From: a virus
Strand: one strand, 5' to 3'
Length of the DNA: 49,859 bases
Virus record (IMG/VR): IMGVR_UViG_3300044695_004218
Span: 1 to 49,859 of that record
In this document: piece after piece, positions 1-49,859 of the stretch
Position numbering within the stretch: position 1 is the stretch's first letter
How the letters are laid out: each line of letters begins with the position of its first letter
The notes under the pieces: generated by a model
The model's database searches: none
The model's input: the letters and a program-made list of their open reading frames with translations, nothing else
What the model was told of the DNA's origin: nothing
Translations under genes and position numbers: made by a program

Positions 1-193
1 TCTTTGCTCCCCGCTTGAACTCGCGGGTCACTGTGTAGGCATCCCAGCCCGCATCGTATTCAACGCGCACTTGGTACCCGTTGGACACTGGCAGGACTAC
101 CCCAGTTTCGCTGTGCAGGACTCGCCCGCCGGAGACTGACAAAATGGTCATCATGCCGATTTGGCTCTTGATTGTTTCTGATACTTGGCTCAT
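1..193 (-). CDS. Small conserved phage protein, C-terminus off the window
   Basis: Leftward gene cut by the left edge; 64 residues are visible, starting MSQVSETIKSQIGMMTILSV. The ATG at 191-193 follows a strong purine-rich ribosome binding site (GGGGAGGG). The visible part has no membrane segment or catalytic motif. It is probably co-transcribed with the gene at 218-427 from the promoter-like motif at 449-469. The N-terminal pattern resembles small conserved genes of actinophage early regions; function unknown. Confidence 0.75.
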   Translation of the reverse strand, partial: MSQVSETIKSQIGMMTILSVSGGRVLHSETGVVLPVSNGYQVRVEYDAGWDAYTVTREFKRGAK

Positions 194-217
194 GTTTTCC
201 CTCCCCTTGTTGTTTGA

Positions 218-427
218 TTAGACGGTAGTAAAGGCCAGTGCAAAGTTGTCTGGACTGTAATACTGCACAAACAGAGGCATCTCTCGCACTCGCACTTCAA
301 TGCTCCCGTATTCATCCTCCGTTGCTGTGAACGCGGTGTTCACCTCAAATGTCTCAACAAACCGTTGCCCAGTTTTCGGGTGGACGGCTATTGCGGTGAC
401 GGGCTTTTTGTTGATTGCGATTTTCAT
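218..427 (-). CDS. Small hypothetical protein (69 aa)
   Basis: The start ATG lies 6-8 bases after GGGAGGG. It is the first gene downstream of the promoter-like motif at 449-469. The protein begins MKIAINKKPVTAIAVHP and looks like a compact beta-rich domain; no known family recognised. It probably forms a two-gene unit with the partial gene at the left edge. Confidence 0.75.
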   Translation of the reverse strand: MKIAINKKPVTAIAVHPKTGQRFVETFEVNTAFTATEDEYGSIEVRVREMPLFVQYYSPDNFALAFTTV

Positions 428-448
428 GTCTTCCCTCCCTTCGGTTCA

Positions 449-469
449 ATCGTACCACACCACTGTTAG
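449..469 (-). promoter_or_regulatory. Promoter-like motif copy 1
   Basis: On the minus strand reads CTAAC AGT GGTGTG G TA CGA T. It is the recurrent element of this genome: an extended -10 (TGTGGTANNNT) preceded by CTAAC. CCTGAC lies just upstream as a possible -35. It sits immediately after the stop of 473-1021 and 22 bases before the ATG of 218-427. Confidence 0.7.
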
Positions 470-472
470 TGG

Positions 473-1021
473 TCAGGCAACGGCTAACACTTTGCTAGGC
501 GCCACCTTGACCGCTCGGACTTTGACGCGCTTACCCCCAGCGTTGACCATCTTCAAGTTCAACTCAGCCATCTCGGTTTTCAGCAGTTTGTAAGCCTGAA
601 CCCCAGCGATTGCTTTGGTCAACTCCAAGTACGCGGTGTTGAACCCAGCGCCGTGAGCCCTATCAAACCAGTTCGTACCAGCCTTACGCTTGAAGGCGGT
701 GTGGTGCGCCAGTTCGTGGATAATCGTGGACTGGTGAAAACCGACTACCGTTTTCCCGTTCACAATCTTGGTAGTTGGGTAGAGGACAATCTTGCTCTGT
801 CCTCGGTAGTAAGAACCTAACGTGTTCCGGCTCTGTCTCGGAGAGACCGTGAACGTAGGCCATGAGCCCCAGTGAGTCTCTTTGATAGTAGTCGCGGGAT
901 GCTCCAACAGGACAGCGCGAAATCGCTTACTGGCCTTGATGCGTTTTAGTTCCTTGCTCAACCCGTTCAACGGGATGAACTTCTCTTCGGCAGACTTGCC
1001 ACAGTATGAAATCTTAGGCAT
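473..1021 (-). CDS. Putative zinc metallopeptidase (HELAHH)
   Basis: 182 residues. HELAHH at residues 102-107 fits an HExxH zinc site, and a downstream HGAGF (H123) could supply a further ligand. This layout resembles small metallopeptidase-like proteins of actinobacteria and their phages. The C-terminus is basic and helical. The start follows GGGGAGGTACC. The gene lies 12 bases downstream of 1034-1315 and is probably transcribed with it from the motif at 1338-1358. The substrate is unknown; the fold assignment rests on the motif alone. Confidence 0.75.
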   Translation of the reverse strand: MPKISYCGKSAEEKFIPLNGLSKELKRIKASKRFRAVLLEHPATTIKETHWGSWPTFTVSPRQSRNTLGSYYRGQSKIVLYPTTKIVNGKTVVGFHQSTIIHELAHHTAFKRKAGTNWFDRAHGAGFNTAYLELTKAIAGVQAYKLLKTEMAELNLKMVNAGGKRVKVRAVKVAPSKVLAVA

Positions 1022-1033
1022 TGGTACCTCCCC

Positions 1034-1315
1034 TTATTCGGTCAACGCTCCAGAGTGAGCGACGATGTGTCCGACTGCTTCACCGAAAGTCCTGAACCAG
1101 CCCTTTTTCCAGTGGTCACCCGTGTAGGTGGCGCTGGTGATTACAGCCTCAAAGCCAGTCGCAGTTTCGTGAAATCCTTCAGCGCCACTGGCTGGGGTGA
1201 CCGTGCCAATCTCGTCAATCTTGGACGAGGTGATTACGACGTTCTCGGTGAAGCCGTGTTCAACGTAAACCGTGGTCACGACACCGGACTTGGTGAACTT
1301 GATTGTCTTTTCCAT
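1034..1315 (-). CDS. Small hypothetical protein (93 aa)
   Basis: First gene behind the motif at 1338-1358, with GGGAGGGAAGAC directly before the ATG. Sequence starts MEKTIKFTKSGVVTTVYVEH and appears beta-rich and soluble. No recognised domain. Promoter and ribosome binding site support it as a real gene. Confidence 0.75.
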   Translation of the reverse strand: MEKTIKFTKSGVVTTVYVEHGFTENVVITSSKIDEIGTVTPASGAEGFHETATGFEAVITSATYTGDHWKKGWFRTFGEAVGHIVAHSGALTE

Positions 1316-1337
1316 GTCTTCCCTCCCTTTCGGTTTT

Positions 1338-1358
1338 AGGATACCACACCTTGGTTAG
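1338..1358 (-). promoter_or_regulatory. Promoter-like motif copy 2
   Basis: Minus strand CTAAC CAA GGTGTG G TA TCC T, with TCTGAC upstream as a -35 candidate. It drives 1034-1315 and probably 473-1021. It lies directly behind the stop of 1362-1526. Confidence 0.7.
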
Positions 1359-1361
1359 TGG

Positions 1362-1526
1362 TCAGACAGCGGGGGCTGGTTCAGCCACCTTCACCACAAT
1401 CTTGGAAACGGTGTAGGGCGTAAACGAGGCCGAGCCGAAAGCGAAAGCCTCAGCCTTCGTAGCGAACTCAAACGGGATGACACCCTTGCCTTTGATTTCA
1501 ACGGTGTAAACGTATTTGTAAGTCAT
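1362..1526 (-). CDS. Small hypothetical protein (54 aa)
   Basis: Begins MTYKYVYTVEIKGKG. I chose the ATG at 1526 because GGAGGGAGGTGAGAAC precedes it; an in-frame upstream start would place the ribosome binding site inside the gene. Single gene between two promoter motifs. The sequence predicts a small alpha/beta domain; function unknown. Confidence 0.7.
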   Translation of the reverse strand: MTYKYVYTVEIKGKGVIPFEFATKAEAFAFGSASFTPYTVSKIVVKVAEPAPAV

Positions 1527-1551
1527 GTTCTCACCTCCCTCCAACACCCTT

Positions 1552-1572
1552 AGGGTAGCACACCACGGTTAG
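1552..1572 (-). promoter_or_regulatory. Promoter-like motif copy 3 (leftward half of a divergent pair)
   Basis: Minus strand CTAAC CGT GGTGTG C TA CCC T, 25 bases before the ATG of 1362-1526. It is back-to-back with the rightward copy at 1600-1620. Confidence 0.7.
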
Positions 1573-1574
1573 GC

Positions 1575-1594
1575 GTTAGAGGGGGGGGTCTAAC
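1575..1594. repeat. Inverted repeat GTTAGA-G8-TCTAAC between divergent promoters
   Basis: GTTAGA (1575-1580) and TCTAAC (1589-1594) are perfect inverted arms around a run of eight G. The element sits exactly between the two divergent motif copies and includes their possible -35 regions. It could be an operator or a simple by-product of facing -35 sequences. Confidence 0.5.
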
Positions 1595-1599
1595 AGTCC

Positions 1600-1620
1600 C
1601 TAACTACGGTGTGCTATCCT
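1600..1620 (+). promoter_or_regulatory. Promoter-like motif copy 4 (rightward half of the divergent pair)
   Basis: CTAAC TAC GGTGTG C TA TCC T, 24 bases upstream of the ATG at 1645. TCTAAC lies upstream in the -35 region. Confidence 0.7.
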
Positions 1621-1644
1621 TCAGATGTCAGAGAGGGAGGCAAC

Positions 1645-2055
1645 ATGACAACCAAGACAACCGCCACTGCACAAAAGTGGCAAGCGCTCCACGAAAAGGC
1701 GCATCAGGCGGGCATCACCGCAGCGCTGGCAAAAGTCCCGACACCAATGATTGTCGGAACACCAACCCGCCCGTTCGGTAATGACATTGACTACACCGAA
1801 CAGACCTACATCGTCCCGAGCGGAACGTGTGGGTTCGCTTGGGTCTGGACTACGGGGCGAGGCTTCGGAGGGTGGCTGTTGAAAAACGGTCACGCTAAGT
1901 ACCACTACGGAGGCGGTGTAAGTGTGTGGATTGGAGGCCAACACCCAGTGCTGAACACCCAGTCCATGGAAATCAAAGAGGCTTACGCCGATGCTTACGC
2001 GCAAGTGTGTCAGCAGGCTGGAGTCAAGGCTTACGGTCAGTCACGGATGGACTGA
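1645..2055 (+). CDS. Hypothetical protein (136 aa), first rightward gene
   Basis: Start at 1645 (MTTKTTATAQKWQALHEKA), chosen because GAGAGGGAGG lies just before it; the longer in-frame start at 1609 lies inside the promoter. It has a helical N-terminus followed by a glycine- and aromatic-rich region (GRGFGGWLLKNGHAKYHYGGG) and a helical end. Looks like a conserved actinophage accessory protein; no enzymatic motif recognised. Confidence 0.7.
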   Translation: MTTKTTATAQKWQALHEKAHQAGITAALAKVPTPMIVGTPTRPFGNDIDYTEQTYIVPSGTCGFAWVWTTGRGFGGWLLKNGHAKYHYGGGVSVWIGGQHPVLNTQSMEIKEAYADAYAQVCQQAGVKAYGQSRMD

Positions 2056-2088
2056 CCAGTAAGTAATCAAAGGGGTAGTGTCAAGCCC

Positions 2089-2109
2089 CTAACCACGGTG
2101 TGGTACGAT
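2089..2109 (+). promoter_or_regulatory. Promoter-like motif copy 5
   Basis: CTAAC CAC GGTGTG G TA CGA T. The core ACCAC-GGT-GTGGT is a perfect palindrome in this copy. AGGGG (2071-2075) and CCCCT (2086-2090) could form a short hairpin just upstream. It drives 2135-2284 and probably 2294-2527. Confidence 0.75.
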
Positions 2110-2134
2110 TTGATTGAAAGAGAGGGGAGGGAAC

Positions 2135-2284
2135 ATGGCAAAGTTTACGGGAACCCACGCGAAGCAAACAGTAGCGACCGTGGAAGCGATTGAAAAACTC
2201 AGTGCGCTTATCGCTGAGCAACAAAAAGTAATCACCGCGCTTGCAGAGGCGATTGCGGGAGAAGTTGAGTATTACGGCATCTAA
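2135..2284 (+). CDS. Small hypothetical protein (49 aa)
   Basis: Begins MAKFTGTHAKQTVATVEAIE and ends EVEYYGI; mostly one amphipathic helix (EKLSALIAEQQKVITALAEA) that could form a coiled coil. GAGAGGGGAGGGAAC precedes the ATG and the promoter motif lies 26 bases upstream, so this short gene is well supported. It is followed 9 bases later by 2294-2527. Confidence 0.7.
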   Translation: MAKFTGTHAKQTVATVEAIEKLSALIAEQQKVITALAEAIAGEVEYYGI

Positions 2285-2293
2285 GGGGAAAAC

Positions 2294-2527
2294 ATGAACA
2301 AACACATTGTGACCCACGCAGACGGAGTGACCAGCGAGCGCAACAGCAAAACCCACATCTACACTCACGCAGTTGTAGTCGGTGGAGATTGCGGTTATGT
2401 AGTCCGCTGGGCTGGTAGCGAAAAACTCGCTAAGAGGGCTTTGTCAGATGAAAAGAAATACACCAGCGCACCCCTGCACATCGTTGAGGTGACCTTGCTG
2501 GAAAGCACGCCTGAGCCTAGCGCCTAA
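2294..2527 (+). CDS. Hypothetical protein (77 aa)
   Basis: Starts MNKHIVTHADGVTSERNSKTH after AGGGGAAAAC. Likely second gene of the unit driven from 2089-2109. The body (YTHAVVVGGDCGYVVRWAGS) looks like a small beta sheet domain. Its stop overlaps the start of the next promoter motif at 2524. No family recognised. Confidence 0.7.
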   Translation: MNKHIVTHADGVTSERNSKTHIYTHAVVVGGDCGYVVRWAGSEKLAKRALSDEKKYTSAPLHIVEVTLLESTPEPSA

Positions 2528-2544
2528 CCACGGTGTGGTATCAT
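2524..2544 (+). promoter_or_regulatory. Promoter-like motif copy 6
   Basis: CTAAC CAC GGTGTG G TA TCA T, 23 bases before the ATG at 2568. It overlaps the stop codon of the previous gene. Confidence 0.75.
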
Positions 2545-2567
2545 AAGACCGGAGGGAGAGAGAGAAA

Positions 2568-2873
2568 ATGAAAAACATGTTTCCAGCAGGGTTCACTGAC
2601 AAAAAGCCTTTCAAGGGCGTAGATGTGACCCGAGTATCGCTGGTCAGCACCAGCCTAAAATCGGCAATCATCGCCAAGGTAGTGAAAACCAAGGGTGAAG
2701 TTAGCGAAATCCACGTTGACACTTACTACCCCCACGGTGTGTACCGCGAGGTGTTCACCAAAACGTGGGTAGATGACCCCAGCACCAACTATGTCGGATA
2801 CAGCAACGGTGAGTCCCGACTGCGTATCGGTGTGGCGCTGGACTACACAGACCCCTACTACTCCATTGTGTGA
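2568..2873 (+). CDS. Hypothetical protein (101 aa)
   Basis: ATG after GGAGGGAGAGAGAGAAA. Begins MKNMFPAGFTDKKPFKGVDVTR; probably a mixed alpha/beta soluble protein with an acidic, aromatic C-terminus (YTDPYYSIV). Followed after 6 bases by the papain-like candidate at 2880, so the two are likely co-expressed. Function unknown. Confidence 0.7.
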   Translation: MKNMFPAGFTDKKPFKGVDVTRVSLVSTSLKSAIIAKVVKTKGEVSEIHVDTYYPHGVYREVFTKTWVDDPSTNYVGYSNGESRLRIGVALDYTDPYYSIV

Positions 2874-2879
2874 GGGCCG

Positions 2880-3320
2880 ATGCTGACCGAACTGGTTGAG
2901 CGCTGGTGCAGTGGCAACACTGACCTAGCCGTGCCATCTCACGCTTGGGGCAAGTGCGCCATAGCCTCTGAGAAACTGGCTGAGTTCTTGCGTTCTGAGG
3001 GTGTTGAGGCTAGTCAAATCAGGATGACTGGTTTGGACTATCCGCGCCGTGAGCATTGGGCGGTTTGGGTGGAGGCTGAAGAGGTCGTCATTGACGTTAC
3101 GGCTCGCCAGTTCAACCCCTTGGTTGAGTTTCCGTTGGTTCGGGGGCTCTGGGAGTGGGGTGACGAGGGCTGTGAGTGGCTTGTGGACGGTTTACGGCTG
3201 GATTGCTTCCCTTTCCATAGGGTCTTGGATGTTGAGCCCCTGTGGAGCGAACAGCACGTTCGTGAGGACATTGAGTCTGGGGAAATGGTGTATCCGAGCG
3301 AGTCGCTGACAGGCCCCTAA
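2880..3320 (+). CDS. Putative papain/transglutaminase-like cysteine protein
   Basis: 146 residues. C26 in GKCAIAS, H59 in REHWAVWV and D72 in VIDVTARQF have the order and spacing of a Cys-His-Asp triad. The run 'HW-V-V ... iDvTarQF' is typical of papain-fold or transglutaminase-like domains, including some deamidating toxins. It could be a small peptidase, a deamidase or a transferase that modifies a host protein early in infection. The family is inferred from motif spacing only. Translation is probably coupled to 2568-2873; the start context is weak (GAGGGCCG). Confidence 0.6.
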   Translation: MLTELVERWCSGNTDLAVPSHAWGKCAIASEKLAEFLRSEGVEASQIRMTGLDYPRREHWAVWVEAEEVVIDVTARQFNPLVEFPLVRGLWEWGDEGCEWLVDGLRLDCFPFHRVLDVEPLWSEQHVREDIESGEMVYPSESLTGP

Positions 3321-3337
3321 CCATGGTGTGGTATGCT
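3317..3337 (+). promoter_or_regulatory. Promoter-like motif copy 7
   Basis: CTAAC CAT GGTGTG G TA TGC T, with CTGACA just upstream as a -35 candidate. The ATG follows at 3362. Confidence 0.75.
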
Positions 3338-3361
3338 TCAACTGAAAGGAAGGGGAGGGAC

Positions 3362-3796
3362 ATGGAAAAGAAAATGTTCACGGTTCCCGTTTTTGGCGGA
3401 GAACAAATCGCGGTCAGAGTACCGCCACATGCAGAAGGCTCTGAAGCGGTTGGCTTCTACGAGAAGTTTACCATTGGTGAGTCCTACGGGGTCATCAGCA
3501 AGGCAGTCGGTGGATACATTGAGTGCGTGAGTTTGCCCTCGGTCGGCATTGACATGTGGGTGGACGAAGAGGGCAAGTTGGCTGAAGTCGGTTATGTCAA
3601 CGCCTTCGGCACCATCTTGATGCAGGAAGAATACGGAACTGACTTGAACGGCCCCTTGGTTGACATCGTGGTCGGGACGGTCATCTTCACTGGTGGCACT
3701 GATGAAGAGGGCGAGACCTTGGGTTTGAGCCCCGAGCAGGTGGAGTTCTTGGAAGCAAAGTTGCACGAGGTTGAAGAATACTTCGTGTCCTACTGA
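3362..3796 (+). CDS. DUF3846-like protein
   Basis: 144 residues from the ATG at 3362 (AGGGGAGGGAC before it). The region YGVISKAVGGYIECVSL, then MWVDEEGKL, and IVVGTVIFTGGTDEEGETLGL follows the pattern of the DUF3846 family common in phages and mobile elements. Family members are small and of unknown biochemical function. The C-terminus is an acidic amphipathic helix. Monocistronic, between two promoter motifs. Confidence 0.75.
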   Translation: MEKKMFTVPVFGGEQIAVRVPPHAEGSEAVGFYEKFTIGESYGVISKAVGGYIECVSLPSVGIDMWVDEEGKLAEVGYVNAFGTILMQEEYGTDLNGPLVDIVVGTVIFTGGTDEEGETLGLSPEQVEFLEAKLHEVEEYFVSY

Positions 3797-3800
3797 CTTG

Positions 3801-3821
3801 CTAACCACGGTGTGGTATGCT
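3801..3821 (+). promoter_or_regulatory. Promoter-like motif copy 8
   Basis: CTAAC CAC GGTGTG G TA TGC T. The transcribed leader (TTACACCGTAAGG) is nearly the same as at 27853 and 46865, so conservation extends past the -10. CTGACT lies upstream as a -35 candidate. Confidence 0.75.
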
Positions 3822-3853
3822 TACACCGTAAGGGAGAGAGAGGAGGTGGAAGC

Positions 3854-4087
3854 ATGAGTTACAAATACGGAGTCAACCAAGGGTATGGCACCGAGCGGGT
3901 GACCAAAAGTGCCATCAAGAAGAAGTCAACAGAGTTGCGTTACCAGTTGCAACTACTCGCTCAGGCCCTAGAGGCTGAAAACTGGGAACTGGTTCAATAC
4001 TACGGGGAGTGCGCCCAAACGCTGGGGGCAGACCTTGGCTTTGAGACCAATGCGCTTGCCAGCGCAAACCCTTGGTCTCTCCCCTAA
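3854..4087 (+). CDS. Small hypothetical protein (77 aa)
   Basis: Start MSYKYGVNQGYGTERVTK after an excellent site, AGGAGGTGGAAGC. A helical region (ELRYQLQLLAQALEAENWELV) resembles a two-helix bundle and may mediate oligomerisation. Single gene behind motif copy 8. No family recognised. Confidence 0.7.
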   Translation: MSYKYGVNQGYGTERVTKSAIKKKSTELRYQLQLLAQALEAENWELVQYYGECAQTLGADLGFETNALASANPWSLP

Positions 4088-4104
4088 CCATGGTGTGGTA
4101 CAAT
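4084..4104 (+). promoter_or_regulatory. Promoter-like motif copy 9
   Basis: CTAAC CAT GGTGTG G TA CAA T, overlapping the previous stop codon. The next ATG is at 4133. Confidence 0.75.
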
Positions 4105-4132
4105 AGAACTGAAGGAAAGGGAGGGAAACAAA

Positions 4133-4558
4133 ATGGGAAACCGAGCAGTAATCGCCTTCGGCACCAAGCCGGAGTCACCAGCAGTTTATGTCCACTGGAA
4201 CGGTGGATTTGAGAGTGTCCAAGCGTTCCTTGAAGTAGCGTCCGTGTGGGGCTACTCAGGATTGCTCAGCAAGTACGAGCAGGCCGAGGGTGTCGCCAAG
4301 GTCATCCAAAACTTCTTCGGAGAAACCACAAAGGTTGATGTGGGGGTTCTGGAAGAACTGGACACCGACAACGGAGACAACGGGACGTACTACGTTGAGA
4401 CTCAGACAGGGCACTTTGCGGTAGTTGAGCGCTCCGGCAGGGTGAACGGGGTTCTCCCCAAGGACTACTCCACCTTGCCCTTCAGTCAGGAATACTACGA
4501 GAACGTGGTTGCACAGGTTGGCGATGCCCAGCCCGTGCCTCGTGGAAACTGCGACTAA
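4133..4558 (+). CDS. Conserved phage protein of unknown function (141 aa)
   Basis: Starts MGNRAVIAFGTKPESPAVYVHWNGG. The N-terminal signature 'NRAvI.F.......vY.HWnGG' recurs in actinophage proteins of unknown function, to my recollection. The middle is helical and the C-terminus mixed. GGAAAGGGAGGGAAAC precedes the ATG. Monocistronic between motif copies 9 and 10. Confidence 0.7.
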   Translation: MGNRAVIAFGTKPESPAVYVHWNGGFESVQAFLEVASVWGYSGLLSKYEQAEGVAKVIQNFFGETTKVDVGVLEELDTDNGDNGTYYVETQTGHFAVVERSGRVNGVLPKDYSTLPFSQEYYENVVAQVGDAQPVPRGNCD

Positions 4559-4570
4559 ATCCACTACCCC

Positions 4571-4591
4571 CTAACACCAGTGTGCTACGGT
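4571..4591 (+). promoter_or_regulatory. Promoter-like motif copy 10 (diverged)
   Basis: CTAAC ACC AGTGTG C TA CGG T. One change in the otherwise invariant GGTGTG. A run of C lies just upstream. It serves 4626-4895. Confidence 0.6.
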
Positions 4592-4625
4592 TGGGGGGTA
4601 TCTGGCACCCAATGGAAGGCAAACC

Positions 4626-4895
4626 ATGATTGACCCAGAACACTTCCTCACCCCCAAAGGCAACTACGGGCACTGCACCTGCGGATGGGAAGGACTAGCA
4701 ACAGACATCCACGCCCAACAACACGGCATGTGCGGAGAGTGCTGGGGCTCAGGAGCCTCACCCTACTGGCTAGACGGTGGACAAACCTTTTGCAGGGCTT
4801 GTGGTGGAGACGGCTCAGCCGTAACCCAACGACAACGCGAACTGCTCATCTCACAACTGGAACAACAACTAGAGGGGCAACCAGATGCTACTTAG
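4626..4895 (+). CDS. Small zinc-finger protein, DnaJ-like CxxCxGxG pattern
   Basis: 89 residues. CTCGWEG near residue 20, then CGECWGSG and CRACGGDG form CxxC pairs spaced like a DnaJ-type zinc finger. The C-terminus is a Gln/Glu-rich helix (QRQRELLISQLEQQLEGQ). Likely a zinc-stabilised adaptor or nucleic-acid binding protein; no partner is evident. It is the last clear gene of the rightward array. Confidence 0.65.
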   Translation: MIDPEHFLTPKGNYGHCTCGWEGLATDIHAQQHGMCGECWGSGASPYWLDGGQTFCRACGGDGSAVTQRQRELLISQLEQQLEGQPDAT

Positions 4896-4980
4896 AAGCA
4901 TTGTGCGAACCATGTTCGCGCTCACACTCATCGCATTTGTTCTGTTCGCCATGAGCATCGCTGGGGGCGGGTCGTACTGA
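4885..4980 (+). CDS. Possible 31-aa membrane peptide
   Basis: Begins MLLRSIVRTMFALTLIAF and is almost all one hydrophobic helix preceded by two arginines. GAGGGGCAACC lies before the ATG and it overlaps the end of the previous gene by 11 bases, which fits translational coupling. Against it, it overlaps the 3' end of the convergent gene at 4888-5178 almost completely. Confidence 0.35.
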   Translation: MLLRSIVRTMFALTLIAFVLFAMSIAGGGSY

Positions 4981-5178
4981 CCCCTTCACAGCGTTATGCA
5001 CATAAATGAACGCATAACAGCAACACAAAGCCAAAATCCCCCACTGCCTAGTCAGCGCACCCCACAAAATCCACAGCCCCTCCATGCCGAAACACCAATA
5101 CCAGCCGAACTTGGGTCTGCGGGTAACCAACCAAATCCCAAAAATGCTCCCGAGCGCGAGCGCAAAAGACCACCACAT
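4888..5178 (-). CDS. Small membrane protein (96 aa)
   Basis: Two to three hydrophobic segments (about residues 3-18, 25-45 and 46-63) rich in Trp and Cys, then a charged Cys/His tail (KCDECEREHGSH). This suggests an inner-membrane protein with a cytoplasmic end. It is the last gene of the leftward run from 5809, 11 bases after 5190-5372, with AGGG before the ATG. The role is unknown. Convergent with the rightward array. Confidence 0.55.
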   Translation of the reverse strand: MWWSFALALGSIFGIWLVTRRPKFGWYWCFGMEGLWILWGALTRQWGILALCCCYAFIYVHNAVKGSVRPAPSDAHGEQNKCDECEREHGSHNASK

Positions 5179-5189
5179 GACGACCAGCC

Positions 5190-5372
5190 CTAAAACTGGC
5201 TAGGCGTGGTTCCGCCGTTCAAGATGATGACAGGGTTCTTACGGGCCTTCCCCTTGGAAGCCGACAAGCGGACGTCAATCTGCTCGTAAGGGATTGCTTC
5301 CAGCATCGCAGAGAACTCTGGGGACAACAGTTGCTCAATCCACTGTTGAATAATCGGGGGATGCTCGCTCAC
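5190..5372 (-). CDS. Hypothetical protein (60 aa)
   Basis: Starts MSEHPPIIQQWIEQLLSPEF; ATGA overlap with the upstream gene's stop. The N-terminal half is helical and the C-terminal half basic. No known family. The tight overlap supports it. Confidence 0.6.
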   Translation of the reverse strand: MSEHPPIIQQWIEQLLSPEFSAMLEAIPYEQIDVRLSASKGKARKNPVIILNGGTTPSQF

Positions 5373-5575
5373 AGAACCGCCAACTCTTCATAATCAAGCA
5401 AGGTCAAATCGCTGTCGCCCAACAAAACTTTTCTCAAAAAGTAGTTACTCAAATCTGGTTCCCACTTTTCAGCAACCATACGGTCAACTACAACAGTTTC
5501 GCGGGTGTAACGCAACAACACGGGCACAAAGTTTGGAACCCCTGACCTTCGGTACAGAAAGTATTCGGTATCCAT
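5369..5575 (-). CDS. Hypothetical protein (68 aa), paralogue of 5600-5809
   Basis: Begins MDTEYFLYRRSGVPNFVP. It shares layout with the next protein: an N-terminal 'YF..R', a central charged strand-helix, and 'kiLfG/kvLLGD' near the C-terminus. Suggests tandem duplication. The ribosome binding site is weak. Function unknown. Confidence 0.6.
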   Translation of the reverse strand: MDTEYFLYRRSGVPNFVPVLLRYTRETVVVDRMVAEKWEPDLSNYFLRKVLLGDSDLTLLDYEELAVL

Positions 5576-5599
5576 GGGAACAGATTACACCGCTAGGGC

Positions 5600-5809
5600 C
5601 TAAGTACCGGCTACGTCAGCAGTGATTTCTTCCAACCATTGTCCGCCAAAGAGGATTTTTTCAGTCCAGTAATCATCGTCCTGTTGACTGGCCTTGGTGT
5701 AAACACCGTTGACTAACTCTTCAATCTGCATCAAATCAAGGTTCCAGCGCAAGCGTGTAGTTACCGCGCTGTCACCCTCGGGGCGGTTCACAAAATAGCG
5801 TGCCTTCAT
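5600..5809 (-). CDS. Hypothetical protein (69 aa), paralogue of 5369-5575
   Basis: Begins MKARYFVNRPEGDSAVTTRL after GAGGAGTT. It lies 9 bases downstream of the giant protein at 5819-9223, so it is likely part of that operon. The patterns YF..R and TEKILFGGQW match its neighbour. Small proteins directly behind an effector gene could be accessory or protective factors, but nothing in the sequence shows this. Confidence 0.65.
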   Translation of the reverse strand: MKARYFVNRPEGDSAVTTRLRWNLDLMQIEELVNGVYTKASQQDDDYWTEKILFGGQWLEEITADVAGT

Positions 5810-5818
5810 AACTCCTCT

Positions 5819-8800
5819 TTACGGTCGCGGTTGGATTTTTGGTTCCCCGATGCTCAACAGCGCACCAGTTGGGAACTTGATTGCATCCGCAACTCCAGCC
5901 ATTTTATCATACAGGAAACGCTTAGTTTCAAGTGGAGCCTTAGGATTACGGTACTGCTCGTAGTCCGCGTGGGTTCTAGTTTTTGTGCGGAGAGTTTCAG
6001 GGGTGTGGAACTGCAACTCAACAGGAAAACCATCAGGTGAAGTTAGGGCCACGTTGATACCGTTGTAAGGGTCACCCTTGACCCAAAAGTTTTTTGTCCG
6101 AGCCGTGTACCCTTTGGACTCCAACTCAGCCAAAGTGTTTTGCACCCCAGCAGTGTAAGTTTCGGCAGGAAAAGACATTGTGTAACGAACGCTATCCGAG
6201 ATTTTTGCGGCGGCGGCGTCAACATTTCCGCCATGTTCCTTGGTCGCATCGGATTGGATTTTTCCAGCCAGTGAGTCCTCACCCTTCATGCGATTAGACA
6301 AACCCACCATTTCCCCACCATTTTTAGAAGCAAGGTCAGTCATTTCCTTAGTCACCGCAGGCTCAACGGCTTTACCACGGGCAACAAGGTTGATAGCGGC
6401 TCGCAACGCTGCTGGGCTGTAAGGGCGCTTACTTGTTTGTGAAGCCTTTGACCGTCCTGAGATGCTACTGGGATGCTGGGAACCATAGTTTGGTCGTGAA
6501 GGGTCACCGTGCTTGGTAACCTCCCCCATTTCAATGTCTTCCCACTCAGATGGAACCTCAATGCCGTAACCATCAGCATCCATTTGGGCGATTTCTTCAA
6601 CCAAAACATCCCAAGCCGATGACTCTTCCTCGGTGAGCGCACCAAAATCTTTTTTTGTCAAACCTGAGGCAATAAAAATACAAATCCTGCCCAAACGCTT
6701 CACACCCATCGGGTCTAAAATCGCTTTGCTAACAGTTCCCTTCCTTGCCTTATCCACGAACTGGCCCCAACGGTAAGCACTGTGAACTGTAATCGGCTTA
6801 CCAAAAGTTGTGCTGGCGGTTCTGATTGGCTTACCACCACTGGTGTCCCACAACTCAAAGGAGTCAAACTGGTCAGCAACATCTGGAACAAGGTTAGAAA
6901 CTTCTCGGTGGATGCGTTCAATAACAAACTCTGGAACGTACCGCTTAGTTTGTTCGGCTCGTCTCTTGGCACGAGTCACAGCAGTCCGAGTGGGGCACGA
7001 AACATAAACACCACGCACCGTGTAGCCCCTGCTACGAGCCGTAGCAACTTTTCCTAGCAGGCTTTTCTGCGAAGAGTCACCAGTTCCATCCAAAACAACA
7101 TTTGTTTGCATGTCAAGGGCGCCCGCTTGTATTCGTTTAGCGATGTACGAGGACTCTTCGTGGGACAAGTGCGCTGCTGGCTTCCAGTCCCCAGTGTTTC
7201 CTGATTGTGTTGCCACTTGGTACTCAGGTAGTTTTGTTTTCACTGCGTCAGGGTCAATGGTTACCGCGTTTTCAGGCTTATCCACCACGGCCTCGGGGAT
7301 TTTGCCTCCACGGATTTTTTTCTTACCGTTTCCAGCCTTCAAGATAGTTGACTTACCCGCCCCAGAACCACCACCCATCAGCAAGAACTCTGGGTTATCC
7401 GTGGTTTTACCATCGGCTAGGGCCTCAGCAACAATCTTGTCGTGTAAGGCTTGGCGTTCAGGGGTAAAAATGGGGGAGCCGTCTGGGTTTTGACCAATAA
7501 CAAACTTGCCACAATAAGACGTTTCGGGGTTGCCCAAAGCCTTGAAATCTGCATCGCTAATGGGGACGGTTCCGCCCTTGCCACCAGCAGGCTTCGCCTT
7601 GTACCCACCACCAGATGCCAGCGCTGGGCTGTTTGGGTGTTGGGCTGCGTAGTTTGGTCGTGAAGGGTCGCCGTGTTTTTGGATGTCCGCTGTGGACAGT
7701 GTGTAACGACCAAGGATGTCACCACCAAACATTGGTTGCCTGTAACGGCGCTTTGTACCGGAAGCACCATCAACAAAACCGCTCAGGTTCACTGCGTTAG
7801 CAGCCAACACTTCACCAGCAGTTGTGCGAGGTGGCTCAACTTGCAACAAGGCCACTTCGTCACGGAAAATGGACTTAGCCTCCGTGATTTGGGTTTGGAT
7901 GTCGCCCCCAGCCTTAGAGTCGTTCAATGCTTGCAAGCCGCGGTCATACCCATCGGAGTATTCAAGTTTGATTTCGCGCTTTGGGATGCGTGCGTGGGCT
8001 AACCCGTTCTTATTGTCACCGAAAAGTGCTGTCTCAGCAGAAGACGAAGTGATGCCCTTACGTCCGTGAACTTTTTGGTCAGGGTGGCCCGGGTGCTTCA
8101 GGACATCCTCTAACGCTTTACCAACAGCGTCTTCGTTGATGTCAGCCAAAATACGTTCAGCCTTACCACCAACACTGTAACCACGCAGTTCACCGGCCTT
8201 GACCAGTTCCCAAGCCCACGGTTCCCAAATCACACCAAGGAAAACTGTCCCAGCGGGGTAAGTGTGTTCGGTGTCGGTTCCGTCTGGTGCAGTGATTGGG
8301 GCGGTGATTGGGAAAGGCATTTGCATGATTTCTACCCACTCACCAGCCACAATGTCGCGGTTGTGTTGTAGGCGGATAGCACGGTCACCACCGCGAACAT
8401 AACCCCAAGCGGCTTCTTGCAAAGTTTGTGCATCCGTCCACTCTTCGTGGGCGTCCAGCATGTCAGGGATGTACCACGGGCCAAGGGTAAAACGGTTCTG
8501 GTCGTCAATCTCAGCCATGTCAACAGCCTTGTTAGCCAACTCGGGTTGTTTGTCTGGGGTGACAATCAAATAATCTGGGATGATGGCGAAGCGACACTTA
8601 CCCATCGGCTCCACGGGCAAACTGATGATTGTGCAAACACCATCACCGGCGTAAAGCGCACAGTTCTGGCAGTTCACACCCATGGACGCTTGTTTGTTGT
8701 TTCTGGCGCTGTCGTACCCTGCCCAAACACCTGTCATGTCTTGGTTGAACTTGCCATACTCGTTAGTCACGCTCAGGAGGGCATCGTGTAGGGCCTGTTC

Positions 8801-9223
8801 CTCAGGCACGAGTGTTTCGCCATGTTCGTGAAGAACGGCCTTGTTTGTTGAAAACAGGGCTTGCATTTGTTTGTCAGTCAACTCTTCGGTGATTTCTAAA
8901 CCCTTGTCAACTGGTTCAACACGCAACTGGTGACCGTAAGCCGTCATGTAAAGAACAACATCACTGTCTTGCGTGATTGCCTTGTGCAAGTCCTCTAAAA
9001 CCTCTTCAGGGAGGTCAAGGTCAATCTCATCCCCCACAGAAACAGGGGTTCGGTTGATTTCAACAGCCGTTTCAGTCCACACACCCTCATCTGGGTGAGT
9101 GTGGCCCAACTCGTCCATTTGATGGGCGAGGATGTGGTGCGCTTCCACCACCGCGCCATCAGGCTCAGGGTAAGCCTTGTGCAGGTTGTCGTGGGCTAGT
9201 TGCAACTCTTCAAGGTTAGGCAT
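5819..9223 (-). CDS. Giant XkdF-like / zeta kinase / RelA-SpoT-like multidomain protein
   Basis: 1134 residues in modules. Residues 1-180: acidic, no family. About 185-210: cysteine cluster CQNCALY...C...GKC, resembling a HiPIP-like metal site. About 255-365: XkdF-like domain, ending TVFLGVIWEPWAWELVKAG and YSVGGKAER, related to PBSX XkdF and suggested to act in prohead processing. About 375-386: linker KHPGHPDQKVHG. 516-530: linker KHGDPSRPNYAAQHP. About 590-790: zeta-toxin-like P-loop kinase with Walker A GGGSGAGKST near 621 and an Arg-rich lid. About 903-917: linker KHGDPSRPNYGSQHP. 950-1134: RelA/SpoT-like domain with 'iSDSVRYT', 'YNGINV' and VELQFHT. Zeta toxins usually phosphorylate UDP-sugars; RelA/SpoT-like toxins transfer pyrophosphate. 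Activities are inferred from motifs. It probably reaches the capsid and is processed there. Confidence 0.8.
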   Translation of the reverse strand: MPNLEELQLAHDNLHKAYPEPDGAVVEAHHILAHQMDELGHTHPDEGVWTETAVEINRTPVSVGDEIDLDLPEEVLEDLHKAITQDSDVVLYMTAYGHQLRVEPVDKGLEITEELTDKQMQALFSTNKAVLHEHGETLVPEEQALHDALLSVTNEYGKFNQDMTGVWAGYDSARNNKQASMGVNCQNCALYAGDGVCTIISLPVEPMGKCRFAIIPDYLIVTPDKQPELANKAVDMAEIDDQNRFTLGPWYIPDMLDAHEEWTDAQTLQEAAWGYVRGGDRAIRLQHNRDIVAGEWVEIMQMPFPITAPITAPDGTDTEHTYPAGTVFLGVIWEPWAWELVKAGELRGYSVGGKAERILADINEDAVGKALEDVLKHPGHPDQKVHGRKGITSSSAETALFGDNKNGLAHARIPKREIKLEYSDGYDRGLQALNDSKAGGDIQTQITEAKSIFRDEVALLQVEPPRTTAGEVLAANAVNLSGFVDGASGTKRRYRQPMFGGDILGRYTLSTADIQKHGDPSRPNYAAQHPNSPALASGGGYKAKPAGGKGGTVPISDADFKALGNPETSYCGKFVIGQNPDGSPIFTPERQALHDKIVAEALADGKTTDNPEFLLMGGGSGAGKSTILKAGNGKKKIRGGKIPEAVVDKPENAVTIDPDAVKTKLPEYQVATQSGNTGDWKPAAHLSHEESSYIAKRIQAGALDMQTNVVLDGTGDSSQKSLLGKVATARSRGYTVRGVYVSCPTRTAVTRAKRRAEQTKRYVPEFVIERIHREVSNLVPDVADQFDSFELWDTSGGKPIRTASTTFGKPITVHSAYRWGQFVDKARKGTVSKAILDPMGVKRLGRICIFIASGLTKKDFGALTEEESSAWDVLVEEIAQMDADGYGIEVPSEWEDIEMGEVTKHGDPSRPNYGSQHPSSISGRSKASQTSKRPYSPAALRAAINLVARGKAVEPAVTKEMTDLASKNGGEMVGLSNRMKGEDSLAGKIQSDATKEHGGNVDAAAAKISDSVRYTMSFPAETYTAGVQNTLAELESKGYTARTKNFWVKGDPYNGINVALTSPDGFPVELQFHTPETLRTKTRTHADYEQYRNPKAPLETKRFLYDKMAGVADAIKFPTGALLSIGEPKIQPRP
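6470..6514 (-). repeat. Linker repeat KHGDPSRPNYGSQHP
   Basis: 15-codon linker between the zeta-like and RelA/SpoT-like modules of 5819-9223. Its DNA closely resembles the other copies. Confidence 0.85.
7634..7678 (-). repeat. Linker repeat KHGDPSRPNYAAQHP
   Basis: Precedes the zeta-like kinase module of 5819-9223 and is followed by NSPALASGGG. Confidence 0.85.
8065..8100 (-). repeat. Linker repeat variant KHPGHPDQKVHG
   Basis: Directly after the XkdF-like domain of 5819-9223. It relates to the KHLPGQHDQSSHG type (K-H-x-P-G-x-x-D-Q-x-x-H-G). Confidence 0.75.
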
Positions 9224-9259
9224 CCCGCCATTATCCCCTACCGTGCCGACATCTAAGCG

Positions 9260-9406
9260 CTATTCTTCGTCATCCTCTGGCATCACCGCTGGCATGAAGT
9301 CTGGCTCAGGGTAGGTGGTTGTGAAATCGTTGTATGCAAAAAAGTTGTCCATGGCGTTGTCTAACTCGGCAAGGGTGTATTCGGGTTGCTCTTCGGGCTC
9401 GGTCAT
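9260..9406 (-). CDS. Small acidic protein (48 aa)
   Basis: MTEPEEQPEYTLAELDNAMD..., strongly acidic at both ends (MPEDDEE). The start overlaps the upstream stop as ATGA (9403-9406), giving translational coupling to 9403-11409. 36 bases separate it from the next giant gene. Could be a small chaperone for the neighbouring basic effector; that is inference. Confidence 0.6.
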   Translation of the reverse strand: MTEPEEQPEYTLAELDNAMDNFFAYNDFTTTYPEPDFMPAVMPEDDEE

Positions 9407-11409
9407 TTCTTGCCAATCCACTCTGGGCGCATCCACGGCTCAAATACCACGGGGTTGATGTAGGTACTCAATGCTACCGCACGGGTGTTTCCTAGTTGCT
9501 TGGCAACAGCGTCCCCAACAGCGAACCGGCGTTTCTTGTAATCCTTGAACGTGGCTGGCCTACGCTTACCCTTCGTCAGGAGGATTGCAACAGCGTTGGC
9601 CTTGTGGGTTCTCAGGTCGTGGTTTTTGACCTTGGGGAGCCCTGTGACGCGCCTTAGGTAGGCAACTGAAGTGGAGTCGGTGGAGTTCGGGAACATTTTG
9701 TCGTTGCCCGATTTGCCCTTTTTCTGCTTTTCAATGGCTTTAGCCAGCACGGGGTCTTTGATGACGTAGTGTTGCTTCACCTTGTCCTTGCCAAGGAAGT
9801 CCAAAATCACTGACCCAGTTGGGGTGGTTTTGACATGCTTGGCCCTCAGTGTGGAAGCCCCATAGGTGGCGTCCCGAACTAGGCGACCCTGCACAGCGGA
9901 CTCCTGACCAACTCGGCAACCAGTGTTCCGCATGATGGCAACGACCATGGCATCCTCTGAACCCTTTGGCAGGTCTTTTGCCAGCGCTTGGTCAAGTTGT
10001 GGCATCTTTTTGTGTAGTTCTTTGGTGCGCTTGAACTTACTGGCTGCTTGCTGTTCTTTCCACTCTTGGTTGTAAACGTGGTGCCACTCATGCTTAGCAT
10101 CCTGCCCCTTGACCACGAGGTGGCTTTCACCCTCGGGTACAAGAACGTCAACCCAATGCTCAGGAACCTTGTAACCATGGTCACGCAAAATGCGTTCCCT
10201 GTCTGATGCGGTAGCCGTGCGGAACCCTTTACGCTGTGTCCCACCAGTTGGGTGTTTTTGTGCGTAACCGCGCTCACCCGGTGTTCCATGCTTCAACACA
10301 CCAGCGCTAAGTGAAATAACTGAAACACTTTTGGAAGTGGTTGTGCGATTGCGGTTAGGTGGTGGCCCAATGCCAGAGTGATTTGGCATAGGAGCGAAAT
10401 CTGTTTTCCACCCGAACTCTTGCACAAACCATCGGGTTGACTTTTTATCAGATTTTCCACCACTCACTACATGGTCTCTAAAGGCTTCAGCCCAACCCTC
10501 CCATGTGTTTGTCTTGCCATACTTACTCATGTCACTGTCGTTACTACCCCATAGTTCGTGGCTTGGCACTGTCTCACGAAGAGTGTTCCGCATGTCTATG
10601 GTGTGACCCCACTCATGCACCAAAGCGCGTCTGTAACCTCCGCCCGTCTCGTAGTTGCCAATGAACTCGGAAGGGTTCAGAGCCAGCATCCCAGCACCAC
10701 TGTCACTACCCAACATGGCCCAGCCACCAGCGTTTTTGTAACCATCACCAGTAAAAGCATCCGAGGAAACCCGAATACTCATAGAGCCTTTACCGTTACC
10801 ACCACGGGGTCGCGCTGGAAAGTTTGATTGCAACCAGTCAACGTCTTCCATCAACTCTTTGCGTTGTTGCTCAGAAATGTTTTTTGCGTCTGTTCCAAAA
10901 GCAACTTCTAGGTGCAGGCCGTCAGCAAGTGTTCTACTCCAAACCTCATCACCAACTTGGTGAATAGCCGCACCGGACTTTTTCAAGCGAACATTTTCGC
11001 TGTGGTCACGAGACCAGTTGATGTCTTGCTCTATTGCTGAGATTTTTTTACCGTCTTCGTCCGTAATAACACCGCCTAAACCAGAAACGTGACGGCTAAA
11101 AACCTTGTTCCCAGTTTCCTGAAAAACTTGGTCATACACATCTTGCCTAGTGACCGTGCGCTTCGTCCAACCACCACCAGCAAGCGCTGGGCTGTCAGGG
11201 TGCAACGATGCGTAGTTCGGTCTGGAAGGGTCACCGTGCTTGGCAACAGTTTTCAACGACTCAGGGGCCATGCTCCAAGAAGGCCACTTAGAAACTTTTT
11301 CAAGCCAGTTTTCGCCATACAAAAAAATCATGCCCTGCTCAGTGGTGGGCAAATCCCAGCGCAACTGCTTTATCCAGTCAGCGTTTTCAAGGGTGTCGTC
11401 AATGTTCAC
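9403..11409 (-). CDS. Metallopeptidase / type IB topoisomerase fusion
   Basis: 668 residues. 1-56: unique start. 57-71: linker KHGDPSRPNYASLHP. 75-350: metallopeptidase-like module with HEWGHTID near 270 and a downstream EGWAEAF supplying a possible third ligand. About 372-386: linker variant KHGTPGERGYAQKHP. 395-668: poxvirus/bacterial-type topoisomerase IB. Visible landmarks are MRNTGCRVGQE (first catalytic Arg) near 495, YGASTLRAKHV and ILDFLGKDKVKQH (Lys region), HDLRTHKANAV (second Arg) near 600, and STYINP near 651 with the likely nucleophilic Tyr. Such enzymes relax supercoils by a 3'-phosphotyrosyl intermediate. The metallopeptidase module is paralogous to those in 11406-15299 and 15527-17464. 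Start overlaps the upstream gene by 4 bases. Confidence 0.82.
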   Translation of the reverse strand: MNIDDTLENADWIKQLRWDLPTTEQGMIFLYGENWLEKVSKWPSWSMAPESLKTVAKHGDPSRPNYASLHPDSPALAGGGWTKRTVTRQDVYDQVFQETGNKVFSRHVSGLGGVITDEDGKKISAIEQDINWSRDHSENVRLKKSGAAIHQVGDEVWSRTLADGLHLEVAFGTDAKNISEQQRKELMEDVDWLQSNFPARPRGGNGKGSMSIRVSSDAFTGDGYKNAGGWAMLGSDSGAGMLALNPSEFIGNYETGGGYRRALVHEWGHTIDMRNTLRETVPSHELWGSNDSDMSKYGKTNTWEGWAEAFRDHVVSGGKSDKKSTRWFVQEFGWKTDFAPMPNHSGIGPPPNRNRTTTSKSVSVISLSAGVLKHGTPGERGYAQKHPTGGTQRKGFRTATASDRERILRDHGYKVPEHWVDVLVPEGESHLVVKGQDAKHEWHHVYNQEWKEQQAASKFKRTKELHKKMPQLDQALAKDLPKGSEDAMVVAIMRNTGCRVGQESAVQGRLVRDATYGASTLRAKHVKTTPTGSVILDFLGKDKVKQHYVIKDPVLAKAIEKQKKGKSGNDKMFPNSTDSTSVAYLRRVTGLPKVKNHDLRTHKANAVAILLTKGKRRPATFKDYKKRRFAVGDAVAKQLGNTRAVALSTYINPVVFEPWMRPEWIGKK
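10249..10293 (-). repeat. Linker repeat variant KHGTPGERGYAQKHP
   Basis: Separates metallopeptidase and topoisomerase modules. Preceded by SLSAGVLKHG, a longer shared boundary also seen at 12506 and 15269. Confidence 0.75.
11197..11241 (-). repeat. Linker repeat KHGDPSRPNYASLHP
   Basis: Near the N-terminus of 9403-11409, before the metallopeptidase module. Confidence 0.85.
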
Positions 11410-14400
11410 TGCGCCCTCCCAATGACAGGTCTTCCAATGAGAACCAGTTCTTGCTCATTTAGGCAACCCATACCTGTTGTTGGAAGAGACAAAATGTTTG
11501 CCACTGGGATGGTGGCGGTAAAAAGTGTTCCCTTCCAACTCCGCTCTTCTGACCCATTAGCAAACTGGACGGCTACGCTTTTTTTGTAACTCCATGAAGA
11601 TAAAGGGCGCATCGTTAGTTTTGCGCTTTCCCGCGAACCAGTTTTGTCTTTGCGACCACGGAAGGCAACAACTTCTGTAAGATTGTGGTCTGAAAAAAAC
11701 TTTTGCGTGTTGTTGTATTGGGTTCGCAAAAACTTTTGGTACACGGGGCCATGCTTGGCAAACAAAGCATCAACTTCTTCTGGTTTCCAACCTGTTCCCG
11801 TCCACTCTTCAGCCTCGCCAAGACCGAACTCTTTTTTAGCAGCCTCTTGCATAACCAAAGATACATTATTTGCGTTGTTAGAAGTACCAGCCCAGTTCTT
11901 GACCAACTTGCTCACACAAGTTTTGCGTAACGCCGTTTCACCTTCTGGTGTGTTTGGGCTGAACGAGTCCTCAAACAGGTCAGGCAAAACAGCCATCAAA
12001 GAGCCATCTTCTTCAATGGTGAAATCAGGGGCATCAGGTTTCAGTGACCCATCTTCAGCAAAAAACACTGTCAGGTTCGCTGGTACTGCCGGATAAAACT
12101 CCTCCCCAGCAGAGTTGAAATACTGACCATCATCGTTTTCCGTGTAGTCACCGTCGTGGGGTGGTAAACGACCGTAGGCACCTTTTTGTTCCTCACGAAG
12201 TCCTTTGTATTGGTCGGCGAGGGATGCGGCGGCTAAGTCTTGTGTGGAAACATCTGACATCCCTTTTTCAATGTTCGTTGCCACCATGTCTTTGGCTATC
12301 GTCTTTCGCAACTCTTCATCCGCTGGGATGTCCGAAGCGTTTGGGGCCAAAGAGTGAAGTAGTAGGGCATCCAAAACGTCACCTGAGTCAGGGTTGGGGA
12401 TTGGGTAGGTGTTGCCATCGCTTTCGCTGACATAGGTGGTTTCAACTACTTGCGGGGAGTTCGGGTGCAACGCGGCATAGTTCGGGCGTGAAGGGTCGCC
12501 ATGCTTCAACACACCAGCGGCAAACGTCACCAACGTCTTAGACAAGTCCGATTTTTTGTTGCGCTCACCAAGGTCAAGGGATTGCACATTGTTGGCCTCA
12601 CCCCATTGACGAACCGTGTCCATGGCGAAACCGAGGTCTTGGTCAAGGATGAGGACAGGCAGGCTGTGACCGTGACCGGCTAGTTCAAGGGCAACCGAGC
12701 CAGCCCAGCGGTGGTGACCATCCAAAATCCACCCATCTCGGGTGACAAGGACTCGTGCAGCATCGGTGACTTTTCGGTCTTTCTTCTCATTTTGCATGAT
12801 GAACCCAGCGGAGCGCCCACTAATCTCACCCTGAATAGGCTTCAGACCGATTGGGTTGCGCTCTGAGCGCTTCATACCAACGCCTTGGGCTTCCATGTCC
12901 GCTATGAACTGTGCCTTCATCTGGGAGGGCACCTGTGGCATCTGAGAGCGGTCTAACCCAAGGTTGTCTGTGTCAAAGGTTTCCCCCTCCATGCCTTTCA
13001 CGCTCAACAACGTCAAGTTCGGCTGGTCTGAGCCCTGTGACATCAACTCCAGCATCGGTTCAACGTCCTCAGGGTTGACCGTCACTTTCCTACCAGAGCG
13101 GATAGCCGTCAAGTTGCGGGCAAACCCACCACCACGAGAGTTCGGGTGTTGGGAGGCGTAGTTCGCACGGCTCGGGTCGCCATGCTTGGCAACAGGTGTG
13201 GGGTGGACACCGTAAGGAACATCCCGCCTGATGATTGGGGCGTCCTTGAACGTGTCATAAATAACCACAGTCAGCATGTCCGCTGGGTAGGTTAGCGTCC
13301 CCTTCGGGGCCACCCCCTTGGCAACTGCTCCCCAGTTGTTCCACTCAGCGTACAGTTCCGTTGCCTTGTTACGCTTAGACTTCGGCATACTTGTCGTTGA
13401 AGGTGGCAAAAAATGTTGGGTAAAGGCCTCGGCGTAAGCCTCACGGGGGTCGCTCATACCATAACTGCTCATCCCTCCACCAGCGTTGCCACGACCATCA
13501 TCTATGTCCCAAACGTCCCGCAAATGTTTGGCAGAAGTGCTTTCATTGTTCATGTCATGGGCGTGACCCCACTCGTGCGTGATGACGTACTTACCAGCGG
13601 CACTTGTGCGACCAGTGGGCATAAAGTTACTAGGGTCTAACCCTGCACGCGCGATTGAGTCACCTTGGGCTCGTACCAAAAACTCTTGACGGATGTGGAT
13701 TACCGTGTCACGCATCGCACCCTGCCGAGTTACAGCCGTGTACCCCATGGCCCCCGCAGGAACATCCTCAAACCCTGCGTCATCAACAACAACCATCACA
13801 TTTCGGGCATCCCCAGCCATCAGTGCGCTCACCAAGTTGGCATCCATTAGTTCTGCACTAGGCAAGAAAGGCTCACCAACAATGGGCGCTACGGCTTGGG
13901 TTTCCTCAATCCACTTCAGCACCCGTTTCTGGCCCTCAGCATCTAAGCCAAACTCGGGGTCGCTGTCCTCAAACGCAACAACAAGCATCCCCTGACCAAA
14001 CTCTCTGACAAAAACATCTGACACAGGGATGTTGTCCGCCGTGGTGTCCTCAAAATGTTCCCAACCGGCTTGGCCCCCACCCTTACGACCATGGCTAGAT
14101 TGGTCATGCTGACCGGGTAGGTGTTTTGCCACTTCAGCCCATGCTTTACCCTCGGGAAGAAGCGTTTCTGAGTGTTGCACATCTAACTCAGGGTACAAAT
14201 CTCTATGGAAACGAAGCATCGCTGAAGCCAAACCACGGCGTTGATGAGCAGACCTTACCGCCGCCTCCGTAATAGTTGCCTTTGTATCGTTTTTAGCGGA
14301 ACTACGCCAAGGGTTGTATCCCTCCATAGGCCCAACAATGTCTAGGTGACCTATTTCCTCACCTTTTCCTTCAGAATAACCATCTATCGTTGTTCCATCG

Positions 14401-15299
14401 GTTGGCTTTTCTAAGACAACGACAAACTTTTCTCGTGCATACAAAACATAATCTTTTGGTTCTTTTCCTTCAGGCTGAAAACGAACCACCCGACTGTTTT
14501 CGTTGAAATACTCGTTCAAGCCATCGTTTTTACCAAGGATTGTTAGTTTAGGAGAACCTGAACCCGCCCCAGAACCATGCGTAGATTGGTCGTGTTGGCT
14601 GGGAAGGTGCTTTTGGACAGCGTTACCAACATCGGCGCTATTGACGGTGAGTTTGCTCCCGTTGAATAAGGCTGTTTCCCCATGGATTGTGAGTCCGTCA
14701 TAGCCCTTACCAGCCCAATACACGTTACGCAGGTCTGACACGGAAAAATCTTCCATCTGCCCAGACCTCACACGCGCGGTCAACCTGTCAAAATCTATGA
14801 AACTGGAACTCGTGGTCGTCATGGTTCTGGCGCGAGGGTTGTCGTAACTCACATCAAAGGCGCTGTCCCACGTTGTTTCACCCTGAACCAGTTTTGCGCT
14901 CGCGTCTAATCTCACACCGATTAGGGTTCCGTAGTTGGACGCAATGTCCTTATCGGAGGCAAGGTAAATCCCCTGACCCCACGTTGCGTGCTCAAAACGC
15001 CTGATTTTGCCGTCAAGGAGGCGCTGTGCGTCCCTCTCCACGAACTGCACGCCACGGTAATGAGTGACTTCATCGGCAGACAGTAAAGCCACGGACGGTT
15101 TCATGCTTTTGCCTTGGCGCTTCGCAATGTTGGCATACATCTCGTTGATTGTTTTTGAGCCGTAAATCACATCGCGGATTTCATCATCGGACAACTCACT
15201 GGTGGTGCCCTGAGCACCCTTGCCACCACCGCCGTGGCTAGATTGGTCGTGTTGGCCCGGTAGGTGTTTCAGCACACCAGCACCAAATGAAACAATCAT
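11406..15299 (-). CDS. Giant ART / GNAT / metallopeptidase / ParB-like / ART polyprotein
   Basis: 1297 residues in five modules, each set off by a linker. 1-23: MIVSFGAGV plus KHLPGQHDQSSHG. About 30-215: ADP-ribosyltransferase-like fold with HYRGVQF near 80 and GQGIYLASD. 230-242: linker. 250-390: GNAT-like acetyltransferase with RRGLASAMLRFHRDLYPE. 392-404: linker. 420-680: metallopeptidase, HEWGHAHD near 576 and REAYAEAF. 705-719: linker. 740-920: ParB/sulfiredoxin-like domain with DGHHRWAG near 860. 931-945: linker. About 1150-1297: second ART with AFRGR (1215), LSSWS and NEQELVLIG (ExE, 1284), the R-S-E signature of arginine-type ARTs. The region 950-1150 is unassigned. Probably a capsid-borne effector polyprotein; enzymatic roles are inferred from motifs. 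Confidence 0.8.
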   Translation of the reverse strand: MIVSFGAGVLKHLPGQHDQSSHGGGGKGAQGTTSELSDDEIRDVIYGSKTINEMYANIAKRQGKSMKPSVALLSADEVTHYRGVQFVERDAQRLLDGKIRRFEHATWGQGIYLASDKDIASNYGTLIGVRLDASAKLVQGETTWDSAFDVSYDNPRARTMTTTSSSFIDFDRLTARVRSGQMEDFSVSDLRNVYWAGKGYDGLTIHGETALFNGSKLTVNSADVGNAVQKHLPSQHDQSTHGSGAGSGSPKLTILGKNDGLNEYFNENSRVVRFQPEGKEPKDYVLYAREKFVVVLEKPTDGTTIDGYSEGKGEEIGHLDIVGPMEGYNPWRSSAKNDTKATITEAAVRSAHQRRGLASAMLRFHRDLYPELDVQHSETLLPEGKAWAEVAKHLPGQHDQSSHGRKGGGQAGWEHFEDTTADNIPVSDVFVREFGQGMLVVAFEDSDPEFGLDAEGQKRVLKWIEETQAVAPIVGEPFLPSAELMDANLVSALMAGDARNVMVVVDDAGFEDVPAGAMGYTAVTRQGAMRDTVIHIRQEFLVRAQGDSIARAGLDPSNFMPTGRTSAAGKYVITHEWGHAHDMNNESTSAKHLRDVWDIDDGRGNAGGGMSSYGMSDPREAYAEAFTQHFLPPSTTSMPKSKRNKATELYAEWNNWGAVAKGVAPKGTLTYPADMLTVVIYDTFKDAPIIRRDVPYGVHPTPVAKHGDPSRANYASQHPNSRGGGFARNLTAIRSGRKVTVNPEDVEPMLELMSQGSDQPNLTLLSVKGMEGETFDTDNLGLDRSQMPQVPSQMKAQFIADMEAQGVGMKRSERNPIGLKPIQGEISGRSAGFIMQNEKKDRKVTDAARVLVTRDGWILDGHHRWAGSVALELAGHGHSLPVLILDQDLGFAMDTVRQWGEANNVQSLDLGERNKKSDLSKTLVTFAAGVLKHGDPSRPNYAALHPNSPQVVETTYVSESDGNTYPIPNPDSGDVLDALLLHSLAPNASDIPADEELRKTIAKDMVATNIEKGMSDVSTQDLAAASLADQYKGLREEQKGAYGRLPPHDGDYTENDDGQYFNSAGEEFYPAVPANLTVFFAEDGSLKPDAPDFTIEEDGSLMAVLPDLFEDSFSPNTPEGETALRKTCVSKLVKNWAGTSNNANNVSLVMQEAAKKEFGLGEAEEWTGTGWKPEEVDALFAKHGPVYQKFLRTQYNNTQKFFSDHNLTEVVAFRGRKDKTGSRESAKLTMRPLSSWSYKKSVAVQFANGSEERSWKGTLFTATIPVANILSLPTTGMGCLNEQELVLIGRPVIGRAQ
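12462..12506 (-). repeat. Linker repeat KHGDPSRPNYAALHP
   Basis: Before the last (unassigned plus ART) part of 11406-15299; preceded by VTFAAGVL. Confidence 0.85.
13143..13187 (-). repeat. Linker repeat KHGDPSRANYASQHP
   Basis: Between metallopeptidase and ParB-like modules of 11406-15299. Confidence 0.85.
14088..14126 (-). repeat. Linker repeat KHLPGQHDQSSHG (copy 2)
   Basis: Between the GNAT-like and metallopeptidase modules of 11406-15299; followed by RKGGGQ. Confidence 0.85.
14574..14612 (-). repeat. Linker repeat KHLPSQHDQSTHG
   Basis: Between the first ART-like module and the GNAT-like module; followed by a Gly/Ser stretch. Confidence 0.85.
15231..15269 (-). repeat. Linker repeat KHLPGQHDQSSHG (copy 1)
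   Basis: At residues 11-23 of 11406-15299, i.e. an N-terminal tag preceded by VSFGAGVL and followed by Gly-rich sequence. Confidence 0.85.
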
Positions 15300-15308
15300 T
15301 GGGCAATC

Positions 15309-15530
15309 TTACTTCGCTTGGTCAGCCTTCGTCGCCAAGTAAGCATCCAAAATCTTGGCACCCTTCGCTTGGTCACTGGGCTCTTCAAGAGGCTCAGGGG
15401 TCATCGTGGCTAACACATCAGCCAAGTATTTCCCACCGATAGCCACAGCCAGCGCTGGGACGTTCTTGTAGATTGTTGGATAGCCTCGCTCAAAATCCTC
15501 AAAAATGAGGGTGCGTCCATCGTCACTCAT
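15309..15530 (-). CDS. Small hypothetical protein (73 aa)
   Basis: Start chosen at 15530 (MSDDGRTLIFEDFERGYPT), because this ATG overlaps the stop of the MuF gene as ATGA. C-terminus Glu/Lys-rich. Its place between MuF and the giant effector gene suggests a role in head assembly or effector handling; no family recognised. Confidence 0.65.
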   Translation of the reverse strand: MSDDGRTLIFEDFERGYPTIYKNVPALAVAIGGKYLADVLATMTPEPLEEPSDQAKGAKILDAYLATKADQAK

Positions 15531-17464
15531 AGTTTCACCGTACTTCCCCAAGCGTTTTGTTCAGCATACCACTTGACTGTGGACAGTTTGATGGAGCCAC
15601 CTGTTAGGAAGTATTGGGCAAAGGCCTCGGCGTAAGCCTCACGGGGGCTACTCCTGCCGTAGGCGCTCATGTTTTTTGCTTTGGCTTTAGGGCTTATGTA
15701 TTGGTCTTGTTGCTCCATGTAAGAACGATTGTCAAACATGTGACCCCACTCGTGGGCCATGGTGTATTTCCAGACGGGAACATCCATGCAAACGGGCATG
15801 TTTACAGTGCGCCCAATGTCACCTTGTCTTATTTCAATAAACTCTTCACCCGTAAGGCGGCGATTTGATTTTTTTTCCTTTGACCAAGCATTAGCATTTA
15901 CTGACATAACATTTCCACCTTTGCCGTCAACTTCACGCCCAACAAAACCAAGTACGTTTGGTTTTTCAACAAAATCCTCATTGTTTACACGGACAGTCAA
16001 GCCACCCTCAGACGACATGTCCCCAAGGTCAGCCTTGCTGTCAAGTTCATTAGCAAAACTAGCCGCTTCTTGCTTTTGTTCATCGGTGAGTCCGCAGCGT
16101 TTAGAAAAAACAACGTCTAAAGGTGAGCCGTCCTGCCTTGTCTTGGCCCAAACGTCATCGCCAACATGATAAAAGTTACGGTCATGGACAGTTTCTTCTC
16201 TCAAAACTCCAGCAACGTCCTGAGGGAAATACCGTTCCCCACTCAAAACAGGTAAAAGTTTTTCAACCCAGTATTCGCGGAAGTCAGAGTCACTTTCGGC
16301 AAAATAGTTTTCCAGTTGGGCACGAACATCGTCCTTAGTGATGGTTCGGCGTGAAAACCCGCCATTGACCGCAGGACTATTCGGGTGCATCTGAGCGTAG
16401 TTAGGGCGTGAGGGGTCGCCGTGCTTCTGAACCAGTTGCTCAGCCTGCAACGCAAACCCAAACGGGTCAGACGACACAGGGGACACACCCTTAGCCTGAA
16501 CCATGGCCCGCAACTCATCTAACGTAGGCACAATCGGTGTCGCAGTGCAACGACAATGAGGGTGAGCAGGGGGCATCAACAACCCATTAGAAAACGGTTT
16601 GTCCCACGAAACCCTTTCACCCTTCATCGGCGCACAATGCTCACAAGGCTTCCCATAGGGTGAGTTAGGTGTGATGACAGCCCACTCCTTCAACAACCCC
16701 CCAGCCAACAACCCCTGATTGTCGGCCTCAGCCCAACTCAACAACCGTCCCATGTTGTTCGCGTACTGGATTTCTGTGCGAGCAATCATCTTCGCCCTGT
16801 ACCGAACTAGGCGCGTGGCGTACTTGTCAGCCATTTCGCGGGCCTTTTGTTTAGCCTCAGCCTCAACCACACCGTTCTTGACGAGGCGTTGCAAAGTGTT
16901 GTCATACAACTTTCCAACAGCACTAGCGTGCCGAGGTAGCAACCCAACAACACGGGTCAAGCGTTGAGCCGTTTCCATGGGGTCAATGCCGTTGTTGATT
17001 GCCTCGTAAATGGTTTGGCGTATCGCTTCCCTAGTGGACTCTTTCACCGAGGTGACCAGTTCACCAGTTTTCACCTGAGCCCAAGCAACAGCGCGAGGGT
17101 CAGTGACATCAAAACTGTAAGTAACATCGGTTCCGAGGGCTGTACGCAACGTGGCTAACTGTTTTCCAGCCTCACCCGAAACTTGGCTCAGCAACGTCAC
17201 GGGGACATCACCCAAGTTCATGCTGAACCCAGCCCAATCAAACGAGTCCACCACGGAGTCAACCGAACCTGAACCCAAGGCCAACCCACGCAAGTTGTCG
17301 TACAACTGTGGGGACTTGGTGAAACCCTTCAACCCTGAAATGGCTTGGGCGTAGGCGTCAGCGATGCGCCGTTCTTGCTTGGTAAGAATAACTTTGCGGG
17401 TTCGCTTCTTACCACTAGCCGTGGTGTAAGTGACCTTCTTGGCCTTACGGACAACCAGAGCCAT
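15527..17464 (-). CDS. MuF-like minor head protein with C-terminal metallopeptidase
   Basis: 645 residues. The N-terminal half (about 110-320) is a phage Mu gpF-like head morphogenesis domain. It shows the ARTEIQYANN helix near 240, KPCEHCAPMKG near 273 and HPHCRC near 302, the usual C..C ... HP.CRC metal cluster. Linker KHGDPSRPNYAQMHP follows at 347-361. The C-terminal half (370-645) is a metallopeptidase-like module: GFSRRTITKDDV start, HEWGHMFD near 571, REAYAEAF and a final WG. MuF proteins sit inside or at the portal vertex, and MuF with C-terminal toxin domains is a known polymorphic-toxin format of phages. Start overlaps the portal stop (TAATG). Confidence 0.88.
   Translation of the reverse strand: MALVVRKAKKVTYTTASGKKRTRKVILTKQERRIADAYAQAISGLKGFTKSPQLYDNLRGLALGSGSVDSVVDSFDWAGFSMNLGDVPVTLLSQVSGEAGKQLATLRTALGTDVTYSFDVTDPRAVAWAQVKTGELVTSVKESTREAIRQTIYEAINNGIDPMETAQRLTRVVGLLPRHASAVGKLYDNTLQRLVKNGVVEAEAKQKAREMADKYATRLVRYRAKMIARTEIQYANNMGRLLSWAEADNQGLLAGGLLKEWAVITPNSPYGKPCEHCAPMKGERVSWDKPFSNGLLMPPAHPHCRCTATPIVPTLDELRAMVQAKGVSPVSSDPFGFALQAEQLVQKHGDPSRPNYAQMHPNSPAVNGGFSRRTITKDDVRAQLENYFAESDSDFREYWVEKLLPVLSGERYFPQDVAGVLREETVHDRNFYHVGDDVWAKTRQDGSPLDVVFSKRCGLTDEQKQEAASFANELDSKADLGDMSSEGGLTVRVNNEDFVEKPNVLGFVGREVDGKGGNVMSVNANAWSKEKKSNRRLTGEEFIEIRQGDIGRTVNMPVCMDVPVWKYTMAHEWGHMFDNRSYMEQQDQYISPKAKAKNMSAYGRSSPREAYAEAFAQYFLTGGSIKLSTVKWYAEQNAWGSTVKL
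16382..16426 (-). repeat. Linker repeat KHGDPSRPNYAQMHP
   Basis: Joins the MuF domain to its metallopeptidase extension; followed by NSPAVNGG. Confidence 0.85.
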
Positions 17465-18894
17465 TACTGCTCCTTAGTTTTGTCCTTTGGGGCGGGGTCA
17501 ACATACATTTCTCCCTTTTGGGAGTCGCCTGCACCAGCACCATCCACGGTTTCCTTCTTCTCAGGTTCCTTCGGGGCCTCGTTCGGTGCAGGTGGCTGGT
17601 TTTGTTGTTGGCGTTCCTCAGCCGACTCAGGGTCAGCAGGTGGCAAACCGGCAATCCCACGCAAGTGTTCTTCAAGGTCGTCATCCACCACAAGGGCACC
17701 AGCGCCAACAAGTTGTGAAACGTACCCAGACATTTCGCCAAGGTCAACGTGGTTGACTTCGCCGTAGGTCAAACGAGGAGGATTTTCGGTATCCATGTTG
17801 TTCAGGCGCAACAACCGAGGAATAGCGTACTGGTTGACCACCTCAGAGATTGACTTAGCAATACCGTCAATCGCCATAGTCCACAAATCCATCTTGGACG
17901 AGCCCAAAGCAAACGACCCTGTGCCTTGATGGCCTAAGAGCATGAAGTCAGCCAACACACTCATAGCAATACGTTGGTCGTAGCGTTCAATAACCTTGTC
18001 AGTGTCAAACTGTCGGCGCCCCCCAGCGGACAAAAGGGTCAAATCAAACTGCTTGTTTCCCGACTCGTCATACATGAGTGGAAACACAACGCCTTCTTGC
18101 TCGTTGCGCTTGATGTTTTGCACAATGTCAGTGACCAGTGAAACAACTTGCTTCTGGGCTGGGGTTGCATCCGTACTCAACCACTCCGCTGGGACGTAAG
18201 CGACAGGCAAACCTGAAAGGTCGCGCTCAATACCCGAGGCTTCGTACTCTTCAATACGCCTCTTGAAGTACCACGCACGGAACGCTGTACGAAGCATGGA
18301 CTTACCTTCAGGGGAACCCTTCTGGGCGCCAATACGGAACAGCAAAGCCTTTTCAATGGGGATGATGCACAAGCCCTTGCCTGAGGGGTCAAACTGTTCC
18401 ATGGCAATCGTGGAACCATCTTCTGGGTCAAACTGCCAGCGCAACAAGGTTTCCTGCGCTCTTCCCCCCCATTTACGCCAACCAATCTTGTTATCGTTGA
18501 ACTTGGAACGCTTAGATGGGTCTTTCTGGTCAGGCCCGCCACGGCGCTTGTAAACGATTTCGTGGTAAGCCCACCCAAAAACGCACATAGACAAGATTTC
18601 GGACAAGGTTTCGTCCCACGAGTCGGACATGTCGTCCAAGCACTCTTGGATGAAAGCCACACGTTCGTCTTCCACATCGTCTGTGTGGGCTCGCACATCC
18701 CACTCTAGGCGACAAATAATCTTGTCCACTGCGAACAAGATGGCACCGATGATGGCATCGTTTTCCGACATTTCGCGGAATACACGGCGACCTTTATCGC
18801 CACGCAAAGCGTTGACGAACTCGTCTTGAACAAGGCCACCAACGCGCCGAAGCCCAGTTGTACCCAGTTCGCTCATGTCAAGTTTGTCAGCCAT
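17464..18894 (-). CDS. Portal protein
   Basis: 476 residues, usual portal length. The region REMSENDAIIGAILFAVDK, then FVFGWAYHE-like helices, RWQFDPEDGS and the stretch EEYEASGIERDLSGLPVAYVP fit portal proteins that form the dodecameric DNA entry ring. The C-terminus is Gln/Pro/Glu-rich. It is followed by MuF, the classical portal-MuF pair. The exact portal family (Gp29/DUF935-like or another) cannot be settled by eye. Confidence 0.85.
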   Translation of the reverse strand: MADKLDMSELGTTGLRRVGGLVQDEFVNALRGDKGRRVFREMSENDAIIGAILFAVDKIICRLEWDVRAHTDDVEDERVAFIQECLDDMSDSWDETLSEILSMCVFGWAYHEIVYKRRGGPDQKDPSKRSKFNDNKIGWRKWGGRAQETLLRWQFDPEDGSTIAMEQFDPSGKGLCIIPIEKALLFRIGAQKGSPEGKSMLRTAFRAWYFKRRIEEYEASGIERDLSGLPVAYVPAEWLSTDATPAQKQVVSLVTDIVQNIKRNEQEGVVFPLMYDESGNKQFDLTLLSAGGRRQFDTDKVIERYDQRIAMSVLADFMLLGHQGTGSFALGSSKMDLWTMAIDGIAKSISEVVNQYAIPRLLRLNNMDTENPPRLTYGEVNHVDLGEMSGYVSQLVGAGALVVDDDLEEHLRGIAGLPPADPESAEERQQQNQPPAPNEAPKEPEKKETVDGAGAGDSQKGEMYVDPAPKDKTKEQ

Positions 18895-19042
18895 TTAGTC
18901 CCTCATCTGATGTAATCATTGTTTGGCCTACCAAAAATAGGGCTTGTGACTCACTGAAACCAGCGGTTCGTAGGCACTCAAAGAGTTCGTGGAGGCTCGT
19001 AGCGGCGACAGCCAACGGACTGTTCTCATACGGGTCATCCAT
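18887..19042 (-). CDS. Small protein upstream of portal (51 aa)
   Basis: MDDPYENSPLAVAATSLHEL..., ending SDEGLNG. It overlaps the portal start by 8 bases. The helix 'LHELFECLRTAGFSESQALFLV' looks like the short proteins often found beside structural genes in actinophages. The ribosome binding site is weak. Function unknown. Confidence 0.65.
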   Translation of the reverse strand: MDDPYENSPLAVAATSLHELFECLRTAGFSESQALFLVGQTMITSDEGLNG

Positions 19043-19081
19043 TGGGTCAGTGTACCTGCACTAGCCCCTAGATTAGTTCAC

Positions 19082-19870
19082 TTACAAGCCTAGTGCGTCC
19101 CACGTTGCTTTATCAACGAAACCGTTGTCTCGTAGTTTCTTAGACTTCTGGAACCGTTTCACAGCGAAGTAGGTTTTTGAGCCAAAGAAACCTGAGGCCG
19201 GTGTGACCTTCAGTTTTTTCTGGATAGTGACGATGTGGGGGCTCTTACCCACGGTTCGTAGTTTGGTGATGGGGTTGCAGATTGCTCGGTACCCAAAGAT
19301 TTTGATACCACGCAGTGGGTACGTTGATTTCTTCACCGGCGTCGGCTTTGGCTTGATTTCAAGTTGGCGTGACACGTCTAACCGAACAGTGGCAAGGCTA
19401 TTTTTGATGTCGCTTTTACGTTGTGGGGCGTAGTCACGGTGACGGATGATTTTGTTAGCGTTCCACTTGTAAGCCTTGCACAACGCACTGACACCCTTGA
19501 TGACTGAAGCGTACTGCTCCCCAGTGATGGGGCTACCCATGCTTGAAATCTCAATCCCAATGAGGAACTGGTTGCCACGGTCTTGTGGGATGACTAGGCC
19601 GTTCTTGTTCCACGACCCTGCACCAGCGTGGTTGGCGCGACCCTCGGTGATGACGTGCCATGTCCCATCGGGGGCAACGTACAACTGGCACAGTGGGCCC
19701 GGTAGGCCAGCGCGACCCTTCGTGACGACACCAAGGTCAGAGGGGTTCCGTCCACCTGTGTGGTGCAACATGATGCCACGCACTTCCCCGTAAGGAAGGG
19801 GGCGTCCTTTGACCGGCTTGTCAACAACTTTCAACCCAGCCTTCTTCAGGATGGCTCCCAAATCGCTCAT
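19082..19870 (-). CDS. Endolysin: N-acetylmuramoyl-L-alanine amidase with peptidoglycan-binding domain
   Basis: 262 residues. Residues 28-160 are an amidase_2/PGRP domain: MLHHTGG (H36/H37) and IIRHRDYAPQRKSD (H144) give the zinc ligands and E107 lies in GIEIS. It cleaves the lactyl-Ala bond of peptidoglycan. Residues 200-262 are a PG_binding_1-type repeat (IQKKLKVTPASGFFGSKT ... VDKATWDAL). No signal peptide, so release needs the adjacent holin. Start overlaps the holin stop as ATGA. Confidence 0.92.
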   Translation of the reverse strand: MSDLGAILKKAGLKVVDKPVKGRPLPYGEVRGIMLHHTGGRNPSDLGVVTKGRAGLPGPLCQLYVAPDGTWHVITEGRANHAGAGSWNKNGLVIPQDRGNQFLIGIEISSMGSPITGEQYASVIKGVSALCKAYKWNANKIIRHRDYAPQRKSDIKNSLATVRLDVSRQLEIKPKPTPVKKSTYPLRGIKIFGYRAICNPITKLRTVGKSPHIVTIQKKLKVTPASGFFGSKTYFAVKRFQKSKKLRDNGFVDKATWDALGL

Positions 19871-20097
19871 GCTTCTAACGTGTCCTCAGAGGTTGCCACA
19901 CCAGTGTCAGAGCCCATACCGAAAGATGTGTTGTTCGGGTCAATGTAGGCAACGAGGGTGCGAACTGCGGCTAGGGCTGCTGCGATGGCGGCTGATTGCA
20001 CCCAAGAGAAATCGTTGTTCAGGACGGCGCTCATGGGGACAAGGCCGATGAGGGTGACGATGAACGTGGTTAGGGCTGAGCGGACAATCTGGTTCAC
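19867..20097 (-). CDS. Holin
   Basis: 76 residues with two hydrophobic segments (about 7-27 and 32-52) and a polar acidic tail. The second segment contains AALAAVRTLVAYIDP, a pattern common to small actinophage holins. A GTG start follows AAGGAGCCCCA. Directly upstream of and coupled to the endolysin, forming the lysis cassette. Confidence 0.85.
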   Translation of the reverse strand: MNQIVRSALTTFIVTLIGLVPMSAVLNNDFSWVQSAAIAAALAAVRTLVAYIDPNNTSFGMGSDTGVATSEDTLEA

Positions 20098-20139
20098 TGG
20101 GGCTCCTTGGCTGTTGGGTTGTTGGCTACCCAGCCTACC

Positions 20140-20661
20140 CTATGAGGGTGTGTATGGTGGGAAAGCAACGTAGGGCCTTTGACCGTTGATGTAGCCCTTT
20201 TCCTTGCTCTCACCAATGAAATCCATGGCTTTCTTGCTGTACCAGTCTATTGAGGTGGACAAGTTCTTTTTGTAGGTTGCATCCAAACCAGTCCTGACAG
20301 CCTTTTCACCATCCACCATTTCGTACAGTTTCGGTTCCAAGATGTCTGCCACGTTTTGGTGCGCTCGGGCCGCGTCAAGATTGAGTTCTTTGTATTTTTC
20401 GGGTGCGAGTGCCAGTTCGTCTATTTGAGCGCTACGAGCGCGGTTTCCTTGGCTTTTAGCCTGCTGTGCAAGTGCGAACACTTTCTTGTCCTCAGAAACC
20501 GTCATCCCAACAACATCAGGTGGTGTGCTTTCGCTGGGGGTAAGGAAACCTGCACTAGCCATCCTTTTCGTACCGGCACTGTGACCACCGTTTGGGTGTT
20601 GCGCTGCGTAGTTAGGCCGAGAGGGGTCGCCGTGCTTGGCAACGAACTCTGTCATGTCCAT
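20140..20661 (-). CDS. Stand-alone KHGDPSR-tagged protein A (173 aa)
   Basis: Begins MDMTEFVA, then the linker tag KHGDPSRPNYAAQHP at residues 9-23. A helical, charged body follows with no recognised domain (from about EDKKVFALAQQAKSQ). It is paralogous to 20663-21139: both have (L)TEFV before the tag and 'PPDV...V.EDKK' after it. The presence of the tag on a separate small protein suggests it is a signal (packaging or processing) and not just a linker. Lies between the lysis cassette and its paralogue, one base after the upstream stop. Confidence 0.75.
   Translation of the reverse strand: MDMTEFVAKHGDPSRPNYAAQHPNGGHSAGTKRMASAGFLTPSESTPPDVVGMTVSEDKKVFALAQQAKSQGNRARSAQIDELALAPEKYKELNLDAARAHQNVADILEPKLYEMVDGEKAVRTGLDATYKKNLSTSIDWYSKKAMDFIGESKEKGYINGQRPYVAFPPYTPS
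20593..20637 (-). repeat. N-terminal tag repeat KHGDPSRPNYAAQHP
   Basis: Residues 9-23 of 20140-20661. Confidence 0.85.
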
Positions 20662-20662
20662 G

Positions 20663-21139
20663 TTACTTGAAACTTTCTTCCGCTAACCGATTGGCTTCGG
20701 CTATGCTACCAGCGTTGGCTTGGGCTTGGTATTCCTTGGCCTTCTGCTCGTACCACTTTTTAGCCTTCATTTGGTCTGGTGTGGCGGTATCAAAACCAAT
20801 GATGGCATCAAACTGCATAGCAACTATTTCGTGCGAACCTGCTGCAACCCGTAGTTTTCTGTTTTGCTCAGACCTTTCTACGGGAGTTGTTGACGGCATC
20901 GTTAGCCGAGCAACAGCCTCCTTCGCCTCGTGGGCGTATTCATTGGTTTTTTTGTCTTCATAAACTGTGCGTGCAACATCCGCTGGTGGTGCCCCTTCAC
21001 CTTCCACCAGCCCTAGAACACGTTCGCCCCCGGGGACGTATGCACGATTACCTGTGGCTGTTAGGGAGTCTGGGTGCTGAGAGGCGTAGTTAGCCCGAGA
21101 TGGGTCACCATGTTTTTGGACAAACTCGGTGAGGTTCAT
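20663..21139 (-). CDS. Stand-alone KHGDPSR-tagged protein B (158 aa)
   Basis: I place the start at 21139 (MNLTEFVQ), one base after the upstream stop. The tag KHGDPSRANYASQHP occupies residues 9-23. The rest is helical and charged (EDKKTNEYAHEAKEAV ... MKAKKWYEQKAKEYQA). Paralogue of 20140-20661; even the junction DNA (TTCAAGTAACATG against TTCAAGTAGCATG) is nearly the same, suggesting tandem duplication. Candidate internal head protein; function unknown. Confidence 0.75.
   Translation of the reverse strand: MNLTEFVQKHGDPSRANYASQHPDSLTATGNRAYVPGGERVLGLVEGEGAPPADVARTVYEDKKTNEYAHEAKEAVARLTMPSTTPVERSEQNRKLRVAAGSHEIVAMQFDAIIGFDTATPDQMKAKKWYEQKAKEYQAQANAGSIAEANRLAEESFK
21071..21115 (-). repeat. 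N-terminal tag repeat KHGDPSRANYASQHP
   Basis: Residues 9-23 of 20663-21139. Confidence 0.85.
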
Positions 21140-21140
21140 G

Positions 21141-21344
21141 CTACTTGAACCACCCTGCACCAGTGCTAGTTGAACCGTGAGTTTTCTTTGTTGCGCCTGT
21201 AATGACCGATTTTGTGGCCCCGTTACCGATACGCAAGTTCAGTGTCGTTTGGCTTGTCACACCAGTGATGATGGCTCCACGAACCCTACCCGCGGCGTTG
21301 CGGTAACGAACGAACCCACCCACGCGGGCTACCCAACCTGTCAT
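21141..21344 (-). CDS. Small basic beta-rich protein (67 aa)
   Basis: Begins MTGWVARVGGFVRYRNAAGR and is basic with repeated strand-like segments (IITGVTSQTTLNLRIGNG). An alternative start at 21389 would add 15 residues, but none of the starts has a good ribosome binding site. First gene of the leftward unit that includes the tagged proteins and lysis genes. The pattern resembles a small SH3-like or coat-associated domain, but I cannot assign it. Confidence 0.55.
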   Translation of the reverse strand: MTGWVARVGGFVRYRNAAGRVRGAIITGVTSQTTLNLRIGNGATKSVITGATKKTHGSTSTGAGWFK

Positions 21345-21382
21345 GCGGTTATTATTCACCACTGTGTCGGTGTTGCAGTACC

Positions 21383-21395
21383 ACCACACCGTGGT
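21383..21395. promoter_or_regulatory. Isolated operator-like palindrome between divergent genes
   Basis: ACCACACCGTGGT, the inverse of the palindromic core of the promoter motif (ACCAC-GGT-GTGGT). It lies between 21344 (leftward) and 21414 (rightward). The full CTAAC...TANNNT context is missing. A TATGCT at 21402-21407 could be the -10 of the rightward gene. Confidence 0.45.
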
Positions 21396-21413
21396 TTGCG
21401 CTATGCTCCGTGC

Positions 21414-22544
21414 ATGGAACTGACCTACCCAGACACATGGCTTGACCTTGAACGCTCACCACACCCCATGACCAGCAAAGTTGTCATGGACGAAGTGACC
21501 ACCCAACTCGTGGGCGACTTTGATTACCAAACCGATGGTGTGAGCGAGTTCTACCCTTACTTGCTTCCAGCAGACCTACCCGAAGATTTCAGTCTCGGTG
21601 TCATTGTTGGGGCCTCAGGCACGGGTAAGTCAACTTTGTTGGATTGCTTCAACCAAGTCCATGAACCTCAGTGGTCTCGTGGACAGTCCATTTCGTCACA
21701 CTTCACCAGTGTGGAGGATGCTCGGGAACGACTCTACGCTGTGGGGCTGACATCGGTTCCAACGTGGGTGAAACCGTACAACGTCCTTTCCACGGGGGAG
21801 AAGTTTCGTGCTGACCTTGCACGCCAGATTGGTGACGGGGCTGTCATTGACGAATACACCTCGGTGGTTGACCGCAACATCGCTTTGGCTTCCTCGGCCT
21901 CACTGGCCCGCTACATCCAAACCACTGGTGTCAAGCGCCTAGTTCTTGCCACTTGTCACCGTGACGTTTTGCCTTACCTTCAGCCGGATTGGGTCATTGA
22001 CACCGATGCTGGGGCTTGGGCTCTTCACCCTCGGGGGTGTCTTCATCGTGAACCAATGGTGGCGCAGGTTTTTGAGGTCACCGGAGCCCTCTGGGAGTAT
22101 TTCAAGGGGCACCACTACCTCAGTGGAGACATTTCACCCTTTGCTCGGTCATGGTGCGCTGTCATCGGCGGACAGCCCGTTGCTTTCTACTCCGTCCTTT
22201 CCTACCCCAGTGGAACAGTCACAGACGCTTTTCGGGGACACCGGCTCGTAACTCACCCTGATTGGCAGGGGCTCGGGATTGCACCGAGGTTGGCTGATTG
22301 GGTGGCTTCGCTGTATGTGAGTAACGGGAAACGGTTCTTCGCTAAGACGGCTCACCCACGGCTTGGGGAGTACCGTGAGCGTTCACCGTTGTGGAAGCCC
22401 ACGAGTAAGAACCGCATGATACGAACCGATGCCACTGGCAGGGTTCACAAGGGCCGGTTCGCTTCGTGGGTGGTCAACCCTGTGCGGATGACGTACTCGC
22501 ATGAGTTTGTTGGAACCCATCACAGCCACAAGGTTCAGCCGTGA
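21414..22544 (+). CDS. ABC-type ATPase fused to GNAT acetyltransferase
   Basis: 376 residues from the ATG at 21414 (MELTYPDTWLDLERS). Walker A GASGTGKST at 66-74, ABC signature-like LSTGEKFRADLARQI near 125, Walker B GAVIDEYTS near 143, and a His switch in TCHRD. It has no membrane segments, so it is a soluble ABC ATPase, not an exporter. From about 245 on it is GNAT-like, with RSWCAVIGGQPVAFYSVL and VTHPDWQGLGIAPRLADWV. It is alone on the plus strand among leftward genes, which suggests separate acquisition and control. The substrate is unknown; roles in DNA or nucleotide handling or counter-defence are possible. Confidence 0.82.
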   Translation: MELTYPDTWLDLERSPHPMTSKVVMDEVTTQLVGDFDYQTDGVSEFYPYLLPADLPEDFSLGVIVGASGTGKSTLLDCFNQVHEPQWSRGQSISSHFTSVEDARERLYAVGLTSVPTWVKPYNVLSTGEKFRADLARQIGDGAVIDEYTSVVDRNIALASSASLARYIQTTGVKRLVLATCHRDVLPYLQPDWVIDTDAGAWALHPRGCLHREPMVAQVFEVTGALWEYFKGHHYLSGDISPFARSWCAVIGGQPVAFYSVLSYPSGTVTDAFRGHRLVTHPDWQGLGIAPRLADWVASLYVSNGKRFFAKTAHPRLGEYRERSPLWKPTSKNRMIRTDATGRVHKGRFASWVVNPVRMTYSHEFVGTHHSHKVQP

Positions 22545-22662
22545 ACTCGGGGATTTTGTAGGCGTTGTCGCAGAACATCAACGTCTTGTTGGCCCAGTTG
22601 TGCCACTGCGCTGAGCAACCACACTCGCAGATTGCTTGCGGTTCGTAGTTGTCTTGGTTCAT
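22474..22662 (-). CDS. Small Cys-rich zinc-binding protein (62 aa)
   Basis: Start at 22662 (MNQDNYEPQAICECGCSAQW) after CTAGGGGAGAC. CECGC, H18, a middle FC and PCGC form a likely zinc site. It overlaps the 3' end of the convergent ABC-GNAT gene by 71 bases. Similar small Cys/His proteins are common in actinophages; role unknown. Confidence 0.7.
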   Translation of the reverse strand: MNQDNYEPQAICECGCSAQWHNWANKTLMFCDNAYKIPEFTAEPCGCDGFQQTHASTSSAQG

Positions 22663-22669
22663 GTCTCCC

Positions 22670-23218
22670 CTAGTACCAGTTGCGTGATTGAAAGTGTGAC
22701 CAAGCCCCACAAGGGGTGCCGTAGCGGTTAGCGATGTACCCGAGCCCCCACTTGATTTGTGTGCCAGCGTTAGTGCGCCAGTCGTCACCGGCTGAGGCCA
22801 TCTTGGATGCTGGGAGGGCTTGTGGGATGCCACCGGCTGTGCCGGAAGCGTTGGTGGAGTGGATGCTCCAACCGCTTTCCTTGTACCAAAGTTTTTTCAG
22901 GCACAACCACTGCTCACCATCCCAACCTCTTGCCGAGGCTAGGGCGTAGCCTGTGCGCTGATTACGACCACACGGCTTGGGTTTGTTCCAAGCGCAACCT
23001 GAGCGTGAAGCGCGGGGCTTCTCGGTGGCTGGGGGGATGTAAGTCTGGGTTCGCACTTTGGTGCGGGATACCTGCTTGGATACCTTCTTAGGAGCCTTCT
23101 TGACCACTTTCGGCTTAGACGCCTTCAGGGCCACCACAGAGGGCTTGGCCTGCTCAATGGGGTGATTGGACACAACTACGGCTGTAAGTGGCGCAAACGA
23201 CAACACAAGCGCTGTCAC
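22670..23218 (-). CDS. Secreted lysozyme/transglycosylase-like protein
   Basis: 182 residues. The N-terminus (TALVLSFAPLTAVVVSN) is a likely signal peptide, followed by a Lys/Pro-rich linker and two Cys. The C-terminal 80 residues have WYKESGW, GGIPQALPASKMASAGDDW and QIKWGLGYIANRYG, the pattern of the lytic-transglycosylase-like domain of secreted actinobacterial resuscitation/aggregation-type proteins. E in 'KESGW' is the likely catalytic acid. Start is a GTG with no clear ribosome binding site. It acts outside the membrane, probably a second muralytic enzyme beside the endolysin. Confidence 0.8.
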   Translation of the reverse strand: MTALVLSFAPLTAVVVSNHPIEQAKPSVVALKASKPKVVKKAPKKVSKQVSRTKVRTQTYIPPATEKPRASRSGCAWNKPKPCGRNQRTGYALASARGWDGEQWLCLKKLWYKESGWSIHSTNASGTAGGIPQALPASKMASAGDDWRTNAGTQIKWGLGYIANRYGTPCGAWSHFQSRNWY

Positions 23219-23273
23219 ACCAACTAGGGTTTTACTGATTGGTTCATCCTCACGCTGGGGGACAGGACTGCGA

Positions 23274-23447
23274 TTAGACTAAGGCTCGCGCTGACCTATG
23301 GTCGCCTTTGTGGCCCTTGACCAAACAACACTGGTCTCCGGCCTCATCACACCGAGAAGGCATGGGATGGTTCTTGTGCATTTCCGCGATGCGCTCACCA
23401 AGAGACTTCTGGCGGGGCTTACGGAACAAGGTTTGTAGCGCTTTCAT
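23274..23447 (-). CDS. Small Cys/His protein (57 aa)
   Basis: Start at 23447, MKALQTLFRKPRQKSLGERI. A basic first half is followed by CDEAGDQCCLVKGHKGDH, a Cys/His cluster similar to short metal-binding proteins of actinophages. Weak ribosome binding site. Function unknown. Confidence 0.55.
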   Translation of the reverse strand: MKALQTLFRKPRQKSLGERIAEMHKNHPMPSRCDEAGDQCCLVKGHKGDHRSARALV

Positions 23448-23513
23448 TGGCCCAACTCTACCAGCCGTGTCAGACACTAGGCGGGGGGTACACAAAACTA
23501 GGCGTGTCTTTTT

Positions 23514-24497
23514 TTATGTGTCCGTTTTGTCCGTGATTAGCCCTGAGTCAAGCATGAGGTCTATGACCGTTGTGCGTAGTTCTTCACGGCTTCCCTTGTT
23601 CTCCACGCTTGCGTCAAACTGGTAGTAGTCAAGGCTGGTTTCGCTGGGGTGGTTGTTTATCGCTCCTACGTTGGGGCGGGTTACTCTCCACACTTGGCCT
23701 CCGACTGCGTGGATGGCTTCGGCTTCGTTGGGGAAGCGACAGTCTGTGAGGACGACTTTGGTTCCGTCTGGGATGTTGTTGAGTGTGGTGTCCACCCAGA
23801 TGTTGTCTCCGAGGAGGGCGCGACCACCCTCGGTTCCTAACCGTTGTAAGAGGACACGGATTTCTCCTTCGGGGCGGTCAGGTGTGCGGATTTTCTTGGC
23901 GTACTCCCAGCCGTGGATTTCTACTTCGTCTGACACTCGGCGCACATCAAGCCCCCAGCCGACGTATTCCATGATGGGGTCAATGGTGAGCAGGATTTTG
24001 CGGAGGTTGTCAGCAAACGAGACCCGCTTGTACCCGAACTCGTTGAGGATTTCAGCCACCGTGTCTTTCCCTGTTTGTGCGTACCCTGAAAGCCCGATGG
24101 CCCTGACCCTTGGGACGAGCCCTTCGCTGGTGATGCACATGATGGGGACACCGAGTTCTTGCGCTACATGGACTTCTAGTCGGGCGCCTTTGGATTGTTG
24201 CCAGTTCGGCATGACACAAACGGCGTCAGCGTTTTGGCCTATCCAGTCCAGTCCTTTGGTTTGGGAGGAGCGCACATCAAACCCAAGGTACTCAATGTCC
24301 TTGATGCTCCCTGTCGCGGAGATGGACACACCAGCCCCGTAAGTGAGGCGGTCAACTCGGGCAGGGTTGTACGGGTTGTAGCCCAGTTCGCGTAACTGGC
24401 GCTCCGCTTCGTCAAATGCTGGGAAGTTGAAGTTGGGTAAGCCCCGCATCTTTCCAGCGATGTAAACGGATGAACCTTTGGGCAGTTGCGTGGTCAT
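23514..24497 (-). CDS. DUF4406 / deoxynucleoside monophosphate kinase fusion
   Basis: 327 residues. 1-125: DUF4406-like (nucleoside 2-deoxyribosyltransferase fold) with YIAGKMRGLPNFNFPAFDEA, NPARVD and a GLDWIGQNADAV stretch. 130-327: phage-type dNMP kinase with Walker A-like GLSGYAQTGKDTVAE near 134-148, FADNLRKILL, and VVLTDCRFPNEAEAI. The kinase makes dNDPs from dNMPs for replication. The fusion links a base- or nucleoside-handling domain with a kinase, suggesting salvage or production of modified nucleotides; this is inference. Confidence 0.8.
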   Translation of the reverse strand: MTTQLPKGSSVYIAGKMRGLPNFNFPAFDEAERQLRELGYNPYNPARVDRLTYGAGVSISATGSIKDIEYLGFDVRSSQTKGLDWIGQNADAVCVMPNWQQSKGARLEVHVAQELGVPIMCITSEGLVPRVRAIGLSGYAQTGKDTVAEILNEFGYKRVSFADNLRKILLTIDPIMEYVGWGLDVRRVSDEVEIHGWEYAKKIRTPDRPEGEIRVLLQRLGTEGGRALLGDNIWVDTTLNNIPDGTKVVLTDCRFPNEAEAIHAVGGQVWRVTRPNVGAINNHPSETSLDYYQFDASVENKGSREELRTTVIDLMLDSGLITDKTDT

Positions 24498-24514
24498 TGG
24501 TTCTTGGTGGTTCC

Positions 24515-25582
24515 TTACACGAAGGACGGCGTACTGGAGATAACCGCTCGGGTGATTACAGTGTCAATCTTAGTGTTCGTAGTTGTTCCCGCCCCGTCTG
24601 GGACGAAGTAGAGCGAAGTGTAGAACAAGAAACTGCCACTTACACCGCTTATTGCTCGCCCCGTTGTTGCACTGGTTGGGACGTTGAAACTGATGTTGCC
24701 AAGGGCGGCTACGGCTGTGGCTGCAACAAGTTTGATGCCGATGGAGTTAGCCGCGGTTGTGACAATCTTAGTGTTCGCCGCGGACAGGTAGCCCCCAGCG
24801 TAAACGTCAATGGCGTAGGCGCCAGCGGACTCAATCTCCGAGTTGGACAAGTTGCATGAGCCCCCGTCAACACCGATAACACCCACTACCGCACCAGAGG
24901 TTTCAATGCTGTCAAGGTTGGCTGTCCCAGCGGTGATGTTGATGCAGTGGTAAGCGCCCGAACCGTTGTGGGAAAACTTGCAGTCATTGGTGTGGATGGA
25001 TGAGGCTGTGCCTGTGTTCGTCATGGTCACACCGTGGGCTGTGCCATTGGCTGTAATCCACACATCCTTCATAAACAAGCGCTGTGGGTTGGTGCCGGAA
25101 AACGTGACCACTGTGGTGCCCGAAATCCCGTTGAGCATCAGCCCCGAGATGGAGAAATGGTTGTCACTGATGGTTGAGGCTGAGCCGTTGAACGTGAGTG
25201 AACCGTAGAACAGCACTGGGGCGTGGGTGCCTGAACTGGCTTCAGCAGTAATCCAAAGGTGCCCGTTGTTGAACGTCAAGTTCTCGGCTGTGGCTGAGGT
25301 GTTCCCACTGATGAGGATGATACGGATTGGGTTAGAACCCGAGGGCGAGAGGGTTTCGGCCTTCGCCTTGGCTGTCGCCAAAGTCTTGTAGGGGTATTCC
25401 CGTGTCCCGTTGGGCGTGTAACTATCAACACGAAGGTAGTCAACGTACACCTGTGAGGTGACAACTGGGACGGACTCAACACCTGAGGTCATCACCGAAC
25501 CGTCACCAAAAACGATGCCTTCGCGGGTGATTAGTTTTCCGACTGAAACTTCGCCCTTGGTCAGGCTAAGTGGTGTACCCAT
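24515..25582 (-). CDS. Tail fibre/tailspike with parallel beta-helix
   Basis: 355 residues. N-terminus KLITREGIVFGDGSVMTSG, then repeated short strand motifs (for example SIETSGAVVGVIGVDG, NLSNSEIESAGAYAIDVY) typical of pectate-lyase-like beta-helix tail proteins. It likely recognises or cleaves host surface sugars. Start after AGGAGCGCACA. Separated from the main tail operon and near SSB and nucleotide genes, which is unusual. Confidence 0.7.
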   Translation of the reverse strand: MGTPLSLTKGEVSVGKLITREGIVFGDGSVMTSGVESVPVVTSQVYVDYLRVDSYTPNGTREYPYKTLATAKAKAETLSPSGSNPIRIILISGNTSATAENLTFNNGHLWITAEASSGTHAPVLFYGSLTFNGSASTISDNHFSISGLMLNGISGTTVVTFSGTNPQRLFMKDVWITANGTAHGVTMTNTGTASSIHTNDCKFSHNGSGAYHCINITAGTANLDSIETSGAVVGVIGVDGGSCNLSNSEIESAGAYAIDVYAGGYLSAANTKIVTTAANSIGIKLVAATAVAALGNISFNVPTSATTGRAISGVSGSFLFYTSLYFVPDGAGTTTNTKIDTVITRAVISSTPSFV

Positions 25583-25670
25583 TGTGCGCTCCTACGTTGG
25601 GAGGCAAATAGCCCCGTGTATTTCAAGGATACTCCGTGTTTCCGCTTATTTTGCTCGCGTAAAAGGGAGC

Positions 25671-25712
25671 GGGGGGCTACCGGCAACGGGGGAGGTGTAC
25701 GGGTAGCCCCCC
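25671..25712 (-). terminator. GC-rich hairpin, possible leftward terminator
   Basis: GGGGGGCTACC (25671-25681) and GGTAGCCCCCC (25702-25712) form an 11-base perfect stem with a 20-base loop. On the minus strand TTTT follows about six bases later. It is in the gap between the SSB gene and the tail fibre gene. A C7 stretch at about 25731-25737 (minus strand) could compete for the stem. Confidence 0.5.
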
Positions 25713-25761
25713 TAGCCAACACCTACACAAGGGGGGGTAGTGCAGGGTTGGAGTTGTGGGG

Positions 25762-26184
25762 TTAGAAGGGTGGTTCTTCTAGTTGTGCTGGTTGCGACCA
25801 AACATCCACTGGCTCAGATTGCTTGGGCGCACCACTTAGGTTAGCAGGTTCCTTAGCGTACCTCAAATCCAGACCAACGGAAGTCACTTGCACCTCCAAC
25901 GAGAAACGTGTCTCCCCAGTTTTGGTTTGGTACTCACGCTGGTACGCACGGCCCGTGACGATGACAGCATCGCCCTTGCGTAGAGCCTCACACACCTTTT
26001 CCGCTGTCTTCTCCCACACCGAGCAGTTCCAGCCCGTGACATCTAGGTTCTCCCAGCCCGAGTCGGTCTTCTTGCTTCGGCTGGTGATGATGCGGAACGT
26101 GCCGATGGCTGTCCCCTGTGGTGTGAACCGGAGTTCAGCGTCAGCGGTCAACCGCCCATGCAAAACGATGTCTGTGGTACTCAA
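25762..26184 (-). CDS. ssb: Single-stranded DNA-binding protein
   Basis: 140 residues from a TTG at 26184 (MSTTDIVLHGRLTADAELRF), which has GGGAGGT six bases upstream and overlaps the upstream stop as TTGA; the ATG at 26199 would put the ribosome binding site inside the gene. OB-fold landmarks: GTFRIITSRS, NCSVWEKTAEKV, KGDAVIVTGRAYQREY. Acidic tail ending EEPPF, as in SSBs that recruit partners. Protects ssDNA during phage replication. Follows 26181-26378 and WhiB in an overlapping run. Confidence 0.92.
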   Translation of the reverse strand: MSTTDIVLHGRLTADAELRFTPQGTAIGTFRIITSRSKKTDSGWENLDVTGWNCSVWEKTAEKVCEALRKGDAVIVTGRAYQREYQTKTGETRFSLEVQVTSVGLDLRYAKEPANLSGAPKQSEPVDVWSQPAQLEEPPF

Positions 26185-26378
26185 ACCACTACCTCCCATT
26201 GAAATAGTTCATTGGCCTTAGCGGTCACCGCTGCTGAGCGGGCGCTCTCAAATGAGGCGAAACGGAACCCAGCGTCCAAAACATTTTCCCCCTCAGTGAT
26301 GACATAGGCAAACTTCTCGCCCACTTGCGTAATGTGTATCTTACAGGAAGGCACTGACACCTTGCCAAATAGTCTCAT
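26181..26378 (-). CDS. Small hypothetical protein (65 aa)
   Basis: MRLFGKVSVPSCKIHITQV..., ATGA overlap with the WhiB gene stop and TTGA overlap with the SSB start. Alpha/beta, no recognised domain. Its position suggests joint expression with the regulator and SSB. Confidence 0.65.
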   Translation of the reverse strand: MRLFGKVSVPSCKIHITQVGEKFAYVITEGENVLDAGFRFASFESARSAAVTAKANELFQWEVVV

Positions 26379-26719
26379 GTTTGTTTGTCTCCTTCAGTGC
26401 GCCTGAGTCGGCGTCTTTCCTTTTGTTGGGCCACTGACTCGGCTTTGAGCCTTTCAGCGTCCAAACTGATACCGCGTATCCGGCGTTTGTGTCGGGCTTT
26501 TTTGCGTTGGGCTTCGGTCATCCCTCCCCAAATGCCTTTCACCAAGTATTGTATCGCCCAGTCCCGACAAGGTTCCAGATAGAAACACCCCTCGCACAGG
26601 CGCTTAGCGTCTTCGGCCCGTTCCCTTGGGTGACCACCTGAGTCCTCAGGGAAATAGGCTTCTGGGTCAATCGTTGCACACTTTTGGTCGCCCTCAAACA
26701 CTGGGTAACGGGCTACCAC
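26375..26719 (-). CDS. WhiB-family transcription factor
   Basis: 114 residues from a GTG directly after the upstream stop (TAA-GTG). Cys14, then CEGCFYLEPC with the C..C....C spacing, hold a likely 4Fe-4S cluster; GIWGGMTEAQRKKAR is the hallmark WhiB turn; a long basic tail follows. WhiB proteins bind the sigma-A/RNA polymerase complex and are restricted to actinobacteria and their phages. It could redirect host transcription, including at the TGTGG-TANNNT promoters here; that link is a hypothesis. Confidence 0.93.
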   Translation of the reverse strand: MVARYPVFEGDQKCATIDPEAYFPEDSGGHPRERAEDAKRLCEGCFYLEPCRDWAIQYLVKGIWGGMTEAQRKKARHKRRIRGISLDAERLKAESVAQQKERRRLRRTEGDKQT

Positions 26720-26866
26720 TTACGACTGCGCTAGGGCTGTTCGGCGGTCAAGTTGCTGACCCTCCGTGTCGCTTGGCTCCTTGGTGTACCGTCCTGTGAA
26801 CCAGTTGAAGTCGGGGCGGAACCGCTCTTGCTCCAACGCTTGTACGAGTTCGGTCGCTTCGGTCAT
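26720..26866 (-). CDS. Small protein (48 aa)
   Basis: MTEATELVQALEQERFRPDF..., stop TAA abuts the WhiB GTG, so the two are coupled. Weak ribosome binding site. Charged helical start then a flexible tail; function unknown. Confidence 0.5.
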   Translation of the reverse strand: MTEATELVQALEQERFRPDFNWFTGRYTKEPSDTEGQQLDRRTALAQS

Positions 26867-26875
26867 GCGCCGATG

Positions 26876-27010
26876 CTACTTTGTGTTCTTCGTGATGTCC
26901 ACCACATTGGTGTGGTGTCGGTTGTAATGGGCTTTGTATTCCACGAGGCTCTCCTCATGGGTGTCTTCAACTCCGCCCGCTTCACACAACAGGCAACGCC
27001 ACGCGCTCAC
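26876..27010 (-). CDS. Small zinc-finger-like protein (44 aa)
   Basis: GTG start overlapping the previous stop (GTGA). WRCLLCEAGGV ... HYNRHH gives C-x2-C and a His pair, a compact C2H2-like site. The overlap with 27007-27066 supports translational coupling. Confidence 0.5.
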   Translation of the reverse strand: MSAWRCLLCEAGGVEDTHEESLVEYKAHYNRHHTNVVDITKNTK

Positions 27011-27066
27011 CCTTTGATGTATTTCAGCACGGCCCAGATGGCGAAGCACAAGATAAGAAACTCCAC
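27007..27066 (-). CDS. Possible 19-aa membrane peptide
   Basis: GTG start after AGGGGGC; MEFLILCFAIWAVLKYIKG is one hydrophobic helix with a basic end. Coupled by GTGA to the next gene. Too short for certainty. Confidence 0.3.
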   Translation of the reverse strand: MEFLILCFAIWAVLKYIKG

Positions 27067-27074
27067 GATGCCCC

Positions 27075-27557
27075 CTAGTTTTTTTCTACGGCTTCGGAGA
27101 TTGTGGTTAGCGTCCTCAGCATTTCTAAGTAATCCGAGGATAGTGACTCCCTGATGGTTGGGGTCAGTTCTGGCAAGTACCGGCCCGTTGCCAACGCGAA
27201 ATCACAAAGTTGGCCTTCCAACTCTTGGATTGTTTCTTGCAGGAAGGCTTTGCGCTCAGCAATCCGTTCTTGGGCCGAAACCGCATAGACATGGGCGATT
27301 GCGGTGTCCAACGTGCCGATGTCCTCGTACAAGCCTTTGTATTCCACGGTTCGGATAATCCCGTTGTCTAGCGCCTTACGCACCTTGAACACCTTTTCGG
27401 AGCGGTCGTAGTTGTCCTCCGAAGTCACGAAATAACAGCCCTCAATGACATCGGTTTCAACCTTGGAACCCCAGAACGCCATCGTGTCGGGGCTGAAGAA
27501 ATACTGGCCTGCCTTTTTGTTGGCCTTGACAATCTCAGCAATAGTTTTGTACGTCAT
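27075..27557 (-). CDS. Hypothetical protein (160 aa)
   Basis: I prefer the ATG at 27557 (MTYKTIAEIVKANKKAG), four bases past the upstream stop. The N-terminal half looks alpha/beta (FFSPDTMAFWGSKVETDVIEG), the C-terminal half is helical (QERIAERKAFLQETIQELEGQL), possibly coiled coil. Likely co-transcribed with 27562-27822 from motif copy 11. No family recognised. Confidence 0.65.
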   Translation of the reverse strand: MTYKTIAEIVKANKKAGQYFFSPDTMAFWGSKVETDVIEGCYFVTSEDNYDRSEKVFKVRKALDNGIIRTVEYKGLYEDIGTLDTAIAHVYAVSAQERIAERKAFLQETIQELEGQLCDFALATGRYLPELTPTIRESLSSDYLEMLRTLTTISEAVEKN

Positions 27558-27561
27558 CGTG

Positions 27562-27822
27562 TCACCACTTTCCTTCATCTACATAGGGCTTAGTTCTGGC
27601 TGAGCGTTCCGCTCGTTCTTTTGCAGTTGCTTCCACATAGGCTTGCAGTTCTGCATCCCATTTGGCTTTTTCTTCGGGCGGTAACGCTTCATAGCGTTCT
27701 GTCCACTCGGCTCGTTCTGCTTCTTCTGCCCAGCGAGCCTCAACCTCGGCACAATCCAGTGGGCAACTATCCCAGCCATGAACCGTGTGCCATTGGGCGT
27801 GAGCCTCTGATGTGTAACTCAT
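27562..27822 (-). CDS. Hypothetical protein (86 aa)
   Basis: Start at 27822 (MSYTSEAHAQWHTVHGWDS) after AAGGGAAGGGAAAC. N-terminal CPLDCAEVEARW, then a very Glu/Ala-rich helix (EEAERAEWTERYEALPPEEKAKW). First gene behind motif copy 11. Confidence 0.7.
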   Translation of the reverse strand: MSYTSEAHAQWHTVHGWDSCPLDCAEVEARWAEEAERAEWTERYEALPPEEKAKWDAELQAYVEATAKERAERSARTKPYVDEGKW

Positions 27823-27852
27823 TTTGTTTCCCTTCCCTTGCCTTACGGTGTA

Positions 27853-27873
27853 AGCATAGCACACCGTGGTTAG
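27853..27873 (-). promoter_or_regulatory. Promoter-like motif copy 11
   Basis: Minus strand CTAAC CAC GGTGTG C TA TGC T; its leader (TTACACCGTAAGG) matches copy 8. Confidence 0.75.
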
Positions 27874-27889
27874 GTATTAGATGGGGCGC

Positions 27890-28141
27890 TCATTTGGAGC
27901 CGGTCTCCCACCAAAAGGCTTCTTGGAACTCGGTCACTGGGACACTGGCAGTCCAAGACTTACCCAGCACTCGGGCCACAACAAACCCCTTGCCATGGGG
28001 GCTACCCGAGGCGACAACCCATTTGGTGCCCGCTTCCCAAGGCAGGACAGCGCTGGAAGTGGTCTCTACCACTCCACCCACAAATGAGTGTTGTTTGATT
28101 GAAGCCACAATCGGCTTCGTGTTGACAAAAACTTTTTTCAT
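27890..28141 (-). CDS. Hypothetical protein (83 aa)
   Basis: Start MKKVFVNTKPIVASIKQHS at 28141; GGAGGTGC before it supports this over the adjacent upstream ATG. Beta-rich with an aromatic C-terminus (FQEAFWWETGSK). Single gene between motif copies 11 and 12. Confidence 0.7.
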   Translation of the reverse strand: MKKVFVNTKPIVASIKQHSFVGGVVETTSSAVLPWEAGTKWVVASGSPHGKGFVVARVLGKSWTASVPVTEFQEAFWWETGSK

Positions 28142-28169
28142 CATGCACCTCCCTCTCCCTTACAACCAC

Positions 28170-28190
28170 AGGATAGCACACCGTGGTTAG
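28170..28190 (-). promoter_or_regulatory. Promoter-like motif copy 12
   Basis: Minus strand CTAAC CAC GGTGTG C TA TCC T, with TCTGACAC upstream. A run of nine C separates it from the stop of 28209-28727. Confidence 0.75.
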
Positions 28191-28208
28191 GTGTCAGACG
28201 GGGGGGGG

Positions 28209-28727
28209 CTACTTTTGGAGCAGTCCACCCAGCACGACCAGAGCATCTTCAAGGCTTCCATGCTCGCTCACAACCGTGGTCTCAGCATCAGCCACACTGA
28301 AACGCTTGATGAAATACCTCGGGGCATCCTGCTTGAAATCAACATCCCCAGTGACAAACAGTTCCACGTCATCACTCTCAAAGTATGTGTGCGACAGTTG
28401 CCCGTATCGTGGCTCAACCTCTTCCGGCTCAGCCTCGTCAACCGTGGGGCACTCCCGTTGACACAAGTGCCAAGTATCCCACGCCTGCTCAATCGCTCGC
28501 TGTGCAGTTGCGGTGTTACCAGCGCCGAAACCATCCTCGTCACGGTCTTTCATCCACGCTTCTTGCCCAGCAGTCAACAAAATCTGTTGAACGTGGTACT
28601 TGGCTTGGCGCGTGAGGAGTTCCGCCCGCTCGCGGGCCTCAATGACCATTTTCTCGGCTGGGGTGTATTCAATGACTCTCTTGTAGTCTGAGCCACCGTA
28701 GCCCTGAACGATTTTTACATTAGGCAT
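28209..28727 (-). CDS. Hypothetical protein (172 aa)
   Basis: Start MPNVKIVQGYGGSDYKRVIE at 28727 after AAAGGGAGGGCAAC. N-terminal half helical (EKMVIEARERAELLTRQAK), then an acidic region, and an alpha/beta C-terminus. It contains CQRECPTVDEAEPEEVEP. No family recognised. Confidence 0.65.
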   Translation of the reverse strand: MPNVKIVQGYGGSDYKRVIEYTPAEKMVIEARERAELLTRQAKYHVQQILLTAGQEAWMKDRDEDGFGAGNTATAQRAIEQAWDTWHLCQRECPTVDEAEPEEVEPRYGQLSHTYFESDDVELFVTGDVDFKQDAPRYFIKRFSVADAETTVVSEHGSLEDALVVLGGLLQK

Positions 28728-28751
28728 GTTGCCCTCCCTTTCATTGACCAA

Positions 28752-28772
28752 ACCATACCACACCCCAGTTAG
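28752..28772 (-). promoter_or_regulatory. Promoter-like motif copy 13
   Basis: Minus strand CTAAC TGG GGTGTG G TA TGG T, four bases past the terminase stop codon. Confidence 0.7.
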
Positions 28773-28775
28773 TGA

Positions 28776-30386
28776 CTAGAAGACGCCACTCCAAGGATTT
28801 GCCTGTGTCAACCCAATCGGAGCAACAACAGGGGCGCCTGCACCCTTAGGTTCATACCACGCCAGTAAGACAGCCTCAGCGCGGTCAGGCGAACTCATAC
28901 CCCTACGCTTCATCGCAGACTTCTTCTCAATCTGGATACGCCCCGAACCATCGCTACCAAAAGTTGGTGTAGCCAACTGGGCCATCACCTTGCGGTCAAC
29001 CAACAACTTGGCGTCCTGCGAACCATCGGGGCGAGGCTGAAGCAAAGTCCGACCGTTCCACCACATTTCCGCTCGCTTGTTCATAAACTTATTGCCGTCA
29101 ATGGCCCGCTCAGACACGTTCACCCCAACAATCTCCGCATCATGCTTCCCCTCTTCTCCCCACTTCTTCAGCAACGACACCACACCCCAACCAACACCAA
29201 CCACGTCCACCTTGACCCGAGCCTTCTTAGCGGGGTTCAGTTTACTTTGGTCTTTGCACGCCGTTTTGATGAAACCAAGGGCAACACCACAAACGTCAAC
29301 AGCGTTTTGGTTCACAGCCCCAGAAGAGCGGTGGATGATTGAAGCCGTGAAGCCCTCAGAACGGGCGATGACGAACTCGTCCCCACCATCGGATGCAACG
29401 TCAATGCCCAACTTGATTTGGTCAGAGACAACTGGTTCTTCGTTATCCCCAGCCTTCTCACACCACCCAAATGGGATGACCTTGTTTGCAGTTGCCCTCG
29501 GGAACTTGGCGAAAACACGGGCCTCAATGAAGGGCGAGTCCTCACCGAACTCGGTAATGACATCGTTGACCCACTCTTCGTCAACAAGGTGTGAAGAGAT
29601 TTGGTGGCGGTCAACGTGGGGCGGACAAGACGTACACCAACCAGTTTTTTCCCCCGTAAAGTTTGGGGTGTCATAGGCAGAAATGGGGATGATGTTGTAA
29701 AGCGGGGAGGAGCAGATGCGCTCAAACCAAGTGTCCTCTTGGTCAGTTGGGGGGTTACCCAGCACGAGCAGGCGCGTGTGACCACCAGTCATCAACGCTT
29801 CAAGGGCCCCACCAATCAAGTCGGACAAACCACCAGCCTCGTCAACAACTACCAGCAAGTGGGGCGCGTGGATACCCTGCACAGCGGTCTCATCGTGAGC
29901 CGCGGGACTGAACCCATAAGCCGCGACCGTTCCCTGCAACTTCCACTGCACGGTCAGGCACTCGCCCGGTAGGTTGTGGTTCGCAGCGACCTTACGGATT
30001 TGGCTCCACAAAATGTTTCGCACTTGGCGGTGAGTGGTTGCAGTCGTGACGGCGATAGCCGTGCCGGGTGGGTGTGAACTAATCCACCAAGCAACAGCGC
30101 GGGCGGCAAGGTGGGACTTACCGGGGGCGTGGCACGCTGGGACAACTGTTCGTTTGTTGACCCGAACGGACTCTAAGATTTCGCGTTGCTTAGACCACAA
30201 CACCTCCCCCAAGCCTTCCTCAATAAAAGCAACAGGGTCATCAGCGAAACGAGCCCACGGGTTGTCAATCTCGGAGTCAAGGATTTGTGCAAGTCCGACT
30301 TGTTCCTCGGGCGTCATCAGTGCATAGATTGACCGGCGCTCCTGTGGTGAAGCCAGCAAGATGCGGTCAACTAGGCGCTCACTCAC
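28776..30386 (-). CDS. terL: Terminase large subunit
   Basis: 536 residues. ATPase: Walker A-like ACHAPGKS (84-91), Walker B LLVVVDEA (177-184), coupling-type NPPTDQ. The C-terminal nuclease domain has KLGIDVASDGGDEF with the likely metal-binding Asp. It motors DNA into proheads and cuts concatemers. Start overlaps the small subunit by 8 bases. Confidence 0.92.
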   Translation of the reverse strand: MSERLVDRILLASPQERRSIYALMTPEEQVGLAQILDSEIDNPWARFADDPVAFIEEGLGEVLWSKQREILESVRVNKRTVVPACHAPGKSHLAARAVAWWISSHPPGTAIAVTTATTHRQVRNILWSQIRKVAANHNLPGECLTVQWKLQGTVAAYGFSPAAHDETAVQGIHAPHLLVVVDEAGGLSDLIGGALEALMTGGHTRLLVLGNPPTDQEDTWFERICSSPLYNIIPISAYDTPNFTGEKTGWCTSCPPHVDRHQISSHLVDEEWVNDVITEFGEDSPFIEARVFAKFPRATANKVIPFGWCEKAGDNEEPVVSDQIKLGIDVASDGGDEFVIARSEGFTASIIHRSSGAVNQNAVDVCGVALGFIKTACKDQSKLNPAKKARVKVDVVGVGWGVVSLLKKWGEEGKHDAEIVGVNVSERAIDGNKFMNKRAEMWWNGRTLLQPRPDGSQDAKLLVDRKVMAQLATPTFGSDGSGRIQIEKKSAMKRRGMSSPDRAEAVLLAWYEPKGAGAPVVAPIGLTQANPWSGVF

Positions 30387-30843
30387 TTGGTGTGTTCCTC
30401 TTGGACAACACCTGCTCTACCTTCGCTTCAAGGTCATCAGTGGAAATGTTGATTGCGATAGCGCCCCCACCATCACCCACGAGTTCTTGTTTGTCGTGGC
30501 GACCCCACTTGTTGGGCATTTTGCGTTCCAGCCACCAAGCCGAGGCTTGCCAAGTCGTGTTCCCAGCCTTCTGGATGATTGCTACGTTCCTGACCTCGGC
30601 CTTAGCGATTGCCTCTTCAACCTTGTCCAAGAAATCAAGGAACGGTTCTTCCGATTTTAGGGGGCGAGCCTTTTCGTCTCCTGTGAGGCGGTCACGTTCT
30701 TTGCGTCCACGGGCAAGCCAAGCGTAATAAATAGAGCGCGAAATACCGGCGTAGCGAGCAGCCGACTCGTCATAGTTACCGGCTTCAAGAGCCTCAACCA
30801 GTCGTGCGACTCGTTCGGGTGTGAGTTTAGTTCGGGCGCCCAT
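30379..30843 (-). CDS. terS: Terminase small subunit
   Basis: 154 residues. N-terminal HTH (VARLVEALEAGNYDESAARYAGIS...YYAWLARGR) for DNA recognition, then VEEAIAKAEVRNVAIIQKAG and WWLERKMPNKWGR, a pattern of small terminase proteins. It binds the packaging site and brings TerL to it. Confidence 0.85.
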   Translation of the reverse strand: MGARTKLTPERVARLVEALEAGNYDESAARYAGISRSIYYAWLARGRKERDRLTGDEKARPLKSEEPFLDFLDKVEEAIAKAEVRNVAIIQKAGNTTWQASAWWLERKMPNKWGRHDKQELVGDGGGAIAINISTDDLEAKVEQVLSKRNTPSE

Positions 30844-32018
30844 TAGTAGTCCTCCATCTCACAATCTAACACAGACAAGCCAAGCAAACCGATGACCTCA
30901 TTTGTTTTGTAGCCAATGTCCAACCACTGTGCCATCTCCTCGGCACTGACTCGGATACTCCACTCACCAATACGAGCCGTACTGCGACCAACTGGGTAAC
31001 TTGGTTTGCCTCGGGCTCCGTCCATCAAGTCAGCAACGTCTTCAGGTGTGAAACCTGTTCCCTCGTAGGAGTTGACTTGTTTCAGTAGCGCTCGCAAACC
31101 ATCATCGGAATAGCGCCCCAAGTCTGAGGTGCGATTGTCCACCAACACGATTTTGCGGGCCTCCTCTTCGTCAACATCAACAAAAGTTGCGGACATTTCC
31201 TCCCAGCCCAAAGCCTTGGCAGCCATGAACGTGTGGTTTCCAACGAGGACTTGGTTGTTTTTCTTGTTCACCACGATGGGGCGGTATTGCCCGTTGACGC
31301 GCAACGACTCGCTGATGGCACCAATGTCGCCTTCCCGAGGGTTGTCGGGGTACACACGCAGTTCAGACAAACGCACACTTTGGGTGGAGTGGAAGATTTC
31401 TGGGGGCGATTGCTTTTCCACTGGCTTTATCTCGGGGAGCATCAAACAGGAACGCAAGTATTTTTGGGGCGTTAGTTTCAATGCACCGGCTTGGATGATG
31501 ACGCCTTCACGCCACAGCGCATACGGTCTTTCTTGGATGACGAACTTGTGGTGGGCGATGCTGACTTTGATTTTTTTCTCGTCTGTGTTTGGTTCTGGGT
31601 TTGGCAACGGGGCATCCGTGAAGCCTTCCTCAATCATGCGGTCAAGTTCAACTTTGTCGGCCTCAGTGAAACCTGAGCCTTCCAAACTGTCCAAACTTCC
31701 AAGTAGGTCTTGGAGTAGGGGCTCGTTGTACGAAGCCAAATCCGAAGTTCGGTTATCTGCGAGCAGGATTTTTAGTTCGCCCTGTGCATCAACGTCAACC
31801 CAAGAGACTTCCAGTTCAGTCCACCCAAGTTTCGTTGCCGCTTGCAAGACATGGTGACCAGCAAGGACATGCCGAGTTTTTACACTGGCAACGATGGGGC
31901 GGTACTGACCGTGCTTGGACAGGCTTTCGGCAATAGCGTCAACGTCACCGAGCCGTGCGTTAGATGGGTGGGGCTTCAGTTTTTTTAGGGCTACCTTTTC
32001 AATCAGGCTCATGCTCAC
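30843..32018 (-). CDS. Tandem ParB-like protein
   Basis: 391 residues with two ParB/sulfiredoxin-like domains: about 10-105 (KPHPSNARLGD, HGQYRPIV, LAGHHVLQAA, LADNRTSDL) and about 213-310 (YPDNPREGD, NGQYRPIVV, LVGNHTFMAA, LVDNRTSDLG). A short region between them (KIKVSIAHHKFVIQ) has a different fold. Such proteins near terminases may bind or cut DNA at packaging sites or partition it. Overlaps TerS by one base. Confidence 0.8.
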   Translation of the reverse strand: MSMSLIEKVALKKLKPHPSNARLGDVDAIAESLSKHGQYRPIVASVKTRHVLAGHHVLQAATKLGWTELEVSWVDVDAQGELKILLADNRTSDLASYNEPLLQDLLGSLDSLEGSGFTEADKVELDRMIEEGFTDAPLPNPEPNTDEKKIKVSIAHHKFVIQERPYALWREGVIIQAGALKLTPQKYLRSCLMLPEIKPVEKQSPPEIFHSTQSVRLSELRVYPDNPREGDIGAISESLRVNGQYRPIVVNKKNNQVLVGNHTFMAAKALGWEEMSATFVDVDEEEARKIVLVDNRTSDLGRYSDDGLRALLKQVNSYEGTGFTPEDVADLMDGARGKPSYPVGRSTARIGEWSIRVSAEEMAQWLDIGYKTNEVIGLLGLSVLDCEMEDY

Positions 32019-32242
32019 GCCAACTTAGGTGGTACTCGTCCTTCGTCTCCAGCCAAAATCTTGAAGACCATTGTTTCGGACACCTCTAAGGCTTGGGCCA
32101 TGGTTGAGTAGGTGACACCGTTTTCACGCATCTTTAGGGCGAGCGCACGGCGCTTCTCCAACAACTCTTGGATTGAGGTGTTGTGTTGCCTAATCATTTG
32201 CGTGATTAGTCGGGCTTTAGCGAGGTCATTTTCGGTTGACAA
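32015..32242 (-). CDS. Small HTH protein
   Basis: 75 residues from TTG (MSTENDLAKARL) with AGGAG eight bases upstream. Residues 30-65 read MRENGVTYSTMAQALEVSETMVFKIL, a helix-turn-helix. ATGA-coupled to the ParB-like gene. Could be a transcription regulator or recruit the ParB-like protein. A degenerate promoter motif lies just upstream. Confidence 0.7.
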   Translation of the reverse strand: MSTENDLAKARLITQMIRQHNTSIQELLEKRRALALKMRENGVTYSTMAQALEVSETMVFKILAGDEGRVPPKLA

Positions 32243-32248
32243 CTTGGA

Positions 32249-32269
32249 CTCCTAGGTCACTGTGGTTAG
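32249..32269 (-). promoter_or_regulatory. Degenerate promoter-like motif
   Basis: Minus strand CTAAC CAC AGTGAC C TA GGA G. It keeps CTAACCAC and the TA but loses GGTGTG and the final T. It may be a decayed copy or a regulator-only site. Confidence 0.35.
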
Positions 32270-32502
32270 GAAGAAATCTTACGCCACCAAGTACGAGAGT
32301 GAGACCTCAGCACCATGGTTCGTGTGTAGCGGGGGCGCATCGTTGCGCGGGTCACAGTTTCCGTGACCGTTTTGAGGTTCCCAGCCTTGTCAATGTTTTG
32401 GATTTCCCGAGTGGGCGGGGGGTCTTTGACAATCTTCACGGACGGTTTCAGGTCGTTGATTTCCTTACCCTTGTCCGTTTCAGCGATTTTTCCGGTTAGC
32501 AC
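32266..32502 (-). CDS. Hypothetical basic protein (78 aa)
   Basis: GTG start in a TAGTG overlap with the upstream stop. Begins MLTGKIAETDKGKEINDLKP and becomes very Arg/Thr-rich (TRATMRPRYTRTMVLRSHSR), suggesting nucleic-acid contact. Function unknown. Confidence 0.55.
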   Translation of the reverse strand: MLTGKIAETDKGKEINDLKPSVKIVKDPPPTREIQNIDKAGNLKTVTETVTRATMRPRYTRTMVLRSHSRTWWRKISS

Positions 32503-32945
32503 TAAGACCTCTCAATGATGTCTAGGATTTCGTTCATTGGAACATACAGGTCACCAACGTATTTTTCAGCCAAGCCACGCAACTGCTCCACGACCAGTTT
32601 GTCTTTGGATGCTTGGGTTGACCTATGCGCTGAAGTGGGGCGCCCTTCCAAGTTGTTTGGCATGACATAGACAGCACAACGGTCTCGTTGCAGGGTCAGC
32701 CTTGCGATGCGACCTTCCTTGTGCAACACCGATAGGACGCCCGAAGATTTTCCGTGGTGCCAGCCGTGCTTGTCACCGAGTTCTTTCCATGTCAACCCGC
32801 GGCTACCAGACTGAACGAGGTCATCAAGGGCGGTGCGTTGGCGACCAGCGGTCTCACCACTTGCGTCTTCGTCAAGGGCCCTGAGCAGGGAAGTTTGACT
32901 CCCAGACCAACCACTGGTTCCAGCGTAGGGGTACAAGCCGTTCAT
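32502..32945 (-). CDS. Winged-HTH-like conserved protein
   Basis: 147 residues. GLTWKELGDKHGWHHGKSSGVLSVLHKEGRIARL is a winged helix pattern, followed by a basic stretch. Looks like a DNA-binding regulator or replication helper of actinophages. Overlaps 32942-33175 by 4 bases. Confidence 0.65.
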   Translation of the reverse strand: MNGLYPYAGTSGWSGSQTSLLRALDEDASGETAGRQRTALDDLVQSGSRGLTWKELGDKHGWHHGKSSGVLSVLHKEGRIARLTLQRDRCAVYVMPNNLEGRPTSAHRSTQASKDKLVVEQLRGLAEKYVGDLYVPMNEILDIIERS

Positions 32946-33175
32946 CTGATGATTACCTCGTTCTTTGTTTCAATCCAGACCCGAGCGCCACAAGACAATG
33001 GTTTTTCGGGGCGGTACACAATGGTTGCGATGATGTTCCCAGCCTCGTCAAGGATTTCCACCTCGTGGGCGTATCGGTTTTCTTTGTACGTCTTCACCGT
33101 CAGGACTGGGTTGTTCTCCGAGTCTTTGGCGTTCTTTTTGATGACATGTTGGTTGACATGAATAATCGTTTTCAT
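32942..33175 (-). CDS. Conserved actinophage-type protein (77 aa)
   Basis: Start at 33175 (MKTIIHVNQHVIKKNAKDSE), the first good ATG. The stretches VLTVKTYKENRYAHEVEI and YRPEKPLSCGARVWIET resemble a small protein recurring near replication genes of actinophages, to my recollection. Function unknown. Confidence 0.75.
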   Translation of the reverse strand: MKTIIHVNQHVIKKNAKDSENNPVLTVKTYKENRYAHEVEILDEAGNIIATIVYRPEKPLSCGARVWIETKNEVIIR

Positions 33176-33189
33176 GCCAACAGCATACA

Positions 33190-33510
33190 CTAACTTGGGT
33201 TTGTTTTGTATTCCCAACTTTTCATGTGCAAACCCAACTCCCTAGCAAGGGTTGGGTGAGTGGTAATCCACGAGTGGCACTGGCGACAGATGCACATGAT
33301 GATGGACTCATCCAAAATGTCCCCGCCTTGTGAGCGGTTCACCAGTTCATGCAAATCAACTGACCTTCGGGGCGGGTTCACCCCAACTGGGGTCACATCA
33401 CAGCACTCACACCAAGGGCGCTCCATGAGTAGCCGAGCCACCAGTTTCCTTCGCTCCACCATGATTGCCCTGCGCTTGTCAGAGACTTTCTTGATGGGCG
33501 AGCGTTTCAC
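33190..33510 (-). CDS. HNH endonuclease
   Basis: 106 residues from a GTG at 33510 (MKRSPIKKVSDKRRAIMVER) with GGCAG upstream; a longer TTG start at 33561 lacks a ribosome binding site. CECCDVTP, DLHELVNRSQGGD and CRQCHSWITTHP make an HNH site with zinc-binding Cys. The position near terminase and initiator fits a packaging or recombination nuclease; it could also be a free-standing homing-type enzyme. Confidence 0.8.
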   Translation of the reverse strand: MKRSPIKKVSDKRRAIMVERRKLVARLLMERPWCECCDVTPVGVNPPRRSVDLHELVNRSQGGDILDESIIMCICRQCHSWITTHPTLARELGLHMKSWEYKTNPS

Positions 33511-33511
33511 T

Positions 33512-33598
33512 TCACTGCCTGCGACAACAACGTGAACAAGGCCGAGACACACGAGGAGCAAGGAACTTTGGAGGTTTTAGATGTCGTGAAATAGCCAT
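33512..33598 (-). CDS. Possible 28-aa Cys/Arg-rich peptide
   Basis: MAISRHLKPPKFLAPRVSRP ending CSRCCRRQ; its stop lies one base before the HNH GTG, suggesting coupling. GTGGGGTTG precedes the ATG. Low support. Confidence 0.3.
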   Translation of the reverse strand: MAISRHLKPPKFLAPRVSRPCSRCCRRQ

Positions 33599-33670
33599 CA
33601 ACCCCACAAATGGGGTACTGCGTTGTGGAGCGGTCAAACAGGTGCAGTTGGTTGGCGAACCCTACCCACT

Positions 33671-34024
33671 TCACTTTTCCATCCCTAGTTGGCGCAACAA
33701 ATCCCGAACTTCATCGGGCATCGGTGAGGCAACCAAGTCGGCTTCAATCTCCCGCAAACGGTTGCGCTCCTGAGTTGCTTCGTCCTTGCGCTTTTTGCGG
33801 AGCAGTCGCCACGAGCGGTTCAAGCGGGCTGGGGTCATGGACTCATCGTTCTCCGCGTAGTGGCGCATCACAAGTTGTCGGGCGTCTTGGAAATCTAAAT
33901 CGTCATCCAAAACTTCTGACCAAGCGCGGGCCCTAATGCGAGCATCGTCAACACTGGGTGGTGTCATACGGTAGTCAAAGGCTGAGGCAACAGCCAAAAG
34001 TAGCGAGGCTTCATCAGGTGTCAT
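33671..34024 (-). CDS. Putative helicase-loader-like replication protein
   Basis: 117 residues. Helical N-terminus (LLLAVASAFDYRMTPPSVDDA, RARAWSEVLDDDLDFQDARQ, MTPARLNRSWR) then a basic coil. The layout resembles small replication proteins encoded beside phage initiators. ATGA-coupled to the initiator candidate. The function is inferred from context. Confidence 0.55.
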   Translation of the reverse strand: MTPDEASLLLAVASAFDYRMTPPSVDDARIRARAWSEVLDDDLDFQDARQLVMRHYAENDESMTPARLNRSWRLLRKKRKDEATQERNRLREIEADLVASPMPDEVRDLLRQLGMEK

Positions 34025-34740
34025 CGTTCAAGTTCCAATGGGGCGAAAGGGTCAGTAGATTGAAGATACATGGCTGTGCCAGAGATTTTGCGCTCTTTGG
34101 CTGGTAGTGGGTCATCCAACCAGCGGTCTTGGTTCAACCAAGTCGCTGGGTGTGGTGTGAACTGGTCTGAGCGGTTCGGGTCTTGGGCGAAGCGTTGCGC
34201 TCCATTGAGGATTTCACTTTCAGTGGCTCGCAACACAGCCCCTTGGTAAGCCTTCATCGCTGCTCGTTTTCCTTGACGCCTTGGGTATGTAGCCCAAAAA
34301 TCATCAAATCCGAAAGCAACAGCCAATACAACTGCTTCTTTATCTTCAATGGCTCTAGTTAGAAATGGCTCTGGTTCGTGAGCAGGAGATTGCGAGGGGG
34401 GTCTAGCAGTATCTTGCGAGGGGTCTAGCACTATTTTGCTAGGGGGTACAACGACCAAGCGGTACAAGTTGGAGGTCTGGTCTCCCCTGTCCGTGGCCCG
34501 TCCAGTAACGGAAAGCGCCCCTATTTCCACAAGTTCGTCCACAGCACCGTCCACAGTTCGGGGCGAGCGAACCTTCAGGTCGTTAGCCAAAGTCTTCCGG
34601 CTCGGATAACAGGTACGGTCAGTGCTGTTGGCTCGGCGTGCCAACACCGCGTACAGCCTCACAGCCATCGGAGAAATGTCGGAAAACAACACCCACTCAG
34701 GGATGATGGCAAAATACAAATCAGACTCAACGTGCGACAT
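34021..34740 (-). CDS. Replication initiator-like protein with iteron-like repeats in its gene
   Basis: 239 residues from 34740 (MSHVESDLYFAIIPEWVLFS), GGGAG upstream. Residues 15-85 are a winged helix (MAVRLYAVLARRANSTD, SRKTLANDLKV, VDGAVDELVEIGAL). The middle, encoded by the repeats at 34390-34448, is Pro/Ser-rich. The C-terminus has DDFWATYPRRQGKRAAMKAY and HPATWLNQDRWLDD, as in phage replication proteins that bind DNA and load helicase. Confidence 0.7.
   Translation of the reverse strand: MSHVESDLYFAIIPEWVLFSDISPMAVRLYAVLARRANSTDRTCYPSRKTLANDLKVRSPRTVDGAVDELVEIGALSVTGRATDRGDQTSNLYRLVVVPPSKIVLDPSQDTARPPSQSPAHEPEPFLTRAIEDKEAVVLAVAFGFDDFWATYPRRQGKRAAMKAYQGAVLRATESEILNGAQRFAQDPNRSDQFTPHPATWLNQDRWLDDPLPAKERKISGTAMYLQSTDPFAPLELER
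34390..34448 (-). repeat. Iteron-like direct repeats, candidate replication origin
   Basis: Three direct repeats on the plus strand: TTGCGAGGGGGGTCTAGCA (34390-34408), TTGCGAGGGGTCTAGCA (34414-34430) and a diverged TTGCTAGGGGGTAC (34436-34448). Starts are spaced 24 and 22 bases, about two helical turns. They lie inside the initiator gene, the same arrangement as in lambda O. Confidence 0.55.
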
Positions 34741-34840
34741 GGGGTACTCCCAAGGAAACAATCTTCCCCCAGCCTCAATCGGTGGGGGCGGTCAGGTAAC
34801 TGCCCGATACTGGTTCAACCAGCCAGCGAACCCTACACCA

Positions 34841-35368
34841 CTATTTAGATGATGGGTTCTGAGCGCTCTTGACGGCCTCTGCACGCTCTTGGATTGCATG
34901 AAGGTCATCCGTCCACCCTTGGCGGTTTGCTTCGTTGTAGAGCCCTCTGAGTACGTCTAAGTCGGTAATGCTCGGCAAGTCCGCAACCAACTTCAAGTAA
35001 TCGGCTTGGGCGTGTACGGCTGACAGGTCTTCTTTAGACCACAGGTCAAGGGCCACACCAAACCTCATAGCACCGTTACGAAGGGCGTCAGAAATAAGTT
35101 CCTTGGGGTTTTTGCCATCCCCAACACCGATGCGGGTGACGCCACACACGGTCAACCTAATCCAAAGATTGCCCCGCTCGTCCACGGCTGGGAGGCCGAG
35201 GTGGTCAAGGGCAAACGGTTCCCAAGTCCAGTCAGGGTCAACTTGGAGAAGGCGGTCAGTCGTGGCGGCGTGCCCAACGTAGTCAAGCAACACCCCAGCC
35301 TTAGGCAGTTTCCCGATTACTTCGGCAGGAAAGGGTTCACGCAGGGCTTTGGCTTGTTCTTTGTTCAT
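34841..35368 (-). CDS. Putative Rad52-like single-strand annealing protein
   Basis: 175 residues from 35368 (MNKEQAKALREPFPAEVIGK), GGGGAG upstream. LDYVGHAATTDRLLQVDPDW, then RLTVCGVTRIGVGDGKNPKE and DALRNGAMRFGVALDLW match the Rad52/Rad22-like core. It likely anneals ssDNA for recombination-dependent replication. First gene behind motif copy 14. Confidence 0.7.
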   Translation of the reverse strand: MNKEQAKALREPFPAEVIGKLPKAGVLLDYVGHAATTDRLLQVDPDWTWEPFALDHLGLPAVDERGNLWIRLTVCGVTRIGVGDGKNPKELISDALRNGAMRFGVALDLWSKEDLSAVHAQADYLKLVADLPSITDLDVLRGLYNEANRQGWTDDLHAIQERAEAVKSAQNPSSK

Positions 35369-35400
35369 AGGTTCTCCCCAGATAGAAACGGTCAAAAGGA

Positions 35401-35421
35401 AGACTAGCACACCTTAGTTAG
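35401..35421 (-). promoter_or_regulatory. Promoter-like motif copy 14
   Basis: Minus strand CTAAC TAA GGTGTG C TA GTC T, 32 bases before the ATG at 35368. A strong hairpin lies immediately upstream. Confidence 0.65.
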
Positions 35422-35430
35422 GAATAAGCA

Positions 35431-35463
35431 AAGGGGGGGCGCTGGATTACAACACCCCCCCTT
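35431..35463 (-). terminator. G7/C7 hairpin, possible leftward terminator
   Basis: AAGGGGGGG (35431-35439) pairs with CCCCCCCTT (35455-35463), 15-base loop. TTTGCTTATT follows on the minus strand. It marks the end of the tail operon and shields motif copy 14 from read-through. The rest of 35464-35533 shows nothing else. Confidence 0.55.
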
Positions 35464-35533
35464 CACCGAAGGGAGTTACCCATGCGGTGACCAACCGCAA
35501 CACAACCTTAGCGCAGGAACAACGCGCCCAGTT

Positions 35534-35842
35534 CTACTTCTGTAACCAAGCCCACAAGGCTTGGTCAACCTTTCCAGTAATCTTCATCCCAGCCTGAGAC
35601 TGAGCCTTACGCACAGACTTCATCAAAGTTGTGCCATACATACCACTGGTGTTGGAGCGCTCATACAAACCACGGGCCTGCAACAACGTCTCCAGAAAAA
35701 CAACGTGAATACCCCGAGCGCCATCTTCTAAGTTGGGGCGCGTTGGAGGAGCAGGCTTAGGAGCAGGCTTGACTTCAGCCGTCTTCTTGGCTGGGGCGGT
35801 CTTCTTAGCGGTCTGCTTCGTTACATCAGGGGTCTCAGTCAT
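35534..35842 (-). CDS. Small protein with peptidoglycan-binding-like domain
   Basis: 102 residues. Residues 1-35: Lys/Ala/Pro-rich linker. Residues 36-102: GARGIHVVFLETLLQARGLY ... GKVDQALWAWL, a PG_binding_1-like repeat. Last gene of the tail operon, so perhaps a tail-associated cell-wall anchor. No signal peptide. Confidence 0.65.
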   Translation of the reverse strand: MTETPDVTKQTAKKTAPAKKTAEVKPAPKPAPPTRPNLEDGARGIHVVFLETLLQARGLYERSNTSGMYGTTLMKSVRKAQSQAGMKITGKVDQALWAWLQK

Positions 35843-35854
35843 GCCAAAATGCTA

Positions 35855-36340
35855 TCAGGTTTGGTCAGTTCCCTGAGCCCCAAAATCCACCACGATGCCA
35901 TTTTCACCAAGGGCGTCAATAACTGAACGAGTCAAGTTCCGCTCCCTTTCAAGGTCAGCCAAAACCTGTTCCACCCGCCACTCAACCCTGTCAATCTGGT
36001 CAGACATTTCCTTACGAATAACCCCAGCCACTTTTTGCTCCTCATGCAAACGGGAAACCTGTTCCTGTGTTATCGCCAAGTTCTCAAACAAAGTTGAGCC
36101 CCCGTTGGAACCGATGCGCGTATGGATGTCTTGCAACTGCTGAAAAATCCCCTCTTCACCTTTCTGCCCAGAAATGGGGTCGTCCTCACTACCCATAAAA
36201 GCGACCAACATTTTTTGGAAAGTTTTATCGTCTTGTATGCGTTGCTGATTTTTCCTATGCACCGAGCGCACGGCCCAAATAATGAGCGGAACACTCAAAG
36301 AAATGGTGAGACCAGTTTGTATCGCATCCCACATAATCAA
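35855..36340 (-). CDS. Membrane-anchored coiled-coil protein
   Basis: 161 residues. A TTG at 36340 overlaps the upstream stop as TTGA; the ATG at 36334 is equally possible. N-terminal membrane helix (GLTISLSVPLIIWAVRSV), then long charged helices (EEQKVAGVIRKEMSDQIDR, EQVLADLERERNL). Could be a DUF2746-like or second lysis-type protein; undecided. Confidence 0.6.
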   Translation of the reverse strand: MIMWDAIQTGLTISLSVPLIIWAVRSVHRKNQQRIQDDKTFQKMLVAFMGSEDDPISGQKGEEGIFQQLQDIHTRIGSNGGSTLFENLAITQEQVSRLHEEQKVAGVIRKEMSDQIDRVEWRVEQVLADLERERNLTRSVIDALGENGIVVDFGAQGTDQT

Positions 36341-37002
36341 GGCCCCATGTAGGCGACAGTAAGAAACTGCGAGTAAATAGCGATTGTAGCGGTCGTAGCC
36401 GAGCCTGAACGCAGGTCTAACTGAAAATAGTTAGTCCCGTCCGAGTAAAAAGGAGAGGAAACAGTCGCAAAAAACGAAGCACTGCTCATGTCACTTCGCT
36501 GGACAGCAAAATAGTTACCATCAACCATAAGAGCAACCTGCCGAAAGTCCTTGGTTGTTGTATTCGGAAACCCAACACCACCAGTGACGCTGTACCAGCC
36601 AGGCACGTTGGGCGTAACACGAGTGGGTTGAGCGGTGTCGTACCAACCATAAGGGTCTGTTTTGACAATGGAAGTATTGAAGTTGACTTGCGTAGCGGTA
36701 TCCGCAGACAAAACGGTGCCGGTTCCCTTACGAACATAACAGATTGGCAAGGGAGCCTTATCTGCTGGTGAACCAACAGCAATAAAATCAGTAAGACCAA
36801 GGCGAGCCAACCACATTTGCTTACCAACGGTAGGAAAAGCATTATTGAAGTATTTTACGCCCGCCGTTACATCAACGGCGCCTGGAAACTGCACCGTCAT
36901 GGTGTTGTCAGTTTGCACACTAACTACCGTGACCTGCCTCCACTGTAAGGAAGGCGTATTTGGGCTTAGGACATCAGCAAGAGAATAAATGGGGTTACCC
37001 AT
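36337..37002 (-). CDS. Minor tail protein, C1q-like C-terminus
   Basis: 221 residues from 37002 (MGNPIYSLADVLSPNT), GGAGGTAGCGGTG before it. The second half has PNVPGWYSVTGGVGFPN, FRQVALMVDGNY and YFQLDLRSGSATT, a jelly-roll pattern like C1q/TNF receptor-binding tips. Likely a baseplate or receptor-contact protein. Overlaps 36995-38179 by 8 bases. Confidence 0.65.
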   Translation of the reverse strand: MGNPIYSLADVLSPNTPSLQWRQVTVVSVQTDNTMTVQFPGAVDVTAGVKYFNNAFPTVGKQMWLARLGLTDFIAVGSPADKAPLPICYVRKGTGTVLSADTATQVNFNTSIVKTDPYGWYDTAQPTRVTPNVPGWYSVTGGVGFPNTTTKDFRQVALMVDGNYFAVQRSDMSSASFFATVSSPFYSDGTNYFQLDLRSGSATTATIAIYSQFLTVAYMGP

Positions 37003-38179
37003 CACCGCTACCTCCATCACTCACGTCAACGGCTCTCTTGGCTCGGGCGGTCACAGACATGGTGTCCGATGCTGCCAGAGGTATTTCAAGTTTATCAACA
37101 ATGAACACATCATTAGTCTTCGTTTGCTCACGAACAATGCTGACAAAATCAAAAGGGTCAAGTCTTGGGTCAACAATCATTGTCCAAGACACGGCCTCAG
37201 TCATACCAAGACTTTTAGACAACAAGCGTTTGGCAGAGTCATCAAGGTCAGTTTGAGAAGCAACCATGGTTGCTGTGAAATAACCGGGGCGCTGACCAAA
37301 CGAGCCAAGGTAATAAGTTGGGGACAACGGGTTAGAGTCCCACTGCACAGAACGCATCCCAGTGGTGCCATCTGATGATTGCATTTCTAACACCACCCCG
37401 TTGAACGTATTTTCAATGCTGAAATCCTTAGAACTGGACAAGATTACGCAATCATCGCCCTCAACAAGGCGCATGGAAACAGTTGGGTTGTCCTCAGAAG
37501 GGATTTTGCGGAGGGTAAGCGCCCCTCTACGGTCAAAATAAATGTCAAGACCGAACTGGGTAGCCATGGCAACAATGGTTCCCCACGGGTCAGAACCGGA
37601 ACCACCATCAACCAAAGCCCAAGTTGTGACAGGCTCAACCTCATTAGCACCCCACAAACGCGCGGGGTCAAAGTTGATGTCATCTTGGCTCAACCACGGG
37701 GCGATAGAACCAACGAGGTTAGCGATTGCTGTTGTGATTTTCACCCCAGCGGTCAGAACATAGGGGTCAAGAAACTTAGTGGCAGAGATTTTTTCCGCCC
37801 TGTCTTGACACTCCAAAGACAAAGTTACCCCAGAAGTATCTTCAGCAATAGAAGTTTTGGTGATACGGAAAACACCAAGCGGAACAACTTCGTCACCAGT
37901 TACCAACCTGACACCACGAAAAGGGCGGATTTCGTGCGAACCGGGGGCTAGTTGTTCTGATAAGGACGAGGGGACAATAGAGTCCACTCCGGCAGGGTCA
38001 GGGTCATTGAAGGTGAAAGAGGCACTTGCCCGAACGGATGCACTTGCATCAAAGGAAACCGAACCAGAAGTTGGGTACACCGTTGCGATTTTTCCGGTGT
38101 CATCCCAAATCTCGCAGTAAGAAATAACCTCATGGCTATTTTTGAGTGCGTCACTGAACGCTACTGAAGTTCCAAACAT
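36995..38179 (-). CDS. Minor tail protein (DUF5047-like)
   Basis: 394 residues. N-terminus has IWDDTGKIATVYPTSGSVSF and FRGVRLVTGDEVVPLGVFRI; central region has DPWGTIVAMATQFGLDIYFDR; C-terminus DPRLDPFDFVSIVREQTKTN. This matches tail hub-type proteins of actinophages that sit below the distal tail protein. Overlaps 38179-40728 by one base. Confidence 0.7.
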   Translation of the reverse strand: MFGTSVAFSDALKNSHEVISYCEIWDDTGKIATVYPTSGSVSFDASASVRASASFTFNDPDPAGVDSIVPSSLSEQLAPGSHEIRPFRGVRLVTGDEVVPLGVFRITKTSIAEDTSGVTLSLECQDRAEKISATKFLDPYVLTAGVKITTAIANLVGSIAPWLSQDDINFDPARLWGANEVEPVTTWALVDGGSGSDPWGTIVAMATQFGLDIYFDRRGALTLRKIPSEDNPTVSMRLVEGDDCVILSSSKDFSIENTFNGVVLEMQSSDGTTGMRSVQWDSNPLSPTYYLGSFGQRPGYFTATMVASQTDLDDSAKRLLSKSLGMTEAVSWTMIVDPRLDPFDFVSIVREQTKTNDVFIVDKLEIPLAASDTMSVTARAKRAVDVSDGGSGDG

Positions 38180-40728
38180 TACGGGGCGCTAACTTCAATG
38201 TAATCCACGGTTGCTTCACGGACTGGGCGAGCCAGCGTGCCACCGTTTTGCCAAGAACGAGACGTGATGCGGATGTATTTTTCGCCACCCAACGGGTCTT
38301 GCAAATAGATTGAACCGGCATGTTCCAAAATAGGCACAAGCAAATCCCACGAAGCCGTGGAAGTGATGACAAAAGTTAGGTTTCCATCTTCGCCACCAAC
38401 AGCAGATGAAACAACGATTGGGCGGTCACGACCAATGGCCCAGAACGTGCCCATTTGTTCTTCAATCTTGTTGGTGAAACCTCCTCGCACACCAAGCGTT
38501 GCTGAAGAAGTCGTATTGCGGGCGGAGTTACCAAGAGGCTTGAACCACCACAGTTGGTCGTTAGTTGTTGTCGCAGTGGTGGTGGTTGTAGCACTCCTCA
38601 CATACCCAGCAGCCGTGGTAACAGTTTGGATAGCCCTGTAAGAAACAGATTGGGCGCGGGGAACATAGAAATCAGTGAACGCAAAGTATTGCGGAGTTGT
38701 GAGAAGACCGTTTGGGTAAGCCTCAGTGGTGTAAACAGTGAGCCAAGTTGTTCCACCATCTTCGGAACGCTCCAGCGTTAGACCTTGGTTGGTTGTTCCC
38801 ATGTCTGTGTACCCACTAGCACCAGCCCACATACCAACACTATCAACGAAGGCTACTGCCGAAGTTAGCGCTGAAACATGCACTGGGATAACTCGGGCGT
38901 AAGCCGCCGTGGGAGGGGCGGTACCAGAAACAGTACGAGCCATAAACGTGTTAGCGGTACTAGCACCAGCGGTTCCAGATGTAGTGCTGATAAGAGAACC
39001 CGTACTTGTGTACCACGCTAAATCAAGGCGAGTTTGGTTTGTTGTAGCAACACGGATGTAGGAACTAGCGTAATAAACGCGGTCAGGCAACACGTCAATC
39101 TGACCAGTTTTTACGCTAGATGTTCCAGCGCCAGTTGCTACCCAAGTAAGAGAATAAGTGTCTGCGTATGAAGTAGTGGAAGTGGCAAGAGATGAAGCGT
39201 TAGTTGAAGCAACCCAATCACCAATACTATTTTCAAGGTTAGAAGTATCAGCAGGAACCATGTTCACGCGACCCTGCAACGTAATGTCAACACCATTGGT
39301 TGTAGCGTTGTAAGCGGTTGTCAAAGTGGGGGCTGTCGGGGGAGTGACAGAAATCTCAAACGATTGCGTTGCTTCATCAGAATAAACAGTCAATGCTGGA
39401 GTGATGCTGTTAGGGTCAGACAAACGGTCAATCTTTTTTCCGGCAGTTGCGTACAAAGTGTAAGTATCGTTGGGCAAAGGTTCAACTTGGATGAACGAAG
39501 TCAGGCGAACTTCTGCATCTGGGTAAATGTAGTAAGTGCGACCGCTCGTATTACCAACAATGCGGTAGGTGCAAGTATCTTGGGGCGCTGTTTGCGTGAG
39601 AGTTAGTTTCGCCCCAGCCGGAGGGGTTTGGCTCAAACTGGTAGATAAACCATTACTTGCCGTGTAAGTCACTGAGGTTTCGGCAACGCTAGTGATGGTT
39701 ACTGGGTTGATTTCCAAATAATCAGTGACCGTCGCGGTGCCAGTGGGGCTTACCGATGCAGCGGGGCTTTGTGTGAGGGTGGTACTAGCCGTGTAAGACA
39801 CGGAAGTAGAAGTAGCGGCTGTAATGGTGAACTCAGAACCGTCATAGTTTGAGTCGCCAATAGAAACATTGAGTTTACCTAATGGGCTACCAGTAGTTCT
39901 AAAACCGTGACCTGTATTTAGAGTAAGCGTCCTCGTGGTTCCGCTGGAAGCCTTGGCTGTAACCACCCCAACAAGCCCGCAAGAAACTGTAATCGGGTCG
40001 CCAATAGCAAACTTACCCGCGCTATCACCATAACTAAAACCAAGAGTTCGTGTTGTGCCAGAAGAGTTGCAAGAAGTAACTGTTGTATCAACAGTGTTAT
40101 TTGGGTTCCAAGTCCAACCAATCTGTGGATGGTCAGTTGTAGTAATAACCTCACCAACACTAGGAGAAATAATCGTTATGCTCGGTTTCTTAGCAATCTC
40201 AACCTGAGCCCGAACCTCGTAAAAGCGAGGAGCAGTAGCAGTCAAACGGTAATCAACGAAGTTGACATAAATGTAGTCTTTGTAAGCCGTCCACGCGATA
40301 CCAAGATTAGGAATAGTTTCCAACCAGTTACCGTACCGCCAACGCGGAGAAGACCCAGCATTAGAACTACCAGAATAAGTCGTGTACGAGTCAATCCAAG
40401 TTGCGCCAGAGGCGCTGTAAGCCCCAATCGCGGCACCGACTTTTTGTGTTGTGCCAGCGTTATCCCGAATAGCAAAACGAACACGCCGGATGTATTCATC
40501 CGAAGCCAAAGACGGACTACTCATCGTCACACCAATGGAGCGCCCACCAGTAGCAACATTGTAAAAATAAGTTGTGTCAACATCGTCACCAAGTTTGCCG
40601 TAATCAGTTCCGTTGGGGCGCGTACTCGGCCCAGTTGGTACGGTGAGGGCACCAGCATTAGTTCTCCAAGAAGCGGTGTCAATGTATTGGTAGTTATTTG
40701 GTGTGAGGTTCTGAATACCGATGGTCAC
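38179..40728 (-). CDS. Large minor tail protein
   Basis: 849 residues. Repeated beta-rich segments ending 'sVsYTAS..L.qsP' around 270-370 and several fibronectin-like stretches (PPTAPTLTTAYNATTNGVDI) suggest tandem Ig/FN3-like domains. The C-terminus (WKPLGNSARNTTSSATLGVRG) resembles a distal tail/hub element. It is followed by the DUF5047-like gene and preceded by the tape measure, as in many siphoviruses. Confidence 0.7.
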   Translation of the reverse strand: MTIGIQNLTPNNYQYIDTASWRTNAGALTVPTGPSTRPNGTDYGKLGDDVDTTYFYNVATGGRSIGVTMSSPSLASDEYIRRVRFAIRDNAGTTQKVGAAIGAYSASGATWIDSYTTYSGSSNAGSSPRWRYGNWLETIPNLGIAWTAYKDYIYVNFVDYRLTATAPRFYEVRAQVEIAKKPSITIISPSVGEVITTTDHPQIGWTWNPNNTVDTTVTSCNSSGTTRTLGFSYGDSAGKFAIGDPITVSCGLVGVVTAKASSGTTRTLTLNTGHGFRTTGSPLGKLNVSIGDSNYDGSEFTITAATSTSVSYTASTTLTQSPAASVSPTGTATVTDYLEINPVTITSVAETSVTYTASNGLSTSLSQTPPAGAKLTLTQTAPQDTCTYRIVGNTSGRTYYIYPDAEVRLTSFIQVEPLPNDTYTLYATAGKKIDRLSDPNSITPALTVYSDEATQSFEISVTPPTAPTLTTAYNATTNGVDITLQGRVNMVPADTSNLENSIGDWVASTNASSLATSTTSYADTYSLTWVATGAGTSSVKTGQIDVLPDRVYYASSYIRVATTNQTRLDLAWYTSTGSLISTTSGTAGASTANTFMARTVSGTAPPTAAYARVIPVHVSALTSAVAFVDSVGMWAGASGYTDMGTTNQGLTLERSEDGGTTWLTVYTTEAYPNGLLTTPQYFAFTDFYVPRAQSVSYRAIQTVTTAAGYVRSATTTTTATTTNDQLWWFKPLGNSARNTTSSATLGVRGGFTNKIEEQMGTFWAIGRDRPIVVSSAVGGEDGNLTFVITSTASWDLLVPILEHAGSIYLQDPLGGEKYIRITSRSWQNGGTLARPVREATVDYIEVSAP

Positions 40729-43700
40729 GACTTAGCCGCCAAAGTACGGGTCAAAGCGGTAAACGCACGGTTCACAGCCGCCTCCACAGCCTTATCAACA
40801 GCCTTCTGGTCTTTCAGATTGCCCACGTTGACAGACACGGAAACTGCGCCCTTCTCCACCTTGATAGTTTTGTTGTTATTAGTGACCTGCATACTACCCT
40901 GAAGGGCGTTCAATCGGTTTTGTGCAGAAGCCTTCTGGGCGCCATAGGCCGAAGTAGCCGCGGTACCACCAATAGCAGTACCCGAGAGTGCCAACTGCTT
41001 TTCAAGCGAGTTGACCTGACCAATAGTTGACTTACCACCTTCAAGAAGGTTCGCAGCAATCGTGCCACCCTCCACAGCCCCAGCGTTGATAATCTCCTGC
41101 AACGAAGTGTTATTCAACCCAGCCTTACGCAACTGGTCAACTTGGGCTTGGAACTTCTTCACATCATCAACACGTTTTTGCATCTGCGCCACAAGATAGT
41201 TAGCCCCACCAGTCATACCCGTGGGCAGTTTCGTTTGCGTGATAGAACCAAACTCAACAATGGAGTCACGGATTTGGTTAGACATTTCCGTCATCTTCTG
41301 CTTGATAGCAGCGATGTCAGCCTTAGCCGCAGTTATGCGGGCGGTAATGCCTTCACGAACAGCCTTGATAGTTGCGGATGCAGCATCAAACCCAGACTTC
41401 TTAGCCTTACCCTTACCACCACCGGAGCCACCACCGGAGCCACCACCGGAGCCACCACCAAGTTTGCCAATGTCAAGCAACCCAGCAAAAGGGTCAGCAG
41501 CCTTGGCTGCGGCGGCTGCGGCTTTTTTACCCATAGCCTGCATTTCCTTCACCGACAATGGCTTTTTCCCATTGGCTGCCAGCGGTGTTTTAGGTTTGGC
41601 TCCAGCCCTACTCGCACTTCCGGGAAGCCCGTACAAATCGGCATAAGAATACTTGGGGTTCTTGTAGCCCGGCTCATAGTATTTTGGCTTAGCCCCAGAA
41701 CCAGCGGACTTCAGTTGGGAGGCTGCTGCGGCTACGCGAGCGGTCTGCCCGTTCAAGTCAGCAACAACAGCGTTCCCCATAGCCTGCGAGGCGGCAACTG
41801 CCTGTGGGGTTGCGTTGGTGATACCAGTGGCTAAACCAAGGGAAACAAACTTACCCATTGTCATGGTGTATTTAGACGGTGAAGTGATACCTAAAGCGCT
41901 CTTCAAGGCTCGCAGGGCTGACCCACCCATACCCCTGACCGCATTGACTGGGGCAGAAATAAGACTACGGATACCGTTTACAAATCCTTGAATAAGGTTT
42001 CTACCAGCGTTGTAAAGCCAAGAACCAATCCCAGCGACAGCGGTAGCGATACGAGCCGGTAGGGAAAGCACAAACCCGACAGCACGGGAAATCGCGCCAC
42101 CAATCCACGAAACAACTGCACCAATCATGTTCGCACCAAAGCGAACCGCCCCAACAATGGCACCCCAAACAAAACGAACCACGGCTAGGAGAGCGTTCCA
42201 CCCAGCCGTAAAAATGACTCGGTAAATGTTGAAGTAACCGACAACGATTGTTCGGATTAGGTTGAAAGCAAACCTAAACACAGCCACGATGGCGTTCCAA
42301 ACACCCACGATGATTGTTCGGTACAAAGTGAAATACGCAACAATGCTTTGCCCGATAAATCGCAACGCCGTTCCAACAACTGTTTTGATGGCGTTCCAAA
42401 CCGCTTGCACACCAGTGCGGAACCAAGAAAATCTGTTGTAGGCGATTACAACAATGGCTACCAGGGCAACAATGGCTATGATGATAAGACCGATTGGGTT
42501 CATTGACATAACAAAGTTCAGTGCCGCCACCGCCGCAGTCAAAGCAAACGTGGCAACTGTCGCAGCAATCTTGGCACCAGTTTCCACAACCGTAGTTGCC
42601 GCGGAACGGATGTTTGCACCGATAGCCAAGTTCTTCACGGCTGTTTGGGCGTTTATGGCGGTGACCCCAAGCCAAGTCGCCACCGTACTTACCCTACTAG
42701 CAATCGCTTCCGCTGTAAGAGTTGACACATACCAGATTTGCACACCAATGTTCCGCAAAATGGCAGTAAAGGCTGCGTATTTGGCGGTGACGAAACCCCA
42801 CGTTGCTCCAGCGGCGTAGGCCAAGCGCCCACTCAAAGTCAGTGTCGCTGCGGACTCTCCTGCGATGGCTGTGGTTTGACCGTAAGTAGCGGCGGTAAAA
42901 ATGGCCTTTATTGTGGTAGCAAACCCAACGATGCCGTTGTAAATACCCATGACTATGTTTGCGCCGACAACTGCGGCGGTGATAGCGACAATGGCTGGAG
43001 CAACAGGGGTGAGAACCTTTAGGGCTCCAGCAAATACCTTCACAAGGAAAGCAACTACATTACCTAAATCACGAACAATGCGGATAACTACTGGGGCGTA
43101 CTTGCCAAGTGAACTAATGAGCGCTTGGGAGAAAGCATAAATAGATGGGTATGCTGCTACGAAGGCTTGGTAAACAGTTTGGATAGCGCCCCACAACGCT
43201 GGGAAAAGACTAGACACTAACCATTGAATAACTGGGCTCAACAACTTGAACGCAGCGCCAACCATAGTCGCAGCGATACTCAATCCCTGCTCAATCATGC
43301 TTGGCAGTGTTTGTAGGTAAGCCATGAACTTCTTCATCCCAGAGGACTTAGAAATACCTTCAAGGATGGGCTTGATTTTTGCCGTGAACTTGTCAATCTG
43401 GTCAGCAGCCAAGTTCAACCCAGTGACCAACTGACCAGTGAAAGGTTTGATAATCGCGGCACCGAGGCGGGCCTGTGAAGCACCCAAACCACCAACAGCA
43501 CCAGTGAGGTTCTTACGCAACCCAGCCATCGTGCCCGACAAAGCCTTCGTTGCACCCGCGGCTCCAGTGGTTCCCTTGATAATGCCCCGAGACAAAGCAT
43601 CCATCGCAACTTCGGCTGGAACAGCACCCTTAGAAACCAACTTGCGGAACTCTTCAGTGGTCTTACCAAACGAGTTAGCCAAAATCTTTGTCGCTGGGAC

Positions 43701-44276
43701 ACCAGCCATTTCCAGTTGCATCAACGTGTCACCAGTGATGCGACCCATTGTTGACGCTTGACCAAACGCGGCGCTCAAACGGCCCACAAACTCAGCCGCA
43801 CGGCGACCCTTACCAGCGGCAGCCTCACCGATGGCGTTCATGTAAGTAGGAACCTTCTTGGCGTTAGCACCAAGGGAAACCATTTGCGAGGCAGCGTCAG
43901 CGAACTGGTCAAGGTTGAAGGGCGTACCCTTTACAGTGGCTAAGATTTTGTCCATGAAGGTAGCCGCCTTGGTGGCGCTACCCAACGAAACAGTCAACTG
44001 TGTTGTGGCGTCTTGGATGGTTGTTAGACGCTGGTAACCCTTTTGCAGGGTTGAGGAAGCAAACAATCCCCCAATGACACCACCAGCAATCGTGGCGACC
44101 CCCGTGAGGCGAGACATCATGCCAACTGCGGCACCGAGGCCCGCCTTAGATTTGCTTCCAACACCTTCGGAAGCGCGGGCGAGTTGCGTAGCCGAGGCAG
44201 ACGCACTCCGCATGGAAGAGGTGTATTGCGAGGTATCAGCGCGAAGACGGGCTAGAACATCAAGTGTTGTTGCCAT
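40725..44276 (-). CDS. Tape measure protein
   Basis: 1183 residues. Coiled-coil start (MRSASASATQLARASEGVG), then a long helical body with membrane-like segments (for example LNFVMSMNPIGLIIIAIVAL). A Gly/Ser linker GGSGGGSGGGSGGGKG lies near residue 950, followed by a helical C-terminus. It sets tail length and may form the DNA channel. ATGA-type overlap with 38179-40728. Confidence 0.92.
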   Translation of the reverse strand: MATTLDVLARLRADTSQYTSSMRSASASATQLARASEGVGSKSKAGLGAAVGMMSRLTGVATIAGGVIGGLFASSTLQKGYQRLTTIQDATTQLTVSLGSATKAATFMDKILATVKGTPFNLDQFADAASQMVSLGANAKKVPTYMNAIGEAAAGKGRRAAEFVGRLSAAFGQASTMGRITGDTLMQLEMAGVPATKILANSFGKTTEEFRKLVSKGAVPAEVAMDALSRGIIKGTTGAAGATKALSGTMAGLRKNLTGAVGGLGASQARLGAAIIKPFTGQLVTGLNLAADQIDKFTAKIKPILEGISKSSGMKKFMAYLQTLPSMIEQGLSIAATMVGAAFKLLSPVIQWLVSSLFPALWGAIQTVYQAFVAAYPSIYAFSQALISSLGKYAPVVIRIVRDLGNVVAFLVKVFAGALKVLTPVAPAIVAITAAVVGANIVMGIYNGIVGFATTIKAIFTAATYGQTTAIAGESAATLTLSGRLAYAAGATWGFVTAKYAAFTAILRNIGVQIWYVSTLTAEAIASRVSTVATWLGVTAINAQTAVKNLAIGANIRSAATTVVETGAKIAATVATFALTAAVAALNFVMSMNPIGLIIIAIVALVAIVVIAYNRFSWFRTGVQAVWNAIKTVVGTALRFIGQSIVAYFTLYRTIIVGVWNAIVAVFRFAFNLIRTIVVGYFNIYRVIFTAGWNALLAVVRFVWGAIVGAVRFGANMIGAVVSWIGGAISRAVGFVLSLPARIATAVAGIGSWLYNAGRNLIQGFVNGIRSLISAPVNAVRGMGGSALRALKSALGITSPSKYTMTMGKFVSLGLATGITNATPQAVAASQAMGNAVVADLNGQTARVAAAASQLKSAGSGAKPKYYEPGYKNPKYSYADLYGLPGSASRAGAKPKTPLAANGKKPLSVKEMQAMGKKAAAAAAKAADPFAGLLDIGKLGGGSGGGSGGGSGGGKGKAKKSGFDAASATIKAVREGITARITAAKADIAAIKQKMTEMSNQIRDSIVEFGSITQTKLPTGMTGGANYLVAQMQKRVDDVKKFQAQVDQLRKAGLNNTSLQEIINAGAVEGGTIAANLLEGGKSTIGQVNSLEKQLALSGTAIGGTAATSAYGAQKASAQNRLNALQGSMQVTNNNKTIKVEKGAVSVSVNVGNLKDQKAVDKAVEAAVNRAFTALTRTLAAKS
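41417..41459 (-). repeat. 12-base tandem repeats coding GGSG linker
   Basis: Units like CCACCACCGGAG repeated about three times inside the tape measure gene. Length may vary by slippage. Confidence 0.7.
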
Positions 44277-44291
44277 TTTTGCCTCCTTCGC

Positions 44292-44809
44292 CTAATCGGT
44301 TTTCTGCTCCGCCGCTCTGATTTGATACAGAGCCATCCACTCAATCAACTCAACCGATGAAATCGGACGGAACGAACCAGAGCCATACAACAGTTCCTCT
44401 CTGGTTCGCCCCAACGACTCGGCTAGTTCGTAGATGAACCTGCGCTCAGGGTGGCGGAGGAGCCTTCCCCCGCTTCATCAACTGCCTCGCCTGTGAAACC
44501 TGACAACCGCATCCCCACATTGGCGATTTGGTCAATGGCTACACCAGACTTAGACAACAATGCCTCGCGGTCGCCTGCCTCAAAAATGGGCAATCCGCTC
44601 TCGGGGTCAAAGGTTGATGAAATAACAATCTCAGGGAAAACGAACTGCAAGTTCACTTGCCCTGTGCGTTGGTCAACAGCCTGCTCCAAGATACGGGTGC
44701 GCTCAGCACCAGTCATGCCCCGAACTTCAACAGTGACACCCCACTCGGAGATGGTCACAGTTTCGGACGGGATGTCCTTGGCGGCAAAGATTGTTTCGCG
44801 GATACTCAC
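44292..44809 (-). CDS. Tail assembly chaperone, frameshifted long form (gpG-T-like)
   Basis: Made from 44423-44809 by -1 frameshifting at 44465-44471. After the shift the frame stays open to a TAG at 44292-44294, adding about 57 residues (RLLRHPERRFIYELAESLGR, then EELLYGSG ... WMALYQIRAA). This C-terminal T domain binds the tape measure in lambda-like systems. The total would be about 172 aa. Confidence 0.8.
44423..44809 (-). CDS. Tail assembly chaperone, short form (gpG-like)
   Basis: 128 residues. MSIRETIFAAKDIPSETVTI, then VEVRGMTGAERTRILEQA, the typical G-protein pattern. It lies between the tail tube and tape measure genes, where siphoviruses encode this chaperone. Ends in TNF-like disordered Ser-rich tail. 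Confidence 0.85.
   Translation of the reverse strand: MSIRETIFAAKDIPSETVTISEWGVTVEVRGMTGAERTRILEQAVDQRTGQVNLQFVFPEIVISSTFDPESGLPIFEAGDREALLSKSGVAIDQIANVGMRLSGFTGEAVDEAGEGSSATLSAGSSTN
44465..44471 (-). other. Programmed -1 frameshift site GGGGGAA
   Basis: On the minus strand the zero frame reads G GGG GAA in the chaperone gene. The phase of the downstream open frame is exactly -1. GGGGGAA is a known slippery sequence of this gene pair in actinophages. Confidence 0.75.
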
Positions 44810-44874
44810 TTATTTCTCCTTATTGGGACACGGGTTGGGTCACGTTGGGCACGAGGCCACTGGTTCAACACTAC

Positions 44875-45351
44875 TTATGAAACAGTTCCCTTGGTGACAG
44901 CACCAGAGACTTGCAGTTCAAGACTGAAGGAAACAACATCAGCAACAGGCGAAGAAACTTCGTATGAGGTGACGAGGGCCTGACCCGTGTAAAGAACACG
45001 AGTGCTGGTAAAGCCTTCAGGGGCGTAAGAGAAACCAACAGTGTTGGCGGTGTTCGGTGGGGTCGCTGAACCAACAGTGATGGTTCCCGTGTCTTGGGCG
45101 GCGATGATTGCTGGGATTATGGTGTCAATACCCGTGGTAGCCGTAGCATCATACTTACCCTTGATGGTGATTTTGGTGTCTTGGAGACCAGCGATGTAGG
45201 TCTTGGCAGAGGTACCAAAGGTGGTTGTTTCTGAAGCGTCAACGCTCCGTGGGAACGAGACATCCTCAATGAGGTCTGAAAGAGTACGAACGACTCCACC
45301 CGAGTCGTTCAACTTGAAACCAGTGTTCTTACCGTGGCGAAAAGTTGGCAT
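44875..45351 (-). CDS. Major tail protein A
   Basis: 158 residues. MPTFRHGKNTGFKLNDSGG, then SFPRSVDASETTTFGTSAKT and VLYTGQALVTSYEVSSPVAD, matching the tail-tube fold. It is a paralogue of 45360-46109 with the same N-terminal MPTFRHGK. Short form without C-terminal extra domain. Confidence 0.85.
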   Translation of the reverse strand: MPTFRHGKNTGFKLNDSGGVVRTLSDLIEDVSFPRSVDASETTTFGTSAKTYIAGLQDTKITIKGKYDATATTGIDTIIPAIIAAQDTGTITVGSATPPNTANTVGFSYAPEGFTSTRVLYTGQALVTSYEVSSPVADVVSFSLELQVSGAVTKGTVS

Positions 45352-45359
45352 TATTGCTC

Positions 45360-46109
45360 CTATCTCCGAGCGAAAGCGATTGTAAAGGTTACTGCGCCCG
45401 TGTTGGCTGTGATAGCCGAAGCCCGAACGTAGCGGTTGACGGTTGTTCCTGTTGCGATGGTCAATCTTTCACTGGTCTTCGTGATTGTGGGCACGACAGT
45501 GAAAGTTCCAAGGTCAGCAAAAGTGGTGTTGTCCGCTGAGTGCTGTATCTTGAAAGTTGTGTTCCCCGTTGCAGCGTTAGCGGTGACATGCAGGTTTGCT
45601 ACACCGCCATTGGTGGTGGAAGTTGTGTTGTCATAAGAGCCACTGTTAGTTGTGGTAGCCGTGGAAACTGACTTGTCCGCGAAGAACAGCACACCATCGT
45701 CCACTAGGCCATCGGCTTGTAGTTCAGTAGAGATGGAAACAATGTCTGCAACTGGGGACGATACTTCATAGGAAGTGGACAGTATTCGGGCCAGTTTTGC
45801 AGTTCGGGCGTTACCAGCAGAGGCGTCAATGAAACCGTCAGGGAAAAAGGAAAGTGTGGAGTCTGAGGTTGACCCAAGCGTTGGTGGAAGGATTACGTCA
45901 GTTCCATCAGTGGAGACACCATCAAACATGCCCTTAGCCGTGATTTTAGCGTCCTGAAGACCAGCGATGTAGGTCTTGGCAGAGGTACCAAACGCGGTCG
46001 TCTCCGAGGCGTCAGCGCTCTGCTGAACAGAAACATCGTTCAAGTAGGGGCTCAGGTCATACTTGTCAAAATAAACTTTTGTGGATTTACCGTGGCGGAA
46101 AGTTGGCAT
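45360..46109 (-). CDS. Major tail protein B with C-terminal domain
   Basis: 249 residues. N-terminal 160 are the same tail-tube fold (MPTFRHGKSTKVYFDKYDLS, ADASETTAFGTSAKTYIAGL). Residues 165-249 are an added beta sandwich (LHVTANAATGNTTFKIQHSA, VNRYVRASAITANTGAV), likely displayed outside the tube. Upstream of A by 8 bases; tail tubes with two paralogues are uncommon but known. Confidence 0.85.
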   Translation of the reverse strand: MPTFRHGKSTKVYFDKYDLSPYLNDVSVQQSADASETTAFGTSAKTYIAGLQDAKITAKGMFDGVSTDGTDVILPPTLGSTSDSTLSFFPDGFIDASAGNARTAKLARILSTSYEVSSPVADIVSISTELQADGLVDDGVLFFADKSVSTATTTNSGSYDNTTSTTNGGVANLHVTANAATGNTTFKIQHSADNTTFADLGTFTVVPTITKTSERLTIATGTTVNRYVRASAITANTGAVTFTIAFARR

Positions 46110-46282
46110 TAGACTTCATCCTTCGTGGGGGCGACATCTGAGATTTCAGTGATGGCGCCACAGTCCAGCAACCATTTGATTGAGGTTGAGGGCAGGTCGT
46201 CAACGACCTCGCCAGCCTCAACGCGCTTATTCGGAGGATAGTCAATACCATCCACCGCTAAATAAGATTTTGACTTCGCCAC
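46109..46282 (-). CDS. Small hypothetical protein (57 aa)
   Basis: GTG start after GAGGAAGGACGACAA: MAKSKSYLAVDGIDYPPNKR ... ending APTKDEV. Stop overlaps the tail protein B ATG (TAATG). It resembles short proteins often found before major tail genes. A hairpin (CTCGGG/CCCGAG, 46295-46317) precedes its ribosome binding site. Confidence 0.65.
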   Translation of the reverse strand: MAKSKSYLAVDGIDYPPNKRVEAGEVVDDLPSTSIKWLLDCGAITEISDVAPTKDEV

Positions 46283-46348
46283 TTGTCGTCCTTCCTCGGG
46301 TACAGCGGAACCCCGAGCCGCCTAAAGACACAAGGGTCACGAGGAAAG

Positions 46349-46394
46349 GACGAAACGGAGCCACTTGGGCACTTATGTGTGAAGTTGTTTCGTC
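46349..46394 (-). terminator. Inverted repeat GACGAAAC/GTTTCGTC, possible terminator
   Basis: Arms 46349-46356 and 46387-46394, 30-base loop, followed on the minus strand by CTTTCC. It lies just downstream of 46428-46841. The remaining gap 46283-46427 has no gene. Confidence 0.45.
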
Positions 46395-46427
46395 AGTTTA
46401 GCCCATGTGGTCAGGCCGAAAGCGCTC

Positions 46428-46841
46428 TCAAATAATCTCGCAGTGGTCGGCAGGTACCCACACCGTTTCTTCCTCGGCGGTTTTGATGCCCAGCCGTGTG
46501 TTGCCCCAGTTGTCGCTCCCAGTCCAGAAGACGACACCCTGTGTCCCTACGGGGACTTTGCGTCCTTTGTAAACCTTGACCGTGACTCCCTTGGGGAACT
46601 CGCCCCGAGCAATCGCCTCGGCATCTTTGTAGGCTTGCAAGGATTTTTTGGCTGTTTCACGTTCTTCTTCTTTTCCGTCAGGCTGGCAACGGTGGGCTGG
46701 CAGAAGGGTTTTCTTGCCACCTTCGTCACCCTGCCACTGGCGCACAACGGCTAAGTATTTTTTGCCTGCTTGGGTTTCGGCCCAAACAACGGTCATGCCA
46801 CAGGGCGGACAAATCTTTTCTTGTCCGATAGCGTATGCCAT
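46428..46841 (-). CDS. Moron-like hypothetical protein (137 aa)
   Basis: Start at 46841 (MAYAIGQEKICPPCGMTVV) after AGGAAAGGGGAAACC. CPPCG near residue 11 and a later HRC hint at a zinc site; GRKVPVGTQGVVFWTGSDNW and VWVPADHCEII form a beta-rich C-terminus. It has its own motif promoter (46865-46885) and downstream inverted repeat inside the tail operon, so it behaves as a moron: a gene separately expressed from within a late operon. Confidence 0.75.
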   Translation of the reverse strand: MAYAIGQEKICPPCGMTVVWAETQAGKKYLAVVRQWQGDEGGKKTLLPAHRCQPDGKEEERETAKKSLQAYKDAEAIARGEFPKGVTVKVYKGRKVPVGTQGVVFWTGSDNWGNTRLGIKTAEEETVWVPADHCEII

Positions 46842-46864
46842 GGTTTCCCCTTTCCTACGGTGTA

Positions 46865-46885
46865 AGCATACCACACCGTGGTTAG
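46865..46885 (-). promoter_or_regulatory. Promoter-like motif copy 15
   Basis: Minus strand CTAAC CAC GGTGTG G TA TGC T; leader TTACACCGTAGG. It overlaps the end of the metallopeptidase gene 46882-47274. Confidence 0.75.
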
Positions 46886-47274
46886 GAGGTCAGGTAGGCC
46901 ACCAGTTTCGGGTTGTCCCGCAAAACCTTCAACATCACGGGCGTTGTGACCCGCACCACAGCCTCCTCCAAAGCCATCTCACGGTCAGCCTCACCACCAG
47001 AGCCGGTATCCATCCACCCAAAAGGGCTCCCATAGGCGTAATAACAAGCGTGCAACACCTCATGCAGAACCGTGTCCTGCTCCACAGCCCTATCCATCCC
47101 CCCACGGATGTAAATAGCGGTCTCCCGAGTCCTCACACAAAACCCAGCCAAAACCTCACCACGAGTATGCTCCCCCTCATCACCCATCTCGCGCAAGGCT
47201 CGGTCAAACTCCGCCCCCCCCACAACAATGGGGAACTTCATCCCAAGAACCTTCACAGCCTTCGGTGGGCTCAC
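46882..47274 (-). CDS. Putative metallopeptidase-like protein (HEVLHACY)
   Basis: 130 residues from a GTG at 47274 overlapping the upstream stop (GTGA). HEVLHACYYAYG matches HExxH zinc proteins and LEEAVVRVT gives a possible further ligand. Similar short proteins occur among actinophage accessory genes. Substrate unknown. Confidence 0.7.
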   Translation of the reverse strand: MSPPKAVKVLGMKFPIVVGGAEFDRALREMGDEGEHTRGEVLAGFCVRTRETAIYIRGGMDRAVEQDTVLHEVLHACYYAYGSPFGWMDTGSGGEADREMALEEAVVRVTTPVMLKVLRDNPKLVAYLTS

Positions 47275-48479
47275 AACACACTCATGTCTGACCAAGCACC
47301 ATCACGAGTCACCAAAGTGACCAGCCCAGCCGGAGAGTCCTGACCCGTGCGATGCCTCCACCACACAGACCCACCGTCCAAAGCCGGAACTTGGATAAAG
47401 GTCTTAGTCCCGCCCCAAATGACCTGCAAGTGGTGAAGGTGACCAGCCATCAACAAAGTTGCATCACCAATGGGCTGGCAACCATGGGCCTGACCAGACC
47501 ACCACTTCTCCCAACCACCCTTGAACTGGTGACCGTGGGCGAACCCGATGATAGTTCCGCACACATCTAACGTGACGGTCAGTTCATCTTTGGCTGGGTA
47601 AGCGAACGAAACGTGGGAAAATCCCACAGGGGAGTGCTTCTCCAAACCATCCTGCACCGCAACAACACCCTCAATCGCCCAAGAGTCGTCATAGGAAGTA
47701 GCCATGTCGTTGCCAATGCGAACAGCCTCATCGTGGTTACCCGGAATAGCAATCACAACAAGCCGGTCAGTCAGCGGTGCAAGTTGCTCAATGGCCCACA
47801 ACACAAGGCGCCGATACACCCGAACCATCTCGGTCAAACTCAGGTCAGTGCGCTTAGCAAGACGACCGCCTTGGGAGTTGTACCCCTCAATGCAGTCACC
47901 CAGTAAAGCCAAAACAATCTCACCAACATCGCGTCCAGACTTACGCAACTCGGTCAAACGCTCCACAGCGATAAGGATTTTCTCTTGGAAGCGTTCCACA
48001 ATCGCAGCCGAGCCACCACCGTCAATCTTGCCCAACTGCAAATCGCCGGGGGCAATAATGTAGGCACAAGACCCTGTTGGAAGTTTGCGCTTATTTGGTT
48101 TCCACTTTTTGATTTCGGAAACAATCTCGTCAGCGCTCAAAGAAGCAAGATGCGGTTCAACGACAAAACGGTAACGCCAAATGGGGCGCGTAACAGCGTC
48201 CTCACCTTGTTCATCCCGATGCCAAGCCGCGGGGTCGTGTTTAGCCTCAACAAGCCTGACACGGTACCCAGAAGGTATCTGCATCATGGTTTCGGCTACT
48301 GCACGCCAATCATCCTCGGCCTCAATCTGGGGGATGGCACCAGTGGTAATGAGAACATAGTTCGGGTCTGAGGCGTCAATACCAGCCTCCCAGCCCTTCG
48401 GGGCCGAGCGCTGGGCGCGTTCATGGTGAGCGATGCTCCGAGCCGCAGACAACTCATCCAAAGCGTCATCTATGCTCAT
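47271..48479 (-). CDS. Calcineurin-like metallophosphoesterase
   Basis: 402 residues from the ATG at 48479 (ATGA overlap). IIAPGDLQLGKI, LALLGDCIEGYN, AIPGNHDEAV, FAHGHQF and LLMAGHLHHLQV give the two-metal phosphoesterase site. N-terminal 130 residues are a separate helical/mixed region. In phages such enzymes process nucleic acid or nucleotides; it is unusual inside a tail operon. Confidence 0.85.
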   Translation of the reverse strand: MSIDDALDELSAARSIAHHERAQRSAPKGWEAGIDASDPNYVLITTGAIPQIEAEDDWRAVAETMMQIPSGYRVRLVEAKHDPAAWHRDEQGEDAVTRPIWRYRFVVEPHLASLSADEIVSEIKKWKPNKRKLPTGSCAYIIAPGDLQLGKIDGGGSAAIVERFQEKILIAVERLTELRKSGRDVGEIVLALLGDCIEGYNSQGGRLAKRTDLSLTEMVRVYRRLVLWAIEQLAPLTDRLVVIAIPGNHDEAVRIGNDMATSYDDSWAIEGVVAVQDGLEKHSPVGFSHVSFAYPAKDELTVTLDVCGTIIGFAHGHQFKGGWEKWWSGQAHGCQPIGDATLLMAGHLHHLQVIWGGTKTFIQVPALDGGSVWWRHRTGQDSPAGLVTLVTRDGAWSDMSVL

Positions 48480-48733
48480 ACAGGGCACCGACAACCCTCG
48501 GATGGGCTACTAATCCTCCGGCGATGACGGCGCAAGTTCTGAGACTTGGGGCACCCAAACTCGGACAACAAGTTAGACACCCTGCTGGCTGGAACCAAAG
48601 GGTCATCAACGACCTTAGTAATCTTTTGCTTATCGGACTCATCAAGACTTTCAAGCCAAAGAGCAACTGAACATTTGTATGTTGCGCTTGGCATTTGATA
48701 CAAAGCGGTCAATGCGTCATCAAGGTTGGTCAC
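48476..48733 (-). CDS. Small protein, HTH-like C-terminus (85 aa)
   Basis: GTG start after GGAGGAATA: MTNLDDALTALYQMPSATYK. Helical, then VSNLLSEFGCPKSQNLRRHRRR, a basic end reminiscent of small DNA-binding proteins. Coupled to the phosphoesterase. Confidence 0.6.
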   Translation of the reverse strand: MTNLDDALTALYQMPSATYKCSVALWLESLDESDKQKITKVVDDPLVPASRVSNLLSEFGCPKSQNLRRHRRRISSPSEGCRCPV

Positions 48734-48783
48734 TATTCCTCCATCGTGGGTTCAATACCCACCTCAACAAGGAACTTTACAAC

Positions 48784-48957
48784 CTACGGTTGACTTTTTG
48801 GCTCCATTTGGTCTGTACCGCCACCATTATTTTGTGCCTTGCAACGGGAGCAACGAACAATCCATGGGCGCGTCAACATGACAGCCAACATGCGGTTACA
48901 TCTCCAACAGCGCGGGTTATCATCTACCTGCGCTCCCTTGCCGTAGGCATCAGCCAC
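48784..48957 (-). CDS. Com-like zinc ribbon protein (57 aa)
   Basis: Start at GTG 48957 (GGTGAGCAAA before it); other GTG starts up to 48999 are possible. CWRCNRMLAVML...IVRCSRCKAQN has the CxxC-x(13-15)-CxxC ribbon of Mu Com, an RNA-binding translational activator. It overlaps 48950-49165 by 8 bases. The Com link is by motif only. Confidence 0.6.
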   Translation of the reverse strand: MADAYGKGAQVDDNPRCWRCNRMLAVMLTRPWIVRCSRCKAQNNGGGTDQMEPKSQP

Positions 48958-49165
48958 TTTGCTCACCACAAGTTGGGCACAACCACTGGCTTGTGTCACC
49001 AGCGGTCACAATGTCAATGCGCTTCCTATGCTCACAGCCCTCCACAGGCTGGGTAATCAGCATCGCGGTAATGACCTGACGCGACTCGCTCAGGTGCGTG
49101 ATAGCCGCCTCTAACACGGCTAAAGCCGTCTCAGCAATCTGACGGTCACTGGGATGCTCGCTCAT
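48950..49165 (-). CDS. Small protein with C-terminal CxxC (71 aa)
   Basis: Start ATG 49165 (MSEHPSDRQIAETALAVLEA), overlapping the terminator gene stop as ATGA. A helical front half is followed by CEHRKR and CPTCGEQSG, which could form a zinc site. Sits between tail terminator and Com-like gene. Confidence 0.6.
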   Translation of the reverse strand: MSEHPSDRQIAETALAVLEAAITHLSESRQVITAMLITQPVEGCEHRKRIDIVTAGDTSQWLCPTCGEQSG

Positions 49166-49554
49166 GCGATTTGCACTTCGTAATCCACCGACAACATGGG
49201 CCGGTCTTTGTCGTCCAACCCAATCGGGTTCACCGAACTTCGGGGCATAATACGCAAAACGCGCAAACCGGACAGGGTTTGGTCGGTCACTAAACACAAC
49301 GACTGGCGGATGTCCTCAGCCTTATCACGAGCCGTCGGGTAATCATCCCTACCAGCCCTGACAACAACCTGCAAACTTGGTTGCTCAATAGCCAACCCAG
49401 CCTTCATCGTCTCAATCGGGGGGCGACCAGCGTACTCATACACAGCAACAGAAACATCAGGGTCAGGTAACATCCGGCTCAACCAAATGTTTGTACCCTG
49501 CACACCAAAACCTTGGTCTTCAAGGTACTGACCAACCGCTTCCAAAATACTCAT
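49162..49554 (-). CDS. Tail terminator protein
   Basis: 130 residues. MSILEAVGQYLEDQGFGVQG, VSVAVYEYAGRPPIE, SLQVVVRAGRDDYPTARDKA and SVDYEVQIA match minor capsid/tail terminator proteins of siphoviruses. It caps the tail tube and joins head. Overlaps the gp10-like gene by 4 bases. Confidence 0.8.
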   Translation of the reverse strand: MSILEAVGQYLEDQGFGVQGTNIWLSRMLPDPDVSVAVYEYAGRPPIETMKAGLAIEQPSLQVVVRAGRDDYPTARDKAEDIRQSLCLVTDQTLSGLRVLRIMPRSSVNPIGLDDKDRPMLSVDYEVQIA

Positions 49555-49859
49555 AGTTGCATCAACAACTCGGCCCGCTGAGCAACACGGGAAAGCAAAC
49601 CGGGGATTGCCTGCATAACTGGGGTCTCCAAATACTTAGCCGAAGTCGGTGGTGCGTGACGGCTACGCAAGTTTTCGTGAACAATCGCAGCGTAAGGGTG
49701 CGCCGCTCCACCGTAACCAATAACAACCTCAATGCCTTGCGCCCCGCGAGTAGGGGGAACAACAGTCCCAGAGCCACGCAAAATACCGTAACGAACGGGA
49801 ACAAGGGTTTGCGACTGCTGAAAAATGACCTGAGCCTCTAGGTACAGGGCGGCACCAAT
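49551..49859 (-). CDS. HK97 gp10-like head-tail connector, N-terminus off the window
   Basis: The frame is open from the right edge (…ALYLEAQVIFQQSQTLVPVR) through LRGSGTVVPP, IEVVIGYGGAAHPYAAIVHE and TSAKYLETPV. This is the HK97 gp10/neck protein pattern, so the gene continues past 49859; a TTG at 49781 is not the true start. Precedes the tail terminator as usual. Confidence 0.75.
   Translation of the reverse strand: MGAALYLEAQVIFQQSQTLVPVRYGILRGSGTVVPPTRGAQGIEVVIGYGGAAHPYAAIVHENLRSRHAPPTSAKYLETPVMQAIPGLLSRVAQRAELLMQL

What the first reader, a model, noticed from the sequence alone, without database searches (positions are those of the whole stretch)
20140..21139. Tag used at the N-terminus of separate small proteins
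Two paralogous proteins start with (L)TEFV-x-KHGDPSR and have no other module. An internal linker has no reason to begin stand-alone proteins, so the peptide is likely a signal. It recalls the capsid-targeting sequences of T4 internal proteins, in function only.
Basis: partly seen in the sequence, partly recalled or inferred. Interest (0 to 1): 0.8.

Follow-up and report, generated by a model that had tools for sequence, protein, structure and literature searches.

The report
Shared tag on phage head-injected effectors
Two small proteins of an uncultured bacterial virus begin with a roughly 15-residue peptide that the same virus also places in front of eleven other effector-like protein domains, and relatives do the same up to 19 times per genome, so the peptide looks like an unrecognised 'address label' for proteins loaded into the virus head.

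Summary
ORFs 21139-20663 and 20661-20140 start M-x-[LM]-TEFV-x-KHGDPSR. The tag occurs 13 times in the window: twice N-terminal here, once at the start of a 1297-aa polyprotein, ten times internally. Every copy reads [VI]-x-K-H and precedes one module (metalloprotease, ADP-ribosyltransferase, zeta/PNK, ParB-like, GNAT and others). The two proteins are not 'tag only'; each has a 135-150 aa body of no known family.

IMG/VR relatives (portal about 60% identical) carry a sister tag, [V]xKHx(2-4)HDQx[ST]HG-NWA: 264 distinct copies, 117 at ORF N-termini, 4-19 per record. In seven genomes 76 of 80 tags lie between the MuF and XkdF-protease genes (P~1e-48). Tags follow the genome rather than the module, synonymous codons are at random expectation, and a tag-module-tag model gives a confident fold with disordered tags. 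Six of the window's modules have relatives elsewhere that carry the other tag.

I infer a protein-level signal that brings effectors into the head, probably with cleavage by the prohead protease. It works like T4 capsid-targeting sequences but is not homologous to them. Encapsidation and cleavage are inferred, not shown. No Pfam, NCBIfam, PDB or paper hit describes the tag.

The parts
20663..21139 (-). Tag protein A (158 aa): N-terminal tag, then a 135-aa body of unknown family
20140..20661 (-). Tag protein B (173 aa): N-terminal tag, then a 150-aa body, paralog of A
21071..21115 (-). Tag 1 KHGDPSRANYASQHP (start of A, preceded by MNLTEFVQ)
20593..20637 (-). Tag 2 KHGDPSRPNYAAQHP (start of B, preceded by MDMTEFVA)
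15527..17464 (-). MuF minor head protein fused through tag 3 to an HEWGH metalloprotease-like module
16382..16426 (-). Tag 3 KHGDPSRPNYAQMHP
11406..15299 (-). 1297-aa polyprotein with five tag-module units (ADP-ribosyltransferase-like, GNAT-like, metalloprotease-like, ParB/sulfiredoxin-like, ADP-ribosyltransferase-like)
   Evidence: ART, GNAT and HEXXH assignments by sequence inspection
15231..15269 (-). Tag 4 KHLPGQHDQSSHG, HDQ type, at the N-terminus of the 1297-aa protein
14574..14612 (-). Tag 5 KHLPSQHDQSTHG, HDQ type
14088..14126 (-). Tag 6 KHLPGQHDQSSHG, HDQ type
13143..13187 (-). Tag 7 KHGDPSRANYASQHP
   Evidence: predicted disordered
12462..12506 (-). Tag 8 KHGDPSRPNYAALHP
   Evidence: predicted disordered
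9403..11409 (-). 668-aa protein: tag 9 + metalloprotease-like module + tag 10 + topoisomerase IB module
11197..11241 (-). Tag 9 KHGDPSRPNYASLHP
10249..10293 (-). Tag 10 KHGTPGERGYAQKHP (variant)
5819..9223 (-). 1134-aa protein: XkdF-type protease (S78_2) + tag 11 + small module + tag 12 + zeta toxin/PNK + tag 13 + phrog_2859/XopAD-like module
8063..8098 (-). Tag 11 KHPGHPDQKVHG (HDQ-like variant)
7634..7678 (-). Tag 12 KHGDPSRPNYAAQHP
6470..6514 (-). Tag 13 KHGDPSRPNYGSQHP
17464..18894 (-). Portal protein (context; untagged)

Best explanation
The N-terminal peptide [VI]-x-K-H-GDPSRPNYAxxHP of proteins A and B is one copy of a mobile 'effector tag'. The phage places it directly in front of each effector domain that it loads into its head, whether the effector is a separate protein or a bead in a polyprotein. 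I propose that the disordered tag is recognised in trans by one head-assembly component of that phage (scaffold, portal/MuF complex or the XkdF-type prohead protease), which brings the effector into the prohead, and that the prohead protease cuts at or near the hydrophobic-x-Lys step of the tag. Cutting would turn polyproteins into single tagged effectors that look like A and B, which would then be ejected with the DNA. A and B would be two further small internal proteins of this kind. Shown by computation: tag identity and number, its place before folded modules, protein-level conservation, restriction to the head cassette in relatives, and tracking of the genome instead of the module. Inferred: encapsidation, cleavage, the partner, and ejection.
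For: 13 tags precede 13 modules in the window. 264 distinct HDQ-type sister tags occur in 70 loci, 117 N-terminal and 139 internal, with 223-239 aa modules behind them. 22 of 22 chosen tagged records carry 4-19 tags, all on one strand, with 0 for the reversed control pattern. 76 of 80 tags in seven relatives lie between MuF and the protease; portal, MuF, scaffold-like, capsid, tail and terminase genes are untagged. Tagged ORFs hold ART (16), zeta toxin (6), SprT (4), prohead protease and MuF domains, and PHROGs of Alt-like ARTs. Window DPSR tags: 289 of 308 residue pairs identical but 39 of 135 fourfold sites identical, which is the codon-usage expectation of about 0.29; HDQ tags 0.560 against 0.536 expected. 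Tags from unrelated modules of one contig are more alike (0.593) than label shuffles (0.479, SD 0.006, maximum 0.495 of 300), while homologous modules (<60% identity) of different contigs score 0.491 against 0.444 for unrelated pairs. Six DPSR-tagged window modules have homologs elsewhere that carry HDQ tags. Valine at -2 of the tag KH is 48-53% against 6% for other KH in the same genomes. AF2: module pLDDT about 94, both flanking tags 34-40. Five related phages without this cassette have no tags.
Against: No proteomic or N-terminal data exist for any tagged protein, and no cultured phage with the tag was found, although those short-peptide searches are insensitive. The window mixes DPSR and HDQ tags in one polypeptide, so the code is not strictly one type per genome. 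Tag 4 seems to have arrived with its module, which is 73% identical to that of L175. Modules change leaders at the tag and L010 shows a crossover there, so a recombination role is real and could alone place resident tags in front of incoming modules. Genome-tracking could also reflect old within-lineage tag duplication. A and B lie outside the MuF-protease cassette, in the lysis/portal stretch. Major capsid, scaffold-like, MuF and portal proteins of relatives lack the tag, so no independent substrate supports the proposed cut site.
Confidence: 0.55

Rival explanations
1. The tag is a recombination seam and flexible linker only: a short conserved joint at which phages swap effector modules. At the start of stand-alone proteins it is left over from fission of polyproteins.
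For: One module (ALSENYPDLL...) occurs behind at least four different leaders, joined at the tag. L010 joins A's upstream flank to B's body at the tag. The tag is predicted disordered.
Against: Synonymous sites are randomised while residues stay conserved in window and relatives, so what is kept is the peptide, and the DNA match left for crossing over is short and poor. A pure linker needs no V-x-K-H...HDQ..HG-NWA sequence. Tags are not used between domains of tail, replication or lysis proteins. 84 single-tag ORFs keep the tag at the N-terminus.
Confidence: 0.2
2. The tag is only a proteolytic processing site for the XkdF-type prohead protease (or for the metalloprotease modules in the polyproteins), with no targeting role.
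For: Hydrophobic-x-K at a fixed place (V at -2 in 48-53% against 6% background) has the form of the T4 gp21 site L/I-x-E (PMC9026906). The protease gene borders the cassette, and P1 DdrB-like polyvalent proteins are cut before packaging (PMC5512222).
Against: Some 12-16 further residues after K-H are conserved, more than the short motif reported for T4 gp21. At the N-terminus of A only about nine residues would be removed, for no evident reason unless they target. Scaffold-like, MuF and capsid proteins of relatives show no copy of the tag.
Confidence: 0.15
3. The tag is a small functional element used after ejection (a metal-binding or nucleic-acid-binding peptide, or a translocation/refolding aid) and not a head-loading signal.
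For: His-rich, short, and placed in front of enzymes that would act in the host; disordered alone.
Against: The DPSR type keeps only two of the three histidines of the HDQ type, so a common metal site is unlikely. Nothing tested here points to a host target.
Confidence: 0.07

Closest known systems
T4 capsid-targeting sequences (CTS) of internal proteins IPI-III, and the Alt propeptide
   Same: Short N-terminal peptide shared by unrelated internal proteins; T4 processing site is hydrophobic-x-charged (L/I-x-E), and Alt, an ADP-ribosyltransferase, also loses a short propeptide (PMC9026906); head-assembly neighbourhood
   Different: The T4 CTSs are N-terminal propeptides; here the tag is also repeated inside polyproteins before every module, is longer and His-rich, has [V]-x-K-H instead of L/I-x-E, belongs to phages with a Mu-type portal and XkdF-type protease, and targeting and cleavage are untested
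Polyvalent proteins of phages (Iyer et al. 2017, PMC5512222)
   Same: Multidomain proteins with MuF, ART, metallopeptidase, GNAT, ParB-like and RelA-like domains encoded with head genes and thought to be injected; solo versions of domains are known
   Different: That paper does not mention linkers and describes no tag before each domain as far as searched; here the same tag marks solo and fused effectors alike
MuF polymorphic toxins of temperate phages (PMC5576092)
   Same: MuF head protein fused to variable toxin modules, as in window 17464-15527
   Different: No linker or motif reported there; here most effectors are not fused to MuF and the tag is the common element
GGPGSGNFGHxGRPGxVGGS repeats in other phage contigs (found here)
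   Same: Same grammar: 175 copies in 108 loci, 61 N-terminal, 52 single-tag ORFs, median 240-aa module
   Different: Sequence unrelated to KHGDPSR/HDQ; not found in the literature searched

Membership tests
T4-type capsid-targeting sequence | N-terminal peptide shared by otherwise unrelated proteins | tested here: met
   84 single-tag ORFs with N-terminal HDQ tags; A and B with the DPSR tag
T4-type capsid-targeting sequence | Required and sufficient for incorporation into the head | not testable with these tools
   Needs reporter fusions
T4-type capsid-targeting sequence | Removed by the prohead protease at L/I-x-E | tested here: not met
   Tags have [V/I/L]-x-K-H, no L/I-x-E; another protease specificity would be required
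T4-type capsid-targeting sequence | Only N-terminal | tested here: not met
   139 of 264 HDQ tags and 10 of 13 window tags are internal
Phage polyvalent proteins | Several enzymatic domains of unlike activity in one polypeptide encoded with virion genes | tested here: met
   Window proteins at 5819-9223, 9403-11409, 11406-15299
Phage polyvalent proteins | Injected with the DNA | not testable with these tools
   Inferred from context only
MuF polymorphic toxin | MuF domain followed by a toxin module | tested here: inconclusive
   Window 17464-15527 has Phage_Mu_F (4e-10) then tag and an HEWGH module whose toxicity is unknown; A and B lack MuF
Simple linker | No sequence conservation beyond composition, found only between domains | tested here: not met

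The most novel reading that the evidence does not exclude
Tailed phages use short peptide 'address codes', several sequence families with the same grammar (KHGDPSR..., KH..HDQ..HG-NWA, GGPGSGNFGH...GGS), to mark any protein domain for head loading and release. Each lineage keeps its own code, so effector modules can be exchanged freely behind the resident tag. This would be a general, portable delivery system comparable to secretion signals.
Probability: 0.35. Interest if true: 0.9.

Novelty: new variant of a known kind. Interest (0 to 1): 0.75.

Why it matters
How most phages load specific effector proteins into their heads is poorly understood outside T4 and a few giant phages. A short, recognisable, repeated tag would make head cargo predictable from sequence: every tagged ORF becomes a candidate injected effector, and up to 19 per genome are seen here. 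It would give a testable portable signal for packaging proteins in phage heads, and it would explain how polyvalent effector arrays are built and taken apart.

Tried and rejected
Short-peptide tblastn of both tag types against cultured phages gave nothing, but such searches are insensitive. Longer tagged proteins hit only untagged homologs of single modules, e.g. Rhodococcus phage E3 gp205 and Bacillus phage SP-15. A scan of GTDB genomes with an HDQ pattern returned 22 stretches without a true tag, so no tagged prophage was seen. The RDRKGRFAEMGG motif looked like another tag family but occurs once per ORF near residue 200, mostly internal, so it does not share the grammar. AF2 of B was uninformative with three sequences. 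The PDB holds no relative of the tag. A shared metal site was considered and set aside because the DPSR type lacks one histidine. Recent DNA duplication or gene conversion of tags was tested and rejected by codon statistics; L131 is the one contig with clear excess codon identity. Papers: no match to the motif strings. T4 CTS letters could not be found in the held papers, so no residue-level comparison is claimed.

Full report
What is there. The window is a 49.9-kb linear IMG/VR virus record. Its late genes run on the minus strand: tail genes, ParB-like and terminase genes, then tag proteins A (21139-20663) and B (20661-20140), a holin-like ORF, an amidase endolysin, the portal (Portal_Mu, 6e-36), a MuF fusion and three large proteins, the last of which holds an XkdF-type prohead protease. 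They are paralogs, 31% identical, with near-identical start contexts. Each has a 135-150 aa body with no family match, so 'no other module' should read 'no recognised module'.

The tag is a system-wide element. Thirteen tags occur in the window, each followed by one module: eight of the KHGDPSR type, three KHLP[GS]QHDQS[ST]HG, one KHPGHPDQKVHG, one KHGTPGERGYAQKHP. All 13 share [VI]-x-K-H. Three different tag types follow the same kind of leader..[FL].AGVLKH (tags 4, 8, 10). Tagged modules include metalloprotease-like domains, ADP-ribosyltransferase-like domains, a GNAT-like domain, a ParB/sulfiredoxin-like domain, topoisomerase IB, zeta toxin/PNK and a XopAD-like domain (the ART, GNAT and HEXXH assignments rest on sequence inspection).

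Relatives. Scanning IMG/VR for the HDQ form stopped at 120 stretches, which yield 264 distinct tags in 70 loci: 117 within 75 residues of the preceding stop, 139 internal, 8 undecided, with modules of 223-239 aa median length. Every one of 22 chosen records carries 4-19 tags, all on one strand, against zero for the reversed pattern. Seven of these records were read more fully. They are relatives of the window phage (portal 58-62%, terminase 61-66%; MCP 55-60% to Arthrobacter phage Kovu), and 76 of 80 tags lie between MuF and the protease, a stretch of 19.6% of the length (binomial P about 1e-48; tags are clustered, so this is only a guide). Three of the four others lie just after the protease, and one is in a 169-aa stand-alone protein next to the terminase, a counterpart in kind of A and B. 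Stretches of five related phages that lack the cassette have no tags.

Signal or linker. Four tests bear on this. (a) Codons: among the eight KHGDPSR tags 289 of 308 residue pairs agree, yet fourfold sites agree at 39 of 135, the value expected from codon usage; for HDQ tags codon identity is 0.560 against 0.536 expected. The peptide is conserved, not the DNA. (b) Tags follow the genome: tags before unrelated modules in one contig are more alike than shuffles (0.593 against 0.479, SD 0.006), while homologous modules below 60% identity in different contigs have tags hardly more alike than unrelated ones (0.491 against 0.444). Six KHGDPSR-tagged window modules have homologs that carry HDQ tags elsewhere. 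This fits one trans-acting reader per phage, but insertion of incoming modules behind resident tags would give the same pattern, so it is support and not proof. (c) Structure: a tag-ParB-tag segment folds with module pLDDT about 94 and tags at 34-40. (d) Context: V at -2 of the tag's KH is 48-53% against 6% for other KH, so a hydrophobic-x-Lys step is part of the tag, the same form as the T4 gp21 site L/I-x-E (PMC9026906).

Shuffling. One module is found behind several different leaders with the join at the tag, and L010 joins A's flank to B's body there. Recombination at tags therefore happens, whatever else they do.

Mechanism. I propose targeting of tagged effectors to the prohead with cleavage at the tag, as in T4 (PMC9026906), but extended to beads in polyproteins. 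T4's CTS residues separate targeting from processing; whether both reside in this tag is open.

Relation to known things. The modules are those of polyvalent proteins and MuF toxins (PMC5512222, PMC5576092). Neither paper reports the tag in the passages searched, and Pfam, NCBIfam, PDB and full-text searches gave no description of it. PHROG 2859 appears to cover some tags inside a family of unknown function. It is not a T4 CTS by membership (internal copies, no L/I-x-E). A second, unrelated peptide with the same grammar, GGPGSGNFGHxGRPG, occurs in many other phage contigs, and a second contig with KHGDPSR-type tags was found (L421).

Noticed in passing
L181-L299 (IMG/VR loci): GGPGSGNFGHxGRPGxVGGS peptide with the same grammar: 175 distinct copies in 108 loci, 61 N-terminal, up to four matches per locus.
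   Followed up: partly
L421 ORF on minus strand, tags at residues 29 and 420: A second phage contig carries KHGDPSR-type tags, one behind the leader FAFEPGLKPVLKH otherwise seen with HDQ tags, and a variant KHMSPGDKGYAAAHPNS close to the window's tag 10.
   Followed up: partly
window 21177-22544 (+): 455-aa plus-strand ORF opposite the late genes with a P-loop ATPase-like part and a GNAT-like part, conserved in L010 (334-1539).
   Followed up: no
L013 14023-15156 (Arthrobacter phage Kovu gene 20) and relatives: Proteins annotated 'RNA ligase' or 'aldolase' contain the XkdF-type prohead protease domain at their C-terminus, so the annotation hides the protease.
   Followed up: partly
window 5819-9223 and homologs in L163, L165, L171: In the window the prohead protease is fused to three tag-module units, whereas in relatives it is a separate 232-259 aa untagged protein.
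   Followed up: partly
window 6469-5819: The last module of the 1134-aa protein matches XopAD-type effector profiles (NCBIfam NF041399, E 1e-29) and PHROGs named head morphogenesis.
   Followed up: no
L300-L379: RDRKGRFAEMGG motif, one copy per ORF near residue 200 of large proteins; a possible unrelated joint in other phages.
   Followed up: partly
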